Shown: piece by piece, positions 1 to 64,000 of the stretch
How the letters are laid out: every line of letters begins with the position of its first letter
How positions within the stretch are numbered: the stretch's first letter is position 1
DNA from: an uncultured Ignavibacteria bacterium
Lineage (GTDB): Bacteria > Bacteroidota > Ignavibacteria > Tepidaquicellales > OLB5
Reading direction: 5' to 3'
DNA: 64,000 bases
Assembly (NCBI GenBank): GCA_937873695.1
Contig: CALMYL010000007.1
Span: 62,001-126,000 of the forward strand
Notes under the pieces: model-generated
Told to the model about the DNA's origin: nothing
The model's input: the letters and a program-made list of their open reading frames with translations, nothing else
Database searches by the model: none
Position numbers and translations under genes: made by a program

Positions 1-1370
1 TGTGCTGAATCCAGCTCCTGCGCTATGAATCCCGCTGTAGGCTCATCGTTCATTTTGCTGCCATCAGAAAAATTATCATCATACCATTCGCGTTTATCCC
101 AGTTGAACTGGCGCGGCTGAAGCTTTGTAATGAACTCGAGCCCAAGTGAAAGCTCAGTAATATTTTTTTTATCTCTTGCATCAGAAAGAGAAGTAATGCT
201 TTGTACATTGCAGCGCAGTGAGCTTACGAATTGGTTACCTAATGTTATCTGGTCATTAGCTGTTGGGCTGGATGGGTTGGCGTCAATACCGATGCATGTT
301 AAATTGACGCCGGTAGTAATTGTTGAACCTGAATTATGTCCAACGGCGGTATTATAGTTACCTGTATTATTAACCAGTGAATGGTGCCCTACGGCAGTAT
401 TCTGAAAACCGACGATATTATTATACAAGGCTGAATCACCCACTGCAGTATTATGCCAGCCTGTGGTATTTCTAGCCAAGCATACATTGCCTACTGCTGT
501 GTTTTCAAACCCTGTAGTATTATTGCTTATTGAAGACAGGCCAATTGCTGTGTTAGAGTAGCCTGTACTGTTGTTCCATAGCGAATTAAAACCTAATGCA
601 GAGTTATTTGAACCTGTAGTACTATTGTATAAAGATCCATACCCTACTGCTGTGTTATTGCTTCCGGTTGTATTGAATGCCAAAGATGAACCTAATGCTG
701 TGTTATAAATACCTGTTGAATTAGAGTATAAAGAATAAATCCCAAGGGCTGTGTTATAAGAACCGGTCGTATTAGAGCGTAAAGTATTGGAACCTATAGC
801 CGTATTATATGAGCCGTTACTGTTGAAGTATAAAGAATGAGACCCAAGGGCTGTGTTATTACTGCCAGCTATATTAAAGTACAGAGAATTAGTACCCAAT
901 CCAGTGTTATTGCTCCCGGTTGTGTTTTTGTATAAAGAAAAGGTCCCAAGCGCTGTATTATAAGAACCTGTTGTATTCAAGAATAAGGAAAATAACCCTA
1001 ACGCCGTGTTTTGATTGCCGGTTGTATTGAGAGATAAAGTATTTTCTCCCAAAGCTGTGTTTTGAAAGCCAGTCATAGTAAAATTACCGGAATTTACTCC
1101 AATGAAAGTATTCTCTATCCCATAATTGTGTATAAATCTATCAGGTCCCTTAAAAATTACGCCAATTGTGCTGCCGGTTGTGTTTTGCAGATTTAAACTT
1201 GTGTTTAGAGATAAATAACCTGTTGACTGGCTTAGTGTCAGGTAATCCGAGGATTCGCCCTTTATTTTAAAAATGCCGTTTGTGCCAATTGTATTTGTGA
1301 TATTCTGCGAATACAGCAGGTTGAAAAAGAGCAGACTGCCGCACGCAAAAATTATGATTTTAAATTTCAT
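1..1370 (-). CDS. Secreted adhesin-like repeat protein with peptidase S74 chaperone domain (3' end outside window)
   Basis: The frame is open from an ATG at 1370 down to the window edge, so the C-terminus is missing. It begins with a clear Sec signal peptide (MKFKIIIFACGSLLFFNLLYSQ). Next comes a long run of 15-17 residue repeats of the type TGxxNTAxGxxSLxxN, similar in look to the head of trimeric autotransporter adhesins. The segment SDARDKKNI that follows is the start of an intramolecular chaperone (peptidase S74) domain as found in phage tail spikes; its serine, where self-cleavage occurs in that family, is present. It lies 10 bases after the stop of its paralogue at 1381-2924 and is probably cotranscribed with it. 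A surface or filamentous trimeric protein is inferred; the ligand is unknown. Confidence 0.8.
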   Translation of the reverse strand, partial: MKFKIIIFACGSLLFFNLLYSQNITNTIGTNGIFKIKGESSDYLTLSQSTGYLSLNTSLNLQNTTGSTIGVIFKGPDRFIHNYGIENTFIGVNSGNFTMTGFQNTALGENTLSLNTTGNQNTALGLFSLFLNTTGSYNTALGTFSLYKNTTGSNNTGLGTNSLYFNIAGSNNTALGSHSLYFNSNGSYNTAIGSNTLRSNTTGSYNTALGIYSLYSNSTGIYNTALGSSLAFNTTGSNNTAVGYGSLYNSTTGSNNSALGFNSLWNNSTGYSNTAIGLSSISNNTTGFENTAVGNVCLARNTTGWHNTAVGDSALYNNIVGFQNTAVGHHSLVNNTGNYNTAVGHNSGSTITTGVNLTCIGIDANPSSPTANDQITLGNQFVSSLRCNVQSITSLSDARDKKNITELSLGLEFITKLQPRQFNWDKREWYDDNFSDGSKMNDEPTAGFIAQELDSA

Positions 1371-1380
1371 AAATGTAATA

Positions 1381-2924
1381 TTATTTGTTTTCGGTTAACT
1401 TAACTTCTTTAAGTTTATTCCGCTCTTTCACAGTATTCTCTAACCTGGCCAGGCGTTCTTCTACAGACTTCATGGTTTCAATTTCTGACTTAAGCTTATC
1501 ATTTTCAGCTTTCAGCTCCTGTATAGCTTTTACCATCACCGGAAGTAAATTACCATAAGTTGCTTCCCATTTTTCGGGGTTATCTTTCAGTACAAGGTTA
1601 AGCCACTCTGCGCCGGCGGTACGTTGTGCGGAATCAAGCTCCTGAGCTATGAATCCGGCAGTAGGTTCTTCTTTCATTTTGCTGCCATCTGAAATATTAT
1701 CATCATACCATTCACGTTTATCCCAGTTGAACTGGCGCGGATGAAGCTTTGTAATAAATTCGAGCCCAAGTGAAAGCTCCATGATATTTTTCTTATCCCT
1801 GGCATCTGAAAGCGATGTTATGCTTTGCACATTACAGCGCAATGAACTTACGAATTGGTTACCTAATGTTATCTGGTCATTAGCAGTTGGGCTGGATGGG
1901 TTGGCGTCAATGCCGATAAGTGTGAGGTTAGCCCCCGTTGTAACCGTTGAGCCGGAATTGTAACCGATCGCGGTGTTATAATTGCCCGTATTGTTCTGCA
2001 AAGAGTGATGACCGACCGCGGTATTCTGCCAGCCGGTGCTGGAGTAAAGAGAATTATATCCTACGGCAGTATTCCCGGAATTAGAAAGATTGGAAAATAA
2101 GGATTGATATCCAATGGCGGTATTTTCTGAGCCTGTAATGCTGTAATGTGATGAATAATTCCCGACGGCAACGTTATAATTACCTGTTGTGTTTGAATAC
2201 AGTGAGCTTGAGCCCAGCGCTGTGTTATCTTCCCCGGTTGTGTTATCGTGCAGTGACTGGAACCCTATTGAAGTATTTTCCGCACCGGAGATATTTGAAA
2301 ACAACGAGTTAGAGCCTACAGAAGTATTGAAGTTACCGTTATTGTTATTATTTAAAGAATAGGAACCCAGGGCGGTATTATTTTTGCCTGTCGAATTCGC
2401 GAACAGGGATTGATTTCCGATCGCAACATTCTGATATCCTGAGCTATTTGTATTTAAAGCTGATACTCCCACGGCGGTGTTTTCATAACCGGTAGAAATA
2501 TACTGCAAACAGCCGCTTCCAAGCGCGGTATTCATATAACCCGTGGTAAGTGAAGAAAGCGAATATGGTCCAACGCCGGTGTTAAATCTAGACTGCGATA
2601 ACAAACTGAAGTTCCCCGCGTTAACTCCGAGAAAAGTGTTATATCCGTTTTCTTCTGTGGTGTGATAGGTATGAAGAAACCTGTTTGTACCTTTGTAGAT
2701 TATGCCAAGATTTGAAGAGGTTGTATTGGGGAGCACAAAACTCCGGTTTAACGAGATATACCCGTTTGACTGGCTTATGGTAAAGTACTCACCGGTTTCG
2801 CCTTTTATCTTAAACACTCCGTTTGGCCAAGTGTGTTTATGATGTTCTGGGAATAAAGAAGTTCTCCGGGCTGAAAGACCAGCATTATACCGCAGAAAAT
2901 TAATTTTATTATTATTGTTTTCAT
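1381..2924 (-). pseudogene. Paralogous S74-domain adhesin-like protein, signal peptide split off by a one-base frameshift
   Basis: The main open frame (1381-2817, 478 codons) has the NTAxG repeats, the SDARDKKNI start of the S74 chaperone domain near residue 335, and a C-terminal coiled coil rich in Glu and Lys. It lacks a signal peptide. An ATG at 2924 opens another frame encoding MKTIIIKLIFCGIMLVFQ and then LLYSQNIINTLG, matching the paralogue at 1-1370. That frame stops at about 2810. Alignment with the paralogue (IGTNGIFKIKGE) shows one base missing near 2824-2828, exactly between the two parts. It could be a real loss of export, phase variation, or an assembly or sequencing error. The ATG overlaps the stop of the upstream small gene (ATGA). 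Confidence 0.75.
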
Positions 2925-3121
2925 TGCTTCAGTGATTTATTCTTTCCTGAATTGTAATTTTGACCCGAAAGCTGTTTGAAATAAAGCTCACATGACCTTG
3001 AAATAACCGAATCGGAATTTTCCTGTGTTATTATAATAAGTTTTCTGATCATATCATGTGTAGTTTTATTAAGCCTGTAACCCCTGGAAATTTTGCCGCT
3101 TTTTTTCTTCATTAAATTCAT
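2921..3121 (-). CDS. Small ribbon-helix-helix-like protein
   Basis: This 66-residue basic protein has a central stretch (RLNKTTHDMIRKLIIITQ, then SDSVISRSCELYF) that looks like the strand-helix-helix pattern of ribbon-helix-helix DNA-binding proteins. No toxin-like partner is adjacent. Its stop overlaps the ATG of the frameshifted adhesin-like gene, so the three minus-strand genes probably form one operon and this may be their regulator. The assignment rests on pattern only; a plain hypothetical protein is the alternative. Confidence 0.5.
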   Translation of the reverse strand: MNLMKKKSGKISRGYRLNKTTHDMIRKLIIITQENSDSVISRSCELYFKQLSGQNYNSGKNKSLKQ

Positions 3122-3284
3122 TTGCTGCGCGCTTCTTAATTACCTGCAAAGATACCCTTCAAAGAACGTGCACGCAAAGAAAAAATCCCGCATAAATGAA
3201 AGGTGTTTGCGCGAAAATATCTTGATTTACAGCGAAAAAATACTGAATTTACTAAAATTGGAAGCGCAAACTGAAAGGGTTTTT

Positions 3285-4754
3285 ATGAAAGACTCTCATC
3301 TTATAAAAATGATGCAGACTTTTACCGGGTCTGAATTAAGGTCATTTTCAAGATTTGTTGATTCACCTTATTATAATACCAGCCGGTCAACAACGCTGTT
3401 GTATTATGAAATAAAGAAATACTATCCTGCGTTTACGGGTAGTGACTTTTCACGCGAATTACTTTTCAAAAAAGTGTATCCCGGCAGAAAGTACAGCAGT
3501 GACCTGATGAACAGGCTTGTAAGTAACCTTATAAAGCTTGCAGAAAAGTTCATTTCAGATAAAGCGAACCGGTTTGAAGACCTTAACCTGCTTGCGGGAT
3601 TAAGAAAAAGGAAGCTTAAAAATTATTTTTTATCGGGCCACAAAAAGATAACCGAAAAAAGGGTTTTCAATCTTTATGAGGAAGATGATATAATGCAGCA
3701 GCTTCTTTTTGACGAAGAATACGGCAATTACTTTCTGGATGCGGATAAATACATACAGTGGGATAGACATGTAGATCTTGCAATGGAGTATAACCTGATA
3801 CATTTTCTATACAGGGTGTCCCAGGTTTTCCGCCAGAAAACATTCAGCTCAACCGAAAAGGACCGTAAAACGAATGCCGCTTTTCATCTTGAAGAGTGTA
3901 TAGATCTTAAGCGGCTTAACAGGCAAATAGCGAATTCGGATGTCAAGAACAAAGAAACAATCTGCCACTATTTAAGCCTGGTTATACTGAATTCAACAAA
4001 AGATAAAAAACTGTACGAAGAAATAAGGGATTACATCTTCGGGAATGATCTGATAAACAGCACAAACAACATTTATACAGGATATATTTACCTTCTGGAC
4101 TTCCTGACTGATATTTTAAAACAGACAAAAGGCGATGTAAGACGGCATTACCTGAAAGAAAAGAACAGGGTATATAAAAAGATCGAGAGTGTTTATTTCG
4201 CAACCGGGAGAGTGGAGATGCTGTTTGTCTTTTTCAGGAACTTTGTGCTTTCAGGAATAAATACGGGTGAGCTTGAGTGGAGCGAATATGTGCTGAAGAA
4301 GTATCTTAACCAGATAAAGGAAAAAGGCAATGAACCGGTTGGCAAGTATTATGACGCGCTTATACTTTTCCATAAAGGGATGTTTGAAGAATCGCTGGAA
4401 AAACTTTCATTCTTTAAATCAGAAAAGTACTTTATGGATAATGACATTCACTTTTATGATATAAGGATATTGAGGTTAATGCTGTACTTTGAGCTTAATT
4501 ACCTCCAGGAAGCGTTAAGCATGGTTGACGCTTTTACACACCTGCTGAGCAGGAGCCGGAAAATGCCGGCGGCACACAAAGAGTCAGCGGTATTATTTGC
4601 AACGGCATACAGGAAACTGCTTGCATGCAAAGCGGATAAAAAGGTAAAGTCGCTGCCCGAGCTGATAAAAAAGATCTCGGAGGGAAGAAGTTATAACGGC
4701 AAAACCTGGCTGCTTAATAAAGCAAACGAGCTTCACCTGGAAGAGTCCCATTAA
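3285..4754 (+). CDS. SPYFN-family helical protein, paralogue 1
   Basis: This 489-residue cytosolic-looking protein has no signal peptide. Residues 10-35 carry the family signature ELRSFSRFVDSPYYNTS and residues 55-90 carry LFKKVYPGRKYSSDLMNRL. The remainder is predicted to be almost all helical, TPR-like, and it ends in a TWLLNKANEL segment. Three further paralogues lie in the window (10599-12047, 14394-15878, 15897-17378), all 480-495 residues. The reading frame is open further upstream, but the ATG at 3285 was chosen because it matches the N-termini of the paralogues and avoids overlap with the divergent small gene. Function is unknown; similar proteins are common in Bacteroidota as far as I recall. 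Confidence 0.8.
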   Translation: MKDSHLIKMMQTFTGSELRSFSRFVDSPYYNTSRSTTLLYYEIKKYYPAFTGSDFSRELLFKKVYPGRKYSSDLMNRLVSNLIKLAEKFISDKANRFEDLNLLAGLRKRKLKNYFLSGHKKITEKRVFNLYEEDDIMQQLLFDEEYGNYFLDADKYIQWDRHVDLAMEYNLIHFLYRVSQVFRQKTFSSTEKDRKTNAAFHLEECIDLKRLNRQIANSDVKNKETICHYLSLVILNSTKDKKLYEEIRDYIFGNDLINSTNNIYTGYIYLLDFLTDILKQTKGDVRRHYLKEKNRVYKKIESVYFATGRVEMLFVFFRNFVLSGINTGELEWSEYVLKKYLNQIKEKGNEPVGKYYDALILFHKGMFEESLEKLSFFKSEKYFMDNDIHFYDIRILRLMLYFELNYLQEALSMVDAFTHLLSRSRKMPAAHKESAVLFATAYRKLLACKADKKVKSLPELIKKISEGRSYNGKTWLLNKANELHLEESH

Positions 4755-4847
4755 CCGGAACAAAACCGTGCGGTTACTGTTAAATATCTGTGCATTTTTA
4801 ATTAAGGCGGTTTTGCTGATATTTACCAAAAATAACAGAGGTTTAAT

Positions 4848-5420
4848 ATGGATATAGCAATAGGTATTTGTTTGGGGCTGGGGCTCGCAGCAAGCTGCGG
4901 CTTCCGCGTATTTGTGCCGCTATTGATCAGCAATATAGCCTCAATGACGGGCATAGTAAATATCGGCGGCGGGTTTGAATGGATGGGCTCCTGGCCCGCA
5001 TTCGCCATATTTTTAACCGCAACAGTTGCAGAAATTGGCGCATATTATATTCCCGTTTTAGATAACGCGCTGGATACAATTTCAGTACCATTGGCAACAA
5101 TTGCCGGCACGCTGCTTTCGGTAACATTCATAACAGATGTACCGCCGATGGTTCAGTGGACACTTGGTATTATAGTAGGCGGCGGCTCTGCCGCTGTGAT
5201 AAAAAGCGGCGCAAGTATGGCAAGATTAAAATCAACCGCTTTCACAGCCGGGTGGGCTAACTGGCTAATAGCAACATTTGAGCATGTTACATCATTTGTA
5301 ATGAGTATTTTAACTGTATTGCTGCCAATAGTTATGGGCGTTATGGCATTGGGAGTGCTTGGATTTTTTGGATGGAGGCTGGCTAAAAAGAAGGACCCTG
5401 ATCCAAGGATTAAAGGATGA
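4848..5420 (+). CDS. DUF4126 family membrane protein
   Basis: This 190-residue protein has about four to five hydrophobic segments. The N-terminal pattern GLGLAASCGFRVFVPLL, the central PVLDNALDTISVPLATIAGT and the later GGGSAAVIKSGASMAR are typical of the DUF4126 family of small inner-membrane proteins. The length is normal. The gene starts 93 bases after the SPYFN-family gene on the same strand. An RBS-like AGAGG lies just upstream of the ATG. No reaction is known for the family. Confidence 0.8.
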   Translation: MDIAIGICLGLGLAASCGFRVFVPLLISNIASMTGIVNIGGGFEWMGSWPAFAIFLTATVAEIGAYYIPVLDNALDTISVPLATIAGTLLSVTFITDVPPMVQWTLGIIVGGGSAAVIKSGASMARLKSTAFTAGWANWLIATFEHVTSFVMSILTVLLPIVMGVMALGVLGFFGWRLAKKKDPDPRIKG

Positions 5421-6028
5421 ACATGATTTTGTTACCTGCCTAATATTTTTTTGAATTGCGGCTAAAGCCGGGTTTATTTTTGTTTACAGGCCACGACCTA
5501 AAGGTCGTGGCAACTCAACTAACAGGATTTAAAGTTAGAGAATATGATTAGGCGATCCTTAGAAAATTCAGATAAATATTGTTTCGTAAAGAAATGTTTT
5601 TTTGAGTAGCCCCGCTCTTTAGAGCGGGGGATTAATCTTGTCCCAACTTGAGGGGCTTTAGCCCCAGTTTCATCTTGTTCACTCCGGCGGAGTGTACCGG
5701 AAAATCATTAGCTTGAAGACAATGCAATTTTAAATTAATCAAATGTGAATAATGATCAAAGCAGTAATATTTGATATGGATGGTGTAATAGTTGACTCTG
5801 AGCCGATAATGGATAAACATATCGCTCCTACCCCGAAAGGGAGGGAGTTAGGTGTTTTTAATTGCTGGTGATCCTGGTGGTATTGGCAGCTCCAACAATA
5901 GGTTTTTTTAAAAATGACCCCCTCTGTATCTCCCCCTGACGGGGGGAGACGAAGTGGGGGTATTTTCTTGTCATCACAAAAAAAACAAATTCACGTTATA
6001 GTTTTTTGTTAAACAAAAATATGATTTT
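5421..6028. repeat. Intergenic region made of several dispersed palindromic repeats
   Basis: This 608-base gap has no complete gene. It contains the palindrome ccacgacctaaaggtcgtgg near 5494, the hairpin CCCCGCTCTTTAGAGCGGGG near 5609, GGGGCTTTAGCCCC near 5650, an actccggcggagt palindrome near 5681, the HAD-gene remnant at 5752-5871, and a ccccctgacggggg hairpin near 5934. The first two recur at 7350-7510, and the second again near 25640 and 26610. Confidence 0.8.
5752..5871 (+). pseudogene. Remnant of a HAD-superfamily hydrolase gene, cut off by repeat sequence
   Basis: An ATG at 5752 opens 23 codons that read as the N-terminus of a beta-phosphoglucomutase-like HAD hydrolase: MIKAVIFDMDGVIVDSEP and five further residues. 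The nucleophile motif DxDG is intact at residues 8-11. From 5821 the frame runs into intergenic repeat sequence (cgctcctaccccgaaagg...) and stops at 5869-5871. The remaining roughly 190 residues expected for the family are absent downstream, where the caspase-like gene begins. It is therefore a gene fragment and probably not functional. Confidence 0.75.
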
Positions 6029-7345
6029 ATGAAAAAATTTCTTCTGATACTTTTTATTCTTCCATTCTTTATCAACTGCTCGAAGTTAAGTGAGCTTACT
6101 TCGCGTGACTCAAAAGAAAAGAAAACCGGCACAACCGTTATCACGTCCAATATCAAGCCGGGGGAAAATACATACGGAGTTGTTGCCGGTGCGCTGGAGT
6201 GGAAGGACCCCGGTTTTTCGCCCTTCAGTAACCGTAACAGGAAAGATAAGGAGCTATATTCACTCCTGAAATCGCAGGGCGTTAAGCCGAAAAATGTTTC
6301 ACTGCTGATAGATAACGAAGCAACTGTGGATGCGATGAAATCCGCTGTACTTACCGCCATAGATAGAGCGCCGGAAGGCTCGGAGTTTATATTTTATTAT
6401 GCCGGTCACGGCGTAAAAGATGATGACAGCAGAATTTATTTCGCAAGCTATGATATCACCACGGGTAATTACAAAAATACGGGATTCGATGTAAGCTGGC
6501 TGGGTAATGCCATACGGGATAAGTTCAAAGGGAAACTGGTTTGGCTGCTGGCTGATTGCTGTTACAGCGGAGCATTGCTTGATGAAGCGGAGAAAATAAG
6601 CTCCGCGGGTAAGAACGTAATCGTGCTAACTTCGGCGGCATCATGTAATATATCAACAGCCAACTGGACCTTCACGCAATCAATTATTGATTGCCTTTCG
6701 GGTCTGCCCCTTGCCGATAGGAACAATGACGGGGTAATTTCAATAAATGAAACCGGCACTGAATTATGTGATGCTATGAAGTACCGTGAAAGACAAATGT
6801 GCGGATTTAAGCTGTTCGGCATAGATGAAACAGCACCGCTTGCAAAAACAAGCGGCAGTGTAACTGCCACGAGCGGTGATTTTTCACCGGGCACTTATTA
6901 CATGGCTCCAAAAGGCGGTGATATGGCGGCGGTAAGAATACTAAGCTCTGACAAAAATAAAGTGGAGTGTGAATTTTACGATTACAGCGATAAATCAACT
7001 GTAACATTCACTAAAAACGAACTGCAGCCGATATACTTTGTGAATTATTCAAACGGCGATAAAGTTAAAGTATCATGGGAGGGCAAGTGGTATGACGCGG
7101 AAGTTAAAAAGTCACAGAATGATTTCTATTATATAAAATATGCGGGCTATGAAGATTTCTGGAATGAATGGGTGGCGTATGACAGGATAAAAACGGGTAA
7201 GGAACGCTCCGCCCAAATAGAACAAAACGGTGTGTGGTACCCGGGTATAGTGCTTGAAGAAAAAGGCGGGAAGTATTTTATCCGCTATGATAATTACAGC
7301 TATGTTTGGGATGAGTGGGTTAGTGAAGACAGGATAAAATTCTAA
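6029..7345 (+). CDS. Caspase-like (peptidase C14) lipoprotein with two Tudor-like C-terminal repeats
   Basis: The N-terminus is a lipoprotein signal peptide with a lipobox ending at Cys17 (LPFFINC). Residues about 45-260 form a caspase-fold domain. The catalytic His is His127 in YYAGHG and the catalytic Cys is Cys178 in ADCCYSG, both intact. Residues 335-438 hold two tandem modules of about 45 residues with the pattern Wy..a.V....yyIkYagY..fWneWV..dRI. These look like the Tudor-knot/Agenet type of small beta-barrel. Export to the envelope and cysteine-protease activity are inferred; substrate specificity (caspases cut after Asp, metacaspases after Arg/Lys) cannot be read from the sequence. 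The gene is flanked by repeat-rich DNA on both sides. Confidence 0.85.
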   Translation: MKKFLLILFILPFFINCSKLSELTSRDSKEKKTGTTVITSNIKPGENTYGVVAGALEWKDPGFSPFSNRNRKDKELYSLLKSQGVKPKNVSLLIDNEATVDAMKSAVLTAIDRAPEGSEFIFYYAGHGVKDDDSRIYFASYDITTGNYKNTGFDVSWLGNAIRDKFKGKLVWLLADCCYSGALLDEAEKISSAGKNVIVLTSAASCNISTANWTFTQSIIDCLSGLPLADRNNDGVISINETGTELCDAMKYRERQMCGFKLFGIDETAPLAKTSGSVTATSGDFSPGTYYMAPKGGDMAAVRILSSDKNKVECEFYDYSDKSTVTFTKNELQPIYFVNYSNGDKVKVSWEGKWYDAEVKKSQNDFYYIKYAGYEDFWNEWVAYDRIKTGKERSAQIEQNGVWYPGIVLEEKGGKYFIRYDNYSYVWDEWVSEDRIKF

Positions 7346-7618
7346 AATATATGGAGTAGCCCCGCTCTTTAGAGCGGGGGTCAATTCAAAGAATATAAAC
7401 GGGCTTTAGCCCCGATTAGAAAGACGATGAATTCATTCTTTTTTTATACATCGGGGGCTAAAGCCCCTATATTTTCTACTTTATTTCCACGACCTAAAGG
7501 TCGTGGCAAATCAATAATCATAAAAGCGTTCTTTGTGATGATAATTTTTATTCTGAAACCAAACCGAATGCCTTAACGTTAAATATGAAAACCAAAATCA
7601 GACCATTAATTCCAATTT
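7346..7618. repeat. Intergenic palindromic repeats after the caspase-like gene
   Basis: This 273-base gap repeats elements seen at 5421-5700: CCCCGCTCTTTAGAGCGGGG near 7361, GGGCTTTAGCCCC near 7401, gggggctaaagcccc near 7451, and the ccacgacctaaaggtcgtgg palindrome near 7487. The order of elements differs from the first copy, so it is not a simple duplication. Confidence 0.75.
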
Positions 7619-8335
7619 ATGTCATCATTTATCAGCAGTTTAAGAGAAAATAACAGGTTAAGTGTAACCGTTATTCTTGCCATGTCATGCCTTTTGAGTG
7701 TATCCATTGAAGCGTTTAGGGTTTATTACTCAGGTTTTAACACCTATTTATTTTTAATATGGAATTTATTCCTCGCAATACTTCCTTATGTCATAAGCAC
7801 ATTTTTTCTGCTCTATTATAAGAAGATAAATTCACTGATACTGACCGGAATAATTCTAACTTCGTGGCTGCTCTTATTCCCCAATGCTCCGTACATTGTC
7901 ACCGATTTTTTCCATCTTGACCAGAAAGCGGGAATACCCTATTGGTATGATCTTGGAATGATACTTTCATTTGCATGGAACGGTTTGATACTTGGATTTA
8001 TTTCACTGTATGATATACAGACTGCGCTTGCGCGGCGCTTTGGCGCGATTAAGGGCTGGGCATTCGCGATATTTTCGCTGGTGCTTGGAAGTTTCGGGAT
8101 ATATCTGGGCAGGTATGAAAGATTCAACAGCTGGGATGTACTTACAAATCCCGTGGAGCTGTTTGTTGATATCGCCAACCGTTTTATTCACCCAATGCAG
8201 CACCCAAGAACAATGCTTATGACGGTATTGTTTTCGGTAGTGCTGATATTCGGTTATGTGACGCTGGTTGTGATGTTTAAGCCGGGTAAAGAAAAAAACA
8301 ACAATAAACATGCCGCTCCTACGGAGCTCAATTGA
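7619..8335 (+). CDS. DUF1361 family membrane protein
   Basis: This 238-residue protein has six to seven predicted membrane segments. The motif LLFPNAPYIVTDFFHL near residue 80, the following WYDLGMILSFAWNGL and the later LGRYERFNSWD are characteristic of DUF1361. The last residues (HAAPTELN) are encoded by the intergenic repeat cgctcctacggagct, so the original C-terminus may have been replaced by repeat sequence. A second copy of that repeat lies 30 bases downstream. Function is unknown. Confidence 0.85.
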   Translation: MSSFISSLRENNRLSVTVILAMSCLLSVSIEAFRVYYSGFNTYLFLIWNLFLAILPYVISTFFLLYYKKINSLILTGIILTSWLLLFPNAPYIVTDFFHLDQKAGIPYWYDLGMILSFAWNGLILGFISLYDIQTALARRFGAIKGWAFAIFSLVLGSFGIYLGRYERFNSWDVLTNPVELFVDIANRFIHPMQHPRTMLMTVLFSVVLIFGYVTLVVMFKPGKEKNNNKHAAPTELN

Positions 8336-8434
8336 TCTATTGCGATTACATACTACAAACATTTCGCTCCTAACGGAGCTGTGTTAAAACTAGAGAAAGA
8401 GCCCGATGACTACATAATACTGTTCTGTTTCCCT

Positions 8435-8491
8435 CCGTCCCAAACTCCGGTTTGGGACGGAGGTTGTTTACCAAACTGGAGTTTGGTAAAC
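8435..8491. repeat. Two adjacent perfect palindromes
   Basis: Positions 8435-8460 and 8466-8491 are two 26-base palindromes separated by five bases (arms ccgtcccaaac and gtttaccaaac). They differ in sequence but share the same architecture and an internal aact(c/g)(c/g)(a/g)gttt centre. They lie between the DUF1361 gene and ettA. A bidirectional terminator is possible for the pair, but there is no T tract. Confidence 0.7.
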
Positions 8492-8588
8492 AGAATATAT
8501 GTCATCTCTTTTGGATTTAATGCTTCGCCTCAAATAGCTATCTTTGCCTCTTACCATAAAATTACAAACATAAATACAAATATCGCTG

Positions 8589-10262
8589 ATGGCAGATAAT
8601 AAAATTATATTTTCAATGGTGGGGGTAAGCAAAACCTACCCGCCGCAGAAGCAGGTATTAAAGAACATTTACCTTTCATTTTTTTACGGAGCCAAGATAG
8701 GTATCATTGGCTTAAACGGCTCAGGTAAATCTACCCTGCTTAAGATAATTGCAGGTGTTGAAGATAACTTTGACGGCGAAGTGCATTTTACCAAGGAATA
8801 TTCTATAGGTCTGCTTGAGCAGGAGCCGTGGCTTGATGAAACCAAGACTGTTAAGGAAATAATCCAGGAAGGCGCCGGGGAAATTGTTGATATACTGAAA
8901 GAGTATGAAGAAGTGAACAATAAATTTTCCGAGCCGATGGATGATGATGAAATGACGAAGCTAATCGAGCGACAGGGTGAATTGACAGAGCTTATTGATC
9001 ACCACAACGGATGGGAACTTGACGCAAAGCTTGAGCGCGCAATGGATGCGCTGCGCACACCCGAAGGCGACGCGCTGATCAAAAATTTAAGCGGCGGTGA
9101 AAAACGCCGTGTTGCATTATGCCGGTTGCTTCTGAAAGAACCCGATATACTTTTACTTGATGAGCCTACAAACCATCTTGATGCTGAATCAATTGACTGG
9201 CTGGAGCAGCATTTAAAGCAGTACAAAGGGACAGTAATTGCTATCACTCATGACAGGTACTTTCTTGATAACGTTGCAGGATGGATACTGGAGCTGGACA
9301 GAGGCGAGGGGATTCCCTGGGAGGGTAATTATTCAAGCTGGCTTGATCAGAAAACCAAAAGATTAGAGCAGGAAGAGAAACAGGAATCAAAACGCCGTAA
9401 AACACTTGAGCGCGAGCTTGAGTGGGTAAGGATGTCACCGCGCGCAAGGCATGCAAAATCCAAGGCAAGGCTGCAGAATTACGATACAATGATGAATGAA
9501 GATACCAAGCAGAAGGAAGAGAAGCTTGAGATATTTATACCTAACGGTCCAAGGCTTGGAAATAAAGTAATTGACGCAGTAAAAATTAAAAAAGCCTTCG
9601 GCGAAAAGTTATTGTTTGATGATCTGAACTTCCAGCTGCCGCCTGCGGGAATTGTTGGTATTATCGGTCCAAATGGCGCCGGTAAAACAACATTGTTCAG
9701 AATGATTCTCGGCACCGAGAAACCCGATGCGGGCGATTTTGAAATCGGTGAGACCGTGCAGGTTGGATATGTTGACCAGGCGCATGCTGAAATAGACCCT
9801 GAAAAAACTGTATGGGAAGCAATATCCGAAGGCGCGGAATTCATTGAGCTTGGAGGCAAGCAATTCAACAGCCGCGCGTATGTTTCACGCTTCAACTTCA
9901 GCGGAACTGACCAGAGCAAAAAAGTTGGTGTGCTTAGCGGTGGTGAGCGTAACAGGCTGCACCTGGCATTAACGCTTAAATCTCAGGCAAATGTTTTATT
10001 GCTTGATGAGCCTACAAATGATATTGATGTGAATACTCTAAGAGCGCTTGAAGAAGCGCTTGAAGATTTTGCCGGATGCGCGGTGATTATATCACATGAC
10101 CGCTGGTTTCTGGATAGGGTCGCAACACACATACTGGCATTTGAGGGTGATTCAGAGGTCTATTACTTTGAAGGCGGTTACACCGATTACGAAGAGAACA
10201 AGAAAAAACGCCTTGGCGACATTGAACCGAAGCGGGTGAGATATAAAAAGCTGGTTGAGTAA
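8589..10262 (+). CDS. ettA: Energy-dependent translational throttle protein EttA (ABC-F ATPase)
   Basis: This 557-residue soluble ABC-F protein has two ATPase cassettes. The first Walker A is GLNGSGKST (41-49) and the second GPNGAGKTT (about 357-365). The signatures are LSGGEKRR and LSGGERNR, and the Walker B segments are ILLLDEPTNHLDAES and VLLLDEPTNDIDVNT. The arm domain after residue 90 and the P-site tRNA-interaction linker with RMSPRARHAKSKAR match EttA rather than other ABC-F members. The known role of EttA is to bind the ribosomal E site and gate entry into elongation according to the ATP/ADP ratio. It stands alone between repeat-rich regions. Confidence 0.95.
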   Translation: MADNKIIFSMVGVSKTYPPQKQVLKNIYLSFFYGAKIGIIGLNGSGKSTLLKIIAGVEDNFDGEVHFTKEYSIGLLEQEPWLDETKTVKEIIQEGAGEIVDILKEYEEVNNKFSEPMDDDEMTKLIERQGELTELIDHHNGWELDAKLERAMDALRTPEGDALIKNLSGGEKRRVALCRLLLKEPDILLLDEPTNHLDAESIDWLEQHLKQYKGTVIAITHDRYFLDNVAGWILELDRGEGIPWEGNYSSWLDQKTKRLEQEEKQESKRRKTLERELEWVRMSPRARHAKSKARLQNYDTMMNEDTKQKEEKLEIFIPNGPRLGNKVIDAVKIKKAFGEKLLFDDLNFQLPPAGIVGIIGPNGAGKTTLFRMILGTEKPDAGDFEIGETVQVGYVDQAHAEIDPEKTVWEAISEGAEFIELGGKQFNSRAYVSRFNFSGTDQSKKVGVLSGGERNRLHLALTLKSQANVLLLDEPTNDIDVNTLRALEEALEDFAGCAVIISHDRWFLDRVATHILAFEGDSEVYYFEGGYTDYEENKKKRLGDIEPKRVRYKKLVE

Positions 10263-10598
10263 AGTTAAAAAGTCTTTGTCCGCTCTTCTTAAAAGAAAAT
10301 CAGCTCCCCTCCTTTCTTAAGGAGGGGGAAGACCAGCCGAAGGCTGGGCTGGGGTGGTAGCTTAAAACATCTTCCCGCAGAGTCCCCAGTGGGAGACTCT
10401 GCGGAGACAACTAAGCTGGTGGAGTGATAAATTGGTTAAATGGCTTGTTGGTTAAATGGTTAGTTGGTTAAATGCTAAGTTGGTTAATTGAAGTGGTGCC
10501 GGGTATGTACCCTGCGTGCGGAAGGTGAACATCTAAAGACTTTCAGCTTTAAGCCACTTCAGTAAATAATATTGTTTTGATTAACGGTATAAATACAT
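10263..10598. repeat. Repeat-rich intergenic region
   Basis: This 336-base gap contains no gene. It has a family D composite repeat in inverted orientation (10301-10360: agctcccctcc ... ggggtggt), a cgcagagtc...gactctgcg hairpin near 10377-10406 that recurs near 23250 and 24136, and a short tandem run of gttggttaaatgg units at about 10431-10490 with four imperfect copies. Confidence 0.75.
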
Positions 10599-12047
10599 TC
10601 AATTTTTCATCAATTGCTCAATTTTCTCAAGCAGCCACTGTCTTTCGTTTATATTAAAAGTATTGGAAATTTCAATATGTACCTTACTTAACGCTTCTTT
10701 GCTGCCCGAAAACTTTAATAAAGAGTTATAATATTTCAGAAAATTAGAATTTCTCTCTCTTTGCGCCTTAGGCAGTAAGTTATCCCTTGAAAGGAATTTC
10801 CGGTAAGTATCGGCAGCATCCAGAGCCTCAACTATCCTGCTCATTTCGAAATATAACATCAGGGTCAGGTTTTTTACGCCGGTTTTATATGAGGCCTTAT
10901 CAAGAGATGTGATCCTGCTGAGGTACCTCAGGGCTTCCTCGTGCCTGCCGAAGGCAAGGCTGAGCCTTGCGCGCGAAATACATCCGGGATTTATTTTATA
11001 TTCCGGATTTAGCTGCGGCTCATATTTCTTTATAAAATTTTCGCACCAATCAGGTTCCTTCATCTGGATAGCCACAACAACTATGTTTATAAAAAGCTGC
11101 TCGTCAAAGTATCCGCCTTTTTCGGAAGAACTGTACAGATTATTTTCTAAAATAATTTTATGCAGTTCAAATCTTTCCTTCATATAATCGGGGCTGCCTT
11201 TATAAAACTGATCGATTGCAAACGCTGAGAGCGCTGACATGGCATTAAAGCGGTCTATCCATACAATCTTATCCATTTCGGCAACAAGCAGCTCTTTTGT
11301 TTTCAGGTAATATTCCGGCCTGCCTTCCTTCAGCATAAGAGCTTTATTAAATACCAGGCTGAGAAGCGTTGAATTGTATTTTTCATAGTTATCCTTCAGG
11401 TACTCAAAAAGTGTATCCATAAACTCAAATTCGTATTCAAAATTTACGATCTTTTTCTGTGTGTAAACAAGGCTGAACTCTTTTAAGATCTTAATGAAAA
11501 AGAATGTTAATATTGACCTGTATTTTGTGTATGCTTCCTGTTCGGGGAGGTCTTTGTAGTTAAGGAATCTCTGGTTACTAAGCCAATGGGCTTCCCTGAA
11601 GGACTGCATGTTATATTTGCTCAGATAAAAATTTTCATTTTTGTATTTCACTTTTTCAAGGTTACCTTCGGCAGCCTTAAGCTTCCTTAAAAAAAGCCCT
11701 TCAATATTTCTTTCTTCAAGCTCACGCAGTATTCGTGTTTCCTCCCCCATGGGTTCGTTCCTGTACTGAACGTATCCCAGGTATTCTTCGGCAAGATGTG
11801 AAAGATTGAATATCAGGGTTTTCATGAAGCTTTCATTGTATTTTGCTCCCGGAAAAAGCTTTTGGAATACTTTCTCTTTGTTCAGCAATTCGTCGTTTAG
11901 ATCAGGATACTTAATGGCGATATAGTCATAAAGCTTTATGACGGATTCATTTTTATTAAAGAACGGTGAGCGAACGTAGTCACCAAATTCACGAAGCTCC
12001 TGCGATGATATACTGCTTAAAATCTGCAATAGGCTGCTCTTGATCAT
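10599..12047 (-). CDS. SPYFN-family helical protein, paralogue 2
   Basis: This 482-residue protein is homologous along its length to the product of 3285-4754. The N-terminal signature is ELREFGDYVRSPFFNKNES, followed by VFQKLFPGAKYNESFMKTL and a C-terminal RQWLLEKIEQL. It is rich in predicted helix with no signal peptide or membrane segment. The start codon is an ATG matching the paralogues. It is transcribed divergently from the lone fibronectin III gene across 293 bases. Function is unknown; a TPR-like scaffold is the best structural guess. Confidence 0.8.
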   Translation of the reverse strand: MIKSSLLQILSSISSQELREFGDYVRSPFFNKNESVIKLYDYIAIKYPDLNDELLNKEKVFQKLFPGAKYNESFMKTLIFNLSHLAEEYLGYVQYRNEPMGEETRILRELEERNIEGLFLRKLKAAEGNLEKVKYKNENFYLSKYNMQSFREAHWLSNQRFLNYKDLPEQEAYTKYRSILTFFFIKILKEFSLVYTQKKIVNFEYEFEFMDTLFEYLKDNYEKYNSTLLSLVFNKALMLKEGRPEYYLKTKELLVAEMDKIVWIDRFNAMSALSAFAIDQFYKGSPDYMKERFELHKIILENNLYSSSEKGGYFDEQLFINIVVVAIQMKEPDWCENFIKKYEPQLNPEYKINPGCISRARLSLAFGRHEEALRYLSRITSLDKASYKTGVKNLTLMLYFEMSRIVEALDAADTYRKFLSRDNLLPKAQRERNSNFLKYYNSLLKFSGSKEALSKVHIEISNTFNINERQWLLEKIEQLMKN

Positions 12048-12340
12048 TCCATTTCCTTTTATTTCCGGTACAAATTAAAGTTTTTTTTAGACATTCTAAA
12101 CAAATGAATTATTACCATATGGGCATTGTCAAACTTTGACTGAAAAGTTTCCAAATACAATGTTTTTAAACCAGCCCCGTTTTGTTTCCGCGGATTTTTT
12201 AAGTTTTTGCTTTTTTTGGCTATAAATGGGCAAAGTGTAACATTTATATAATAAAAGTTCGTTCATATTCATTCAATTTGTTTCTTTGTTCCGGGGCTTA
12301 ATTGAACATAATTTTGTAAGAAAGTAACGGGAGACAAAAA

Positions 12341-12610
12341 TTGAAAATTGAAAAATTCTACGCAACCCACGGTGATAATGAAGGAGAGATTGACCTTCAG
12401 TGGGAGCCATCAAAAAACTCAAAATACTATGTTCTGGAAATGTGTGTTAAGCATAACGGAAACAATAAGTGGAAAACCGTAGACATGGTTTCAAAATCAA
12501 GCTACCGGGTTACCGGCCTGAAGAAAAGCGTTATTTACATGTTCCGTGTGGCCGGCGTTAACACAAAGGGCCAGGGCAGCTGGAGCAAAGAAATTTCAAA
12601 AAGAACATAA
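12341..12610 (+). CDS. Stand-alone fibronectin type III domain protein
   Basis: The 89-residue product is a single fibronectin type III domain: the core pattern WEPSKNSKYYVLEMCV, then SSYRVTGLKKSVIYMFRVAGVN and GQGSWSKEIS covers nearly all of it. It lacks a signal peptide, so it appears to be cytoplasmic, which is unusual for FN3. The start is TTG at 12341, preceded at a good distance by a GGGAG Shine-Dalgarno sequence. It lies 46 bases upstream of the SBBP/T9SS gene and may be cotranscribed with it. Confidence 0.8.
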   Translation: MKIEKFYATHGDNEGEIDLQWEPSKNSKYYVLEMCVKHNGNNKWKTVDMVSKSSYRVTGLKKSVIYMFRVAGVNTKGQGSWSKEISKRT

Positions 12611-12656
12611 AAATTTCAATTGAACTAATAATTAAACAAATTAAACAATTTAAAAA

Positions 12657-14306
12657 ATGAAAACAAAATTATTTACGTTTCTTATACTTTTATTTGCGGT
12701 ACAGATCTTCAATATGCGGGTTTCAGATTCGCAGACAGGCGAAGTATGGACTCAGAGATATAACGGACCTTTGGACAGCACGGACTATCTGAACTCAATG
12801 ACCATTGACCTCGCGGGTAATGTATATGTAACCGGTGGCAGCATTGGCAGCGGCGGAGCATATTTTGATATAGTCACAATTAAATACAGCAGTGATGGCA
12901 CAGTTCAGTGGCTGCAAAGATATAACGGACCCGCGGATAGTACGGATATAGGAAATTCAATAGCTGTTGATGGCTCAGGAAATGTTTACATAACGGGAGA
13001 AAGTTATGGTGTCGGAACAAAAAGCGATATTATAACCATCAAATATAACTCTTCGGGTGTACAGCAATGGCTGCAAAGATATAATGGACCGGAAAATATG
13101 CAGGATGAGGGAAGGCAACTACTCCTTGATGCTTCAGGAAACCTGTTTGTAAGAGGTGTTACATTAACCGGCGCAACCGGTTATGATTATATAGTCCTGA
13201 AATATAATTCGTCCGGAATGCAGCAGTGGATGAAAACTTATAACGGTACAGGGAGCTCATCTGACTCACCCTCTGACTTAAAGATCGACGCTTCGGGTAA
13301 TATTTATATCACTGGGTATAGTACAGGTGTTGGTACCGGTTATGACTGGTTAACAATTAAGTATGACCCATCCGGGACACAGCAATGGGAAAAAAGATAT
13401 AATGGCCCAGGTAATTCAACCGATGTGGCAAATTCACTTGTTGTGGATGCTTTGGGGAATATTTATGTAACGGGCTTTAGCGGCGGCAACGGATCCGGGA
13501 ACGATATTACAACCATAAAATACAATTCTTCGGGCACGCAGCAATGGCTGCAGACCTACAGCGGACCAGGTAATTCCAATGACAATGCAAGGTCTATCGT
13601 TCTTGATGCTTCGGGGAATATATATATTACCGGATACAGCACCGGTGTTTCCACGGGTTCAGATTTCACAACGATCAAGTATAACTCTTCGGGGGCTCAG
13701 CAGTGGCTGCAAACATACAACGGACCCGGTAATGCCGGTGAAGACGCTTATTCGGTTGTACTTGATGGGGCAGGGAATATTTATATCACGGGCTCCAGCG
13801 CAGGCAGCGGATCAGATCAGGACTATGCAACGGTAAAATATGATCCTTCGGGGGTTCAGCAATGGGCGCTAAGATATAACGGAACAGGAAATTCATATGA
13901 TGAATCAAGACTGCTGGCAATTGATACAATGGGAAATGTATATGTTGCGGGTACAAGCAGAAGCAGCAATACAGCCAGGGATTATGTGACAATTAAATAT
14001 TCACAAACCATTGGTATTCAGAATATTTCAGCTGAAATACCCGGGGGATTCTCTTTATCCCAGAATTATCCTAACCCGTTTAACCCGGTTACAAATATTG
14101 TATTCAGTCTGCCCAAATCAGGGTTAACAAAACTGAAAGTATTTGATATTACCGGAAAAGAGATCGCAGTACTTGTAAACCAAAATTTATCTGCGGGAAC
14201 GTACAATGTTGATTTCGATGCTTCGCATCTTTCCTCCGGGACCTATTTTTACATGATGGAAGCAAATGAATTCCGCGAAGTAAAGAAGATGGTAGTTGTT
14301 AAGTAA
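12657..14306 (+). CDS. Secreted SBBP-repeat (beta-propeller) protein with T9SS sorting domain, 1
   Basis: This 549-residue protein begins with a Sec signal peptide (to about residue 26). Residues 30-450 hold eight or more tandem repeats of about 52 residues with the core D.SGNIYITGYS...YDYxTIKYNSSG.QQW.QxYNGP, typical of SBBP (seven-bladed beta-propeller repeat) proteins. The last 85 residues are a type A T9SS C-terminal domain starting at FSLSQNYPNPFNPVTNI and ending in a lysine-rich strand. Export to the cell surface by T9SS is inferred from this tail. Two close paralogues follow at 17710 and 19356. The ligand or activity is unknown. Confidence 0.9.
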   Translation: MKTKLFTFLILLFAVQIFNMRVSDSQTGEVWTQRYNGPLDSTDYLNSMTIDLAGNVYVTGGSIGSGGAYFDIVTIKYSSDGTVQWLQRYNGPADSTDIGNSIAVDGSGNVYITGESYGVGTKSDIITIKYNSSGVQQWLQRYNGPENMQDEGRQLLLDASGNLFVRGVTLTGATGYDYIVLKYNSSGMQQWMKTYNGTGSSSDSPSDLKIDASGNIYITGYSTGVGTGYDWLTIKYDPSGTQQWEKRYNGPGNSTDVANSLVVDALGNIYVTGFSGGNGSGNDITTIKYNSSGTQQWLQTYSGPGNSNDNARSIVLDASGNIYITGYSTGVSTGSDFTTIKYNSSGAQQWLQTYNGPGNAGEDAYSVVLDGAGNIYITGSSAGSGSDQDYATVKYDPSGVQQWALRYNGTGNSYDESRLLAIDTMGNVYVAGTSRSSNTARDYVTIKYSQTIGIQNISAEIPGGFSLSQNYPNPFNPVTNIVFSLPKSGLTKLKVFDITGKEIAVLVNQNLSAGTYNVDFDASHLSSGTYFYMMEANEFREVKKMVVVK

Positions 14307-14364
14307 TACAGGGTTATTTTAAACGGGGTATAATCTTTTGATCAAAGAATATTTATGTTCTGAA

Positions 14365-14400
14365 TCCCTCCTTCGGAAACGAAGGGGGGATTTTTATTTT
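14365..14400. terminator. Bidirectional rho-independent terminator
   Basis: A ten-base stem (tccctccttc / gaagggggga, one G-T pair) with a six-base loop is followed by a T-rich tract from 14391. It lies between the convergent SBBP gene (ends 14306) and the SPYFN-family gene (ends 14394), and would serve the plus-strand gene best. Confidence 0.75.
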
Positions 14401-15878
14401 ACCAGTTTCCTAAGCTCCGCGGTTTTACCAAGAAACCAGTTCTTTCGCGCGGAAAGATACATATTTGCCGATCTTTCAAGCTCGGCAATATCTTTGAGTG
14501 AATATTTTTCGGGGTTAGCTTTTATTTTAAACAGCTTTTCAAGGGCAGCAACGCGTGAAGCAAGATGTACTTTTACCTGCTCGGTAAATTCACCGGTATC
14601 CTTCATAAAATGTTTCATTGAGTCAATTGCGGAAAGTCCCTGTTCAACATAACCAAGATTATAAAAAGCTACCAGCGCCACCATTTTAACGGAGAATTTC
14701 GCCTGGTAATCAGAAAACTCAACATCTCGGATATACTCAAGAACTTTTTCGTTGTTTCCCCTGCCTTCTTCTATTAGCGCCATGGAGTATGCATAAGAAC
14801 TTTTTCTTTTACTTTCTTCTATGTCGTTCAGATGCTTATCAATTACTTCCAGTGCAAACTCCAGATCTCCCATTATGACAAATATCTCAATTATGTTCCT
14901 GAATACTCCCGCCTGAAGGGGGGCAAGCCCATCGGTATTGAACTTCACATTTGTTAGCTGGGTTTTCCTTATATGAGCCAGTTCTCTTAAATTCTCTTCT
15001 GAGCTTGATTTAACATAATTATTAAGTACAAAATCAAAAAGAGCCGAGGAAAGGAACCATTTTTCTGAATTGGAGTAATTATCGATCCTGCTGAAGATGA
15101 AATCCTTCAGCTCCCTGTAGTTTTCATAATTTGCGGGTTCTTTATAAAGCTTCATCAGTCTTACCTGCAGGCTGATATAATTATAATGTTCTGCTTCCAG
15201 TCCTTTGATCTCCTTCAGGAAATTTTCAAAGTCAAAATTCCTGTAAAAAGCTTCAGTTACGTTGATCTCCGGGTTATAATTAAGCTGGTTTTGCAGATAT
15301 TCCATACCGGCAATATCTTTTTTGATCGTCGCGATAATATCACATGTGCTGAAAATGCTCATTGGGTAAAGTGTAACCGATGCACCGGAGTATTTACTTT
15401 TGATAGTATAGTGCTTATGCAGAGTTTCAAGAAGCCTGTTTTTGTTCCTGTAATATTCCGTGCTCAGAACAGAGTATTCCATTTTATCGGTCAGTTTTTT
15501 GTATTCAGAAAGAAAAAGTTTTTCAAGTGAGTGTTTGTTGTAGTTCTTAAGCCGTTTTAATGATTCTTCGAATTCAGCCGTTGTATCGCCTTCAATTGGG
15601 TGCACTGCGAGGAATTTTTCACACAGACCGAAGAGCTCGCTGAGCAGATTTTTCATTATTCCGTAGTTGTACTTTTTACCGGGATAGATCTTTCCGAAAA
15701 CTTCTTCTTCGAGCAGGGTTTTTTTCGGAGGGTTCACTATGTATTTGCGGATAAGCTCAAAAAGTTTAATGATTGCTTTATTGGAGTTATAATACGGCGA
15801 TGTAATAAAAAGCTCGAATGACTTCAGTTCAGCCGGTGAAAACGATCTTATAACATCATATGATTTATTCTTAAACAT
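14394..15878 (-). CDS. SPYFN-family helical protein, paralogue 3
   Basis: This 494-residue protein shares the family N-terminus (ELKSFELFITSPYYNSNKA), the VFGKIYPGKKYNYGIMKNL block and a C-terminal ARKNWFLGKTAELRKL. It is all helical by eye and has no export signal. It follows paralogue 4 (15897-17378) by only 18 bases on the same strand, and the two share the KYNYGIMKNL / KFNYGIMKNL block, so they look like a recent tandem duplication transcribed as one unit. Function is unknown. Confidence 0.8.
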   Translation of the reverse strand: MFKNKSYDVIRSFSPAELKSFELFITSPYYNSNKAIIKLFELIRKYIVNPPKKTLLEEEVFGKIYPGKKYNYGIMKNLLSELFGLCEKFLAVHPIEGDTTAEFEESLKRLKNYNKHSLEKLFLSEYKKLTDKMEYSVLSTEYYRNKNRLLETLHKHYTIKSKYSGASVTLYPMSIFSTCDIIATIKKDIAGMEYLQNQLNYNPEINVTEAFYRNFDFENFLKEIKGLEAEHYNYISLQVRLMKLYKEPANYENYRELKDFIFSRIDNYSNSEKWFLSSALFDFVLNNYVKSSSEENLRELAHIRKTQLTNVKFNTDGLAPLQAGVFRNIIEIFVIMGDLEFALEVIDKHLNDIEESKRKSSYAYSMALIEEGRGNNEKVLEYIRDVEFSDYQAKFSVKMVALVAFYNLGYVEQGLSAIDSMKHFMKDTGEFTEQVKVHLASRVAALEKLFKIKANPEKYSLKDIAELERSANMYLSARKNWFLGKTAELRKLVK

Positions 15879-15896
15879 ATTGCACCGTTAAAAAAA

Positions 15897-17378
15897 TTAA
15901 TAATATTTCTTTTTAAGCTTATCCAGTTCATCCAGGTACCAGGCTTTGGGACTGATAAGCGAGCTTTTTACAAATGAGATCTGCTTATCAAGTTTATCAG
16001 CGCTGAATTTTTCGGGGGAAGAGTAAATCCTGAATAGTCCTGAATACGCCTTAATACTATCGTTGAGTTTTTTCCTGAAATCAGGATGAAGCTCCTTAGT
16101 ATCAGCTACAAATTTTTTGAAGGAATCGATCATAGAAAATCCCTGTTCAAACAAACCAAGCTCGTAACAGCATCTCAGATAAAGAAATTTAGTGCGGAGC
16201 TTTATATGAAAATCAGCCTGTCCTGTACGCGCAAGTTCCTTAAGGCATGCTTCATAATCTCCTTCGGCTGCAAAAATATAGGCTCTTGCAAGCCTGTATG
16301 CTACATCTCTTACTGAAGGATCGACATCCTTTCTGAATTTTTCGGCGAACACTGATACGTATTCCGTTTCACCAAGTTTTATACCGGATAGTACAGTATC
16401 AAGATAGGAGGAGAGAAAAATACAGCCTACTCCATCGCTGTTCATTTTAACAAGTGTAAACATTTTTTTTAAGAGGCTGAATTTTTCAGCGAAAAATTCA
16501 GCGCTGCCTTCGGAGGCCCGCTTTTCGGCATAGAGCAGCAGGTAATTATTCATAAGAGTGTAAAGCATCTGGTTTGAATAAATTGCCGCATTGGAAAATA
16601 TCACATCGCGGAGCTTATAATATATTTCATCATTATTGCTGCCGGATAGCAGCATAATAAAATTCAGTTTTATTAAGATGTCTTCTTTATTCTTAACTGA
16701 TGAGCTTTCAACAAAGCCTGTAAAATCTTTAATATTTATCCGCGCAATAAATTCCTTAAGCAGGTCAATTTCCGGTTTATAGTTCGCAGAGTGCTCGGCG
16801 GTATACAGCATTGCATTTCCATCAGCAAGCATTGAAACTAAGGCCGGGAAAGTATATTCAATGACATTAATGGCATTTTCTGAATACTCTTTAATATTGC
16901 TTCTGTTCCTGTGGAAATCTTTGGCAGTTTCATAAAGTCTGCCGGAATTCTCATAATAGCTGCTGCTAATCTTCCGGTTTTCAATTGTTTCTCTGGTTTT
17001 AGAAAATGTATGCCTGAAATGATCATCAAGTCCTCTTCTTTCAAGCTCTCCCAGCAGTAAAAATTGCCGGTCAATATCCAATAAGGCATTATTATTAAGA
17101 TTAATTACAAGAAATTTTTCGGCCTGCTTAAAAAGTTCGCTCATAAGGTTCTTCATAATTCCGTAATTAAACTTTTTTCCCTTAAAAATTTTTCCATAGA
17201 GTAATTCTTCCGTAAGTTTTGCGACACTTCCGGCAAGCAATGCTTTTCTTATTTCATTAAAAAGCTTAATTAAAGATTTATTTGAATTGAAATAAGGTGA
17301 TTCAAGAAACAGGGAAAACTCCTTCAATTCGGGTTCGCTGAGCGTTGAAATAACCTCGATAGCTTTATTTTTTATCAT
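15897..17378 (-). CDS. SPYFN-family helical protein, paralogue 4
   Basis: This 493-residue protein is the first gene of a two-gene unit with paralogue 3. The N-terminal signature is ELKEFSLFLESPYFNSNKS, then LYGKIFKGKKFNYGIMKNL, and it ends with PKAWYLDELDKLKKK. The middle consists of amphipathic helices, with GLFEQGFSMIDSFKKF matching the equivalent block of paralogue 3 (GYVEQGLSAIDSMKHF). It is transcribed divergently from the SBBP gene at 17710. No catalytic motif is recognisable. Confidence 0.8.
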   Translation of the reverse strand: MIKNKAIEVISTLSEPELKEFSLFLESPYFNSNKSLIKLFNEIRKALLAGSVAKLTEELLYGKIFKGKKFNYGIMKNLMSELFKQAEKFLVINLNNNALLDIDRQFLLLGELERRGLDDHFRHTFSKTRETIENRKISSSYYENSGRLYETAKDFHRNRSNIKEYSENAINVIEYTFPALVSMLADGNAMLYTAEHSANYKPEIDLLKEFIARINIKDFTGFVESSSVKNKEDILIKLNFIMLLSGSNNDEIYYKLRDVIFSNAAIYSNQMLYTLMNNYLLLYAEKRASEGSAEFFAEKFSLLKKMFTLVKMNSDGVGCIFLSSYLDTVLSGIKLGETEYVSVFAEKFRKDVDPSVRDVAYRLARAYIFAAEGDYEACLKELARTGQADFHIKLRTKFLYLRCCYELGLFEQGFSMIDSFKKFVADTKELHPDFRKKLNDSIKAYSGLFRIYSSPEKFSADKLDKQISFVKSSLISPKAWYLDELDKLKKKYY

Positions 17379-17709
17379 AAATTTTTATGAAAATTATCGC
17401 TTCAAAATACGCATAAATTTAACAAAATTCACGTTTTTTACGCAATTGCCTCGATTAATTTCTGTGAAAAATTGGATAAAAATTCTTTGAAACGGGCGAC
17501 CCTGATGGGCTAACTTTGTACCAATAAAAAATCCGGTGGGGACCAAATGTTCATTCTGAACGAACTTAAAATCAATAATTAAAATTGTTCTCCATCTCCA
17601 AATCCCACCGGAGATACGCTGAAAAAAGACCTGCTTGCTTTAACGGGTAAGCGGGTCTAAAAGGCGCAAATATCAAAAGTAAAAATAATTCTTTAAGGAG
17701 AAAAAAAAT
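17379..17709. other. Divergent intergenic region with possible structured leader
   Basis: This 331-base gap separates divergent genes. Upstream of the SBBP gene at 17710 it holds a long-range pairing (tccggtggg at 17532-17540 with cccaccgga at 17604-17612) enclosing a small gttca/tgaac hairpin, then a second stem (gacctgctt at 17628-17636 with aagcgggtc at 17649-17657). An AAGGAG Shine-Dalgarno sequence precedes the ATG. It does not look like the palindromic repeats found elsewhere. It may be a structured 5' leader; no known riboswitch class was recognised. Confidence 0.4.
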
Positions 17710-19329
17710 ATGAAAAGCTTTATTATAATTATCACATTACTTTTTATTTGCTCACCCCGTGATGCAAACTCACAGGTAAGCCAGGAGTGGGCAAAGAGGT
17801 ATAATTCAACCGGAACAGCAAACGACTATGCAAAAGCAATTACTTACGATGCTGCAGGTAATGTTTATGTCACCGGTTCGGCAAACAATAATTATTTAAC
17901 TATAAAATACTCGCCGCAGGGCGATACTTTATGGAAGGCTGTATATGCCGGACCTGCCAATGATGACGATACTCCTAATTCAATTTTTGTTGATGCCGCA
18001 GGCAATGTCTATATAACCGGGAAAAGCTTCGGCAATTTTTCTGAAACAGATTACGCGACCGTTAAATATGACGCAAACGGAACACAGCTTTGGATACAGA
18101 GATATAACGGCACAAATAATGATAATGATGAAGCGGTTTCTGTTGCGGTTGATGGCTCAGGGAATGTATATGCGGGCGGCTGGTCATCCGCTTTGAACGG
18201 CAGCACTGATTTTGTGATAGTGAAATATTCCCCGGCGGGTTCGCAATTATGGGTAAGAAGCTATAACGGACCGGCAGGCGGAAATGAATTTATGAGCAAA
18301 ATGATAATAGATGCAGCAGGAAACATATATGCAGCAGGCAGAAGCAGGGGTGTATCGAATGATGATTTCCTGACACTGAAATATAACAGTTCCGGAACGC
18401 TGCAATGGTCTGCCCGGCTTGACGGAACCGGAAACGGCAATGATGCAGCGGTATCACTTACGGTTGATAATGCGGGAAGTGTTATTGTTACAGGCTATAC
18501 CGCAGGAAACGGCACTGCCAAAGATTACACTACCGTAAAATACAATAATGCAGGCGTTCAGCAGTGGATAAAAAACTATAACAGGACAGGTACAACCCAG
18601 GATGAAGCTGTTGGCATTGTATCTGATAACACAGGTAACATTTATGTTACAGGATTTTGCACAGGTACTGGTACATCAACATTTGACTATGTAACGGTTA
18701 AGTATAATTCCAACGGAGACCAGCAGTGGGCTAAAGTTTTCAACAGCGGTCTTGTTGGGGTTGATGATAAAGCAGCTTCAATTGATATAGATCAAACCGG
18801 AAATATTTATGTTACAGGCAGTACTATCAGCAGCGGCAGTGATTTTGACTGCGGTACCGTAAAGTATTCGCCTTCAGGAGAAGTTCTGTGGTCGATTTTG
18901 TATGAAAATATTTTGGGCGTAGATGATAAAGCCGTAATGGTAAAAGCAGATAATAACGGTAATGTATATATAACGGGTACATCAGGCGGATTTACAGGGA
19001 TTGATTTCCTTACAGTAAAATATTCACAGCCAATAGGCATTACGCCAATTGGCACAGAGGTACCGGAAGGTTTTTCGCTTGAGCAGAATTACCCGAACCC
19101 GTTTAATCCTGTGACAAATATCAGGATCCAAATGCCAAATAGCGGTAATGTAAAACTTACAGTATTTGATATTACAGGCAAAGAAGTTGCGGTACTGGTG
19201 AATGAAAATCTTAGCGCAGGAACTTATAATATTGATTTTGACGCATCTCGCCTGGCAAGCGGAACTTATTTTTACAGGATGGAAGCTGGATCATTTACCG
19301 AAGTGAAGAAAATGATTTTAGTAAAATAA
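17710..19329 (+). CDS. Secreted SBBP-repeat protein with T9SS sorting domain, 2
   Basis: This 539-residue paralogue of the gene at 12657 has a signal peptide ending near residue 21. About eight SBBP repeats (AGNVYVTGSA, AGNVYITGKSF, TGNIYVTGFC and similar) fill residues 25-445. A T9SS type A C-terminal domain begins at FSLEQNYPNPFNPVTNI. An ideal AAGGAG ribosome-binding site lies eleven bases before the ATG. It is the first gene of a likely run of three plus-strand T9SS substrates (17710-23228). A surface beta-propeller is inferred. Confidence 0.9.
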   Translation: MKSFIIIITLLFICSPRDANSQVSQEWAKRYNSTGTANDYAKAITYDAAGNVYVTGSANNNYLTIKYSPQGDTLWKAVYAGPANDDDTPNSIFVDAAGNVYITGKSFGNFSETDYATVKYDANGTQLWIQRYNGTNNDNDEAVSVAVDGSGNVYAGGWSSALNGSTDFVIVKYSPAGSQLWVRSYNGPAGGNEFMSKMIIDAAGNIYAAGRSRGVSNDDFLTLKYNSSGTLQWSARLDGTGNGNDAAVSLTVDNAGSVIVTGYTAGNGTAKDYTTVKYNNAGVQQWIKNYNRTGTTQDEAVGIVSDNTGNIYVTGFCTGTGTSTFDYVTVKYNSNGDQQWAKVFNSGLVGVDDKAASIDIDQTGNIYVTGSTISSGSDFDCGTVKYSPSGEVLWSILYENILGVDDKAVMVKADNNGNVYITGTSGGFTGIDFLTVKYSQPIGITPIGTEVPEGFSLEQNYPNPFNPVTNIRIQMPNSGNVKLTVFDITGKEVAVLVNENLSAGTYNIDFDASRLASGTYFYRMEAGSFTEVKKMILVK

Positions 19330-19355
19330 AATTGAAAATTTAAAATAATAAAAAA

Positions 19356-20978
19356 ATGAAAACAATTATATTAATATTTTTAATTGCATTAACTGCGGAA
19401 TGCAGCTCACAGATAATGCCGGAGCCATCATATATAAACCAGTTATGGAAAGCGGAATTTGGTGCAGAAAACCAGCTGGGTATGACAGTTGATGCTGCCG
19501 GAAATATTTATGTTATCGGTACAATCTTTAACGAAAGCCTTGATTGGCTGATAATAAAATACAGTCCATCAGGTGAAAGACTTTGGTTTTCACAATTCAG
19601 TGAAAATTATAGCGGTGAACGTGATGATATACCGCATGCAATAGCTGTAGATAACTTAGGTAATGTTTACGTTACGGGTGAAAGCTATTATTTATCTGCT
19701 GATTACCTTACTATAAAATATAATTCCCAGGGTGTTAAGCAGTGGCAAGAAAGATACGGAGGGCCGGGGCAGGATATTGCGCTGGGGATTGCGGTGGATG
19801 AGAGCAGGAATGTATATGTTACCGGAAAGGAAATGACAGGCGGCAACCTTAATTGCGTAACGTTAAAATATTCTTCAGGCGGAACACTTTTATGGGAAAA
19901 ACAGTACGACGGTCCAACCGGTAATTATGATATGGGAAAACTAATTGAGGTTTCAGCGGACGGAAATGTTTATGTTGCAGGCAGCACTGAAAGCCCTGCC
20001 AACGGGTATGACTATTTGCTTATTAAGTATAATTATTCGGGAACAGAACAATGGGTAAGGACTTTTGGCGGCCCCGCGCATGGTACCGATGGTGTTCGTA
20101 AAATGGTACTGGGATATAATAACAGTATCTATATTACAGGAATAAGCGCAGGCACAGGTACAGACTATGATTATCTTACAGTAAAGTATAATGCCGCCGG
20201 AAATATTCAGTGGTCAAAAAGATATAACGGTCCCGTCAACGGTGATGACCGTGCGGTATCACTGGCAGTTGATGATTTCGGGAATACATATGTAACAGGA
20301 TACAGCATGTCCAATTTGGGCTATGACTATGCGACGGTAAAATACAGCCTTAACGGAACGTTCCAATGGCTAAGAAGAGAAGATGGCAGCAATGCTTCTG
20401 ATGATTATGCCGGTGATATAGCTGTTGATGAGGATGGTGATATATATGTAACAGGTAATTTTAAAAAAGCCGATGATAACTACATGATGGCAACAATAAA
20501 ATACAGCTCTTCGGGCAGTCAGAAGTGGGTTAAAAAATATAATGTTTCAGGAAAGGTAAGTGAAGGCCGCAATATTTTAATTGCCGGCTCAGAGAATATA
20601 ATTGTTGGCGGTATGAGTGACCAATCCGGCAGCGGACACGGGTGGTACGAGAAAATCCTTGTTGTAAAATACACACAAAGTCCGTACATAATAGTGAACA
20701 GAAACGGAACACCCTCTGAGTTCTCGCTTTCGCAGAATTATCCTAATCCGTTTAACCCGGTAACAAAAATATCATTCAGTATCCCGGATAATTCATACAC
20801 AAAGCTTACGGTCTATGATATTTCAGGCAAACAGGTGGCAGAGCTAGTTAACGGTGAGCTTGATGCGGGCTCGTACAATATTGATTTCGATGCCTCGCAT
20901 CTTGCAAGCGGAACGTATTTTTACAGGCTTAAGACAGGTTCGTTTACCGAGGTGAAGAAGATGATGCTGGTGAAGTAA
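19356..20978 (+). CDS. Secreted SBBP-repeat protein with T9SS sorting domain, 3
   Basis: This 540-residue protein has a signal peptide (MKTIILIFLIALTAECSSQ), then SBBP repeats over residues 35-445 that are more diverged than in its two paralogues, and a T9SS tail from FSLSQNYPNPFNPVTKI to the end. The signal peptide contains a Cys (AECSS), so lipidation is a minor alternative. It starts 26 bases after the previous gene, consistent with one operon. Confidence 0.88.
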   Translation: MKTIILIFLIALTAECSSQIMPEPSYINQLWKAEFGAENQLGMTVDAAGNIYVIGTIFNESLDWLIIKYSPSGERLWFSQFSENYSGERDDIPHAIAVDNLGNVYVTGESYYLSADYLTIKYNSQGVKQWQERYGGPGQDIALGIAVDESRNVYVTGKEMTGGNLNCVTLKYSSGGTLLWEKQYDGPTGNYDMGKLIEVSADGNVYVAGSTESPANGYDYLLIKYNYSGTEQWVRTFGGPAHGTDGVRKMVLGYNNSIYITGISAGTGTDYDYLTVKYNAAGNIQWSKRYNGPVNGDDRAVSLAVDDFGNTYVTGYSMSNLGYDYATVKYSLNGTFQWLRREDGSNASDDYAGDIAVDEDGDIYVTGNFKKADDNYMMATIKYSSSGSQKWVKKYNVSGKVSEGRNILIAGSENIIVGGMSDQSGSGHGWYEKILVVKYTQSPYIIVNRNGTPSEFSLSQNYPNPFNPVTKISFSIPDNSYTKLTVYDISGKQVAELVNGELDAGSYNIDFDASHLASGTYFYRLKTGSFTEVKKMMLVK

Positions 20979-21074
20979 GACCCCACCCATCACGCCTGCG
21001 GCGTGATTTCCCTCTCCAAAGGGGAGGGCGTTCAAACAAGCGAATAAGAAATTATAAATATAAAGGAGCAAAAA

Positions 21075-23228
21075 ATGTCAATCAAAAAAATTACAACTTT
21101 CATACTGGGCATCATGCTTTTGGCGGGAACTCTCAATGCGCAGATGTTCTGGAACCAGGCGGCGAAGTTCGAGAACGGTTCATACATTGCGGGTCCTAAT
21201 ACGCTATCGCTGAATATAGTGGGCAGTCTAACAATAGAAGCGTGGGTTTACCCGACAGTCAGCACCGGAGTGAGGTACATTGTGTTCAAAGGGAACGCAT
21301 CAAACGGTTACTATCTGCGATTAAACAGCAATGGTACAGTATCGCTTGGCACAGACGGCATAAACCGGATAACCAGCACAACAATTGTGCCCGCAGGTAA
21401 ATGGAGCCATGTTGCAGGCTCATACAATGTGGCCAATGACGAGTTCAAAATTTTCGTTAACGGACTCGAAGATGGTTCAACCGTAAGCGATAACGCGCCA
21501 AACACAAATACTGATTCTTTGTTTATCGGAAAATTCGGCGGGAATACTTTTACCGGCCTAATGGATGAAGTGCGCATTTGGACAAAGGCTGTAAGTCCCA
21601 CAATGATAAGAAGAAGTTTCAGGACTTCGCTTACAATTTCAAACGGTCAATATGTATCGCTTCTGTTTTCAATGCCGTTCCAGAGAATTAACAGTTCAGG
21701 TACTTCGTTTACAATACAGGATCTTTCGCTGAACCCGATATCGGTGAATCCCACTTATAACCGCGGTGTAACCGCTGTGGATCTCAGCGGCAGGCCATCG
21801 GATTACTTAGGAAATAACGAATCTCTGTTGTTTGAAGGTAACAATGATTCATATGCAGAGATCGCGACTAATACGCTTAACAGTCTTACGGGCGCTATGA
21901 CAATTGAAGCATGGGTAAATATCACGGGCAGCTCGGCGGTTAATCAATATATAATCCACAAAAACGCCCCCGGCGGCAACGGTTACAGGCTGATGGTGAA
22001 CAGCTCACAGAAATTAAGCTTTTCAATAAACAATTCAGTCTTCAACAGCGGCTCTGCGGTGATTGAATATAACAGGTGGTATCATGTAGCATGGGTTGTC
22101 TCCGCATCGGGCGCATCATCGCTTTATATTAACGGTAACCTTGATGCATTCTACGGTTCTGCAGGTACACCGGCTGCAAATCCCGAACCCCTGTACATTG
22201 GCAGGGGGTTAAAAGGCAACATTGATGAATTGCGTGTTTTTAAATTTGAGCGCACAATTGATGATATCAGAAAAAGCATGTATGAATCAATGGATGACGC
22301 GAACGCTCCCGCGGGTGATTGTTTTGTTTTCAACTTTGATGGCTCTGCGTGGGCACAGAAAAACCTCCAGATCTATTCACTGCATGGCAATACTTATTTT
22401 TCAAATACTGCGGCATTCACAGGTACATCAAGTCCGCTTGTAAGGGCAGATAACATAAATTTCCGTGAAGGATTTTACAAAGAGCTTACGTACCGCAGGA
22501 TACCTGAAACAGGTACGCAGGGCGCGATGCAGGATGACTCGATATTTATTCCCGATAATGTAACTATTAATGACTTAAACCTTTACCTTAGCCTGAACCA
22601 TGCCGGCGTTGAACAGCTTACCGTTACGCTTATTTCGCCAACGGGGCAAAGCTACCAGTTCATAAACGGTTATATCAGCCCTTCGCTGGGATACAACTTC
22701 ACAACAATTTTTGATGACCAGGCAGACAGCACTCTAACAAATAACAGGTATTACAGCCTTCTTCCGCGTATTAAAACACAGGGCAGCATTAACAACGCAT
22801 TCAGCGGCAATAGTTCAGCGGGCATATGGAAACTGAGGATAAATGATGTATCCGGTCTAGAAACAGGTTATTTAACGGCATGGGGAATTCAGATAAACAA
22901 CTCGCCCGTTATTGGAATTCAGAATATTTCGGGGGAAGTGCCTGAAAGATTTTCATTGGGTCAGAATTACCCGAATCCTTTCAATCCGAAAACAAATATC
23001 AGGATACAAATGCCAAACAACGGTTCTGCAAAGCTGACTGTATTTGATATTGCAGGCAAAGAAGTTGCGGTATTGGTGAACGATGAACTGAATGCGGGTA
23101 CGTATGATGTTGATTTTGACGGAAGTAATCTGGCGAGCGGAACATATTTTTATAAACTTGTTGTTGGTGAAAACACTAACAACGGGGAGGGTTTTAGTGA
23201 TGTGAAGAAGATGGTTTTAATAAAGTAA
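21075..23228 (+). CDS. Secreted LamG / P-domain protein with T9SS sorting domain
   Basis: This 717-residue protein has a signal peptide to about residue 22. Two LamG/concanavalin-like modules follow (roughly 30-190 and 250-410), each with the pattern SLTIEAWVYP or AMTIEAWVNI, then W.HVA, then LFIGKFGG..F.G.MDEVRIW. Residues about 470-610 are a proprotein convertase P-domain, and the last 80 residues are a T9SS type A domain (FSLGQNYPNPFNPKTNI). P-domains usually accompany a protease, but no protease domain is present here. A carbohydrate- or protein-binding surface protein is inferred. An AAGGAG site precedes the ATG. Confidence 0.9.
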   Translation: MSIKKITTFILGIMLLAGTLNAQMFWNQAAKFENGSYIAGPNTLSLNIVGSLTIEAWVYPTVSTGVRYIVFKGNASNGYYLRLNSNGTVSLGTDGINRITSTTIVPAGKWSHVAGSYNVANDEFKIFVNGLEDGSTVSDNAPNTNTDSLFIGKFGGNTFTGLMDEVRIWTKAVSPTMIRRSFRTSLTISNGQYVSLLFSMPFQRINSSGTSFTIQDLSLNPISVNPTYNRGVTAVDLSGRPSDYLGNNESLLFEGNNDSYAEIATNTLNSLTGAMTIEAWVNITGSSAVNQYIIHKNAPGGNGYRLMVNSSQKLSFSINNSVFNSGSAVIEYNRWYHVAWVVSASGASSLYINGNLDAFYGSAGTPAANPEPLYIGRGLKGNIDELRVFKFERTIDDIRKSMYESMDDANAPAGDCFVFNFDGSAWAQKNLQIYSLHGNTYFSNTAAFTGTSSPLVRADNINFREGFYKELTYRRIPETGTQGAMQDDSIFIPDNVTINDLNLYLSLNHAGVEQLTVTLISPTGQSYQFINGYISPSLGYNFTTIFDDQADSTLTNNRYYSLLPRIKTQGSINNAFSGNSSAGIWKLRINDVSGLETGYLTAWGIQINNSPVIGIQNISGEVPERFSLGQNYPNPFNPKTNIRIQMPNNGSAKLTVFDIAGKEVAVLVNDELNAGTYDVDFDGSNLASGTYFYKLVVGENTNNGEGFSDVKKMVLIK

Positions 23229-23362
23229 GGTAGTTTGTATTTATCCGCAGAGTCCCTTAACAGGAGACTCTGCGAAAACGACAGTAAATTATTAAAAATA
23301 TTTAAATAAATATCCCCGCTTACGCTTTAGAAGATAGGCTGGCGGGTAAGGAAAAAAATACA

Positions 23363-23920
23363 ATGGATAAATATGATAATGCAATTGACAAAACCTTTAA
23401 TACCGTAAACACTGTTTATAGTGCGGGCAGAAGAGTTGGTTACGTAGTAATGGGTCTGTTTTTTTCGCTCACGGCAGTCATCCTGTTTGCCGCAGGTGTA
23501 TATTTATACAAAACCCGCATAAATGAAGCCGCAACATTTACAAAAACTACCGGGATCGTCACCGAACTTAGGGAAGTAAAAGGCAATGTGGATGTGGGTA
23601 CAACATACAAACCCATTTTGAAGTACAAAGATAAAAACGGCAGAGAATACATTTACACTTCGGCAAATTCAAGCGACCCGCCGGCATATGATATAGGCGA
23701 ACAGGTGGAAATGTTTTACAATGAATCGAAGCCTGAAGAAGCGTTCATAAATTCCGTTTGGGAAAAATGGACCGGAACTATTGCGCTGTTTATTTGCGGG
23801 GTTGTGGTGTTCCCTATCGGGATTTGGATGATATACTCAGGGTTCAGGAGAAATAAACCATCTAAGAATATGAGTTCTGGTCCCGCGAACGGATCTTCAT
23901 CGTATGTGAGTATTGGGTGA
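23363..23920 (+). CDS. DUF3592 family membrane protein
   Basis: The 185-residue protein has two membrane segments (about 28-50 and 132-154) flanking an extracytoplasmic domain with the pattern TTGIVTELREV...YKPILKYKDKNGREY and later YDIGEQVEMFYNESKPEEAFIN, which is the DUF3592 signature. Length fits the family. The gene stands between repeat-rich regions and its function is unknown. Confidence 0.8.
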   Translation: MDKYDNAIDKTFNTVNTVYSAGRRVGYVVMGLFFSLTAVILFAAGVYLYKTRINEAATFTKTTGIVTELREVKGNVDVGTTYKPILKYKDKNGREYIYTSANSSDPPAYDIGEQVEMFYNESKPEEAFINSVWEKWTGTIALFICGVVVFPIGIWMIYSGFRRNKPSKNMSSGPANGSSSYVSIG

Positions 23921-24325
23921 AAAACTTTTTCAGCTCCCCTCCTTTCGAGAAATCACGGAGTGATTTCGAAGTCTGCACCTGCCGGCGGCATGGCCGCTTT
24001 AGCGGGATAAAGGAGGGGAGCAAAAAATTAAAATTTGTGGTGTCGGGTATTTACCCGACATGCGTCAGGTGACTGTCTGGGCTGATGTCACGACAGTCAG
24101 GAATACCTGACGCCACAATTAATATTGAATCATCTCCGCAGAGTCCCTTAACAGGAGACTCTGCGGAAACGGAAAAACTTTTTCAACTCCCCTCCTACCT
24201 TAGGAGGGGAGCTAAAGCAATATTTTGAAATTCTCTTTAAAACTTTGTACATATTTTTTTCGAAAAAAATCACGATTCGGGGCTTTTATCTATATGCAGT
24301 TATAATTAATTTAAACAAAATTCAT
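23921..24325. repeat. Repeat mosaic between DUF3592 gene and the paralogue cluster
   Basis: In this 405-base gap, positions 23933-24021 are a family D element in inverted orientation whose two halves (agctcccctcctttc and aaaggaggggagc) are separated by other palindromes (gaaatcacggagtgatttc, and cggcggcatggccgctttagcg). Positions 24038-24116 hold hairpins with gtcgggtatttacccgac and gacagtcaggaatacctg parts. A cgcagagtc...gactctgcg hairpin follows at 24137-24164, and a short cccctcctaccttaggagggg element at 24188-24210. These are nested repeats, not genes. Confidence 0.75.
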
Positions 24326-24898
24326 ATGGGAATATTAAACAGCATATTCAAAGGATTTCACCAGGTAATAAACGGCGGCAAAGATGTGCTTGCACCCGTT
24401 GAAGGAATTGAGTTTGAAGACTGGGCGAAAGCGAATGCCGGTATAGCTTCGGGCAAATCAGTTGATGAAATTATTAAGCAGCTTGGCGTTGACCGTCCAC
24501 GCTGGGATAGAGCCAACGAAGAATGGCTTGCCAGAATGAAAAATGACAAGACATTCACGCTTTCAATGAAGTACGCATCTGTTTTTAACAAGAACGCAGC
24601 GGGCAACCTGCCGCTTAAAAAGGATTTCAACGACCAGACCTATCCCATTGAAAAGTATGCTGAGGTAACGGTTGCAATGGAATTCCTTGGTAAACAGGGC
24701 CGTGATGCACAGGATGTGCTGAAAGATTTCGGGCTCACGGTCGCGGATTATTCAAACTTAGGGAGCTACTATACCAAGAAAATTTTTATGAGCCCGATGG
24801 GGCTCGGGATGAAATTCCAGAACTGTATAATGGAGTACCGCGCGAAGTATGAGAAGATCATACAGGAAGACGGCACACATGATGATATAAAGTTTTGA
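24326..24898 (+). CDS. Conserved hypothetical protein, EDWA-family paralogue 1
   Basis: This 190-residue soluble protein is homologous to the next gene (25066-25578): both contain PVEGIEFEDWAKANAGIASG / PFEGVTLEDWATANAKMVSG, a W.R.NEEWLARMKND segment and GKQGRDAQDVLKDFG. The shared layout suggests two similar helical domains in each protein, ending in NEY/MEYRAKYE. ATG at 24326 was preferred over an upstream TTG because the protein similarity begins there. I recall similar proteins in Bacteroides as DUF6620, but that name is unverified. Function is unknown. Confidence 0.7.
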   Translation: MGILNSIFKGFHQVINGGKDVLAPVEGIEFEDWAKANAGIASGKSVDEIIKQLGVDRPRWDRANEEWLARMKNDKTFTLSMKYASVFNKNAAGNLPLKKDFNDQTYPIEKYAEVTVAMEFLGKQGRDAQDVLKDFGLTVADYSNLGSYYTKKIFMSPMGLGMKFQNCIMEYRAKYEKIIQEDGTHDDIKF

Positions 24899-25065
24899 TG
24901 AATTTGATTTTTGCCTGAATACCTTAATTTCGGTAAAAATCGTTTCAAAACATTCTCCATATTTTTTCCTCAAAAAACACCTTAAGCAGTCTTTTATTAT
25001 TAATTACTAATAACTATTTTGAAGCCATTAATACATTAAATTAACTAATAAGGAGAAACAACATC

Positions 25066-25578
25066 ATGTCAAGCATATTAGAGCCGTTTGAAGGCGTAAC
25101 ACTTGAAGACTGGGCAACAGCAAATGCAAAAATGGTATCAGGCACAACCAAAGAAGAGATCTGCGGACTGCTTGGAATTGACGCGCCGAAATGGGACCGC
25201 GTCAACGAAGAGTGGCTTGCAAGAATGAAAAACGATACATCATTCACAATTTCAACCAAGTACGCTGCCGCATTCAACCAGTCAGCAAGCGGTAACCTTG
25301 GCAAAGGCGGCGCTTCAGCGGCGCAGTCAATAAGCTTTGAAAAATATGTTGAAGCAATGGTTGCGCAGGATGTACTGGGCAAACAGGGCCGAGACGCGCA
25401 GGACGTGCTGAAAGATTTCGGTATGACAGTTGCTGATTACAGTAATGTCAGCTCACACTGGTCAGGCCAGATGATGAGCGATTTTTCGCTTGCAATGAAA
25501 ATGCAGACACTGATGAACGAGTATAAAGCAAAGTACGAAGCTATGAAGCCCGATTCACACAGCGATCTGGAGTTTTAA
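25066..25578 (+). CDS. Conserved hypothetical protein, EDWA-family paralogue 2
   Basis: This 170-residue protein is the tandem paralogue of the gene at 24326 and lacks its first 20 or so residues. Conserved blocks are FEGVTLEDWATANAKM, WDRVNEEWLARMKND, FEKYVEAMVAQDVLGKQGRDAQDVL and MNEYKAKYEAM. A good AAGGAG ribosome-binding site precedes the ATG. It is followed by a repeat-filled gap and then two zinc-ribbon proteins, which may belong to the same functional cluster. No enzymatic motif was recognised. Confidence 0.75.
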   Translation: MSSILEPFEGVTLEDWATANAKMVSGTTKEEICGLLGIDAPKWDRVNEEWLARMKNDTSFTISTKYAAAFNQSASGNLGKGGASAAQSISFEKYVEAMVAQDVLGKQGRDAQDVLKDFGMTVADYSNVSSHWSGQMMSDFSLAMKMQTLMNEYKAKYEAMKPDSHSDLEF

Positions 25579-26068
25579 AAGAAATTGTAGATTGCAAATT
25601 AAAGATTGCAGATTAAGTTAAGCTAAATAAGTAAATTGAGTAGCCCCGCTTTTTGGAGCGGGGTCTCTATACGAAAAAAATCCGGGCTTTCTCCGAAGGA
25701 GTGCCTTCAGCAAGCCCTGAAGAATGTTGTTTTCAAAACCGTTAAAACGGTTTCGATTTTCTTCGTTTATTTATACCCACGGATAAATCCGTGGGCTGAT
25801 TACCGCTGCCCGGATTTAGGCAACCGGTATTTATGTAACCAGGATTAACAAAACACAATAAATGATTCATCTGTTAGAGTTTTTTAAAAAAATTCTCTGC
25901 TATTTCGGTTTATAGCCCACGACTTCAGTCGTGGGAATGATTTTGGAAGTTATGCAAAAAACCGTTTTAACGGTTTTAGCATACAGAATTATTTAACAAA
26001 TATAGAAATATCGTGAATGCATAATCCCCGGAAATTTACAATGGGGGTTTAAAACACATGGGTATATA
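25579..26068. repeat. Composite palindromic repeat region, copy A
   Basis: This 490-base gap holds, in order: CCCCGCTTTTTGGAGCGGGG near 25643, gggctttctccgaaggagtgcctt near 25684, aaaccgttaaaacggttt near 25736, cccacggataaatccgtggg near 25776, cccacgacttcagtcgtggg near 25916 and a second aaaccgttttaacggttt near 25959. The first four recur in the same order at 26609-26760. No gene is visible. Confidence 0.8.
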
Positions 26069-26533
26069 ATGACAGAATTTAACAAAGAAATTGACGCGGC
26101 TTTTCAGAGCGCATGGCATGCGGCCAAAGGCGGCGATGCGAAGTGGTACGAAGTAATGCAGCAGTACGGCGCTGAGCCGCTCAGCGAAGGCTTGAAAAAA
26201 GAGCTGCTGGAATCCGAAATGAAGATCGCACGGGGGGCTTTCCCAATTGAGCTGCGCCGTGTGATGGAAAAGATCATGGCGAAGTATCCCAATGATGCAA
26301 AAAGCTTCGCGATGGATCAGAAGGTGCTGGAGTATTACCAGAAAATTAAGCCCTTCACAGGGCTTGGCGATATTTTCGCGAATGCATCAACGGGAACGGC
26401 TAAATACTCGCAGGGTCTGCAGAAGGAAAAGCATAACACTATCAAATGCAAGAATTGCGGCGCTCCGCGCCTGGAGGAGATGCAGTATGATAACTGTTTG
26501 TTCTGCGGAAGCGAGCTGTTTGAAAGAGCGTAG
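26069..26533 (+). CDS. Zinc-ribbon hypothetical protein, paralogue 1
   Basis: This 154-residue protein is helical for its first 115 residues (WYEVMQQYGAEPLSEGLKKEL) and has a C-terminal zinc ribbon, CKNC followed by CLFC about 15 residues later. The WYEVMQQYGAEPL block resembles YYEVLQQTEAPLDNV in the next gene, so the two appear related. It lies between two copies of the composite repeat. Function is unknown. Confidence 0.7.
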   Translation: MTEFNKEIDAAFQSAWHAAKGGDAKWYEVMQQYGAEPLSEGLKKELLESEMKIARGAFPIELRRVMEKIMAKYPNDAKSFAMDQKVLEYYQKIKPFTGLGDIFANASTGTAKYSQGLQKEKHNTIKCKNCGAPRLEEMQYDNCLFCGSELFERA

Positions 26534-26820
26534 GTCAGCATCCCGCTTACAGCGGGACTGCGCCTCACACCTTAGCGTGAGGCTTGAAATGCAAAAATTT
26601 TTTGATTAGCCCCCCTCTTTAGAGCGGGGTGTAAGGCTACCCCTATATTCGGGCTTTCTCCGAAGGAGTGCCTTTGGCAAGCCTGATTGGTATTTATGTA
26701 AACTGTTAAAACAGTTATGTATATCTTCACTTTATTTTACCCACGGATAAATCCGTGGGCTAATGAATTAATTAAGCACAGACAGGAATGTCTGTGCTAC
26801 TAAAAGCAGGATTAAAGAAA
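26534..26820. repeat. Composite palindromic repeat region, copy B
   Basis: This 287-base gap repeats the order of elements of copy A: CCCCCCTCTTTAGAGCGGGG near 26610, gggctttctccgaaggagtgcctt near 26652, aaactgttaaaacagtt near 26700 and cccacggataaatccgtggg near 26740. It adds agcacagacaggaatgtctgtgct at 26775-26798. The upstream in-frame ATG of the next gene lies inside this last palindrome. Confidence 0.8.
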
Positions 26821-27552
26821 ATGGCAGACTCATCACAGGCAGTACAGGATCTTGTAACAAGATGGAACGGTTTTTTGAAAAAGATCGAAGCGCGTTATTA
26901 TGAAGTGCTTCAGCAGACAGAAGCTCCGCTTGATAACGTGATAGCGAACCTTCAGTTCGATAACATTATCATACATAACATTTCAAACGGGTTAAAGAAC
27001 CAGACGGTGACACAGCTTTCTGAAAAAGTTGATGGCGCAGCAGGAAAGTTTGAAAGTGAAATGCGCGCAGCGGGAGCGTCATCGGGGCTCATCTCGCAGG
27101 AGCGCGGCAAGACTCATGTATTAAAAAACTGGATGGAAATTGAATACCTGAAGTTTGAGAACAAGCTTGCGGCGCGCGCCGCAAGGAAGATTCTGGAGAA
27201 TGTTAACGCGCACATAGATGAATCGAAGATGCACCGCTGCACGCAGTGCGCGGCTGACCTGCACATAAATGTATTTTCATTTATGGCGGTAAATATTAAA
27301 TGTGAAAGCTGCGGCTCGGTGAACACATACCAGCCGGATGACAGGGTGAGGGCTTTGGAGTGGTATGTAATTACTCCGCTGGCTGAAGAGTACGCCTTTG
27401 AGGAAAAACTGAAGGCGCGAACCGATAAAAGCGCGATGAAAGAGTATTACAGAAAGTTCTATACCTACCTTATGGAAAACGTTCCCGATAAAAAGCAGTA
27501 TTACGAGCGTGATATGAATGAGCGGCTTACCAACCCGATGTTCATGATGTAA
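26821..27552 (+). CDS. Zinc-ribbon hypothetical protein, paralogue 2
   Basis: This 243-residue protein has a helical N-terminal half with YYEVLQQTEAPLDNV, a zinc ribbon at about residues 140-165 (CTQC and CESC), and a charged C-terminal domain ending in LTNPMFMM. The ATG at 26821 is preferred to an in-frame ATG at 26788, because the extra residues are encoded by a repeat palindrome. It is related to the smaller gene at 26069 and closes a group of two paralogue pairs (24326-27552). Role unknown. Confidence 0.7.
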   Translation: MADSSQAVQDLVTRWNGFLKKIEARYYEVLQQTEAPLDNVIANLQFDNIIIHNISNGLKNQTVTQLSEKVDGAAGKFESEMRAAGASSGLISQERGKTHVLKNWMEIEYLKFENKLAARAARKILENVNAHIDESKMHRCTQCAADLHINVFSFMAVNIKCESCGSVNTYQPDDRVRALEWYVITPLAEEYAFEEKLKARTDKSAMKEYYRKFYTYLMENVPDKKQYYERDMNERLTNPMFMM

Positions 27553-27728
27553 TATTATTTGAAGGGAAAAATATTCCGCAAAATAACGGCATTTAGTTAC
27601 GAAATGCAGTTTATTTTCAGGATAATTACGATTATTTTGCCGGCAGTAATGCGGAATTATGAAATAAGTAACTTTGTTTTATATATTAAGAAGCCGGAAA
27701 ACAGAATAAAGCATACGGGCAATTTATA

Positions 27729-28076
27729 ATGGCTGCAGATAAACAGATAATTATCAACACTCTTCGGTGGATCCTGAATGAAAACAGCGCCGCTGTATTT
27801 GCAATAGAAGAACACTACGTCCAGGCTGCAGTTTCTATGCCCAATGAAATTTACTGCGAAGCCGTAAGCCATCATTACCATTCCGCAATTGATATCGGCC
27901 TTGAAAGCGCTTTTATAAATATGGGATTTCACCTTGAAGAAGGCGGAAATTACAGCAGGAGATATTATATTACAGATGATTCAGTGCTGGAAAAATTCGC
28001 CGATGATGTCATAAAAATTTTTGAAGAATTATACCGTTCAGACCCCGCCAAACCATTTGAAGTTACCGAGCTGTAG
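27729..28076 (+). CDS. Small hypothetical protein, YbjN/TY-chaperone-like
   Basis: The 115-residue product has the pattern AVFAIEEHYVQAAVSMPNE then EAVSHHYH, LESAFINMGFHLEEGGNYSR, and a C-terminal FADDVIKIFEELY helix. This recalls the YbjN/type III chaperone-like fold (TY-Chap), which occurs in small peptide-binding proteins. The match is by eye only. No signal peptide. It follows the zinc-ribbon gene by 176 bases. Confidence 0.55.
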   Translation: MAADKQIIINTLRWILNENSAAVFAIEEHYVQAAVSMPNEIYCEAVSHHYHSAIDIGLESAFINMGFHLEEGGNYSRRYYITDDSVLEKFADDVIKIFEELYRSDPAKPFEVTEL

Positions 28077-28216
28077 AGATACAACCGCATTTTTTTCAGG
28101 TTAACGGGAACCGTTTGAAGCACTTTTGCCTTTGCTAAAGATTTCACACTAAATATTTTTAAATTTCCTGCTATATTTGATAATACAGAATATTAAAACG
28201 CGGAGAAATTTATTTT

Positions 28217-28603
28217 ATGAAAACTATTATCGCCGGAATACTTCTATTGATTGCGGTTAATGTTGCTTTTTCAGATCAGCTTGCGTGGATAACAGAAGAA
28301 CAGGCCATGCAAACCGTTGATTACCTGAAGGAAAATAAAGTAAAGTACGTTATCCTTTGGTGCGCTTGCTGCGATAACGATACTAAGATGAAGATCAAAG
28401 TAACAAGGGTCTTTTATAAGACGGCAGAGGGGCAGACTTCGTATTTTGAAGTGTGGATAGAAGGCAAAGATAAAGACGGCAAAAAACTGAAACAGCCGGT
28501 TGATCTTGCGTACGTTCATATAAAAAAAGCAGGCGAGTGGAATTGCCTGGGAACCATTATGGGGTTCCAGTGTGACCCGTGCACAAAACCGTTTAAGTTA
28601 TAG
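28217..28603 (+). CDS. Small secreted cysteine-containing hypothetical protein
   Basis: This 128-residue protein has a Sec signal peptide (MKTIIAGILLLIAVNVAFS) and a mature part with six cysteines: a CACC cluster near residue 50 and three more near the C-terminus (WNCLG, QCDPCTK). These could form disulfides or bind a metal in the periplasm. I do not recognise the family. An RBS-like GGAG precedes the ATG. Confidence 0.65.
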   Translation: MKTIIAGILLLIAVNVAFSDQLAWITEEQAMQTVDYLKENKVKYVILWCACCDNDTKMKIKVTRVFYKTAEGQTSYFEVWIEGKDKDGKKLKQPVDLAYVHIKKAGEWNCLGTIMGFQCDPCTKPFKL

Positions 28604-28678
28604 GTGACCTGTTACAGGTGGCGGGTGATATGTTGAAATTACATTTAGAATAGGGATGTTCCCGGGTTGCGTTGAGTT

Positions 28679-29269
28679 ATGACAAATGAATTGAAGATGC
28701 CGGAGATGCTTGAAGGCAAGAGGGTCAAGTTGATTCCCTTAAGCATGGCACATGCTGAAGAGCTCTGGGAATCAGCTAAGAATGAGGATCTTTGGGAGCA
28801 TTACACTTTCCGCAAAATGGAAAGTTTTGAGAAGTTTAAGGATTTCCTTTCGGGTTCATTAAGAGAAGCTGAATCAGGTAAAGGATTTACGTTCACAATA
28901 ACAGATAAATCCACCGGCAAGATGCGGGGCGGAACAAGTTTCCTGGATATTCAGCCGGCGGCGCGCTCGCTTGAAATTGGAAGAACGTGGCTGGCAAAAG
29001 ATCTGCACGGTACCGGGTTTAATGCTGAATGTAAATTCCTGTTGCTGCGCTATTGTTTTGAGGAACTTAAGCTTATCAGGGTATTCTTTAAGACTGACGG
29101 CAATAATATTCGCTCTCAAAAAGCGATGGAAAAAATTGGCGCTAAATTTGAGGGTGTTTTACGGAATCACATGATAAGGGAAGACGGAACATTCCGCCAC
29201 TCCGCTTACTATAGTATAATAGAAAGCGAGTGGGAAGGGGTGAAGGAAAAACTAAGTGAACAATTATAA
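28679..29269 (+). CDS. GNAT acetyltransferase, RimJ/RimL type
   Basis: This 196-residue protein has the RimJ/RimL arrangement: EGKRVKLIPLSMAHAEELWE at the start, GGTSFLDI, then the motif A region SLEIGRTWLAKDLHGTGFNAECKFLLL and the C-terminal RSQKAMEKIGAKFEGVLRNHMI. The family acetylates N-terminal amino groups of ribosomal or other proteins, or small molecules; the substrate cannot be deduced here. Length is normal. Confidence 0.88.
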   Translation: MTNELKMPEMLEGKRVKLIPLSMAHAEELWESAKNEDLWEHYTFRKMESFEKFKDFLSGSLREAESGKGFTFTITDKSTGKMRGGTSFLDIQPAARSLEIGRTWLAKDLHGTGFNAECKFLLLRYCFEELKLIRVFFKTDGNNIRSQKAMEKIGAKFEGVLRNHMIREDGTFRHSAYYSIIESEWEGVKEKLSEQL

Positions 29270-29339
29270 AACAATATCAGGTAGCAGGCCCCAAAGGGGT
29301 AAACAAAGCCATGACGCCTACATGATTTGGGATTGATTT

Positions 29340-30101
29340 ATGAATTATAAAGCAAGAATAGTTATCGGTGTTGTGATCGCATTAATTGCGGTGGTTTCGT
29401 ATTTCATGAAGACTGATGAAAACCCGGTTACGGGCGAAAAGCAGAAAGTGAGCCTGACGGTTGACGAGGAAATAAAACTGGGGCTGCAAAGCGCACCGGA
29501 GATGATAGCCGAGTTTGGCGGTGAGTACCGCGACAGCAAACTGCAGGCATATGTAGATAGAGTCGGCGGGAAGTTGGTACAATCAACCGAAGCGGGAAGC
29601 TCGCCTTATAAATTTGAGTTTCACCTGCTTGCTGATGCGAATACGGTAAACGCTTTCGCGCTGCCGGGCGGACAGATATTTATAACTTACGCTTTGCTGA
29701 GCAGGCTGAAAACCGAAGACCAGTTAGCAGGTGTGCTTGGGCATGAAATAGGCCACGTGATAAACCGCCACAGCGCGGAGCATATTGCCAAACAGGAATT
29801 GACACAGGGACTGATACAGGCAACCGATATTGCGACCGGCGACCCCGGCATGATATCAAGATTCGTTGGCAATATGATAAACATGAAATACGGCAGGGAT
29901 GATGAGCTTGAGTCAGATGATTACGGCGTGAAATATATGATGCAGGCGGGCTATAAACCTGAGGCTATGATAGATGTAATGCGGATACTAAAGGAAGCCT
30001 CCGGCGGCGGTAATCAGCCTGAATTCATGAGCACACATCCAAGCTCAGATAACAGGATAGAGAAACTTAAAGAGGTAATAGCGAAGTATAAGAAGAAATA
30101 G
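29340..30101 (+). CDS. M48 family zinc metalloprotease
   Basis: This 253-residue protein begins with one membrane segment or uncleaved signal (residues 5-22). The zinc-binding motif HEIGH is at residues 135-139 and the third ligand is Glu189 in ELESD. NAFALPGGQIFI before it is typical of the BepA/LoiP branch of M48. Such proteases act in the periplasm on misfolded outer-membrane proteins. A membrane-anchored periplasmic protease is inferred. All catalytic residues are present. Confidence 0.9.
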   Translation: MNYKARIVIGVVIALIAVVSYFMKTDENPVTGEKQKVSLTVDEEIKLGLQSAPEMIAEFGGEYRDSKLQAYVDRVGGKLVQSTEAGSSPYKFEFHLLADANTVNAFALPGGQIFITYALLSRLKTEDQLAGVLGHEIGHVINRHSAEHIAKQELTQGLIQATDIATGDPGMISRFVGNMINMKYGRDDELESDDYGVKYMMQAGYKPEAMIDVMRILKEASGGGNQPEFMSTHPSSDNRIEKLKEVIAKYKKK

Positions 30102-30183
30102 GAGATTTTAACATTTTAACTGAGCGATAAATGAATGATAAAAAATAGATCTTTCAATGCGTTCAGGATTAAAAAAAACTACC

Positions 30184-30603
30184 ATGAAAACAATAAATAT
30201 ATTTACAATTCTTGCGGCTTTATTTTTTGTTATGATCATTAGCGGATGTTCCGGAACGAAAGGAACATCAAATCCAAAAATTGAAGGGATCGAGTGGAAG
30301 CTTGAGACCTTAAACGGTAAAACCGTTGCACTGAAAAGCGGAAGCAGCATAACACTAAGCTTTGATGGTACAACTGCAAAAATAGGCGGAACTGCTGTTT
30401 GCAATAAATATTTTGGCGGTTATACAAAAACAGATGAAACGCTGGTTTTCAGCGCTATAGGTTCAACAAAGATGATGTGTGATGATAATTTAAATGAATC
30501 TGATTATTTCGCAATGCTGGGTTCAGTGGATGGCTATAAAATTTCGGGAGGCAAACTTTCTTTGATGAGCAAGGGCTCTGCGGTCGCGGTATTCAGTAAA
30601 TAA
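30184..30603 (+). CDS. META-domain (HslJ-like) lipoprotein 1
   Basis: This 139-residue protein has a lipobox ending in ISGC at about residue 21. The remainder is a META/DUF306 domain with IEGIEWKLETLNG, FDGTTAKIGGTAVCNKYFGGY and STKMMCDDN. ATG at 30184 is preferred over the in-frame ATG at 30157 because it gives a compact signal peptide. It lies nine bases from its paralogue at 30613, consistent with one operon. HslJ in E. coli is a heat-shock outer-membrane protein; the role here is unknown. Confidence 0.85.
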   Translation: MKTINIFTILAALFFVMIISGCSGTKGTSNPKIEGIEWKLETLNGKTVALKSGSSITLSFDGTTAKIGGTAVCNKYFGGYTKTDETLVFSAIGSTKMMCDDNLNESDYFAMLGSVDGYKISGGKLSLMSKGSAVAVFSK

Positions 30604-30612
30604 ATAAGAGAT

Positions 30613-31032
30613 ATGAAAATACTTCCTGCAGTAATAGCGGTTTTAATAGTTATGCTCGTTTACGGGTGCGGTTCTTCGGGCAGTTCCGGTGATAAGAGTC
30701 CTTTAGCGGGAACGGAATGGGTGCTGTTTGAAATGGAAGGCGTTAAGTATGAGCCTGCAAGCGGCAAAAATGTTACCATGATACTTGACGGTACGGCCAA
30801 AAAGATGGGCGGCAAGGCACCCTGCAACACGTATGGCTCGGTTTACACAAAATCCGCGAATAAAATTTCATTTGGGAATGTTTTTTCAACTGAAATGGCC
30901 TGCGCCGAGCTTGATGCGGAATCAGTTTATTACAAAATCCTGCCTAAAGTCTTTGCTTACCAGGTATCCGGTGACAAGCTGTATTTTTTTGACTCAGGCG
31001 GTATGGTGATATTGAGATTTAAAGCTAAATAG
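30613..31032 (+). CDS. META-domain (HslJ-like) lipoprotein 2
   Basis: This 139-residue paralogue of the preceding gene has a lipobox ending in VYGC at residue 19, followed by a Gly/Ser-rich linker. The META core is LAGTEWVLFEMEG, LDGTAKKMGGKAPCNTYGS and FSTEMACAELD. Two cysteines sit at the positions seen in the first copy. A terminator hairpin follows at 31092-31130. Confidence 0.85.
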   Translation: MKILPAVIAVLIVMLVYGCGSSGSSGDKSPLAGTEWVLFEMEGVKYEPASGKNVTMILDGTAKKMGGKAPCNTYGSVYTKSANKISFGNVFSTEMACAELDAESVYYKILPKVFAYQVSGDKLYFFDSGGMVILRFKAK

Positions 31033-31091
31033 GCTGTCCCGCGAGCTGGGGGTTTGCCAACAAAGAAAATTTAAGGTAATTTAATATTTAA

Positions 31092-31130
31092 CCTGCGGTT
31101 CACAGTTTTTCTGCGGGCCGCAGGCTTTTT
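31092..31130 (+). terminator. Rho-independent terminator after the META operon
   Basis: A seven-base GC-rich stem (cctgcgg at 31092-31098 with ccgcagg at 31118-31124) is followed by c and five Ts. It ends directly before the first ATG of the next gene at 31131, which leaves no room for a ribosome-binding site for that ATG. Confidence 0.65.
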
Positions 31131-31658
31131 ATGTATATGAATAACAGCATACAGAAAGAAGAAAATCCCTGCACCTTTGAAGACCTGGCGAAGCTTGAAA
31201 CCATGATGTGCAAATCAAAACAAGAGCTGCGTTTTACGGGAATATTTGTGCTTGTAATTTCATTTATACTGCCATTTCTCCCCCCTAAACACAGCGGTCA
31301 AAAGGCAATGCTTGATATGATGAGCTATTCACAGGCTGTCGCGGGAATTGTGACGGTGTTTGGCGTTGTGTTCCTTTGGTCGGTTTATTATATGCTTTAT
31401 GGATTGCATAAGGATCTCAAAAATAAAATAAAGATAACCGTTAACACTTATGTAACATCATGCGGCAGCAGTAAATATAAAGGTAAGCAATATTTCTATT
31501 TTTCCGCGGCAGCTCTGCCATATAGGATTGGCAGGATTCCGTTTGGTAAAACTGAATTTGATAAGATCAAAAAAGGTGACAGGGTTGTTGTTGAATATTC
31601 TAAATTTGGAAAAAAATTGTTAGGATGGGAATCAAATAGCTTTCCTCATGTAGAGTAA
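31131..31658 (+). CDS. Hypothetical membrane protein with two transmembrane segments
   Basis: This 175-residue protein has hydrophobic segments at about 35-52 and 70-92. A C-terminal soluble part follows (KITVNTYVTSCGSSKYKGKQY...DRVVVEYSKFGKKLLGWE), perhaps a small beta domain like that of DUF3592 proteins. The start may be ATG 31131 or 31137; both are very close to the terminator. Function unknown. Confidence 0.6.
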   Translation: MYMNNSIQKEENPCTFEDLAKLETMMCKSKQELRFTGIFVLVISFILPFLPPKHSGQKAMLDMMSYSQAVAGIVTVFGVVFLWSVYYMLYGLHKDLKNKIKITVNTYVTSCGSSKYKGKQYFYFSAAALPYRIGRIPFGKTEFDKIKKGDRVVVEYSKFGKKLLGWESNSFPHVE

Positions 31659-31716
31659 ATATAATTGTTAATTGTTGAGCCGCTATGCGGCGAAACCTTA
31701 CTCCGAAGGAGGAAGG

Positions 31717-32367
31717 CTATTTGAAACTATTGCAGCCGGGACATAATTCGCACACCACACACTCCGTGCATAGTGGTTTTTTAGCTTTACATATAGCTCT
31801 GCCATGCTGACCAATTACGTGTGAATATTTTACCTGCAAATCATCGGGGATAATTTCTTTCAGGTCCATTTCAATTTTTTCGGGTTTATCGTTATCGGTC
31901 AAGCCAAGTCTTTGCGATACGCGGTTTAAGTGCGTATCGGTCATAATTGCCGGCTCACCGAAACAATTTCCGAGTACTACATTGGCTGTTTTCCTTCCAA
32001 CCCCCGCAAGTTTGGTAAGTTCGTTCATTGTTCCTGGGACTTGACCGTTATGATCATTTACCAACGCTGCACAGCAATTTAAAACACTTTTGGTTTTATT
32101 GCGGAAGAAGTTTATTGAGCGCAGTTCGTGTTCAAGCCCACCCTGCGTTAGAGTAAGAAAATCAGCGGGAGTTTTATACTTTTTGTAAAGCGGTACCATA
32201 ACCGCATTCACTCTTTCATCTGTGCACTGCGCTGCAAGAAGTGTTGATATCAGCAGTTCAAATGGATTATTGTAATCAAGGTGACAACCGGCACCGGGAT
32301 ATTCTTCCGATAAGATTTCAAGGATCTTTGATGCTCTGCGTTTTTTAACTTTTTGATCTTTCGGCAT
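31717..32367 (-). CDS. nth: Endonuclease III (DNA glycosylase/AP lyase)
   Basis: The 216-residue product has the helix-hairpin-helix motif LAGVGRKTANVVLG with the catalytic Lys, the catalytic Asp in MTDTHLNRVSQRLG, and a C-terminal iron-sulfur loop with four cysteines spaced C-x6-C-x2-C-x5-C. It removes oxidised pyrimidines in base-excision repair and cuts the abasic strand. ATG at 32367 is preferred over an in-frame TTG at 32379. It is convergent with the upstream membrane protein gene. Confidence 0.95.
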   Translation of the reverse strand: MPKDQKVKKRRASKILEILSEEYPGAGCHLDYNNPFELLISTLLAAQCTDERVNAVMVPLYKKYKTPADFLTLTQGGLEHELRSINFFRNKTKSVLNCCAALVNDHNGQVPGTMNELTKLAGVGRKTANVVLGNCFGEPAIMTDTHLNRVSQRLGLTDNDKPEKIEMDLKEIIPDDLQVKYSHVIGQHGRAICKAKKPLCTECVVCELCPGCNSFK

Positions 32368-32502
32368 AGTTAAGAGCAAACTTAAGTTATAATATCAAAT
32401 TTAGAAATGCCATTAAATATATTTCCGAAAACAAGCTCACTGTGCCCGGTATAATATATTAGAGCACTTTGTTTAAATGGTTACTTTCTGCTGCCGCATT
32501 TA

Positions 32503-32529
32503 AAATTAATTGACAAAGTCAATTAATTT
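32503..32529. promoter_or_regulatory. Palindromic operator candidate for the MarR gene at 32545
   Basis: Two perfect 12-base arms (aaattaattgac and gtcaattaattt) are separated by AAA and end 15 bases before the ATG. Position and symmetry suit autorepression by a MarR dimer. Confidence 0.6.
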
Positions 32530-32544
32530 GCCTAAATTGAATAC

Positions 32545-33033
32545 ATGAAGATCAAAAAATCAGCAAAAGGCAGGAGCGCAGGTATGCGATCCGGATCTAG
32601 CGGCACAATTAATAAAATTCGCGCTTTTAACAGGTACTATACAGGGCTCATTGGAGTGCTTAACAAACAATTTCTAAACAGTCATTACTCCCTGCCGGAG
32701 GCAAGAATACTTTACGAAATTAATTCAGCGGGAAAATGTACTTCCCGGGATATAATAGAAAAGATGAATATAGATGCCGGTTATCTTTCGCGCATACTGA
32801 ACAATTTCTCTATAAAAAATCTGGTAAAAAAAATGCCGGACAAAAAAGACCGCCGGGTGATATATATTTCATTGACGGTGCCCGGCAAAAAACTTTACAA
32901 AAAGCTTACAGAGGCACAGGTTAAAAGGGTTTACGGGCTGATCTCGGGTTTGGGAATAAATGAACGGAAAAAACTGGTTTGGCATATGGAAGGCATAAAG
33001 AGGATACTTTGGAAAAAATACAGTGTAAAATGA
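32545..33033 (+). CDS. MarR family transcriptional regulator
   Basis: The 162-residue protein has a winged helix: LPEARILYEINSAGKCTSRDIIEKMNIDAGYLSRILNNF is the recognition-helix region, followed by a wing with KKDRRVIYISLT. The N-terminus is basic and extended. It overlaps the ABC-transporter ATPase gene by an ATGA and so heads a three-gene operon (32545-37470). A perfect inverted repeat lies upstream. It probably controls the operon in response to an unknown ligand. Confidence 0.85.
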   Translation: MKIKKSAKGRSAGMRSGSSGTINKIRAFNRYYTGLIGVLNKQFLNSHYSLPEARILYEINSAGKCTSRDIIEKMNIDAGYLSRILNNFSIKNLVKKMPDKKDRRVIYISLTVPGKKLYKKLTEAQVKRVYGLISGLGINERKKLVWHMEGIKRILWKKYSVK

Positions 33034-33908
33034 AGCTAACACTAAAAAATATCTCAAAAACATATAAGAACGGAGTAAAGGCTCTTGATGCACTATCCTG
33101 TGAAATAACCGCGGGGATGACCGGTCTATTGGGCCCGAATGGCGCAGGCAAATCGACATTGATGAGAACTCTGGCGACATTACAAAAGCCGGATAGCGGG
33201 GATATATTCTTTAATGAAATAGATATTTTAAAAGATCCGCTTTCATTACGAAAGCAGCTTGGCTACCTGCCTCAGGAATTCGGGGTTTACCCGAAAATGA
33301 CAGCTGAAGAGTTGCTTGGATATTTTGCCGCATTAAAAGGAATACCCTCTGGTAAGGCAAAAGATGATCTGATACATTATGTACTCGAGCTAACCAACCT
33401 GTATGATGTAAGGAAAAAGTATGTTGATGGATATTCCGGCGGAATGAAACAGCGTTTCGGCATTGCGCAGCTTCTGCTTTCCGGCCCAAAACTGATCATA
33501 GTTGATGAACCTACCGCGGGACTTGACCCAGCAGAAAGGAACCGTTTTTTGAACATACTGAGGGAAATCGCGCGAACAAATATCATAATATTTTCTACGC
33601 ATATAGTTGAAGACATAAAAGATTTGTGCAACGATATGGCAATAATGAATAACGGCAGAATACTGAAACATGTTCATCCGGTTGACTGCATTAAAGAGCT
33701 CCGGGGGAAGATCTGGACGAAGAATATTAATCCGGACCGGCTGGAGGAAGCTGAGAGCGCACATGAAGTTTTGTCTTCGGGTTATAACAGGGATGATTCG
33801 GTTAACATCCGTGTGTTTTCAGAACATGACCCGGGAGAAGGTTTCGCTATTGGCCAGCCTGCTTTGGAAGACTATTATTTTGCTGTCTTGAACGGAAATC
33901 TAAAATGA
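33030..33908 (+). CDS. ABC transporter ATP-binding protein
   Basis: The 292-residue ATPase has Walker A GPNGAGKST near residues 35-43, the signature YSGGMKQR near 132-139, Walker B LIIVDEPTAGLDP and the switch His in FSTHIVED. It is the ABC-2 type subfamily. ATG 33030 overlaps the MarR stop by four bases; an upstream in-frame start would overlap the regulator heavily. The partner permease is the next gene, seven bases away. Confidence 0.92.
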   Translation: MKLTLKNISKTYKNGVKALDALSCEITAGMTGLLGPNGAGKSTLMRTLATLQKPDSGDIFFNEIDILKDPLSLRKQLGYLPQEFGVYPKMTAEELLGYFAALKGIPSGKAKDDLIHYVLELTNLYDVRKKYVDGYSGGMKQRFGIAQLLLSGPKLIIVDEPTAGLDPAERNRFLNILREIARTNIIIFSTHIVEDIKDLCNDMAIMNNGRILKHVHPVDCIKELRGKIWTKNINPDRLEEAESAHEVLSSGYNRDDSVNIRVFSEHDPGEGFAIGQPALEDYYFAVLNGNLK

Positions 33909-33915
33909 TCGAAGA

Positions 33916-36900
33916 ATGTTTCTGACAATACTAAAGTCTGAGATAAAATACTGGTTAAAAAATCCCGCGTACTACTTTTATCTGATAATCTTCTTTTTAT
34001 TGGGAGCTGCGGCTATGGCGGGCGCGGCGGGCGCCTTTGGTGAAGATTCATCTTCTGTAAAAACCGCAAATTCACCTATGGGTATTTTTTCCTTTGTCAT
34101 GCTATTCGGTAAATTGATGTTATTTCTTCTTCCGGTAATAGTCGGCGTTTCAGTTTACAGGGATCATAAAAGCGGCGTTTATCGTTTACTTTATTCTTTC
34201 CCCATCACAAAATCCGGATATCTTTCGGCCAAATTTTTGAGCTCCTTTGCGGGTGTAAATATAATAGCGCTGTTTTTTCTTTGCGGGCTTATGCTGGGCG
34301 CGGCACTACCCGTGGTTCCCGCGGGCAGAATTCTGCCTGTTGAAATTTCGGCCTACGCTGAAATATATTTTATTTTCCTGCTGCCCAACCTGCTTCTTTC
34401 CGGAATAATTGTTTTTACGGTGGTTGTTCTTTCTGAAAACATTTATGCCGGTTTTATCTCTGTTGTTCTCCTTTTTCTGTTAAGGGAGTCCGCTTCCCGA
34501 ATAACTGTATCTGCTGAAACAGGGGGTCTGGGTTTGCTGATAGAGCCTTTTGGCGAAGCGGCCGTTCATTATTTTACCCGGAACAACACTATTGTGCAGA
34601 ATGACATCATTTCTCTGCCGTTAACCGGTACAATTGTATTGAACCGTGTGCTCTGGCTTACAGTCTCAATATTTCTGGCGGCGTTCTTATACCGGGTTTT
34701 TTCTTTCGAGGGTGGCTTTTTCAGAAGACTATCCGGAAGAACAAATAATTCTATAGAGCAAAGTTCCGCCGCCGGAGAAAAAATCAAAATATACTTTCCG
34801 GAGGTAAAATCTGTCTGGGGAATACCGGACAAATTGAAAACCGCCTGGTATCTTTCTAACGCCGAAATTAAATACATTATTAAGAGCAGATCTTTTTTGA
34901 TAGTCGTGATCGCCGGCATAATTCTCATTTCAACGATCCTGATGCAGGCAAATCCGCAGACGGGCACAAAATTGCTGCCCGTAACCTGGTCTATACTTGG
35001 GCTGCCAGTGTTTTTCTTTTCAATGCTGATAACGGTTTTGACTTTTATGTACGCCGGCGTTTTGATAAACCGCGCCAAAATTTGCCGTATTGATTCGTTA
35101 ATAGATACCAGCCCCGCAGGCGACGGTATACTTTTGCTGTCAAAATTCCTGGCATTGGTAAAAATGCAGATTATATTACTGCTGGTTATTATGGCATCGG
35201 GTATAGGTTTCCAGATTTACAGCGGTTATTACCGATTTGAACTTATTCAATACATTTTTGCACTTTTCGTACTGCATTTAAGCGGGTTCGTTATTTGGGC
35301 GTTTGCTTCGCTTTTTGTACAAAATCTTTTTAGAAATTCATACATAGGGCTGTTTCTACTGGTTCTGGCCGCGATAGGAATCTCGAATCTGCCTCATGCG
35401 GGGATTGAAAAAATGATATTCAGGTTCAATCAAAATCCCGAACCGGATTTCTTTATGAAACTTTCCGATCTGTCCGGGTATGGATATTCCTTGCTGCCTT
35501 TTTTTGTTTACAAGGCATATTGGTTTATATTCGGGATCATTATTTTTCTCTTATCAATTCTTTTCAGCAAAAGGGGCTTAACGGAGACTTTCACAGAAAG
35601 ATTAACAAATGCGGCATTAAAATTCAGGGGCAAGATAGCCTACGTAATCCTCTTTCTTTGCGGCGGCTTTACGGCCTACGGTTATTTTATTAACGCTGCC
35701 GCAACCGGGAACGAAGAGATGATGTTTAAGACAGGAAATCAAGAGTCTCTTAAGAGCGAATTCACGACCAGGTATTCCGCTCTGAAAGAAATAAAACAGC
35801 CTCGTATTACCGCCGTAAATGCAAAAATTGAGCTGTACCCAGAATCAAATTCTATGTATGCAGAAGGATTTTATACGCTTATTAACAGAACGCTTTACCC
35901 TATAGATACTCTTCTTGTAAGAACGGGTTTTGATGAGATCACCGCAGTTTCTTTTGAAGATGAAATCGAAAGTTTGATTGATGATTCGCTGTTTAATTTT
36001 TATGTATTCAAACTACGCAAACCAATTGCGCCAGGCGATAGTATTAAAATGAGTTTTAATATTAAGAACAGGCAAAATACTCTTCTTGTTAAGAACTCAA
36101 ACATACTTAATAACGGCACTTATCTAAAGAGTGATATTTTCCCTCGTATTGGTTACATTTTTGACGGCTCAACTATATTTAACCACTATCAGGGAAGTGA
36201 TGCCGATCTTATCAGCCTGGAGTTATTAACAGGAACATCTGAAGGTCAAACCGTAATTGCGCCCGGCAAAACAATAAAGCGTTGGAATGAAAACAACAGA
36301 ACTTATACTCTTAATAAAACAGATGAAAAAGTAAAGTTTGTATTCGGAATTCACTCTGGAATTTATGAAGTATACAAAGATTATCATCTTGGATCCTTCA
36401 TAGAGGTTTATTATCATAAACCACATACAAACAATCTAAAACAAATTGTTGACGGTATAAAGCAATCGATGAGTTATAATTCGGATAATTTTGGGGCTTA
36501 CCCTTTTCGGGTAATAAAAGTTGCGGAATTCCCCCGTTCTGAGGGCTCGTATGCAACAACAGCTGCCAACATTGTCTCTATTTCCGAAATCCGTTTTTTA
36601 ACGGATATCCGAACACCTGTTGATAACAATATTGATATTTCGTTTTATGTTTCTGCACATGAGCTTTCGCATCAATGGTGGGGTAACCAGGTAATGCCGG
36701 CAGATGTACCTGGAGCGCATATGATTACCGAAAGCCTTACAGAATATATTACCGCAAGGATCTATGAGAAAAGATACGGAAAGCAAAGCGCCGAACGTTT
36801 CCTAAGTGTACAGATGGAACGATACCTTAAGGGAAGGACCTCTGAAACCGGGGAAGAACCCCCGTTATACACTGTTGATGCAGAAAGATCATATATTTCA

Positions 36901-37470
36901 TATGGCAAAGGTGCGGTGGCATTTTATCTGTTGAGTGAGTACATAGGCGAGGAAAGATTCAACAGGGCAGTAAAAAAATTTTTCGAGAAGTATAAATTCG
37001 GAGGACCGCCTTATCCGGTACCCGTTGATCTTCTTGGATTTCTTGAAAATGAAACACCCGATAGCCTAAAGTATCTAATTTCAGATATGTTCAAAAATGT
37101 AGTATTCTATGATAACAGGGTTTCAGAAACGCGAATCAGTTCGCTAGGTGGCGGGAAATACAGGATAGATGCGGAATTCCTGATATCGAAATACAGGGAA
37201 ACAGGATTCAAAGGCAGAAGCTACAACGATGATTCCGGAAAAAGTACTGAATATACTTTATTTTCCGGAGATGTTTTAAGATCTATGCCTCTAAGAGACT
37301 ATATCGGGCTGGGATATATTGATAAAGACGGAAAACTCATTTATCTGAAAAATTACAGAACGGACGGGATATATAATTCTGTAAGTTTCGTTGTTGATTC
37401 AGAACCTGTGAAGTTCATTATAGATCCGAATAACCTTTTGATTGAAACCGAAAAAAATGATAACATGTAA
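33916..37470 (+). CDS. ABC-2 permease fused to an M1-type aminopeptidase
   Basis: This 1184-residue protein has an N-terminal half (about 1-610) with around twelve membrane segments in two ABC-2 permease-like sets, with a break near 260-310. The C-terminal part is an M1 metallopeptidase: HELSH at 915-919 with WWGNQ after it, and a downstream Glu in MITESLTEYI. The spacing to that Glu is 19 residues, one more than in classical M1 enzymes; I recall the same spacing in other proteins of this fused class. Permease/M1 fusions next to an ABC ATPase are known in Bacteroidota. The transported substrate is unknown. Confidence 0.88.
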   Translation: MFLTILKSEIKYWLKNPAYYFYLIIFFLLGAAAMAGAAGAFGEDSSSVKTANSPMGIFSFVMLFGKLMLFLLPVIVGVSVYRDHKSGVYRLLYSFPITKSGYLSAKFLSSFAGVNIIALFFLCGLMLGAALPVVPAGRILPVEISAYAEIYFIFLLPNLLLSGIIVFTVVVLSENIYAGFISVVLLFLLRESASRITVSAETGGLGLLIEPFGEAAVHYFTRNNTIVQNDIISLPLTGTIVLNRVLWLTVSIFLAAFLYRVFSFEGGFFRRLSGRTNNSIEQSSAAGEKIKIYFPEVKSVWGIPDKLKTAWYLSNAEIKYIIKSRSFLIVVIAGIILISTILMQANPQTGTKLLPVTWSILGLPVFFFSMLITVLTFMYAGVLINRAKICRIDSLIDTSPAGDGILLLSKFLALVKMQIILLLVIMASGIGFQIYSGYYRFELIQYIFALFVLHLSGFVIWAFASLFVQNLFRNSYIGLFLLVLAAIGISNLPHAGIEKMIFRFNQNPEPDFFMKLSDLSGYGYSLLPFFVYKAYWFIFGIIIFLLSILFSKRGLTETFTERLTNAALKFRGKIAYVILFLCGGFTAYGYFINAAATGNEEMMFKTGNQESLKSEFTTRYSALKEIKQPRITAVNAKIELYPESNSMYAEGFYTLINRTLYPIDTLLVRTGFDEITAVSFEDEIESLIDDSLFNFYVFKLRKPIAPGDSIKMSFNIKNRQNTLLVKNSNILNNGTYLKSDIFPRIGYIFDGSTIFNHYQGSDADLISLELLTGTSEGQTVIAPGKTIKRWNENNRTYTLNKTDEKVKFVFGIHSGIYEVYKDYHLGSFIEVYYHKPHTNNLKQIVDGIKQSMSYNSDNFGAYPFRVIKVAEFPRSEGSYATTAANIVSISEIRFLTDIRTPVDNNIDISFYVSAHELSHQWWGNQVMPADVPGAHMITESLTEYITARIYEKRYGKQSAERFLSVQMERYLKGRTSETGEEPPLYTVDAERSYISYGKGAVAFYLLSEYIGEERFNRAVKKFFEKYKFGGPPYPVPVDLLGFLENETPDSLKYLISDMFKNVVFYDNRVSETRISSLGGGKYRIDAEFLISKYRETGFKGRSYNDDSGKSTEYTLFSGDVLRSMPLRDYIGLGYIDKDGKLIYLKNYRTDGIYNSVSFVVDSEPVKFIIDPNNLLIETEKNDNM

Positions 37471-37550
37471 ACAGTAATATCGGGCAATCCGTTCTGATGT
37501 GCGGTGTTTTTTGCAAAGCAATGACATATAAATTATCATTATTTTATAAT

Positions 37551-38120
37551 ATGAGAAACGAATATCTGACAAGTATCATTAAGCAGTTTGAGTATTACAA
37601 AATGCTGGGTGATAAAACATTTTTAAATATACCCGATGAAATGCTCTTTTGGCAGTATAACAATGAAAGCAACAGCATTGCTGTTATTGTAAAACATCTG
37701 TGGGGCAATATGCTTTCAAGGTGGACGGATTTTTTAACAACCGATGGTGAAAAATCCTGGCGCAAACGTGACGAAGAATTTGAAAATGATATCGGATCGA
37801 AGGATGAACTGCTTAAGAAATGGAATGAAGGCTGGGAATGTTTGTTCAATGCACTCAATTCATTAAAACCTGAAGATCTTGATAAGATCATATATATCCG
37901 CAACCAGGGTCACACAGTAAATGAAGCAATTTTCAGGCAGCTTGCGCATTATGCGTATCATGTGGGTCAGATAGTTTACATAGGAAAAATGGCCAGCGAA
38001 AAATGGGTATCACTATCGATACCAAAGGGTAAATCTGGTACATTTAATGCTGAGAAGCTTGCAAAACCAAGGCATAATGAACATTATACGGATGAATTCC
38101 TGAAAAAGGATAAAAAGTAA
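37551..38120 (+). CDS. DUF1572 (DinB-like) protein
   Basis: The 189-residue protein is a four-helix-bundle DinB-like protein. Motifs are IAVIVKHLWGNMLSRWTDFLT, a middle SKDELLKKWNEGWE, and RQLAHYAYHVGQIVYIGKM. The His residues of KHLWGN and HYAYHVGQ are the metal-binding positions of the DinB fold. Length fits DUF1572. ATG 37551 (MRNEYLTSII) is chosen over an upstream start since the homologous region begins there. Confidence 0.85.
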   Translation: MRNEYLTSIIKQFEYYKMLGDKTFLNIPDEMLFWQYNNESNSIAVIVKHLWGNMLSRWTDFLTTDGEKSWRKRDEEFENDIGSKDELLKKWNEGWECLFNALNSLKPEDLDKIIYIRNQGHTVNEAIFRQLAHYAYHVGQIVYIGKMASEKWVSLSIPKGKSGTFNAEKLAKPRHNEHYTDEFLKKDKK

Positions 38121-38190
38121 CCTTTTCTGAGAGAAATAGCTAATGAGTAGCATATTCAAATTGCCACCAAAAAGATAAATATACCATGAA

Positions 38191-38217
38191 TTGATATATC
38201 AATTATTGATATATCAT
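38191..38217. promoter_or_regulatory. Palindromic operator candidate for the MarR gene at 38232
   Basis: A perfect palindrome TTGATATATCAA (38191-38202) is followed by a near-identical copy, ttgatatatcat (38206-38217), ending 14 bases before the ATG. Both sites face the same side of the helix, one and a half turns apart, as expected for two MarR dimers. Confidence 0.6.
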
Positions 38218-38231
38218 ATTATATTACGGGT

Positions 38232-38669
38232 ATGAAAACGGATGATTTTTCAAACGCTATGTTTTTCAATAATATAGAAAGCGCGCTAAAACAATACAAA
38301 AAATACATTCAGCTTAGTCTGATAAAACATAAAATCGATATAACCTACGATCAATGGCAGGTATTGGATATTATTGTAAATAATGAAGATATAAAACAAA
38401 CCGAAATAGCAGAGAAAACATCAAAGGATACTGCTTCGGTTACAAGGATAATTGAGCTTCTTAACAAAAAAGGCTATGTTGCGCGCCAAACCGACCCGAA
38501 TAACAGGCGAAAGCTGATATTGGGAGTGAGCAATCATGGTGAAAAGCAATATCATAAAGCTGCAGCGGTGATTGGTGAATGTACCGATAAGGCGCTGAGC
38601 GGATTAAAAGAAAAACGACTAAAAAAACTGAAGAAAGTATTTAAAACCATAACAAAGAACTGCAGGTAA
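38232..38669 (+). CDS. MarR family transcriptional regulator
   Basis: The 145-residue protein matches the MarR layout: ITYDQWQVLDIIVNNEDIKQTEIAEKT for the first helices, SVTRIIELLNKKGYVAR for the recognition helix and PNNRRKLILGVS for the wing. It ends in a basic dimerisation helix. It is one base from the GNAT gene at 38671, so the two are cotranscribed, and it has its own palindromic operator candidate. Confidence 0.9.
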   Translation: MKTDDFSNAMFFNNIESALKQYKKYIQLSLIKHKIDITYDQWQVLDIIVNNEDIKQTEIAEKTSKDTASVTRIIELLNKKGYVARQTDPNNRRKLILGVSNHGEKQYHKAAAVIGECTDKALSGLKEKRLKKLKKVFKTITKNCR

Positions 38670-38670
38670 A

Positions 38671-39198
38671 GTGAAAGATCACCAAATTAAATTAAGAACC
38701 GCCGTGTTTGAAGATATTCCCGCCATAGTTGAGATGTACCGCGGGACTGTGCACTCAGTAAATGCAGCGGATTACACACCCGCGCAGATACGGGTCTGGG
38801 CTGATGGCGCGGTAAACTATCCCCGCTGGGAAAAGGCGATCAAAGAGCAGTATTTTGTTTTAGCTGAAATAGATACCACCCCCGGGCTAAAGTCCGACCC
38901 ATCCTTGAAAAAGGAGGGGAGTAAAATTATTGCCGGATTTTCTTCAATTGCAAAAGACGGCTACCTGGATTTTATGTATGTAAGCAAGGACTATCAACGC
39001 TGCGGTGTCGCCAGTATGCTGCTAAACGAAATAGAGCGCAAAGCTGCGGAACAGAGGAATCCCGAGATATACTCGCACGTAAGCAAAACCGCGCGCGGAT
39101 TTTTTTTGAAAATGGGTTACGAGCATAAAGAGGATATTCACGACCTGTACAAGGGAGAACTCTTTGTAAATGCGCTTATGGTGAAGAAGCTGAATTAA
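38671..39198 (+). CDS. GNAT acetyltransferase with an in-frame repeat insertion
   Basis: This 175-residue GNAT protein starts at GTG one base after the MarR stop. Motif A is DFMYVSKDYQRCGVASMLL and the C-terminal region is KTARGFFLKMGYEHKEDI. Residues 69-85 (nucleotides 38875-38925) are encoded by a family D intergenic repeat (accacccccgggctaaa..., aaggaggggag) inserted in frame between two strands (VLAEID and IIAGFSSI). The insertion is 17 codons and keeps the frame. Without it the length would be normal for the family. The enzyme is probably intact, as the insert falls in a loop. Confidence 0.85.
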   Translation: MKDHQIKLRTAVFEDIPAIVEMYRGTVHSVNAADYTPAQIRVWADGAVNYPRWEKAIKEQYFVLAEIDTTPGLKSDPSLKKEGSKIIAGFSSIAKDGYLDFMYVSKDYQRCGVASMLLNEIERKAAEQRNPEIYSHVSKTARGFFLKMGYEHKEDIHDLYKGELFVNALMVKKLN

Positions 39199-39331
39199 AT
39201 CCGGCAATTAAACCTTACTATTTGCATTGTAAAATCTGCAATTCTGCGCTATTTTTGTATATAATAAACCTTAACTGAATGCGCTCATCTTTGGCCAAAC
39301 CATCCCTTTAAATAATATATATTTCCCAAAA

Positions 39332-39829
39332 ATGAAAACGGCGATAATTTTTAAAACCAAGCACGGCACCACAGAAAAAGTAGCCTACATGCTTGCGAAG
39401 CGTCTCACTGAAACAGGCGATGAAGTCCGCGTCATTGATCTTGCAAAAACAAGGCAGCCGCATCTGAACGGGTATGAAAAAATTATAATCGGCGGCTCAA
39501 TTCACGTAGGCAAGATTCAAAAAGAAATAAGGACCTTTGCAGATAAACATAAAGCTTCGCTTAAAGCAAAAATACTCGGACTCTATATCTGCTGCATGGA
39601 AACCGACGGGAAAAAACGGCAGAAGGAATTTGAAGATTCGTTCCCGGCTGAGCTGAAGAAGCATGCTTCTGCAAAAGGTATAATGGGCGGCGAGTTTCTG
39701 CTTGAAAAAATGAACTTCATCGAAAGGCTCGTTGTAAGGAAAGTAGCCCACACAAGGGAATCAGTTTACGATATTGATATGGATGCAGTTGAGACGTTCC
39801 TTAAGCAAATCAGTCCTCCGGCCAGCTAA
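39332..39829 (+). CDS. Flavodoxin-like protein, HemG/flavodoxin_5 type
   Basis: The 165-residue protein begins with AIIFKTKHGTTEKVAYMLA, the phosphate-binding loop of the flavodoxin fold, then YEKIIIGGSIHVGKIQKEI and LGLYICCMETD. This pattern matches the menaquinone-dependent protoporphyrinogen oxidase/flavodoxin family. FMN binding is expected. Whether it oxidises protoporphyrinogen IX cannot be read from the sequence. Confidence 0.8.
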   Translation: MKTAIIFKTKHGTTEKVAYMLAKRLTETGDEVRVIDLAKTRQPHLNGYEKIIIGGSIHVGKIQKEIRTFADKHKASLKAKILGLYICCMETDGKKRQKEFEDSFPAELKKHASAKGIMGGEFLLEKMNFIERLVVRKVAHTRESVYDIDMDAVETFLKQISPPAS

Positions 39830-39914
39830 TAACGATTTTACGGAATACACTTTTATTGTGTTTATTAATCATTATTTTTGCTGATTATTATTCAATTTAT
39901 AACTACAGTACTTA

Positions 39915-40757
39915 ATGAGAGACCAGTGGGCTAAAGAGCTTTATGTAAGGGGTGAAAAGGCTGCCGACTACGACGCAATTACAGAGATCAACCGTCTTGC
40001 CTTCGGCAGAGATGATGAGGGCATCCTTATAAACGATATCAGGAAAACAAGAAGTTACGAATTCGGGTTTTCACTTGTCGCCATAAAGGAAGATGTGATC
40101 CTTGGCCACGTTTTATTTTCTAAAGGATTTATAACTCACCGCGGAAGAAGGTTTAAGTGCCTGGTTCTGGGTCCGGTTGCCGTACACCCCGAACACCAGC
40201 GGCACGGAATAGGAAAGGCACTTATTAACGAAGGACTTGAGCGCGCCAAAGAAGTGGGGTTCGGCGCGGTTATTGTGGTGGGCGATCCTGTTTATTACGC
40301 GCAATTCGGTTTTAAGCCTGCCGTTACAATGAAGCTCCGTACGAGCATGAAAATTCCCGATGAGAATTTTATGGCGAAGGAGATATCCCGCAACGCGCTG
40401 AGGGGGATCATAGGAACAGTAATGTTCCCAAGAGAATTTTTGACGCTTGCCGAAGCGGATAAAAAACGCGCAGATGAAAAAGCGAAGCTGGATGAACAAG
40501 CCAGGCTTGAAGAAACCATAATGCAGGAAGCAAGGGATATTGCTTCAAACACATTTGGTAAATCAGCCGCGGCAGAAAAGAACGAAGATACAATTACCGA
40601 AGAGGTAACCGAGGGGGAGATTACACCGGAAGATAATACCCCGGTTAATGAACCGGTTAACGAAGAGGTTAACGATAGCGATGAAACAAAAAACAGCGAT
40701 CCCGGGGATGAAAATTCCGGCGGCGGGAAACCCGAAGAAAATAATACGGTGATGTAG
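39915..40757 (+). CDS. GNAT N-acetyltransferase with acidic C-terminal tail
   Basis: Residues 1-180 are a YhbS-like GNAT domain: AITEINRLAFGRDDEG, LGHVLFSKGFI, the motif A segment LGPVAVHPEHQRHGIGKALI and GDPVYYAQFGFKPA. After a helical linker, residues 205-280 form an acidic tail rich in Glu, Asn and Pro with short repeats such as VNEPVNEEVN. The tail is not part of the usual family and may be disordered. A terminator hairpin follows. Confidence 0.85.
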   Translation: MRDQWAKELYVRGEKAADYDAITEINRLAFGRDDEGILINDIRKTRSYEFGFSLVAIKEDVILGHVLFSKGFITHRGRRFKCLVLGPVAVHPEHQRHGIGKALINEGLERAKEVGFGAVIVVGDPVYYAQFGFKPAVTMKLRTSMKIPDENFMAKEISRNALRGIIGTVMFPREFLTLAEADKKRADEKAKLDEQARLEETIMQEARDIASNTFGKSAAAEKNEDTITEEVTEGEITPEDNTPVNEPVNEEVNDSDETKNSDPGDENSGGGKPEENNTVM

Positions 40758-40784
40758 AGCGGTTTTGTTTCATAAATAATACTT

Positions 40785-40809
40785 CAGGGGCTTAGAGCCC
40801 CTTTTTTTA
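40785..40809 (+). terminator. Rho-independent terminator
   Basis: A GGGGCT stem (40787-40792) pairs with AGCCCC (40796-40801) and is followed by seven Ts. It ends the GNAT gene at 40757. Confidence 0.75.
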
Positions 40810-40901
40810 TTGACTGCGCTCTGCGATTTAAATTTAAATTGCATATTATTATGGTTACTTTTGTAATGTATATTACTTTTTATGTTCATTAAGGGGGTTT
40901 T

Positions 40902-41927
40902 ATGCTGCAGAAATATGATTTTTTAAATGGTGCGCTGGCTGAATCAAAAGGAAACGATTGCAGGGTTTGGGTTTACGTCAATCCCGATAACGATGAAAAG
41001 GATTTTATTGAAAAAGAATATAAAATTGATAAACATACTGTTGAATCCGCCACTGACCCTGATGAAATATCGCGTATAGAATTTGAAGATGATAACATTT
41101 TTATCATCTGGAAGCGTCCCAAGAATTATTTAAGCTCAGATAATTTTCTCTTCGGCGTATCTTCGATAGGTTTATTCCTTTTTAAGGATAAGCTGGTTGT
41201 TGTTCTGCCCGAAGATGTGTCGCTGTTTGACCAGAAACATAACCTGCATTTTGGTTCGTTAATGGATATAATAATCAAATTCCTTTATAACTCCATACGC
41301 CATTACCTTGATCATATTAAGGCTATGAAGATAATTTCTCGGGAAATACAGATAAAGCTCAACGCCTCGATGGAAAATGAGTACCTTATCCAGATGTTCA
41401 ATCTGAGCGAAAGCTTAATATACTACATTAATGCTATTAGTTCGAATCTTACCGTGCTTATAAAGCTGCGCAATTACTTCGAAAAGCATTCCGGCAACGG
41501 TTACCCCGGTAATGACGAGCGGTTTGAGCAGCTTGAAGATATCATAATAGAAAATAACCAGTGCCTGAAGCAGGCGGAAATTTATTCATCAGTGCTCTCG
41601 GGTCTTATGGACGCGCGCGGAAATATTATTAATAACAATATGAACGTGCTGATAAAGAATCTAACTATGATAAACATAATTTTTCTGCCGCTGAACCTGA
41701 TAGCGGGAATAGGCGGTATGAGCGAATACAGTATGATGACCCAGGGTGTTGACTGGAGGATCTCTTACGGCATTTTCTTTGCGGCAATGGGTGTACTTGG
41801 CTGGGTAACGCTTAAGTTCATAAACCGTATAAACGCAATGAGCAGGCAGTCGCATATAGTAAAGCAATCTCTCTTCAGCAAACTTAAAAGCTGGAAGCAG
41901 TCCGGCGGCAGCTCCGCAGGGATGTAA
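40902..41927 (+). CDS. CorA-like divalent metal transporter with altered GMN motif
   Basis: The 341-residue protein has the CorA layout: an alpha/beta N-terminal domain, a long helix (about 105-260) and two C-terminal membrane segments. The first contains NIIFLPLNLIAGIGGMS, where the signature GMN (which shapes the pore) is Gly272-Met273-Ser274. Asn is replaced by Ser. CorA/ZntB/MRS2 family members without Asn are uncommon, so transport activity is uncertain. The C-terminal basic segment after the second helix is retained. Confidence 0.8.
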   Translation: MLQKYDFLNGALAESKGNDCRVWVYVNPDNDEKDFIEKEYKIDKHTVESATDPDEISRIEFEDDNIFIIWKRPKNYLSSDNFLFGVSSIGLFLFKDKLVVVLPEDVSLFDQKHNLHFGSLMDIIIKFLYNSIRHYLDHIKAMKIISREIQIKLNASMENEYLIQMFNLSESLIYYINAISSNLTVLIKLRNYFEKHSGNGYPGNDERFEQLEDIIIENNQCLKQAEIYSSVLSGLMDARGNIINNNMNVLIKNLTMINIIFLPLNLIAGIGGMSEYSMMTQGVDWRISYGIFFAAMGVLGWVTLKFINRINAMSRQSHIVKQSLFSKLKSWKQSGGSSAGM

Positions 41928-41974
41928 ATCGGAGCAGCAATTTGAACTCAATTTGCATGAATATTTTTTAGACG

Positions 41975-42514
41975 ATGACGGGTATATTCATCAAGATTCT
42001 TAGAATGAGCGCATGGGGAATAAGCCTGCAGATGTTTTTGCCCGTGATTACTTCGGGGGTAATATATTTAGCGGGGTATCCTTTAACGGCGTTTTTAGTT
42101 TTCCAGTTATTTATAGAAGCATTTGCGCTTTGGCAGCTTTCCATGGGGATCGTGCTTTCAAAGTACTCCGCTGCCGGAAAGATCCGTGTTTTATTTATTT
42201 TTAATATGATCTTTGCGCTTGCATACCGGTTTGGCTCAAATGCTTTCCAGGTTTGGCATTATGTAAACCTTGGCGGTTTTGCGGAAATGGAAAAGCTGTA
42301 CTGGCTGATACCCGTACATATTTACGCAAGCGCGGGAATGATATATTGCTTCTGGCTGAATGCTAAATGGATACGCGAAAATGAAACAGCTGACGGAACC
42401 GGAATTAATGAAAGTGTTCTGAAAACATTTTTCAGGGTACTGATGTTTCCCTGGGGTTTATGGAATATTCAGCCAAGGCTCAACGCAATTGTTTCGAAAT
42501 ATAACCGGAATTAA
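41975..42514 (+). CDS. Hypothetical membrane protein
   Basis: This 179-residue protein has about four membrane segments (near 10-35, 40-60, 70-95 and 110-128) and a short cytoplasmic C-terminus. I do not recognise the family. It lies 47 bases after the CorA-like gene and three bases before the next gene, suggesting a small operon. Confidence 0.6.
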   Translation: MTGIFIKILRMSAWGISLQMFLPVITSGVIYLAGYPLTAFLVFQLFIEAFALWQLSMGIVLSKYSAAGKIRVLFIFNMIFALAYRFGSNAFQVWHYVNLGGFAEMEKLYWLIPVHIYASAGMIYCFWLNAKWIRENETADGTGINESVLKTFFRVLMFPWGLWNIQPRLNAIVSKYNRN

Positions 42515-42517
42515 TTA

Positions 42518-42826
42518 ATGAGTGAAATTACTATCACACAGCTTATATATTTAAATGATAGCGGCGAGCAGGGTTTCCTGGAGTACGAATCATTGGTACT
42601 GCCCCTGCTTGAAAAGTACCGCGGCAAGCTTGAGCTCAGATTAAGGCCTTGCAGGGATAATTTTATTTATCCCGCCGAGGGCGAGCAGCCCTATGAGGTT
42701 CATATAGTATCATTTGAAACAAAAGAGGATTATGAGAGTTTTAAAAATGACCCCGTGAGAATTAAGAATCTGGGATTGCTTAAAAATTCAGTAAAGAAAA
42801 TTACCGTAATGGAATCATGCGGATAA
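42518..42826 (+). CDS. DUF1330-like dimeric alpha-beta barrel protein
   Basis: The 102-residue protein has the ferredoxin-like fold pattern of stress-responsive and monooxygenase-like dimeric barrels: ITITQLIYLN, FLEYESLVLPLLEKYRGKLELR, YEVHIVSFETKEDYESFKNDP and the closing strand. It resembles DUF1330. No signal peptide. It starts three bases after the membrane protein gene. Function is not known. Confidence 0.6.
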   Translation: MSEITITQLIYLNDSGEQGFLEYESLVLPLLEKYRGKLELRLRPCRDNFIYPAEGEQPYEVHIVSFETKEDYESFKNDPVRIKNLGLLKNSVKKITVMESCG

Positions 42827-42855
42827 ATAATTGTTTAATATAAATAGTTTAAGAG

Positions 42856-43416
42856 ATGAATTATAATTCAAAACATGTTTTTTTGTTAATTATTTCAATT
42901 TTTATGATAGCCGGATTTAATGATGTTTTTTCGGGTGATAACGGCACATATATACAGTATGCGCTAAAGGTTAAGGATTTTGATACAACGGGTTTCTTTA
43001 TTTCAAAGGGCTCTGATCACGAAATAAATATTAAGAATTCCGCAGGGTGTATTCTAAAATTCCGTGTAAACGATAAGGATGAACTCTTAACGTACCATTG
43101 CGGAATTGCCTTTATTTATTTTGAGTTTGCAAACGGTTGGCTTAACAGATATAAAACGCTTGATATAAACGGTGTGCTTAAGGGCGATGATGAATTTGAA
43201 GATCTTGCAATTGTTGAATATGAAATAAAGAAAATGAATTTGCTTCATGCGAAGTTTGAAGTGCTTAATGAGGCTGATGGTAATATTCCTATGAATGACG
43301 CAAAGGATGAAATAGTGTATACAAAGGTATATGATTCAAAAAATAAACTTATCAGGGAAAATTACATATCATCAAAAGAATACTGGAATGCCAGTAATGT
43401 TTTGTACAAACCGTAA
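42856..43416 (+). CDS. Secreted hypothetical protein
   Basis: The 186-residue protein begins with a signal peptide (about residues 7-27, MNYNSKHVFLLIISIFMIAG). The remainder is a beta-rich domain with two Cys at residues 59 and 76 that could form a disulfide. No family recognised. A repeat-rich region follows. Confidence 0.55.
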   Translation: MNYNSKHVFLLIISIFMIAGFNDVFSGDNGTYIQYALKVKDFDTTGFFISKGSDHEINIKNSAGCILKFRVNDKDELLTYHCGIAFIYFEFANGWLNRYKTLDINGVLKGDDEFEDLAIVEYEIKKMNLLHAKFEVLNEADGNIPMNDAKDEIVYTKVYDSKNKLIRENYISSKEYWNASNVLYKP

Positions 43417-43629
43417 GTAGTATTTTCACCTCTTGCGGAGCTTTATGTGAAGTATTGTTTTTATTACGCCCCTTCGGGGCTAAATTAATTTTTTCCTTTT
43501 CGATGGGCTTCGCCCATCGCTTGTATATAACACCACTGTCAAAGGCCAGTCCTTTGGCCTCCGGGGCTCCTATTTAATTCTATTAAAGCCTAACTCACTA
43601 TGCCGCTCTGGGATTGTCTATGATTTTGA

Positions 43630-43785
43630 CCCGCCTTTGAAAATTTCCGTTAAAAAATCTGATTTGCAAATTCAACACAGGAAAAATTGTTTGAGTCACG
43701 CAAATCGCACCTATGGTGCGAATCAAGCGTGACGAGTTTTTTTCCTGTAACGCAAAGCAGATTTTAGGAAATTTTCAGGAGCGGG
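43630..43785. repeat. Imperfect palindrome of about 156 bases (MITE-like)
   Basis: The outer arms (43630-43661 and 43758-43785) are inverted copies with mismatches: cccgcctttgaaaatttcc faces ggaaattttcaggagcggg. The middle arms (around 43677-43698 and 43728-43746) and the apex (CGCACC tat GGTGCG at 43706-43720) continue the stem. It could fold as a long hairpin. It has no coding potential of note and resembles a non-autonomous mobile element, though no target-site duplication was identified. Confidence 0.6.
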
Positions 43786-43797
43786 CGATTTTTCTTT

Positions 43798-43833
43798 GGT
43801 TACTTTCTTTTGATCGTTCAAAAGAAAGTAACC
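43798..43833. repeat. Perfect 16-base-arm palindrome
   Basis: The arms GGTTACTTTCTTTTGA and TCAAAAGAAAGTAACC are perfect inverse complements around TCGT. It lies 12 bases from the MITE-like element and may be part of the same mobile unit. Confidence 0.7.
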
Positions 43834-43981
43834 GTAAGGTAGTTAGTGTATTGCTTCATATTTTAAGGGATAATTTAAGTTTTTAAATAGGCTAACATAA
43901 TGTTTATTACATACCCCGTCCGGCAAATGCCGGACACCCCTTTCAAGAGGGGAATTGGATCAAAGATTCCCAAAAGATTTA

Positions 43982-44587
43982 TCATACAAAATCTACTGTA
44001 ACCAATATCCTGTCTTCAAAAACCTTCCTGTGAATATTTTTAACATAAGGTAGCGAGCGTGTTTTGTGAATTTCGCCGGTTATATCGCCGCCTTTCAAGG
44101 TTACGAGCTTGCCGCCGGGCTTGATAAGACTTTTTGACCAGGCGCAGAGATCCTGCAGCACTGCAACGGAGCGCGATACAACATAATCATAGTGATTTTT
44201 CATTTTACCGTTCATGAAACCCCCCGATACAAGGGCTTCAGCCCTGCCGCATATCGCGGCGGCGTTGGTAAGCTCCATCCGCTTAATGATATCCGAAACT
44301 ACACTTATCTTTTTTTGTATGGAATCAACCAGCACGAGATTTACTTCCGGGTGGTGAATTGCAATTACAATACCCGGGAATCCCCCGCCGGTGCCGAGAT
44401 CGAGTATGTTCAGTCCGGGTTTAAAATCGATGCCATGGAAAAATAATCTTGAATCCTCTATCAGGTCAAGTACGTTTGGTTTTTTCCGTGATACAAGATT
44501 GATCTTGGAATTCCATCCGATAAGCAGGTCGTTGAACTGCTTTTCTTTTACAAGTATTTGCCAGTCTTCTGTATGTTGTGTTGTCAT
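43982..44587 (-). CDS. rsmG: 16S rRNA (guanine527-N7)-methyltransferase RsmG
   Basis: The 201-residue protein has the class I methyltransferase motif ILDLGTGGGFPGIVIAI, then NLVLVDSIQKKISVV, and the conserved VSRSVA block near residue 130. It methylates G527 of 16S rRNA using S-adenosylmethionine. It belongs to the mnmE-mnmG-rsmG minus-strand group, as found near many bacterial origins. A 107-base gap containing a family D repeat separates it from mnmG. Confidence 0.95.
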   Translation of the reverse strand: MTTQHTEDWQILVKEKQFNDLLIGWNSKINLVSRKKPNVLDLIEDSRLFFHGIDFKPGLNILDLGTGGGFPGIVIAIHHPEVNLVLVDSIQKKISVVSDIIKRMELTNAAAICGRAEALVSGGFMNGKMKNHYDYVVSRSVAVLQDLCAWSKSLIKPGGKLVTLKGGDITGEIHKTRSLPYVKNIHRKVFEDRILVTVDFV

Positions 44588-44594
44588 TTTTTTT

Positions 44595-44653
44595 CAGACC
44601 ACCCCGCCACGAGCTTCGCTCGTGTCACCCCTCCTCATCTGAGGAGGGGAGCT
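44595..44653. repeat. Family D composite repeat (rsmG-mnmG gap)
   Basis: The element reads agaccaccccg, a variable hairpin (cacgagcttcgctcgtg), cacccctcc, a second hairpin and ggaggggagctt. The same framework with different hairpins occurs at 46713-46770, 49848-49930, 50691-50747 and 51594-51654, and inverted near 10301, 23933 and 24187. Confidence 0.8.
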
Positions 44654-44694
44654 TATTTTGTGAAATGTTCTATTAAAAACTTAATCTGCAATAA

Positions 44695-46584
44695 CTAACC
44701 CTTAATGTAGATTGAAAGTATCGATGCATCGGAGGGCGAAACGCCCGCGATGCGTGATGCCTGGCCGATTGAGCGGGGTCTGACCTTATTCAGCTTTTCC
44801 CTGCCTTCAGTTGAAAGCGATTTTATTTTATTGAAATCAAACTTCTCGGGTATTTCAACTGATTCCATTTTGTTGAATGCCTCTACCTGCTCAGCCTGGC
44901 GGACAATATATCCTTCATAACGCATTTCAATTTCTATCTGGTCCATAATAATTTCGCTCTGCCTTATCTTTTGTATCAGCGCGTTTTCATCAAAATATGG
45001 AATCGCCAGAAAATCGCTGAGCTTAACTTCGTTTCGTTTTACGATCTGCGCAAGCTGGTCTGATTGCTTCAGCGGCGATGCGTTTACGGACTCAAGGTAT
45101 TCGTTCATATCTTTGGGTCCGGCGAAATTTGATTTGAAATAATTTATCCCCTCTTTTATCAGGTCTTCTTTGGCAAGCGTATTACTGTAAATATCGTCGG
45201 GAATCAATCCGTATTTATGGCCATATTTCATCAGCCTGCGGTCAGCGTTATCCTGTCGTAATATCAGCCTGTATTCCGCGCATGATGTAAATATGCGGTA
45301 CGGCTCTTCGGGAATTTTGTTGATCAGGTCGTCGATCAGTACGCCGATATATGCCTCGCTGCGCTTTAAGATAAAGGGCTCTTCCCCTTTTATTTTGAGT
45401 GCTGCGTTAATGCCTGCAATGAGTCCCTGCGCCGCAGCCTCTTCATAGCCCGATGTTCCGTTTATCTGTCCCGCTACATAAAGACCCGGTATAAGTTTTG
45501 TTTCAAGTGTTAAGTTGGTTTGGTAAGTCGGCAGGAAATCATACTCTACGGCATATCCGGCGCGCATCATTTTGACTTTCTCTAATCCCGGAATTGTTTT
45601 AAGCGCAGAGTACTGAATATCTTCCGGTAGGCTTGATGAAAAACCGTTCATGTAAACCACGTTGGAATTAATTCCTTCGGGCTCAAGGAATATCTGGTGG
45701 CGCAGCTTATCAGCGAAGCGGAAGATTTTATCTTCAATTGATGGACAGTATCTCGGACCCGCGCCGGTTATTCTGCCAGTGAACATTGGGGAGTCGTCAA
45801 ATCCCGTACGTAATATATTATGCGTATCTTCATTGGTGTACGTTAAGTAGCATGATATCTGCGGCAGCGCGGGAAAATTTCCGTTTGTAAAAACTGAAAA
45901 CGGCGTTGGGTTATCATCACCCGGCTGCTCTGAAGTTACCGAAAAATCTATTGTATCCAGCTGCAGTCTGGGCGGTGTACCTGTTTTGAGTCGAGCTGTT
46001 TTAAATCCTTGATTTAACAGATAATTAGAGAGCCCTTTGGCGGATTGTTCACCAAATCTCCCGCCTTCATTCTGTTGGTGACCCATATGCATTATTGCAT
46101 TCAAGAATGTACCGCTTGTGATAATAACGGCTTTACAGGAGATTTTGTAACCGAGCGAAGTCTTGATTCCGGAAATATTTCCTTTTGAATCGCGAACGAG
46201 TTCATCAACAGTATCCTGAATTAAAGTTATGTTTGGACAGCTTAAGATATATTCTTTGGCAACTTTCGAATAAAGATCGCGGTCACTTTGGCAGCGCGGC
46301 GACCATATAGCGGGACCTTTGGATTTATTAAGCAGGCGGAATTGTATTTCCGAATCATCGGCAATTCTGCCCATTACTCCCCCAAGGGCATCAATTTCTT
46401 TAACCAAATGTCCCTTTGCCGTACCGCCTATTGCGGGATTGCATGACATTCTGCCAATAGCGTCAAGATCCATTGTTACCATGCCCACGGTGCAGCCCAT
46501 GCGCGAAGAAGTCCATGCAGCTTCAATGCCCGCGTGCCCGGCTCCAACTACGATAATATCGAAATGTTTAGTGTTTTGCTTCAA
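44695..46584 (-). CDS. mnmG: tRNA uridine-5-carboxymethylaminomethyl modification enzyme MnmG
   Basis: The 629-residue protein has the N-terminal FAD-binding motif [13 protein letters not shown], the GidA signatures [23 protein letters not shown] (as 1-residue shifted parts) and LKTGTPPRL, and the C-terminal domain with YEGYIVRQ. With MnmE it installs the cmnm5 group at U34 of certain tRNAs. The start is TTG at 46584; no ATG is nearby. Length is normal. Confidence 0.95.
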
Positions 46585-46712
46585 TTATTAGTTTAGTTTC
46601 GATTCTTCATGAATAGAGACCACCCTCTCGCCAAAGGGGCAAATGCCGACCCGAAATGGGAAAAATAAAGCTCAACCCAAAAACAGAGACCTCTTGTTTG
46701 CTGCATAAAGCA

Positions 46713-46770
46713 ACCACCCCGTCCTACGCTTTGCGCAGTCCACCCCTCCTTATAAAAGGAGGGGAGCTTT
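46713..46770. repeat. Family D composite repeat
   Basis: This copy of the accaccccgtc...cacccctcc...ggaggggagcttt element has a tacgctttgcgca central hairpin. It lies between mnmG and the parS-like site at 46810. Confidence 0.75.
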
Positions 46771-46809
46771 GGATGATATTTGCTACTCCAGACTCCCTAA
46801 TGGCACAAT

Positions 46810-46825
46810 TGTTTCACGGGAAACA
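46810..46825. promoter_or_regulatory. parS: parS-like ParB-binding site 1
   Basis: TGTTTCACGGGAAACA matches the widespread parS consensus TGTTTCACGTGAAACA at 15 of 16 positions. It is intergenic and near the presumed origin, where parS sites normally cluster. ParA/ParB genes are not in the window. Confidence 0.75.
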
Positions 46826-46832
46826 TTGCTAA

Positions 46833-47282
46833 TCAATTGCATGGCTCTATACCCCACTCGCTGGGTTCACCCTTTGACCGGCATTTCCAATTGCGGTTTA
46901 TGACCACAATCTTCCACATAGTCTCATCGTATTTGGCAACCATTTCAATCTTTTCTGCGTGCAAATTTGGGTCAACCGGATTTTGATTGATCATAACGAT
47001 CTTTACGCGGTTGTGAGTTTGCGGACTCATCTCATACGTAAGCTTCGCCTCCGGATTATCGTACAGATAGTCGTGATAGAACTTAGCAAGATCTTCGGGA
47101 GCTTTTATATCATATCTTGTTGAAAGCACCTTGTTAAAAACCGAAATATCTTCTGAGATTGTGTCTTCCCCACAACCCGAAAAAATCGTTGAAAACAGCG
47201 CAATTGCCAAGAATCCCAATATGGATGAAAATGTTTCACGGGAAACAATTGGCGAAAATCTAATATTATTGCGGTTTTTCAT
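46833..47282 (-). CDS. Hypothetical lipoprotein with an internal parS-like site
   Basis: The 149-residue protein has a hydrophobic segment followed by a lipobox (FSTIFSGC) at about residue 37. The region before it (IVSRETFSS) is encoded by the parS-like site, since VSRET is what this DNA site reads in one frame. The N-terminal extension is therefore longer than in ordinary lipoproteins. The mature part (EDLAKFYHDYLYDNPEAKLTY, then WKIVVINRNWKC) is not a family I recognise. It follows mnmE by nine bases and is likely cotranscribed. Confidence 0.65.
   Translation of the reverse strand: MKNRNNIRFSPIVSRETFSSILGFLAIALFSTIFSGCGEDTISEDISVFNKVLSTRYDIKAPEDLAKFYHDYLYDNPEAKLTYEMSPQTHNRVKIVMINQNPVDPNLHAEKIEMVAKYDETMWKIVVINRNWKCRSKGEPSEWGIEPCN
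47232..47247. promoter_or_regulatory. parS: parS-like ParB-binding site 2
   Basis: This second copy of TGTTTCACGGGAAACA is identical to the one at 46810-46825, with the same single difference from consensus. It lies inside the lipoprotein coding sequence, 422 bases from the first. Confidence 0.75.
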
Positions 47283-47291
47283 AATTTGCCA

Positions 47292-48656
47292 TTACTTACC
47301 AATGCAGAACTTTGTGAAGATGTTATTTAAGATATCAACATTTGCGGTCTTTCCTATGATCTCTGAAATGGAATCCATGGCAGCCCTAATTTCAAATGAA
47401 ATCAACTCGTTACCGCCACCCCTTTCAATCTGCTCACGTGCATTCACAAGATATTCACAAGATTTCAACAAACAGTCCCGGTGCCTTTCGTTTGTAATAA
47501 TTACATCACTCTGGTTATTTTTGCTAATAAGCTCCTTTGCCTTGGTGACTATTTCCCTCTCAAGTACATCCATTTTTTCGCCCGATTTAGCCGAAACGGC
47601 TAATGCAGCATTTGATTTGCCGGGCATTAAATCAATTTTATTAACGACCTTAATGGTCTTACCGCTATTATCTGTTTCAGAGAATGTCTCAACCGCAATA
47701 TTTGAATTTGTTACGTCATCTACTTCAAGAACAATATCAGCTTCTTCGATCTTAACCTTGGAGCGCCTTACGCCCTCCTTTTCAATTACATCCTTCGTTT
47801 CGCGGATTCCGGCTGTATCAACCAAATTGAATTGAATACCACCCATAATTAGCGGTTCTTCGAGATAATCGCGTGTAGTACCGGGAATATCGCTCACAAT
47901 TGCGCGGTTTTCATCAAGAAAATAATTAAAAATACTGGATTTACCTACATTGGGTCGCCCTATGATTGCCAAATTGACGCCGTTTTTGATAATTTTGCCG
48001 CTTTCATAGCTTTGAGTTAGCGATTGAAATTTGGCGATTAACTTATTGACCTTTTCAAGCAGAACATCTTTTTCAACCAGATCGATTCCCTCCTCTGAAA
48101 AATCCAGTTCAAGCTCAAGCAGTGAACAGTAATTGATTAGATCTTCGCGCAGCTCTTTTATTTTGCCGGAAAATTTTCCGGTCAGTTGCTGCAGCGCTAA
48201 TTTATTTGCCTGGTCAGTCTTCGCTTTTATCAGGTCCGCAACAGCTTCTGCCTGCGCAAGATCCATCTTGCCGTTCAGGTATGCGCGCTTTGAAAATTCA
48301 CCCGGTTCAGCATGAAATGCTCCAAGCTTCATTAACAGATCGCTGACCTTGCGGTAAATATAACTTCCGCCATGAGTAGATATTTCCGCGACATCTTCAC
48401 CAGTATATGAATTGGGGGCTTTGAAAAATGTTACAACTACCTCATCAATAAAATCCGCCCCGCTGAATAAATACCCATGATGTGTAGTATGTGAGGTGTA
48501 GTGGTCAACATCGGCGGGCAAAAACTCGTTATAACTCTTTGATAAACAATTAGATACAAGCGAGAACGTGTCTTTTCCGCTTAGGCGTATGACTGTTATG
48601 CCTGACTCCCCTACCATAGTAGCGGACGCAAATATTATTCTGTTATCAAAGCTCAT
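47292..48656 (-). CDS. mnmE: tRNA modification GTPase MnmE
   Basis: The 454-residue protein has the N-terminal tetrahydrofolate-binding domain, the inserted G domain with Walker A GRPNVGKSS, the G2/G3 region SDIPGTTRDYLEEP and DTAGIRET, NKID for guanine recognition, and the C-terminal FCIGK with the conserved Cys. It pairs with MnmG for U34 modification of tRNAs. Length is normal. It heads the minus-strand series mnmE-lipoprotein-mnmG-rsmG. Confidence 0.95.
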   Translation of the reverse strand: MSFDNRIIFASATMVGESGITVIRLSGKDTFSLVSNCLSKSYNEFLPADVDHYTSHTTHHGYLFSGADFIDEVVVTFFKAPNSYTGEDVAEISTHGGSYIYRKVSDLLMKLGAFHAEPGEFSKRAYLNGKMDLAQAEAVADLIKAKTDQANKLALQQLTGKFSGKIKELREDLINYCSLLELELDFSEEGIDLVEKDVLLEKVNKLIAKFQSLTQSYESGKIIKNGVNLAIIGRPNVGKSSIFNYFLDENRAIVSDIPGTTRDYLEEPLIMGGIQFNLVDTAGIRETKDVIEKEGVRRSKVKIEEADIVLEVDDVTNSNIAVETFSETDNSGKTIKVVNKIDLMPGKSNAALAVSAKSGEKMDVLEREIVTKAKELISKNNQSDVIITNERHRDCLLKSCEYLVNAREQIERGGGNELISFEIRAAMDSISEIIGKTANVDILNNIFTKFCIGK

Positions 48657-48968
48657 AGTATTAACCTCACCCCCAGCCCCTCTCCTTGGAGGAGAGGGGA
48701 GAAAAGATTAACAAAGATAGGGATTAATGATATGTGAAAAAATGAATATCAAAAGCATAATGTCTAATACCAAAGCTCAAACGTCAAAAATTATATTTAT
48801 GTGTGACCCCGATGGGGTCAATATGCAAACTAATTAATTTAGCTACCTTCCTCTGCCAAAGCATAGTAAGGCGGGTAAATGTTTGACCGCTCTGCGGTCA
48901 TATAGAAGTACAAATAATTTCGGTTTATGGGATTAAAGAAAATATTATATTACAAAAAACCTTTTGTA
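48657..48968. other. Intergenic region with short palindromes upstream of mnmE
   Basis: This 312-base gap holds a family D-like element adjoining mnmE (acctcacccccagcccctctcc...ggagaggggag at 48664-48702), a gtgaccccgatggggtca palindrome near 48803-48820, and a tgaccgctctgcggtca palindrome near 48884-48900. These last two recur at 51661-51830 and 63200-63360. Confidence 0.7.
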
Positions 48969-49844
48969 ATGAAAAATCTATTTGTAATATTGTTTTTTTT
49001 GTTTTCTGTGACGGCGCTGTGGGCACAGCAGCCGGTAGTTTTTCATTTCAATTTTTCGTTTGAAAAGGAATACACTTATTTAACAAATGATTTAGAATAT
49101 TTCAAAATTTCCATATTCGATCCAGATGGAAAAACTATATATAAAAAAAACTTTGAACAGCCTGAATTTTTAAGAGATGAATACGGTGAATGCCTTTTAG
49201 TTGATACAGTATACTCAATTGGAAAAACGGCAAGAAATTATTTAGTAAAAATAAACTACCAATTAACAAACAAGTCCTCTGATTCATCTTTTTTTAATTT
49301 TGGATCCCAGGATACCGTTAACCAAATTGCGTTTGAAGTGTACTTTGATCAGTCAAGGGTAAAAAATATTGATTATATATGGTATGGTTTTGAGAAAATA
49401 TATTACGAAGAATACGAATTAAATGAATCGCCAAAGCCGGTTTTTATCATAAAATATTTAAAAAATGATGAAATCTTTCTTATGCCAACCTGGTTTACGC
49501 CATTCAGGCTTAATCCGCGTCCAAAATATTATTTACTTAATAACAGTTCTACGGCTATATATTCTTTTAAGCAGGGAATGGAATTTTATTTCGATGGATA
49601 CTTGCAGAGATTAGACTCTGATAATAAATATAAAAGTTATTTTTTTGGCTTCCTGTGCGGAGGACCCATTGGGGGCAGACAATCATTGCTTCCCGGTGAA
49701 ACCGACGATATTGTTGAAGGGTATGCCATTGGTGACCACCAAAAAATGATAGACGGTTTTTATAAATTCACAGTTAATTATATACAAAATGAAGATAGCA
49801 GTAAATCAGCCGTTACTTATTTTAGTGTAATGTATTCAAAATAA
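48969..49844 (+). CDS. Secreted hypothetical protein
   Basis: The 291-residue protein starts with a Sec signal peptide (MKNLFVILFFLFSVTALWAQ, cleavage after Ala-Gln). The mature part is beta-rich with many aromatic residues and a second domain with the GFLCGGPIGGRQSLLPGE segment. No family is recognised. The in-frame upstream ATG at 48927 would place extra residues before the signal peptide, so 48969 is chosen. Its coding region is more A/T rich than neighbouring genes. Confidence 0.6.
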   Translation: MKNLFVILFFLFSVTALWAQQPVVFHFNFSFEKEYTYLTNDLEYFKISIFDPDGKTIYKKNFEQPEFLRDEYGECLLVDTVYSIGKTARNYLVKINYQLTNKSSDSSFFNFGSQDTVNQIAFEVYFDQSRVKNIDYIWYGFEKIYYEEYELNESPKPVFIIKYLKNDEIFLMPTWFTPFRLNPRPKYYLLNNSSTAIYSFKQGMEFYFDGYLQRLDSDNKYKSYFFGFLCGGPIGGRQSLLPGETDDIVEGYAIGDHQKMIDGFYKFTVNYIQNEDSSKSAVTYFSVMYSK

Positions 49845-49847
49845 TTT

Positions 49848-49930
49848 AGACCACCCCGACTCAGGCTTCGCCTGAGCCACCCCTCCTTAAGAAAGTCGCA
49901 GACCTGGCTTTGACATGGGAGGGGAGCTTT
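49848..49930. repeat. Family D composite repeat, extended
   Basis: This copy has an ctcaggcttcgcctgag hairpin and an enlarged second hairpin (cttaagaaagtcgcagacctgg...tgacatgggaggggagc). It fills the gap between two genes. Confidence 0.7.
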
Positions 49931-49943
49931 TCAAAAAAAACCT

Positions 49944-50633
49944 ATGTCATTAAATATTATTTTAACGGGAGCAACGGGAATGGTTGGCGAGGGCGTGCTG
50001 CTTGAATGTCTGGATAATCCTGCGGTAAGCAGTGTGCTTGCGGTTGGCAGGAGGCCGTGCGGCATGACTCACCAAAAGCTCGCAGAGCTGGTTGTAAATG
50101 ATCTTGCGGTACTCTCCCCTTCTGAATCAAAAGCACTGGCGGGATACGATGCGTGCTTCTTTTGTGCGGGAGTTTCTTCGGTGGGCAAAAAAGAAGCTGA
50201 ATATACAAAGCTTACTTATGACCTGACAATTAATTTTGCGGAAGCGTTTAAGGAAGTCAATCCAGGAAAGGCGCTTACGTTCTGTTATGTTTCGGGCTAT
50301 GGTACTGACAGCTCAGCAGCCGGAAAGTCAATGTGGGCACGGGTTAAGGGTCATACCGAAAATAAGCTGCTGGAGATGTTTTCGGAGGAAGGTAAACCTT
50401 CCGGAGGGTATATGTTCAGGCCGGGAATAATGAAGCCCTTCAAGGGTCAAAAGCGCATATTGAAATTTTATTTCGGCTGGCAGGTAACGTATCCCATAAT
50501 GCGATTCTTAATGCCTAAATTCGCATGTACTCTGAGGGATGTGGCAAGAGCGATGATAAACTGTGCGATCTTAAAACCCGCCAAGCATGTTTTAGAGGTA
50601 AGGGATATTATTGAAATAGCAAAGAGCAGATGA
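49944..50633 (+). CDS. NAD(P)-binding Rossmann-fold protein
   Basis: The 229-residue protein begins with the dinucleotide-binding motif LTGATGMVGEGVL and has a Rossmann fold throughout (CFFCAGVSSVG, YVSGYGTDSS, MFRPGIMKPF). It resembles atypical short-chain dehydrogenase/NmrA-like or epimerase-type proteins. No catalytic Tyr-xxx-Lys was confirmed. Substrate unknown. Confidence 0.8.
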   Translation: MSLNIILTGATGMVGEGVLLECLDNPAVSSVLAVGRRPCGMTHQKLAELVVNDLAVLSPSESKALAGYDACFFCAGVSSVGKKEAEYTKLTYDLTINFAEAFKEVNPGKALTFCYVSGYGTDSSAAGKSMWARVKGHTENKLLEMFSEEGKPSGGYMFRPGIMKPFKGQKRILKFYFGWQVTYPIMRFLMPKFACTLRDVARAMINCAILKPAKHVLEVRDIIEIAKSR

Positions 50634-50690
50634 ACTTTGTTTTATGTAGGCGGCATGGCTCGCCTGCCGCCATTGGGTAAAATCGATTCA

Positions 50691-50747
50691 GACCACCCCG
50701 TCACACCTTCGGTGTGCCACCCCTCCTTAGAAAAGGAGGGGAGCTTT
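50691..50747. repeat. Family D composite repeat
   Basis: This copy has a cacaccttcggtgtg hairpin and ccctccttagaaaaggaggg as the second one. It lies just upstream of the lipoprotein gene at 50771; the reading frame of that gene runs through the repeat, but the signal peptide begins after it. Confidence 0.75.
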
Positions 50748-50770
50748 ATAATAAACCAAATATCAAAAAA

Positions 50771-51445
50771 ATGAAAAAAATAATATTATTACCTGCAGCA
50801 ATGCTGCTAACGATTGTACTTGTATTCACTTCATCCTGCGGGAAGAAACAGGATACCGGCAATATGCAAAATCAGACTGACACGACAAAAAAGCAGTCCA
50901 CCAAAAAGGATGAAGTGAAACAGGAGACCGGAACTCAAAAAAGCGGACTCGATACTTTCCTTATCGCGGGATATATGTATTGGGTACCGCCTGCGATACT
51001 GAATGAACACTGGGCTGCGGTAATTACGGGTGAAGTTGTGAACATCGAAAAGCGCCGTATCGGCGCGACGGACCCGAACAGAAACGAAGTATTCGGCATG
51101 ATAAAGATTGATAAGGTACTTCACTCCGAGCCCACCGTAGAAGCGAACATGAAGGACCAGAAGTATATCCGCACAGATGCGCTGAAGGGTTTTAAGCCCG
51201 GCGATAAAGTGCTGGTATATTTTGTTAACTATGAAAACAAGTATGCCATCAAAAGGGATAACGTGAAGAAAATATCGGGTCCGGATGATGAGCTGCTTGG
51301 GTTGACCGAGCGATATATCGGCAATTCACAGGACTCCATGAAGATCCTGGAAAACATGAACGAATACAAAGCCTGGGGTAAATATGATAAAGGCACCGCA
51401 AGCCGTATGATGCAATTTTATGAGGAGAAACAGAATTCCAAATAG
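50771..51445 (+). CDS. Hypothetical lipoprotein
   Basis: The 224-residue protein has a signal peptide with a lipobox ending at Cys23 (VFTSSC), a charged low-complexity linker rich in Lys, Gln and Thr, and a C-terminal globular domain (WAAVITGEVVNIEKRR, GDKVLVYFVNYENKYAI). The second part resembles an OB- or SH3-like beta-barrel. ATG at 50771 is chosen because the longer frame is encoded by a family D repeat. No family recognised. Confidence 0.65.
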   Translation: MKKIILLPAAMLLTIVLVFTSSCGKKQDTGNMQNQTDTTKKQSTKKDEVKQETGTQKSGLDTFLIAGYMYWVPPAILNEHWAAVITGEVVNIEKRRIGATDPNRNEVFGMIKIDKVLHSEPTVEANMKDQKYIRTDALKGFKPGDKVLVYFVNYENKYAIKRDNVKKISGPDDELLGLTERYIGNSQDSMKILENMNEYKAWGKYDKGTASRMMQFYEEKQNSK

Positions 51446-51840
51446 CAATAAAAAATATTGTCTTTTCCATCCCAAGTTTCCGCTTGGGATGGAAATTGGA
51501 AACGAAGCTTTGCTTCGGACAGGTATCAGGAAGAAGCCAGATAAGAATCTGCGTTCCCAAGCGGAAGCCTGGGAACGAGGGAAGTAAACCATCAGACCAC
51601 CCCGTCTCAGGCTTCGCCTGAGCCACCCCTCCTCATCTGAGGAGGGGAGCTTTTAGAAATTGACTCCGCTAGGAGTCAAACATTTATAGAAGAAGGATTA
51701 TTTTTTAGCTTCCCGACTCCAGCGGAGTCGCACGTAACATAAAATGTGTTACCCCTATGGGGTCAACCTGTTTTATAAATATTTTTGGCTACAAATGTTT
51801 GGCCGCTCTGCGGTCATGGTTTTTGTAGCTTAAATAATTA
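51446..51840. repeat. Palindromic repeat cluster before the candidate origin
   Basis: This stretch contains tcccaagtttccgcttggga, then gcgttcccaag...cttgggaacg, a family D copy at 51594-51654, and the gactccgctaggagtc, gactccagcggagtc, ccccatatgggg-like and gaccgctctgcggtc palindromes between 51661 and 51830. No gene. These are the same elements as at 48803-48900 and 63200-63360. Confidence 0.75.
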
Positions 51841-52313
51841 GCGGGTTTTATTTCAAATTGTTAATAAACCGTAACGGGTAATTAACGCTGTACGTGTATT
51901 TCATGGAAATCGGGGGTATTTCTACTAAAAACATTGACAAATCTGGTTTTTTTAGCTATAATGCAGGGCGAGTCTGAGATTTTTAATGTTAACAAGTTGT
52001 GAATAACTGTTCATAGCCTGTTAAAAATTGTTTAAAACACTCTCCTCCATAAACATCAAACGGATAAAGTTATTAACATAATTATGTTAACAACACCCCA
52101 AAAACAGGGTTAAGTTAATGTTTTTTAGCGTATTAAATTTTTGTTTTGATTGTTAATTACTTTTGGATATTGAAGTATTTATATAACTAAAGCGTTTAAT
52201 TTAATCTTAATATTAAACTAACAAGGTTTACTTGTTTAAAATAAAAACTTAGCAGAACGTTAACACGTTTTTTAACCACAAATTTTTTAAGGCACATTTT
52301 TTAAGAGAAGAAA
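51841..52313. other. oriC: AT-rich region upstream of dnaA, candidate replication origin
   Basis: The 473 bases before dnaA have no gene and are very AT-rich, with runs such as ttaattaactttt. A consensus DnaA box (TGTGAATAA, reverse complement of TTATTCACA) is at 51998-52006. A near-match, TTAACCACA, is at 52272-52280. Several ttaacaa/gttaac motifs are present. The neighbourhood (dnaA and the mnmE-mnmG-rsmG group with two parS-like sites) supports an origin here, but only one good box was found. An origin downstream of dnaA is also possible. Confidence 0.5.
51998..52006 (-). promoter_or_regulatory. Consensus DnaA box
   Basis: On the minus strand this reads TTATTCACA, matching TTATNCACA exactly, 308 bases before the dnaA start. 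Confidence 0.6.
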
Positions 52314-53867
52314 TTGAACGGACACGAATTAAAACTGAACGAAGATACCTATTTAGATCCATCAACCGGTAAAGAAGGCAGCATCGGAACTACCCTTGAA
52401 AGCGAGCAGATTAAAGATGATATTAATATCCAGGAAGCGTTCAACACATGGACGCGGTTTATGGATATTGTTAAGCTGAATGTCTCTGACCTGAAGCTTA
52501 ACACATGGTTTAAACCCATAAAACCCCGCTCACTTGATGGCTCAACGCTGACAATCTCCGTTCCCAGCCAGGATTATTACGAAATGATAATATCGCGCTT
52601 CGGTGATATTGTTATCCGCGCTATCAGGTCCATTCTGGGTGATGATGCGAAGATAGTTTATATTATAGATCCGCGCACTACATTTTCGCAGGAGCCCGAG
52701 CTCATTGAAACTCCACCTGTAGTTGAGCACGGTAACATAACCCGCGCGGGCACTGACCAGAATACATTCGACCCAAATTTTTACAGGCCGGGAATAACTG
52801 CTGTACAGGTAACACCTGAGAGCGACCCTGCCCTATCACAAAAATGTTTTTTGAATCCCGAGTACACCTTTGAAAATTTTGTTAAAGGAAAAAATAATGA
52901 GTTCGCGACGGCTGCTGCAATATCAATTGCCAATAAACCGGGCGCGCAGTATAATCCGCTCATGCTTTATGGCGGTGTTGGACTTGGTAAGACTCACTTA
53001 ATGCAGGCTATAGGCAACCAGATAAAAGCCGCTAATCCGCAGATGAAGATAATGTATCTTTCGGGTCCGGATTTTACCACGAATTTCATTCAAAGCATCC
53101 GCATGAATAAGGCGCATGAGTTTGAAAGATTCTACAAGTCACTTGATATGCTGATCGTTGATGATATACAGTTCTTAGAAGGCAAAGAAAGTACACAGGA
53201 TTCATTCTTCCAGATATTCAATTCATTATACCAACTCAAAAAGCAGATAGTTCTATCATGTGATAAGCCGCCGCACCAGCTTGAGGGTCTTGAAGAACGC
53301 CTGATAACCCGCTTCCAGTGGGGATTGACGGTGGATATACAGGCGCCTGACCTGGAAACAAGGATTGCCATCTTAAATAAAAAGTGTGAAAAAGAAGGTT
53401 TCGGCGTTCCTTATGAAGTGCTTGAATTCATAGCTTTGAATATCAAAGATAATATCCGTTCACTTGAAGGCTGCTTAAAGAGTCTGTTATTTGATGCCGA
53501 ACTTACCCGCTCCCCTGTTAACATTGATATGGCAAAGCGCAGTGTATTAAAATTCGGAGGCATAAAGAACCGTAAGCAGAATATTGATATCAGCGTAATA
53601 ATAGCATCGGTTTCAAAATATTTCAATATTGATGAATCGTTATTAAGGCTTAAATCAAAACAGCAGGAAATTGTTCACGCAAGACACACTGCAATGTATT
53701 TAAGTAAGGAATTAACCTCATCATCACTGCAGACAATAGGCGCGCATTTTGGCGGAAGGAACCATGCAACGGTAATTCACGCCTGCAAATGCATTGAAGA
53801 AGTTATTAACAAAGATCCATCTTTCAAAGATAAACTCGAGCAAATCAAGGAGATGTTATTAACATAA
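52314..53867 (+). CDS. dnaA: Chromosomal replication initiator protein DnaA
   Basis: The 517-residue protein has domain I (about 40-110), a linker, the AAA+ ATPase with Walker A GGVGLGKTHL and Walker B LIVDDIQFLEGKEST, and the C-terminal DnaA-box-binding helix-turn-helix with VHARHTAMYLSKELTSSSL and GGRNHATVIHACKCI. The start is TTG at 52314, preceded by AAGAGAAG. It is slightly longer than typical DnaA because of an N-terminal extension before domain I. A terminator follows. Confidence 0.97.
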   Translation: MNGHELKLNEDTYLDPSTGKEGSIGTTLESEQIKDDINIQEAFNTWTRFMDIVKLNVSDLKLNTWFKPIKPRSLDGSTLTISVPSQDYYEMIISRFGDIVIRAIRSILGDDAKIVYIIDPRTTFSQEPELIETPPVVEHGNITRAGTDQNTFDPNFYRPGITAVQVTPESDPALSQKCFLNPEYTFENFVKGKNNEFATAAAISIANKPGAQYNPLMLYGGVGLGKTHLMQAIGNQIKAANPQMKIMYLSGPDFTTNFIQSIRMNKAHEFERFYKSLDMLIVDDIQFLEGKESTQDSFFQIFNSLYQLKKQIVLSCDKPPHQLEGLEERLITRFQWGLTVDIQAPDLETRIAILNKKCEKEGFGVPYEVLEFIALNIKDNIRSLEGCLKSLLFDAELTRSPVNIDMAKRSVLKFGGIKNRKQNIDISVIIASVSKYFNIDESLLRLKSKQQEIVHARHTAMYLSKELTSSSLQTIGAHFGGRNHATVIHACKCIEEVINKDPSFKDKLEQIKEMLLT

Positions 53868-54278
53868 AAATGTTGATACATCATAAATTTATACAAAGCT
53901 ATCCACATTTCGCGGATAGCTTTTGTTTTTATAATATACGTGTTGAATGATGTTGATTATCTGACATGTTTTGAACAAAGCTGTTAACAGGAATTTGTGT
54001 CATATGTTTTATTTTCATTCTATATTTAAAGATAAACCGTTAAATTTATACTTATCAACAGTACTACTACTACATCTTTTTTATTTATATAATAAAGAAT
54101 AAGTATAGTAATGCGGCCAAAAGGCGAAATAAATAAATAGTGAAATAGTGTGTTGTCATTCTGAGAGAGCAGAGCGATCGAAGAATCCACTTTTAACTTC
54201 ATAATGGATTTTAAATTAATTCAGGATGACAATAAAAATATAAAATTTAAATTATTCTGCACGAATTATTCAGGATTA
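53868..54278. other. dnaA-recN intergenic region
   Basis: This 411-base gap begins with the dnaA terminator (53895-53930) and is AT-rich. It has a weak DnaA-box-like TTATCAACA at 54052-54060 and a gtcattctgagagagcagagcgatcgaagaatcc dispersed-repeat sequence in the part near 54156-54189 (given here only in outline). The recN reading frame opens at 54204 but the true start is later. Confidence 0.55.
53895..53930 (+). terminator. dnaA rho-independent terminator
   Basis: The stem aaagctatcc (53895-53904) pairs with ggatagcttt (53914-53923), followed by a T-rich run. It lies 28 bases after the dnaA stop. Confidence 0.8.
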
Positions 54279-56075
54279 ATGCTCGAAAAACTCACAATAA
54301 AAAATTACCTGCTGTTAAAGAACATTGAAATTGATCTTTCAAATGGATTTAACATAATTACCGGTGAAACCGGCGCGGGGAAGTCGATACTTATCAACGC
54401 GCTTAATTTATTATTGGGTGGCAGGGCTGATTACTCAATTATCAGCAAAAATAAGGATAAGATGATAATTGAAGGGATTGTGAGCGTTTCAAAGGAAAAT
54501 GCAAAAGCAATTGGCGGGATTTTAAAAGAACATGAAATTGAATCAATGATAACCTCACCCCCGTCCCCTAATGTTGATCCCGCTAAGCAGAAAAGCGGGA
54601 CGGCAAAAAACGCCGAAGGAGAGGGGGGAGAATCCTCTAAAATAAATAAAGATGAAGGCTTAGTTCTTATTATCCGGCGTGAATTGTATACCAAGGCTTA
54701 CAGCCGGTGTTTTATCAACGATACACCCGTTGGTACCAATGAACTGAAGGAACTCGGTGAGGTGATAATTGATATTCACTCGCAGAACGAACACCAGTCA
54801 TTGCTTAAAAAAGAAGTACATATTGAGCTGGTTGATTCATACTTAATAAAAAAAGAAGGTAAAAAGTTTGAAGATAAGCTGAATAGTTATAAACAGGGTT
54901 ATGAACAACTGTTAATAAAACAAAGTGAGTTTGACGAAATTAACAAAAAGAAAAGTGAGCTTGATAACAAACGCAGCTTTATAGATTTTCAGCTGAAGGA
55001 AATTCATGAAACCAATCCGCTGGCAGGTGAGGATGATGAACTGGAAAATGAACTTAAGACCGGTGAAAATATTGAAGGCATCAGAGAGTCGCTAACGCTT
55101 GCTTACGCGAATTTGTATGATGATACAGGCAGCGTGCTTGAGCGCATTAAAATTGTTGAAAAAGAGCTCGGTAAAATAGGGGAGTATAACACGGATATTC
55201 AGAAAATTCTGGGTGATGTAAGCGAATCAACAACCGCCCTGCGTGAAGCAAGCCGGTTAATTGAATCACTGCTTGAAAACCTGAATTTTGATCCGGCAAG
55301 AGTTGAAGAAATACGCGAGCGTTTATATAAACTGCAGTTCTTAAAGAAAAAATACGGCGGCTCAATTGATGAAGTCATTAAACTTAAGGAAACGCTTGAA
55401 AAAGATCTGAGCCTGGTGGATAATTTTGATGAAACGATAAAGAAACTTAAAGCAGAAATTGATGAATTAGTAAAGGACCTGTTCCAAAAGGCGGGCGAGC
55501 TTTCAAAAACGCGTAAGGATAAATCAAAACAGCTTGAAGTTGAAATAGTAAAAATATTAAAAGAAGTTGGGTTTGAAAATGCGGAGTTTAAGACGAATAT
55601 TGAAAATACTGAAGCAAAGAAACTTAACAGCAACGGATATGATGATGTTGAGTTTATGGTTAAGATAAACAAGGGTGATGAATTTTCTTCCCTGCGGAAG
55701 ACCGCTTCAGGCGGGGAAGTATCCAGAATTATGCTTGCGGTGAAATCAGTGTTAGCCGGTGCTGATAAAGTTGATATACTGGTGTTTGATGAAATAGATA
55801 CCGGCATAAGCGGCAGGATTGCGCAGAAGGTCGGCAGGGTTATGAAGGGACTATCAGGTTTTCGGCAGGTTATTGCTATTACCCATTTGGCGCAGATTGC
55901 TGCGCTTGCAGATGAACACCTGCTGGTAGAAAAAGAGACGGAAGGGAATTCGACAATTACCCGAATACGCCCATTGGATAAAAACGAAAAAGTTATTGAA
56001 GTAGCAAAGTTACTCAGCGGCGAGAAGGTAACAGATGCAAGTATTAAGAGCGCGAAGGAATTGATGTCAGTGTAA
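54279..56075 (+). CDS. recN: DNA repair protein RecN with an in-frame repeat insertion
   Basis: The 598-residue protein has the N-terminal LTIKNYLLLKNIEIDL and Walker A TGETGAGKSIL, a long central coiled coil (about 195-430), and C-terminal ASGGEVSRIMLAVKS, VDILVFDEIDTGISG and the switch TH. RecN is an SMC-like ATPase for double-strand-break repair. Residues 92-121 (nucleotides 54552-54641) are not family sequence: they are encoded by a palindromic repeat, the same type as at 48664-48702, which itself contains a nested cccgct...agcggg hairpin. The insertion keeps the frame and explains the excess length. ATG 54279 fits the family N-terminus; 54204 would add 25 unrelated residues. Confidence 0.93.
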   Translation: MLEKLTIKNYLLLKNIEIDLSNGFNIITGETGAGKSILINALNLLLGGRADYSIISKNKDKMIIEGIVSVSKENAKAIGGILKEHEIESMITSPPSPNVDPAKQKSGTAKNAEGEGGESSKINKDEGLVLIIRRELYTKAYSRCFINDTPVGTNELKELGEVIIDIHSQNEHQSLLKKEVHIELVDSYLIKKEGKKFEDKLNSYKQGYEQLLIKQSEFDEINKKKSELDNKRSFIDFQLKEIHETNPLAGEDDELENELKTGENIEGIRESLTLAYANLYDDTGSVLERIKIVEKELGKIGEYNTDIQKILGDVSESTTALREASRLIESLLENLNFDPARVEEIRERLYKLQFLKKKYGGSIDEVIKLKETLEKDLSLVDNFDETIKKLKAEIDELVKDLFQKAGELSKTRKDKSKQLEVEIVKILKEVGFENAEFKTNIENTEAKKLNSNGYDDVEFMVKINKGDEFSSLRKTASGGEVSRIMLAVKSVLAGADKVDILVFDEIDTGISGRIAQKVGRVMKGLSGFRQVIAITHLAQIAALADEHLLVEKETEGNSTITRIRPLDKNEKVIEVAKLLSGEKVTDASIKSAKELMSV

Positions 56076-56178
56076 GGTATAAACATTTGATTATGATACA
56101 CTTAACATTATCCATACTTTCAAATACATCTTATTGGTATATTTGTCAAACAAAATCATAACATAATTATTTATTAAA

Positions 56179-57459
56179 TTGAACAATTCTTTTAACAAAA
56201 TACTTGACAATTTAGTAGAAGGGGAAAAATATAAAACATTGCCCCCTCGTGGACCAATTGATTTGCCATTTCCTTCAGTTTCTGATGAAGAACTTCAGGC
56301 AAGCGAAGAAGATATTTACGGGCAAAACGAAAGAGACCCTTTAAACAAAGAAAATCCAAACATTAAAATTGCTGAACAATCAGGAATCTATGAAGTAAAA
56401 TTACCAGATTCTAAATTACTTGAAGGGTTAAGCGTTATTGGTATAGCTGGAAATAATATTAGAATTCTTACAACATCCTTCCACCTTATATTATCAAAAG
56501 CAGCAGTTGTTAATTTTAAATACACTAAAGGATTTGACAAACCATATTTCTACACCAAATTCAGGAACTCTTCTGCTTTAATGGTTTTAGATAACAATAT
56601 ATTTGAAGATAATTATAGTCTATTTACCTATAACGATCTTTCAGAAAGAGATATTTCTGTACCGATATTAGATCATATTTATAAGAACCCTGACAAACCG
56701 TTTCGATTTAAATACAATTATGAAAAATCTAAGAAGTCACCAAGTTCTCAATCTTTAGGTTTAGCCGTTAAATTTCAACACACGCTCGAACTTTCGACAA
56801 TAGAAGACACAAACTTTGATCAACTTGGCACAACAATATGTTTGAAGGAAGGTGCTCTTTTTTCTAATAGTACACAACAAACAGATATTAAAAATGGATT
56901 AAAAAAATTATTTCAGTGGGCGGATAAACCAAAAATATTTATTGCTGTTTCGAGTAAAGTTTTCGAATCAAGGGTATTTATTAATACTTTAACTAGTTTG
57001 CCTCATTTAATAGAAGATTATTTTCCAGATCAAAACATTACAACTAAGATTATCAATTCATTTGGAACCGACACACTTTTATTAAAAAAAATACTTAAGC
57101 CAGGATTTCGAACTCCTTTAATAGAGTATATTGAGAAAACCAGAGAAGGGGTAATTAGCGACCCAGAACTGGAAGGCTTAAAACCTGTAACATGTTATTA
57201 TCATAAAAGAACAAAACCGTATAACTTTATTCGGCTGGAAATACCTAAATTTATGTGGGAAAAGAATAAAGCCTTGGTAGAATTTGCCATATCGGTTGTT
57301 ATTTGGCAGTATGAGCTTGGGGGCAGCAAGCCATTGGTGTTAAAAGCAGCTCTTGAACGGTGCGAGCTTGATCACGAGAAAAACATAATAGAACAACAAA
57401 TGAAGGCAGCATTTGAAAAGAAAAAACTTGATTTAATTGAATTCTTAAGCGTTTCTTAA
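56179..57459 (+). CDS. NurA-domain-like protein (degenerate nuclease motifs)
   Basis: This 426-residue protein is encoded immediately before a HerA-like ATPase. Its layout resembles NurA nucleases: a first strand VIGIAGNNIRILTTS (88-102) at the position of the VDGS motif, TTICLKEGALFS (about 220-230) at the LIDGSL position, and a C-terminal YNFIRLEIPKFMWEKN then GGSKPLVLKAALERC, like the RVE-P and YP-PL-AH motifs. The first catalytic Asp of NurA aligns to Ala90 and the second to Glu224. If the alignment holds, it is a catalytically altered NurA. Start codon TTG. The gap to the next gene is five bases. Confidence 0.5.
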   Translation: MNNSFNKILDNLVEGEKYKTLPPRGPIDLPFPSVSDEELQASEEDIYGQNERDPLNKENPNIKIAEQSGIYEVKLPDSKLLEGLSVIGIAGNNIRILTTSFHLILSKAAVVNFKYTKGFDKPYFYTKFRNSSALMVLDNNIFEDNYSLFTYNDLSERDISVPILDHIYKNPDKPFRFKYNYEKSKKSPSSQSLGLAVKFQHTLELSTIEDTNFDQLGTTICLKEGALFSNSTQQTDIKNGLKKLFQWADKPKIFIAVSSKVFESRVFINTLTSLPHLIEDYFPDQNITTKIINSFGTDTLLLKKILKPGFRTPLIEYIEKTREGVISDPELEGLKPVTCYYHKRTKPYNFIRLEIPKFMWEKNKALVEFAISVVIWQYELGGSKPLVLKAALERCELDHEKNIIEQQMKAAFEKKKLDLIEFLSVS

Positions 57460-57464
57460 CCATA

Positions 57465-59282
57465 ATGTGCACAAAAATGAATAACAATAATTTAAAAGTT
57501 GAAGTCGCTAAACCATACCACGACATAAACACACCGTTTTCTATTGACGAAAAAGGGGCTTTAGCAGAATATATTATTAACGATCCCGAAAAAATGCCAC
57601 AACTAGCACTTGGAGCCTCTATACTCATAAGGGATCGCATTCGAGAAGATAACACTCAAGAGGATTTTTGGTATGCAGGTAGGATTATTGGATTAAAAGC
57701 AGTATCTCCATTTAATCCCGAAAGAACAAGCATGCTTTATCAAGAAGATGAAGAAATGGATCCAACAAAACCTTTAGATGAAATTAATGGTCCGCATACA
57801 CATCAACCAATGGTAATTCAAGTAGCCCTTACAAGAGAGATTAGGTTAGACAACAATATATATTTAGATTCAGCAATACAAAGACCTCCCTCTGCACACA
57901 GTAGATTGTTTTTCCCTAACCTAGAACCGAAAGAGGGGGACAATTCACCCACATTAAAAACAATATTACAAGTAAAGGATCAAGGGCTTTCATTAGGAAT
58001 GATAGGTTTTGGTAATAAACCATATGGGTGGAAAGATAACAAATTTATTGAATATAAATGGGACATTGAAAAATTAGACAACAAACACATTTTTATCGTT
58101 GGCGAAAGCGGCTCGGGAAAAACAGTTTTGCTTAAAAATTTGGCTTATCAGTTAAGAAAACTCGATTCTACTAATAGAATTATATTAACCGATGTACAAG
58201 GAGATATTTCACAATTATTGATGTGGGATTTTGTTAATAAAATACCTTCAAGAGATTGGCAACCTGCCGTTTCCACAAAAGACTTTGAAAATGCTAAAAA
58301 GTTATTTGGTAAATTTCGTTTAATAGTACCAAAAACAAAAGATGATTTCGACGTTGATGACGTAAATGCTCTATGCAAGTTAGCCTTAAAAAGAGGTGTT
58401 GACGTTAGACGGATTGGATTACGTTTCCAGGATTTAGACTCACCAAAAGATGCCGAATACCTATATCGTACAAGTTCAGACCAAGCTGCATTATTATTGG
58501 AAGATTTGGCAGAGGGACTAAAAAATTCAGGTGAACCACCTTCATTGTCCAGGCTTCAAACTGCTATATCGCGATTATTATCAAGAAATACAGGTAATCA
58601 AATAACCATACCCACTTCAGGAGGATCCTATTACCGAAGCACCTTTGAAGCTAGCAGAAGAGCATTAAGAAGTCTAGAAGAATTTTTTGATTTAGATCCC
58701 GATGCTCAACAAGAAGATCAAAATCCATTAGATAACTTTGATTTTGACGGCACAACAATTTTATATTTAGATCATTTAAATCAAGATGAAAGATTTATGT
58801 GGGAAATGCAGTTAGTAAATTGGTTATATAGGAACAAGAAAAAAATGCATAATTCTTATGTGTTTTTTGATGAAGCTCATCAAATCATACCATCTACTAA
58901 ACATACTGGTATAGGTAGTTCAGCAGAAGTTTTTAACAGATTAAGATCCAATTTTGAGAAACTTGCAAGAGAAGGTCGTAAATTTAGACTGAATTTAATT
59001 TTAAGCACACAAAACCCACAGGATCTTCATACAATAGTGCCCGAACAATGCCCTACAAGGATTGTAATGAAAATTAATCCTAAAAACGCTGCACACACCT
59101 TTTTAGATAAAGAACTTGCTTATATAGCTAACAGTTTTAGCCAGGGTCAGTTTTGGATTCAGAGTCCCTTCAACGGAACACCTGACTGGGTTAGGGTTCA
59201 CAGCATTGCGCCCCCAATTCCACATGAATCTATGGAAACCTATAGAACTAAACTTATGGAAAAAGCACGCTCGGAAAAATAG
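57465..59282 (+). CDS. HerA-like DNA translocase ATPase
   Basis: The 605-residue protein has an N-terminal HAS-barrel-like domain (about 45-160: LGASILIRDRI then FWYAGRIIGLKA), and an FtsK/HerA ATPase core. Walker A is GESGSGKT at 213-220 and Walker B is VFFDEAH with Asp469-Glu470. RKFRLNLILSTQNPQDL and CPTRIVMKI near 520-545 contain the expected sensor and arginine-finger regions. HerA forms a hexameric ring that pumps DNA and works with NurA or with other effectors in anti-phage systems. The gene is second in a tight four-gene operon. Confidence 0.88.
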   Translation: MCTKMNNNNLKVEVAKPYHDINTPFSIDEKGALAEYIINDPEKMPQLALGASILIRDRIREDNTQEDFWYAGRIIGLKAVSPFNPERTSMLYQEDEEMDPTKPLDEINGPHTHQPMVIQVALTREIRLDNNIYLDSAIQRPPSAHSRLFFPNLEPKEGDNSPTLKTILQVKDQGLSLGMIGFGNKPYGWKDNKFIEYKWDIEKLDNKHIFIVGESGSGKTVLLKNLAYQLRKLDSTNRIILTDVQGDISQLLMWDFVNKIPSRDWQPAVSTKDFENAKKLFGKFRLIVPKTKDDFDVDDVNALCKLALKRGVDVRRIGLRFQDLDSPKDAEYLYRTSSDQAALLLEDLAEGLKNSGEPPSLSRLQTAISRLLSRNTGNQITIPTSGGSYYRSTFEASRRALRSLEEFFDLDPDAQQEDQNPLDNFDFDGTTILYLDHLNQDERFMWEMQLVNWLYRNKKKMHNSYVFFDEAHQIIPSTKHTGIGSSAEVFNRLRSNFEKLAREGRKFRLNLILSTQNPQDLHTIVPEQCPTRIVMKINPKNAAHTFLDKELAYIANSFSQGQFWIQSPFNGTPDWVRVHSIAPPIPHESMETYRTKLMEKARSEK

Positions 59283-59292
59283 AATTTTTATT

Positions 59293-60192
59293 ATGAAACT
59301 TAAGAGAAGAAAAGCCACAAACTTACCTATAGATTGGACAAAAAAAGAAGAGCAGACTCTTTTAGATGTTCTTGCAAACCAAAAGCTCGAGGGAAAAAGT
59401 ATAGCCAAATTATTTCCTAAAAGATCTATGGCAAGCATAAGAAGTAAAGCAAGAAAATTAAAAATAAAACATGACTTGTTTGGAAATCATTATAGACAGA
59501 AGAAATCAAGTTTTACAATTGACCTTGCTTCGAAAATAAATCCACAGAATGTTTTTGATGCATATGCCGGCGCAGGTCATCAAAGTTTTGAATGGATAAA
59601 GTTTGCTTCAAGAGTATATGCCTCGGAGTCCATGAAAACCAAAATCAAACAATTTGATTTAAGCGCTAAAAAAAATGGCTTTTTAAAACTCAAAAAGAAA
59701 AAAGGTAATTGGTTTCAATATACAAAAAAAAACAAAAAAATATTTTTACTTAATGGCGACCTTATTGAAGCCGCAACAGATTTAAGGTTTAGAAAAATAA
59801 AAATAGACACTGTAGATTTAGATACTTGTGGCTCTACAATCCCAACCCTTCCGATATTGTTAGCTTTGCTTAAACCAAAACATTTACTCATTACACATGG
59901 AGAATTTCATTCAATGAGGTTTAAGAGAGAAGATGTTTTGAGAAGACTTTTTACCCATAGAGATATAAGTAAAAATCCGTTTCCTTTAAAAGTTGATGAG
60001 ATGAGCAAAGAATTAGATAAAAGCGTTAAAACCTCTGCGTTAAGAGCACATAACGAAACAAGCAAATCTTTCTGGCTAGTGCTAGTAAAAGAAACATGGT
60101 TAGGTAGCAAATTCCATGGCATGTTAAGAAGATACTATTCTGTTAAAAAACCCCCAGCAACATCAGACTGTATAAATGTAATATCAAAATAA
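59293..60192 (+). CDS. Myb/SANT-like DNA-binding domain fused to a Rossmann methyltransferase-like domain
   Basis: The 299-residue protein begins with a basic segment and a Myb/SANT-like motif (residues about 12-60: IDWTKKEEQTLLDVLAN, KSIAKLFPKRSMASIRSKARKL). From residue 87 there is a class I methyltransferase pattern: motif I VFDAYAGAGHQ (Asp89-Gly95), motif II RVYASESM, motif III LLNGD, and a motif IV-like DLDTCGS at 175-181, reminiscent of the Trm1 tRNA methyltransferase (DLDPYG). The target (DNA or RNA) and activity are unknown. ATG 59293 is preferred over the upstream start that overlaps the HerA gene. Ten bases separate it from that gene. Confidence 0.6.
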   Translation: MKLKRRKATNLPIDWTKKEEQTLLDVLANQKLEGKSIAKLFPKRSMASIRSKARKLKIKHDLFGNHYRQKKSSFTIDLASKINPQNVFDAYAGAGHQSFEWIKFASRVYASESMKTKIKQFDLSAKKNGFLKLKKKKGNWFQYTKKNKKIFLLNGDLIEAATDLRFRKIKIDTVDLDTCGSTIPTLPILLALLKPKHLLITHGEFHSMRFKREDVLRRLFTHRDISKNPFPLKVDEMSKELDKSVKTSALRAHNETSKSFWLVLVKETWLGSKFHGMLRRYYSVKKPPATSDCINVISK

Positions 60193-60201
60193 ATTTTTTA
60201 A

Positions 60202-61725
60202 ATGGCATTACCGGTAAACATAAAGAACTTAGTAAACGGAACAAGTGTTGAGTCTGAACGCATAGAATTTAAAGAAGGATTTAATCCCGAAGCAATACTT
60301 CATTCTATTTGTGCTTTTGCTAATGATTTAAATAATTGGGGTGGAGGATATATTATCATTGGCATTAAAGAAGATTCTGGGAGACCAGTGCTTCCCCCTA
60401 TCGGATTAAATCAAAATCAAATTGACCCATATCAAAAAAAAGTAATAGAATTATGTTACTTAATTGAACCATTTTATTTTCCCCAAATTTTACCATATGA
60501 TTATGATGGAAAAACAATTATTGTTATATGGGTTTCGGGTGGAGATAATAGACCATACAGAGCTCCCAAAAGTTTGGGCAATAAAAAAGATAAAGCTCTA
60601 TATATCAGAAGAGCATCCACATCAACGATAGCAAATTCTACCGAAGAAAGACATTTGTTAGAACGTGCAGCGAGAATCCCCTTTGATGACAGAGTCAGTC
60701 ATTTCGGCAAGATGGAGGAAATTAACCCCAAATTAATTCAAGATCATCTAAGAGAAATTAAAAGCGATCTTTTGGAAGAATCACAACACCTAACCACAAT
60801 TGAATTTTATAGAAAAATGGAAATTGTTAGAGGTCCCGATGAAAACCCACGTCCACTAAATATTGGTTTATTATTGTTTTCAAATAAACCCGAAATTCAC
60901 TTTAAAGGTGCTGTAATTGATGTAATAATATATGGTGACGAAAGCACAACCGTTTTTATTGAAAAACAATTTAGCGAACCTGTCCATATTCAATTAACTA
61001 ATGCACTTAATTACATAAAGACGAATGTAATTCAAGAACAAGTTGTTAAAATATCCGGACAAGAACAAGCAAAAAGAACACTAAACTACCCTTTTGATGC
61101 AATCGAAGAAGCACTGGTAAATGCAGTTTATCATAGAAGCTATGAAGACCATAGGCATACAGAGGTTAATGTATTTAACGATAGAATTGAAATTTTAAGT
61201 TACCCAGGTCCATTACCACCAATAACCAAGGAAATTCTATTTAACGATAGAATAATTGCAAGAGATTATCGTAATCGAAGAATAGGAGACTATCTTAAAG
61301 AACTAAAACTTTCAGAAGGCAGAGGATCTGGAATTCCAACCATTAGAAAAAAAATGGAAGAAATAGGTTGTCCACCACCCGAATTTATAACAGATGACGA
61401 CAAATCATATTTCCTGACGATTTTAAAAATAAATCCAGAATGGGATAAAAAAAATAATGCTAGACCAAATGGACACAGTATCGTTCAATTAACCAATAAC
61501 GAACAATTGTTGTTGGAATTTTGTTTAAATGAATCTAGAACGTTTAAAGAAATCAACTCTATTTTTATCAAGCTTAATTCTAAAGAAGTGAAAAAAATAT
61601 TGGATTCTGTTCTTGAGATGAAATATATTTCTGAAAAGAGAATCGCTAAATTTATTGGTATCATGAAAATTTCTGTGTACACTACAACAAAAAGAGGTAT
61701 AGATGTTCTTAGTACTTCTTTCTAA
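60202..61725 (+). CDS. Schlafen AlbA_2-domain ATP-binding protein
   Basis: The 507-residue protein has an AlbA_2 (Schlafen-type) domain at about 10-145 with the ERIEFKEGF motif (residues 19-27), FANDLNNWGGGYIIIGI and YIRRASTSTIANSTEERHLL. It continues as a COG2865-type protein with a GHKL-like ATPase segment (FDAIEEALVNAVYHRSY, then GRGSGIPTIRKKMEEIGCP) and a C-terminal winged-helix region. Such proteins appear in transcription regulation and in anti-phage islands. It is the last gene of the operon, nine bases after the methyltransferase-like gene. Confidence 0.85.
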   Translation: MALPVNIKNLVNGTSVESERIEFKEGFNPEAILHSICAFANDLNNWGGGYIIIGIKEDSGRPVLPPIGLNQNQIDPYQKKVIELCYLIEPFYFPQILPYDYDGKTIIVIWVSGGDNRPYRAPKSLGNKKDKALYIRRASTSTIANSTEERHLLERAARIPFDDRVSHFGKMEEINPKLIQDHLREIKSDLLEESQHLTTIEFYRKMEIVRGPDENPRPLNIGLLLFSNKPEIHFKGAVIDVIIYGDESTTVFIEKQFSEPVHIQLTNALNYIKTNVIQEQVVKISGQEQAKRTLNYPFDAIEEALVNAVYHRSYEDHRHTEVNVFNDRIEILSYPGPLPPITKEILFNDRIIARDYRNRRIGDYLKELKLSEGRGSGIPTIRKKMEEIGCPPPEFITDDDKSYFLTILKINPEWDKKNNARPNGHSIVQLTNNEQLLLEFCLNESRTFKEINSIFIKLNSKEVKKILDSVLEMKYISEKRIAKFIGIMKISVYTTTKRGIDVLSTSF

Positions 61726-61797
61726 ATAATAGAGCTTCTTAGTTATTAATTAAGTAACATTTCTGGATAATTCTGAATATTTATATATACTTTTATT

Positions 61798-63036
61798 ATG
61801 GAACATTTACCCTACCTTGAATTATACAAGTTACTGAAACATAAATTTGCATCCGCAGAACGGGAAATTAATATACCCGAGCTGCAATTAAAAATTACGA
61901 GTAGTAAATTCCGCTCCGCGGGGTCAGCGGTGCTGCCCGGAAAGAATAACTATTATTGCCGGAAACATGATATCAGCTTTTCAGGCGAAACAACTTATGA
62001 GGGTCTGCCGGAAACAGAAGAAAGATCGATACTGCTTGTGCATGACAGTGAGATATCGTGCAACGAGGAATTTGATTATATTATAATAAATAACAACACA
62101 CCCGCAGAAGCAAAAAGCGCAATAATTCTTTTTCACGGACTCAACGAAAAGAAGTGGGATAAATACCTGCCATGGGCTTACCGGCTGCTTAAAAACACCG
62201 GCAAGCCGGTAATATTATTTCCGCTGGCGTTTCATATGGACCGCGCGCCTAAGGAATGGTCTGTAGCCGCAAATATGAATGCCGCAGCCAAAGAGCGGGC
62301 GCATACCGACTTGCTTAACAGCCACACATCATTTGTGAATGCGGCAATAAGCTCACGCTTAGAAGCAAACCCCCAGCGGTTTTTCTGGTCAGGATTGCAT
62401 AGCTATATTGATGTATCTGTTTTTCTGCATGAACTGAACCGGGGCAGGGTAAAGGGTTTTGCGGCGGGTACCGCTGCGGATATTTTCGGGTATTCAATTG
62501 GCGCGTACTTTGGACTTATACTCATTATGGCGGGCGCCGGGGGACTTACTGAAAACTCAAAACTCTTCACATTCTGCGGCGGGGCTACACTGGACAGAAT
62601 GTATCCAATTTCAAAATACATACTCGATGCGCATGCGGCATCCGCCATCAGCAGTTATTACCTTGAACTATTGAACAACGACTTTAAAGGTACGCCCAGG
62701 ATGCAACATTACTTAAGCGCGGAGCATCCCGAGGAAGGTTATTTTAAATCGATGCTGCTGTATCACCATTTCAAAGAACTGCGCGAGGGCCGTTTGCGGC
62801 AGATCTCAGCGCGCATACGCTCGGCTGCGCTAAAGCATGATTCCGTTGTACCGCCGGTTGAAGTAATGAACACTCTTCAGGGCGAAATGCGCGATATAGA
62901 TATTACTGTTGATATTGAAGACTTCCCGTACCCGTACTCACATGTAAATCCGTTTTCGCCGGCAGAAAAGCATTCAATTGAAACAAATAATGCGTTTGTA
63001 AAAATTATGGATAAGGCAAGTGAGTTTTTGGGGTGA
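61798..63036 (+). CDS. Alpha/beta-hydrolase-like protein, possibly DUF6051
   Basis: The 412-residue protein has an N-terminal beta-rich domain and a hydrolase core from about residue 100: AIILFHGLNEKKWDKYLPWA, the nucleophile elbow GYSIGAY with Ser233, KHDSVVPP near residue 345 where the acid residue would be, and YSHVNPF near 380 with the catalytic His. I recall a DUF6051 family of this type in Bacteroidota, unverified. No signal peptide. The substrate is unknown; it is outside the defence-like operon and has a base composition like the rest of the genome. Confidence 0.7.
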   Translation: MEHLPYLELYKLLKHKFASAEREINIPELQLKITSSKFRSAGSAVLPGKNNYYCRKHDISFSGETTYEGLPETEERSILLVHDSEISCNEEFDYIIINNNTPAEAKSAIILFHGLNEKKWDKYLPWAYRLLKNTGKPVILFPLAFHMDRAPKEWSVAANMNAAAKERAHTDLLNSHTSFVNAAISSRLEANPQRFFWSGLHSYIDVSVFLHELNRGRVKGFAAGTAADIFGYSIGAYFGLILIMAGAGGLTENSKLFTFCGGATLDRMYPISKYILDAHAASAISSYYLELLNNDFKGTPRMQHYLSAEHPEEGYFKSMLLYHHFKELREGRLRQISARIRSAALKHDSVVPPVEVMNTLQGEMRDIDITVDIEDFPYPYSHVNPFSPAEKHSIETNNAFVKIMDKASEFLG

Positions 63037-63495
63037 GAGGTGGCAGGTTACATCCCGCGGAGCGGGACCGGTAACAAACGCCGGGGTTACAAGTTACAGG
63101 CGATATGTTGCAAGTTTCTAGTTACCATTCGGGCTTAGAATCATGTCGGGGCGGGATTTCAATCAGTCTTTCAAACGGATTTCAATGAGTTACGGGTTTT
63201 AAAGGACTCCGTCAGGAGTCCAATGTTTATAAGTATCTGGATGACAAAAGATTTCGACTCCAGAGGAGTCGCACGTTACAATCACTGTGTGACCCCGATG
63301 GGGTCAGATTTATTTATTGAACAAAACTATAAATGTGTGACCGCTACGCGGTCAGTAATTATTAAACAACTCCGTCAGGAATCAAATGTTTGCAGTAACG
63401 GGTATAATAAAATACTCAGGTTCCTTAGGAATCGAAAGCAAACAAATTATGAGCATTTAACCGCTTTTTGGTCTACTCATGCTGTCGCACTTCAT
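63037..63495. repeat. Palindromic repeat cluster
   Basis: This 459-base gap contains a catcccgcggagcgggac hairpin near 63052, gactccgtcaggagtc (63207-63222), gactccagaggagtc (63256-63270), tgaccccgatggggtca (63291-63307) and gaccgctacgcggtc (63341-63355), then degenerate copies up to 63480. The same set, in the same order, is found at 51661-51830. No gene. Confidence 0.8.
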
Positions 63496-63972
63496 TCACT
63501 TCCCGGCGCCTAATCCCCAAACCCACTTGTGAATATTGTGTGGAAAGCCCGGGTGATCGAGGAACATTAAAATACACTCGCCGCTTACCACGTTTATTCC
63601 GCTAAGCTCGCAAAAACGCACTGCCTTTTCGCTTTCAGCGCCCTGCTGGAACCAGATATTTTTTATACCCGCAACAATAGCCTCATTGGCGGCATGTTCC
63701 GCTTCATGGGGAGGGATAACAATAATGGCCGCATCCGGCACGCGCGGAAGCTGGTGCAATGAGTTATAGGCTATCATGTTATCTATTAATTTTGCGGTGG
63801 GGTGAACGGGGTAAACACTGTATCCTTTTTTCTTCATGGCGGCAAGTATCATATTGCCGAACTTTTTCTTTTTCGCCGATGCGCCAAAGAGCGCGAACGA
63901 ACGAAGTTTCAGGAAATCCTTTGTTTGCTGTATATTCTTTTCTTTTTTCATGGGTGTTGTATTGTGGTACAT
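63496..63972 (-). CDS. CoA-binding domain protein (YccU-like)
   Basis: The 158-residue protein is a CoA_binding_2 protein: the Rossmann motif FALFGASAKKKKFGNMI, GYSVYPVHPTA, DAAIIVIPPHEAEHAANEAIVAGIKNIWFQQGAES and the closing GECILMFL. It is a small free-standing version of the succinyl-CoA synthetase alpha N-terminal domain and binds CoA or a related nucleotide. ATG at 63972 or 63951 could be the start. Role unknown. Confidence 0.88.
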   Translation of the reverse strand: MYHNTTPMKKEKNIQQTKDFLKLRSFALFGASAKKKKFGNMILAAMKKKGYSVYPVHPTAKLIDNMIAYNSLHQLPRVPDAAIIVIPPHEAEHAANEAIVAGIKNIWFQQGAESEKAVRFCELSGINVVSGECILMFLDHPGFPHNIHKWVWGLGAGK

Positions 63973-64000
63973 CCAACAAAATTAAGTTAATTAAGGTGAC

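Follow-up and report, generated by a model that had tools for sequence, protein, structure and literature searches.

One of the described systems close to this locus is the PspA–YdjGHI system of Bacillus subtilis. In the passages of the study on this system that are used here, the membrane foci of the SPFH protein YdjI depended on YdjG and YdjH, both membrane proteins, and PspA needed YdjI (PMC8581546). YdjG carries a zinc ribbon, and Band-7 proteins adjoin pspA in several phyla, including Bacteroidota, according to sections of two further reports (PMC9239133; PMC11237479). The commonest partner of the SHOCT domain is Band_7_1, as stated in part of its description (PMC3581485). The window, a stretch of 64,000 nucleotides from an Ignavibacteria metagenome-assembled genome, contained four open frames on the + strand at 24326–27552, which were designated A to D (Table 1). 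The TTG at 24245 listed as the start of A was an extension, and the ATG assigned to A in the preliminary description agreed with the 190 aa orthologues. From the alignment, the start of D was most likely the one in Table 1 rather than the ATG at 26788, which fell inside the repeat-rich C–D gap. When each row was taken as the longest ATG frame, 9 of the 12 other rows began no earlier than the position matching 26821; the remaining 3/12 had an earlier start with a short stretch of different sequence.

Table 1. Coordinates of the genes, zinc ribbons and gaps of the locus, given as positions in the window.
Feature	Position	Strand	Description
Gene A	24326..24898	+	190 aa, DUF6620-like paralogue with longer N-terminus
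Gene B	25066..25578	+	DUF6620 protein (170 aa) with an internal pair of EDWA modules and an SDLEF tail at the C-terminus; cassette gene 1
Gene C	26069..26533	+	154 aa; no known family for the N-terminal part, zinc ribbon at the C-terminus; cassette gene 2
Zinc ribbon of C (C127, C130, C143, C146)	26447..26506	+	Invariant columns in 13-row alignment
Gene D	26821..27552	+	243 aa; three long helices, central zinc ribbon, helical tail; cassette gene 3
Zinc ribbon of D (C140, C143, C161, C164), then NTYQPDD	27238..27312	+	Cysteines invariant in 13-row alignment
B–C gap	25579..26068	+	490 bp; short perfect palindromes and three terminator-like hairpins
C–D gap	26534..26820	+	287 bp; dispersed repeats similar to B–C gap; palindrome at 26740

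The preliminary description had staked its reading on the families being neighbours in other genomes, which they were. The order and strand of B, C and D were identical in 22/22 loci, and the three genes were also neighbours in loci L127 and L137–L142; hence, the families very probably function together. The same three genes abutted in G328, a genome of another class, and they stood together in a different order in 6/6 genomes of a third lineage (f34, two genera). Outside the genus of the window, the unit consisted of three genes in single copy. That B–C–D was a real conserved unit was well supported, with A as an extra duplicated copy beside it. Moreover, the DUF6620 and D profiles matched the identical nine of 395 genomes of the phylum and no others. 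Six of these nine had supplied rows of the D profile and were matched by construction, so the independent part of this result was the three other genomes and the 386 misses. When the class to which G328 belongs was searched for further DUF6620, the one match was G328 itself (1/98 genomes), and the family was found in 0/14 control genomes, B. subtilis among them. Genes A–D were under purifying selection, with dN/dS values of 0.02–0.07.

Genes A and B were identical at 91/170 positions (54%) with a BLASTP E of 2e-66, indicating that the pairing of these EDWA-type proteins as paralogues, proposed in the preliminary description, was real and not due to chance. A protein was assigned to DUF6620 (PF20325) when its whole-protein score exceeded the curated cut-off of 27 bits. 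B scored 44.6 bits in the protein search and 43.8 bits in the six-frame search, whereas A was marginal, at 28.9 bits in the former and 25.0 bits, below the cut-off, in the latter; some B orthologues also fell under it. The matches of both proteins, like that of a 320 aa homologue (263–450), were confined to roughly the final third of the model's 450 positions, and their EDWA modules and C-terminal tail were common to the long DUF6620 homologues. No naming of the family was found in the literature searched. The internal repeat of B gave an hhalign score of 24.2 (probability 30%), compared with 14.9 or less in 30 column shuffles. The net charge was −8 for B and −29 and −39 for distant DUF6620 homologues, all acidic, and −1, 0 and −2 for A, C and D, respectively. 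Two DUF6620 matches per genome occurred in 11/13 genomes of the window's genus and in 0/46 other relatives. Judged from these sequences, the duplication is that of DUF6620 alone, giving rise to A, and it appears as one event rather than two, seen in the window's genus only. The 10 placed copies of A formed a single clade with support of 100/100, and their dN/dS values were 0.04–0.07. The place of A outside the genus in the tree (branch 0.95) may be the result of long-branch attraction, and the age of the duplication was therefore not fixed by the tree.

Both C and D looked like zinc-ribbon proteins, in agreement with the preliminary description, because two CxxC knuckles were present in 23/23 orthologues of each, those of the window included. 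The candidate second paralogue pair, C with D, was rejected. A single BLASTP comparison gave an E of 0.023 over 19 residues, profile–profile comparison gave a probability of 10% over 10 columns within the ribbon, and no significant similarity was found outside the ribbon and a short block. The spacing of the ribbons also differed. In C, 12 residues separated the knuckles (C130 to C143) and the ribbon was C-terminal, whereas the knuckles of D were 17 apart (C143 to C161), mid-protein and followed by a conserved NTxxP; C140, C143, C161, C164, N168, T169 and P172 of D were invariant in 13 rows, including distant homologues. In the window, the YYEVxQQ block described as shared read WYEVMQQ for C and YYEVLQQ for D, but it was not conserved, as [WYF]YEVxQQ occurred in only 5/23 C and 9/23 D orthologues. 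Parallel duplication of both interacting families, as first supposed, is thus very improbable. The paralogy of A and B and the ribbons in both C and D favour it, but the C–D similarity was limited to the short block and the ribbon, C and D were already distinct in three lineages, and A was found in one genus only. Hence, joint function is retained from the earlier reading, whereas pairwise duplication and parallel divergence are replaced by a single duplication added to an old three-gene unit.

C was found in 26/59 relatives, its own genome included. A single match was present in 25 of these, and G017 had a second, weak match (E 3.9e-4) within a 723 aa frame. D was found once each in 25/59 relatives, in one of them as a broken remnant. 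Both were present in 13/13 genomes of the window's genus, and in the five of these whose neighbourhoods were compared the setting was the same. The C homologue of G328 (E 7.9e-19) was basic (net charge +5, pI 9.1), and the corresponding C' of lineage f34 had only the ribbon in common with C (33 columns). Homology of D was established with its counterpart in G328 (BLASTP E 1e-19; hhalign 99.6%) and with D' of L137–L142 (hhalign 99.1%, E 3.9e-19).

Searches of Pfam and NCBIfam gave no match above cut-off for C or D, and those of PHROGs and PADLOC gave none better than E 0.01. No known anti-phage defence family was recognized in PADLOC (best E 0.016, for D against ZorA3, followed by 0.026), and no toxin, nuclease or defence family was found above chance in A–D. 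No match was found for B in phage and plasmid records, or for either the D or the DUF6620 profile among viral contigs. The patchy distribution (26/59 relatives; 9/395 in the phylum) would suit toxin–antitoxin, polymorphic toxin or anti-phage defence genes. However, these null results, the purifying selection and the presence of C and D throughout the genus, in the same neighbourhood where compared, make such an origin highly unlikely.

Solved structures were searched by sequence, and none was significant for A, D or three profiles; the best hit was a weak resemblance of the D ribbon to RNA polymerase subunit P (E 0.072). AF2 models of B and D were built from close sequences only, 20 for one model and 26 for the other. 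The model of B consisted of two four-helix units (pLDDT 76.5, pTM 0.49), and that of D had a pLDDT of 84.7 and a pTM of 0.76. No match with E <= 0.001 was found among 104 for B, or among 184 PDB and 252 viral matches for D. The best VIA alignment of D was with a designed protein (Z 13.1, rmsd 2.3, 119 aligned), and the list was filled with generic helical bundles, so it carried no information on function. Against HTH folds, the EDWA modules of B gave a best VIA Z of 4.9 (rmsd 3.9, 58 aligned) with ScaR, tied with MntR, VqmA and DeoR. HTH-like helices together with zinc ribbons would fit transcription regulators of the neighbouring gene set, as would the downstream clusters c5 and c6, which G013, of the same family, had in common with the window and its genus. 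However, six neighbourhoods of family f2 shared no flanking gene with the window other than those of the large c0 family, and no fourth conserved partner gene was found in them beyond that family. Moreover, B is acidic and three subunits would be unusual, and this role is accordingly improbable.

The C–D gap was 2–9 bp in 10/11 loci outside the window's genus, compared with 287 bp in the window. Short perfect palindromes were located at 25736, 25776, 25916 and 25959 in the B–C gap, and pieces of both gaps matched elsewhere in the genome. Ten terminator-like hairpins were found in the region against 4.8 expected. Three of them were on the + strand in the B–C gap, and a single transcript was therefore not assured in the window. 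The promoter scan found 8 against 8.8 expected and was uninformative.

The association of the cassette with SPFH proteins was explored. In lineage f34, a PF13421 (Band_7_1 SPFH) gene lay in the same gene run as the cassette in 6/6 genomes of two genera; in the two genomes scanned it scored 256.6 and 126.1 bits and was accompanied by SHOCT. This operon suggested a role at the inner membrane. Band_7_1 at E <= 1e-20 was present in 9/9 cassette genomes and 45/386 others of the phylum sample (Fisher 9e-9), although the genomes counted in this test include related species, with five of the nine from genus g104. By genus, the values were 4/4 and 16/166 (Fisher 1.4e-4). G383, also of g104, lacked the cassette and matched Band_7_1 more weakly. 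Among the relatives, a strong match was missing in 3/26 cassette genomes (G007, G012 and G032, of which two exceeded 90% completeness). For family f2 taken by itself, the difference with and without the cassette (10/11 vs 12/18) was not significant (Fisher 0.15). The SPFH gene was at a separate locus from the cassette in Ignavibacteria and G328. In the window's genome, PF13421 matched at C4:64016 with 211.7 bits, not adjacent to the cassette, and this locus had zinc-ribbon genes of its own. PspA/IM30 (PF04012) was absent from 6/7 cassette genomes tested, including the window's own, and present in G328. No strongly hydrophobic stretch was found in A–D (maximum 19-residue mean 1.09, in D; 0.38 in C).

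The preferred reading, to which we assign a probability of about one half, is that B–C–D is a cytoplasmic three-subunit adaptor or assembly complex serving a Band_7_1 SPFH scaffold and maintaining or repairing the stressed envelope. B, C and D would be subunits of one conserved complex, and A a later extra copy of subunit B. D, a three-helix bundle with a zinc ribbon and a helical tail, would form the backbone, and C would be the other ribbon subunit. The role of multivalent adaptor would fall to DUF6620, which has two or three EDWA modules and whose tail ends in D-[LIV]-x-F. The SPFH protein would form an oligomeric scaffold on the inner face of the cytoplasmic membrane, and complex and scaffold may act together under stress like the SPFH/zinc-ribbon proteins YdjI, YdjG and YdjH of Bacillus, without PspA. 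The data directly show a conserved, co-occurring unit under purifying selection that in one lineage shares a gene run with SPFH, whereas the physical complex, the partnership with SPFH in Ignavibacteria, the role at the membrane and the tasks of the single subunits are inferred. A three-subunit cytoplasmic complex unrelated to SPFH, for instance one linked to nucleic acid or the ribosome through its zinc ribbons and HTH-like modules, is possible but less probable; the f34 gene run would then be a local arrangement. The weak HTH resemblance, the likeness of the D ribbon to RNA polymerase subunit P, the separate SPFH locus in Ignavibacteria and the basic C of G328 point that way. However, Z values below 5 are in the range of common arrangements, B and its distant homologues are acidic, unlike typical DNA binders, and strong Band_7_1 accompanied every cassette of the phylum sample.

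Under the preferred reading, three families without function, DUF6620 and the two unnamed in the databases searched, gain a shared identity and a testable partner. Long DUF6620 (PF20325) homologues have the same modules and tail as A and B, whose matches span just the final third or so of the model. The strong match to SPFH/Band_7_1 (PF13421, often with SHOCT, PF09851) in all nine cassette genomes is set against the many genomes with Band_7_1 and no cassette. PspA–YdjGHI differs from the cassette in having PspA, and its mostly being absent from the cassette genomes leaves the Bacillus parallel incomplete; DUF6620, for its part, was not found in B. subtilis. YdjG and YdjH, the latter with a TPM domain, are described as membrane proteins in the part of PMC8581546 used here, whereas C and D, despite their CxxC pairs, lack a hydrophobic stretch like the membrane segment that accompanies the ribbon in YdjG. 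A YdjI-type SPFH protein is encoded in the window's genome, but away from the cassette. The Bacillus system and lineage f34 are alike in that zinc-ribbon partners share a gene run with a Band_7_1 SPFH protein. SPFH scaffolds, often discussed with PspA, may have other soluble partner complexes. Tentatively, DUF6620–C–D could be a soluble adaptor, based on zinc ribbons, that docks on Band_7_1 in place of PspA and YdjG/YdjH, and would then represent a so far undescribed SPFH partner complex in Bacteroidota that does not depend on PspA.

The four genes of the group are listed in the table. By hmmscan, A and B scored 28.9 and 44.6 bits for DUF6620 (PF20325), both over the cut-off of 27 bits. A is a marginal member of this family because a six-frame search placed it at 25.0 bits, under the cut-off, and by sequence it is plainly a paralogue of B (54% identity across 170 residues, E 2e-66). 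For the zinc-ribbon proteins C and D, Pfam and NCBIfam gave no family above the cut-off, and PHROGs and PADLOC gave no good match. The listed start of D was 26788, and the bases from there to 26821 were part of a repeat-rich gap. Of the 12 other rows in the D alignment, nine started at the equivalent of the second methionine (26821) or later, and the remaining three had an earlier start with a short stretch of different sequence. All four genes were under purifying selection: of 16 gene-genome pairs from four genomes of the genus, dS was computable in 15, and these had dN/dS of 0.02-0.07. These values are rough because dS was near or above 1 in many pairs.

Coordinates of the four-gene group and of the low-GC stretch within the window
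Feature	Position	Strand	Length (aa)	Location
Gene A	24326-24898	+	190	
Gene B	25066-25578	+	170	
Gene C	26069-26533	+	154	
Gene D	26821-27552	+	243	
Low-GC stretch	56179-61725			
328 aa protein			328	low-GC stretch
Unknown protein	before HerA-type ATPase		426	low-GC stretch
HerA-type ATPase	57465-59282			low-GC stretch
Schlafen AlbA_2/RecG-C protein	60202-61725			low-GC stretch

The preliminary description had proposed two paralogue pairs, first two EDWA proteins and then two zinc-ribbon proteins, duplicated and diverged in parallel, and this account was half wrong: the A/B pair stood, and C/D was rejected as a second pair. The direct comparison of C with D gave E 0.023 across 19 residues, the profile comparison gave 10% probability over ten ribbon columns, and the two ribbons differed in spacing and in position in the protein. 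The YYEVxQQ block claimed as common to both was present, as [WYF]YEVxQQ, in only 5/23 C and 9/23 D orthologues; locus L119, for example, had NWNKILNSYG in C and RFNDILTQTD in D at that position. The shared block is a local coincidence. There was one duplication, not two, and it concerned DUF6620 alone. Two DUF6620 matches occurred in 11 of the 13 genomes of the window's genus, none of the remaining 46 of the 59 relatives had more than one, and the A copies placed in the tree (n = 10) formed a single clade with support of 100/100. The adjacency of A and B was not universal: in genome G002 other genes separated the two, A lying about 7 kb upstream; in G011 A was 1282 bp upstream of B; and in G005 and G008 the two were on different contigs.

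The conserved unit, strongly supported as such, was B-C-D (the cassette). Its order and strand were identical in 22/22 loci fetched with the D profile, mostly from species also represented among the 59 relatives. Beyond the genus of the window, the B-C gap was 3-110 bp in 10/11 loci and 414 bp in the remaining one, and the C-D gap was 2-9 bp in 10/11; the eleventh (locus L112) was overstated because its D frame was cut to the first ATG. Within the window's genus, the gaps of 11 other loci measured 57-391 bp, and those of the window itself (B-C, 490 bp; C-D, 287 bp) both contained dispersed repeats. The B-C gap of the window contained three terminator-like hairpins on the + strand, and therefore a single transcript across the cassette is not assured there. 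Among the 59 relatives, C was counted in 26, D in 25 and DUF6620 in 27. The mismatches were located in G041 and G043, where C runs to the contig end, in G020, where a DUF6620 frame with one stop lies at a contig end, and in G021, where D was a fragment with two stops. This fragment (G021:C21:42270-42455, locus L060; 48% identical across 62 residues), from a genome in which neither C nor DUF6620 was matched, is probably the remnant of a lost cassette. Eleven neighbourhoods of 17-19 kb were also compared with that of the window. In the six from family f2, no further gene was common with the window's, members of the large family c0 excepted; G013, from the window's family, shared the downstream clusters c5 and c6.

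Short perfect palindromes were observed in both gaps of the window (25579-26068 and 26534-26820), with AAACCGTTNNAACGGTTT occurring twice and CCCACGNNTNNANNCGTGGG three times (chance expectation about 0). The corresponding gaps were only a few bases long in other genera. With a 3.2 kb query, 48 further places in the same genome were matched, each by pieces of the two cassette gaps, and CCCACGNNTNNANNCGTGGG was also present in G011 and G025 loci as well as in four other loci of this genome (L002, L004, L005 and L007). The operon of the window seems to have been invaded by a family of dispersed palindromic repeats. Upstream of the cassette (19356-23228), large proteins carried a terminal NPFNP...SGKQV...GTYFYRL tail, which we take to resemble a type IX secretion sorting domain, and several proteins of this large tail-bearing cluster, c0, lay between A and B in locus L096 (4983-11686). 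Elsewhere in the window, the stretch of low GC (about 0.33) in the table looks like a small defence island.

In the phylum sample of 395 genomes, C (Ignavibacterial profile, E <= 1e-5) was found in 3, DUF6620 (E <= 0.001) in 9 and D (E <= 1e-4) in 9, and the nine DUF6620-positive genomes were the nine D-positive ones. Six of them (G000, G076, G255, G294, G328 and G352), in which D had been seen beside DUF6620 beforehand, supplied rows of the D profile, and therefore their D matches were by construction; the independent part of the co-occurrence was G009, G079, G391 and the 386 misses. In G328, from another class, DUF6620 (306 aa), C and D (287 aa) abutted in that order. Its D matched the window's D by BLASTP (E 1e-19) and the Ignavibacterial profile at 99.6%, and its DUF6620 protein contained an additional EDWA module (second match, E 1.6e-8, with a profile including the G328 protein as 1/12 rows). 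Six others of the nine genomes, from two genera, belonged to lineage f34, in which the order was C' (80-82 aa, ribbon only), D', DUF6620. D and D' were homologous along their full length (hhalign 99.1%, E 3.9e-19), as were the DUF6620 proteins (99.8%), and C and C' had the ribbon alone in common (94.8%, 33 columns). According to Pfam positions, a Band_7_1 (PF13421) SPFH gene lay within the cassette gene run in 6/6 f34 genomes, directly upstream in five genomes of one genus and downstream, with a YcxB-like gene in between, in the other genus. In the two f34 genomes scanned for it, SHOCT accompanied the Band_7_1 match.

The B model (pLDDT 76.5, pTM 0.49) contained two consecutive four-helix units, in agreement with an internal repeat in its sequence (score 24.2, probability 30%, versus at most 14.9 in 30 shuffles). 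The D model (pLDDT 84.7) contained three long helices (6-42, 49-83 and 88-131), a low-confidence zinc ribbon and a helical tail. No significant solved relative was found for either model, and the EDWA unit weakly resembled HTH folds at a level where chance likeness is common. The net charge was -1 for A (nearly neutral) and +5 for C of G328 (basic); distant DUF6620 homologues were strongly acidic (-29 and -39) and retained the tail ending D-[IV]-[DEN]-F. A stable cytoplasmic complex of three subunits would be the simplest account of the B-C-D unit.

The partner most clearly suggested for the cassette was a Band_7_1 SPFH scaffold. In the phylum sample, a Band_7_1 match (E <= 1e-20) occurred in 9/9 cassette genomes versus 45/386 others (Fisher 9e-9). 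Five of the nine belong to one genus, and therefore the genus-level figure is fairer (4/4 with the cassette versus 16/166 without; 1.4e-4); G383, in that same genus, lacked the cassette and matched more weakly. Across the 59 relatives, 23/26 C-bearing genomes versus 12/33 others had a match above 150 bits, taken as strong, with the remnant-bearing G020 and G021 counted among the others. Within f2, the difference was not significant (10/11 versus 12/18, Fisher 0.15), and G007, G012 and G032 had the cassette and no strong match. In the window's genome, the SPFH gene (C4:64016) was on a different contig from the cassette and formed a group of its own with CxxC-pair proteins; it had 35% identity to the SPFH protein of the f34 gene run. 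In G328, too, the SPFH gene and the cassette were on different contigs. A second conserved Ignavibacterial group was observed in 7/7 loci looked at (L163 5939-9946, on contig C4 of the window's genome, and L164-L169). It comprised a Band_7_1 SPFH gene, two related CxxC-pair proteins and a third protein whose LysW-like ribbon was weak (18 bits, below the cut-off); in 5/7 loci an unknown protein (about 175-194 aa) preceded the group.

No paper naming DUF6620 or PF20325 was found in the literature search, and no description of this cassette in the portions seen of the literature on SPFH, zinc ribbon, phage shock, Band_7_1 and SHOCT. The cassette is a real, conserved unit with no earlier description found. 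In Bacillus, the membrane foci of the SPFH protein YdjI require YdjG and YdjH, PspA depends on YdjI (PMC8581546) and YdjG has a zinc ribbon (PMC9239133; PMC11237479); SPFH proteins have been discussed more broadly in connection with PspA/ESCRT-III proteins (PMC10936438). PspA was not found in 6/7 cassette genomes tested. The cassette is not a member of the Bacillus PspA-YdjGHI system, because both PspA and a membrane-anchored ribbon protein are missing from it, and the likeness is at most one of outline, namely an SPFH protein with zinc-ribbon partners.

Follow-up and report, generated by a model that had tools for sequence, protein, structure and literature searches.

A nested palindromic repeat in frame within recN of an uncultured Ignavibacteria bacterium and its possible link to DUF559 nucleases

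How did a palindromic repeat come to lie in frame within recN, and what could have moved it there? The locus lies in the window, as we call the whole 64-kb stretch of DNA analysed here, which is part of a 3.78-Mb genome (G000; 30 contigs, 99.86% complete). Close relatives of this genome are uncultured Ignavibacteria (UBA2360, WB-IL-15, BIN7, MAG_28 and others), and all genomes compared are assemblies, many of them MAGs. The answer that we consider reasonably probable is that a REP/REPIN-like palindrome, E1, inserted into recN, that a second element, E2, then nested inside it, and that DUF559 proteins provided the mobility in trans. The gene, the parts of its insert and the matching intergenic element are the following.

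54279–56075, + strand: recN, 598 aa, start MLEKLTIKNYLLLKN (set from the alignment); TIGR00634 score 463.6 bits against a cut-off of 407.85
54552–54569, + strand: left half of E1, ACCTCACCCCCGTCCCCT, composed of the foot ACCTCACCCCC and the arm GTCCCCT; an intact E1 occupies the same site in G002
54570–54617, + strand: E2 inside the E1 loop, AATGTTGATCCCGC..CGCCGAA; missing from the same site in G002
54579–54599 (CCCGCTAAGCAGAAAAGCGGG) and 54602–54614 (GGCAAAAAACGCC), + strand: the hairpins of E2, which encodes NVDPAKQKSGTAKNAE
54618–54629, + strand: right half of E1, arm GGAGAGGGGGGA
54630–54665, + strand: non-palindromic tail of about 12 codons, GAATCCTCTAAAATAAATAAAGATGAAGGCTTAGTT (ESSKINKDEGLV); present in G002, missing at the empty site
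48664–48699, + strand: solo intergenic E1, ACCTCACCCCCAGCCCCTCTCCTTGGAGGAGAGGGG, upstream of an oppositely oriented ORF for an MnmE-like GTPase

The recN ORF has an additional in-frame ATG upstream, at 54204. Residues 91–131 of RecN, approximately, are an in-frame insertion with a net gain of 36 residues (41 against 5 in the closest orthologue), and five native codons were replaced. No clear target-site duplication was seen by eye. The original prediction had described an in-frame palindromic repeat of 30 codons (92–121) matching the intergenic element at 48664, with a second palindrome nested in it, a length divisible by three and no stop. The repeat and its match are borne out by comparison of 54552–54629 with 48664–48699, and the insert is indeed a stop-free multiple of three with recN intact on both flanks. 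It is longer than described, with the five replaced codons and the tail included, and the nested palindrome, although present, is not part of the 48664 element but belongs to a separately dispersed family with 11 copies. The insert is probably translated, and the predicted RecN stretches across it read ESMITSPPSPNVDPAK and TAKNAEGEGGESSK.

The intermediates are found among 20 genomes whose RecN sequences were aligned. Site 1, the position of the insert in G000, is empty in the sister species G005, whose RecN is 95% identical (EHEIESIGNNLIIRREL); G002 carries E1 alone (EHEIESMITSPPSPLLKGEGGESSKINKDEGLVLIIRREL) and G000 carries E1 together with E2 (EHEIESMITSPPSPNVDPAKQKSGTAKNAEGEGGESSKINKDEGLVLIIRREL). 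As the outer palindrome stands alone at the same site in G002, E2 was added inside the E1 loop, and these three alleles establish the succession from an empty site through E1 to E1 with E2. The segment is not a conserved part of RecN in genomes lacking the repeat: G005, G009, G001, G011 and others are without it, and its length tracks the repeat. The orthologue gap envisaged in the original prediction is real in the empty G005 allele, but not perfectly clean, as five native codons were replaced.

A second site lies in the loop before NGYDDVEF (residues 441–454, approximately), where at least six relatives carry E1, sometimes with E2, mostly in the frame TSPPxPLLKGEG. G005 has E1 there (TSPPTPLLKGEGS), G002 and G011 have E1 with E2, and G001, G006, G007 and G012 have related palindromes. 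E2-type inserts occur at both recN sites of G010, in another reading frame (GRQKAP). Site 1 of G000 shares the E1/E2 junction CCCCTAATGTTGATCCCGC with site 2 of G002, and site 2 of G011 has almost the same junction, which suggests that the E1/E2 unit was copied between sites of recN.

Comparison of insert-bearing with insert-free recN pairs gave dN/dS values of 0.05–0.07, and the ATPase motifs are conserved in the alignment. The gene is under purifying selection, with function retained as far as sequence can tell. In the AlphaFold (AF2) model of RecN (mean pLDDT 82.9), values below 50 occur only at residues 92–126, which correspond to the insert and are placed in the head domain between helix 72–84 and strand 129–137. 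According to this model, the insert is a disordered loop of 36 residues, and its position outside the conserved ATPase core is presumably the reason why it is tolerated. Site 2 is modelled as a loop between strands 436–443 and 455–462, and across the order this loop varies naturally in length. Such variation might be taken to account for site 1 as well, as might a pseudogene or an assembly error. At site 1 these explanations are refuted and retain next to no probability: the insert is palindromic repeat DNA, the independently assembled G002 carries an insert at the same site, the frame is intact and dN/dS is low.

E1 is about 40 bp long and consists of a CCTCACC foot and a CCCCTCTCC..GGAGAGGGG hairpin; the family to which it belongs is REP/REPIN-like, with the C-rich arm first. 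Copy numbers were determined by pattern searches, and genomic context was taken from about 300 fetched loci. At up to one mismatch, E1 occurs 21 times in G000, 39 times in G002, 33 times in G008, 25 times in G010, 12 times in G009 and four times in the next genus; within the class, 33 of 119 genomes contain a match. The reversed control pattern gave 0 copies in each genome counted. Since the 90-bp segment has 10 further matches in the genome at E <= 1e-3 (best 2.7e-14) and the E1 core 21 copies against none of the control, the recN element is not a product of chance. E2, searched with up to three mismatches, is present in 11 copies in G000, 12 in G002, 6 in G009, 3 in G010 and 0 in G013, and several copies sit in an E1 loop. 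The scan also detected 13 inverted E1 dimers, most of them about 97–104 bp long with the feet pointing outward; the tail at 54630–54665 is perhaps a remnant of the spacer of such a dimer. A search of the whole window against Rfam at the gathering threshold gave no match.

Most inspected copies of E1 are intergenic. The original prediction had proposed a search for the element in ORFs, and it is found in frame also in queG, rlmD, uvrC, gltX, a gene for an MFS protein and the N-terminus of a homoserine dehydrogenase (the last two named by eye). In the opposite orientation it occurs in an AMP-ligase and two T9SS-type proteins, again named by eye. The frame TSPPxPLLKGEG is used at 8 of 12 types of in-gene site (p about 0.003 if four frames are open), which is suggestive only of a preference. 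The uvrC gene has an insert-free allele in the outgroup family and is nearly insert-free in G000 and G009. In two secreted-looking proteins of G009 (L177, L178), a reversed E1 precedes a C-terminal sorting-type domain. Two loci (L088 on contig C20 of G000 and L174 of G009) combine E1 with other palindromes in an N-terminal extension of a homoserine dehydrogenase-like protein; this extension may be untranslated if the true start lies downstream.

Could such repeats spread with no dedicated enzyme, by replication slippage, hairpin template switching and gene conversion between copies? The queG gene of G002 (L161, C13:552000–555300), in which E1 and a spacer form in-frame tandem units of about 81 bp, fits slippage. 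The junction common to different recN sites looks as if copied within the gene, and the want of a clear target duplication at site 1 points in the same direction. Dispersal to dozens of unrelated loci is left unexplained by these processes, as are palindromes on both sides of DUF559 genes (see below), and we hold this explanation to be unlikely.

Alternatively, E1 might be a classical REP/REPIN moved by a RAYT (Y1_Tnp, TnpA-REP) transposase. Its size, copy number, hairpin with foot, inverted dimers and mostly intergenic location all fit, and Y1_Tnp genes are present in 8–10 copies per genome. Yet among 27 Y1_Tnp loci from three genomes, not one had an E1 or E2 closer than 1.5 kb, flanking hairpins of the same polarity were seen at 0 of 26 Y1_Tnp loci, and E1 has the foot CCTCACC/GGTGAGG and lacks the GTAG or CGTC tag described in PMC3733652. 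This explanation appears distinctly improbable.

The window contains further hairpins.

50720–50741, unstranded: hairpin CCCCTCC..GGAGGGG of a second subfamily, with a ACCCCGTC foot
10306–10327, 24187–24211, 44628–44649, 46743–46764 and 51626–51647: more hairpins of this second subfamily, C-rich arm first
5929–5949: hairpin of another type, C-rich arm first

These seven strong hairpins all have the C-rich arm first, with none of the opposite polarity in the window; most belong to the CCCCTCCT..AGGAGGGG subfamily. The subfamily of the hairpin at 50720–50741 also flanks DUF559 genes in relatives.

By a criterion chosen after several DUF559 flanks had been seen (a C-rich-arm-first hairpin within 300 bp on both sides), 10 of 16 DUF559 genes from four members of the genus are flanked, against 0 of 26 Y1_Tnp genes and 0 of 43 recN- and uvrC-type loci. 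The difference between DUF559 and Y1_Tnp corresponds to a Fisher p of about 5e-6, to be read with the common ancestry of loci from one genus, which are not all independent. No hairpins of opposite polarity were found around the DUF559, Y1_Tnp or recN/uvrC-type loci of the genus. DUF559 is present in 78 of 148 genomes of the phylum, and of 30 DUF559 loci in the phylum, 15 had hairpins on both sides; the figure for reversed polarity was 2 of 30. Palindromes with the C-rich arm first are thus physically associated with DUF559. Several free-standing units have the symmetrical order hairpin, mini-palindrome, foot, DUF559, foot, mini-palindrome, hairpin; the ends of one unit (L293) read GGGGTGTGT..ACACACCCC. 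As mini-palindromes stand between hairpin and foot, nested palindromes recur at DUF559 units. Outside Bacteroidota, on a plasmid of Synechocystis sp. B12 (CP101712.1, 34694–36405; L328), a pair of hairpins of this type encloses a DUF559 gene that directly follows a DUF1156 ORF. Of three cyanobacterial plasmid records, two lacked hairpins of this kind near DUF559.

DUF559 also resides inside host proteins. UvrC of G005, G008 and G010 (L250, L254, L279; about 870–910 aa) contains E1 repeats, a DUF559 domain of about 110 aa and again E1 repeats, all in one frame (Pfam E 1.6e-36 in G005 and 1.1e-38 in G008). Elsewhere in Bacteroidota, DUF559 lies in frame inside LeuS at two positions (leuS L298, L300, L322), inside MetH with the same linker in two genera (metH L311, L316), and inside HsdR (L301, L303), HsdM (L308), a type ISP protein (L296) and methylases. 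These in-frame copies adjoin palindrome-encoded peptides such as PSPTGRGAGGEG. Pfam scans of the LeuS, MetH and restriction-modification hosts detected no Hint/intein family. E1-type ends with the CCTCACC foot were seen around DUF559 in UvrC only, the other DUF559 genes having palindromes of sister subfamilies. The 3′ flank of recN has a DUF559 unit in G006 and G010, palindromes alone in G009 and nothing comparable in G000. The window's contig (C7) yielded no DUF559 gene, and the recN element itself carries no nuclease.

What kind of protein is DUF559? An alignment of 22 copies, those embedded in UvrC included, has invariant residues E19, D48, E59, D61 and H65. The DUF559 profile matches 3hrl and I-Bth0305I (3r3p; hmmsearch E 1.4e-5). 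A structural model (pLDDT 90) matches the folds of both in Foldseek searches, with E 2.6e-4 and TM 0.67–0.76 for 3r3p, and that of Vsr more weakly. DUF559 is a relative of the homing endonuclease I-Bth0305I. PMC12907096 describes VsrA, a DUF559 protein of Caulobacter, as a predicted repair endonuclease similar to Vsr, and hence not every DUF559 protein need be mobile.

The mechanism that we favour is a palindrome family driven by DUF559, whose mobilisation we infer from this association. E1 inserted in frame into RecN at a surface loop, and E2 later entered the hairpin loop of E1 itself; the open TSPPxPLLKGEG frame would let such insertions survive inside genes. DUF559 nucleases, encoded between two palindromes either as genes or as in-frame domains, would supply mobility in trans, cleavage and subsequent recombinational repair copying the palindrome-bounded unit. 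Solo E1 would then be a non-autonomous or remnant form.

The same association would arise if palindromes only serve as targets for DUF559 units, or capture such units, and themselves spread by another route. Insertion of IS elements into REPs is known (PMC1525189), and E1 may predate DUF559 in UvrC, for the site that holds E1, DUF559 and E1 in G005 holds E1 repeats in G002. On the other hand, free-standing DUF559 genes have palindromes with inward feet as near-terminal inverted ends, and these are unit-specific; they resemble the ends of an element more closely than targets already in place. We judge mere targeting or capture to be rather improbable.

Returning to mobilisation by DUF559, we propose tentatively, and with more doubt than confidence, that E1-type palindromes and DUF559 constitute an undescribed class of mobile unit, in which a Vsr/I-Bth0305I-like nuclease lies between inverted palindromic ends and one reading frame can stay open. 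If so, DUF559 units and their non-autonomous palindromes invade uvrC, leuS, metH, hsdR and recN as domains or loops, without splicing. They would represent a nuclease-based counterpart of REPIN/RAYT across Bacteroidota, perhaps beyond it, as at the Synechocystis plasmid locus. At the recN locus, a single gene has been invaded in frame by stepwise nesting, the intermediates being preserved in living relatives, and the origin of new protein segments from short palindromes becomes a testable question. Through the link to DUF559, palindromic repeats lacking a transposase partner would gain a candidate enzyme, and a domain of unknown function that is very common would gain a role. The link would also show how nuclease domains can enter essential proteins without splicing.

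Among known systems, the Rickettsia palindromic elements (RPE) are palindromic repeats that interrupt conserved-protein genes in frame and are translated (PMC3733652). The likeness to RPE noted in the original prediction holds for the mode of action, compared by description: the recN E1 is a palindromic repeat in frame in a conserved-protein gene, with empty-site orthologues. Unlike RPE, E1 belongs to another phylum, combines a hairpin with a CCTCACC foot, is mostly intergenic, forms inverted dimers and hosts a nested second element. Its architecture, with 12–39 copies, mostly intergenic, and inverted dimers, is closer to the intragenic REP/REPIN-type repeats (PMC3733652). Like the intragenic GTAG/CGTC REPs, E1 is small, solo or dimeric, mostly intergenic and sometimes in frame. 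Many REPs inside genes reside in DNA repair genes, among them uvrA, uvrB and recBCD, and some in genes for tRNA synthetases and RNA modification (PMC3733652), the same classes as the E1 hosts recN, uvrC, gltX, queG and rlmD. The shared classes may reflect a tolerance for insertions in surface loops, recruitment by the repair process, or both. Neither recN, uvrC nor Ignavibacteria is mentioned in the main text of PMC3733652. As E1 has no GTAG/CGTC tag and no RAYT linkage, we do not file it under these REP families.

REPIN/RAYT systems and the REPtron (PMC8266576, PMC8049555) share with our elements inverted dimers, outward feet and an enzyme gene bracketed by palindromes. In our elements, the bracketed gene encodes DUF559, of the PD-(D/E)XK, Vsr/EDxHD type, and not an HUH Y1 transposase. 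I-Bth0305I (PDB 3r3p; Vsr-like/EDxHD) is related to DUF559 in sequence and fold, and DUF559 likewise lies inside conserved genes; in contrast to I-Bth0305I, no intron or intein was seen, and DUF559 apparently stays in the host protein, flanked by linkers that the palindromes encode. In the open-access literature we found no prior report of DUF559 together with palindromic repeats or mobile elements. Palindromes within genes were already known from RPE and intragenic REPs, whereas an in-frame DUF559 flanked by E1, and the association of such palindromes with DUF559, appear to be new.
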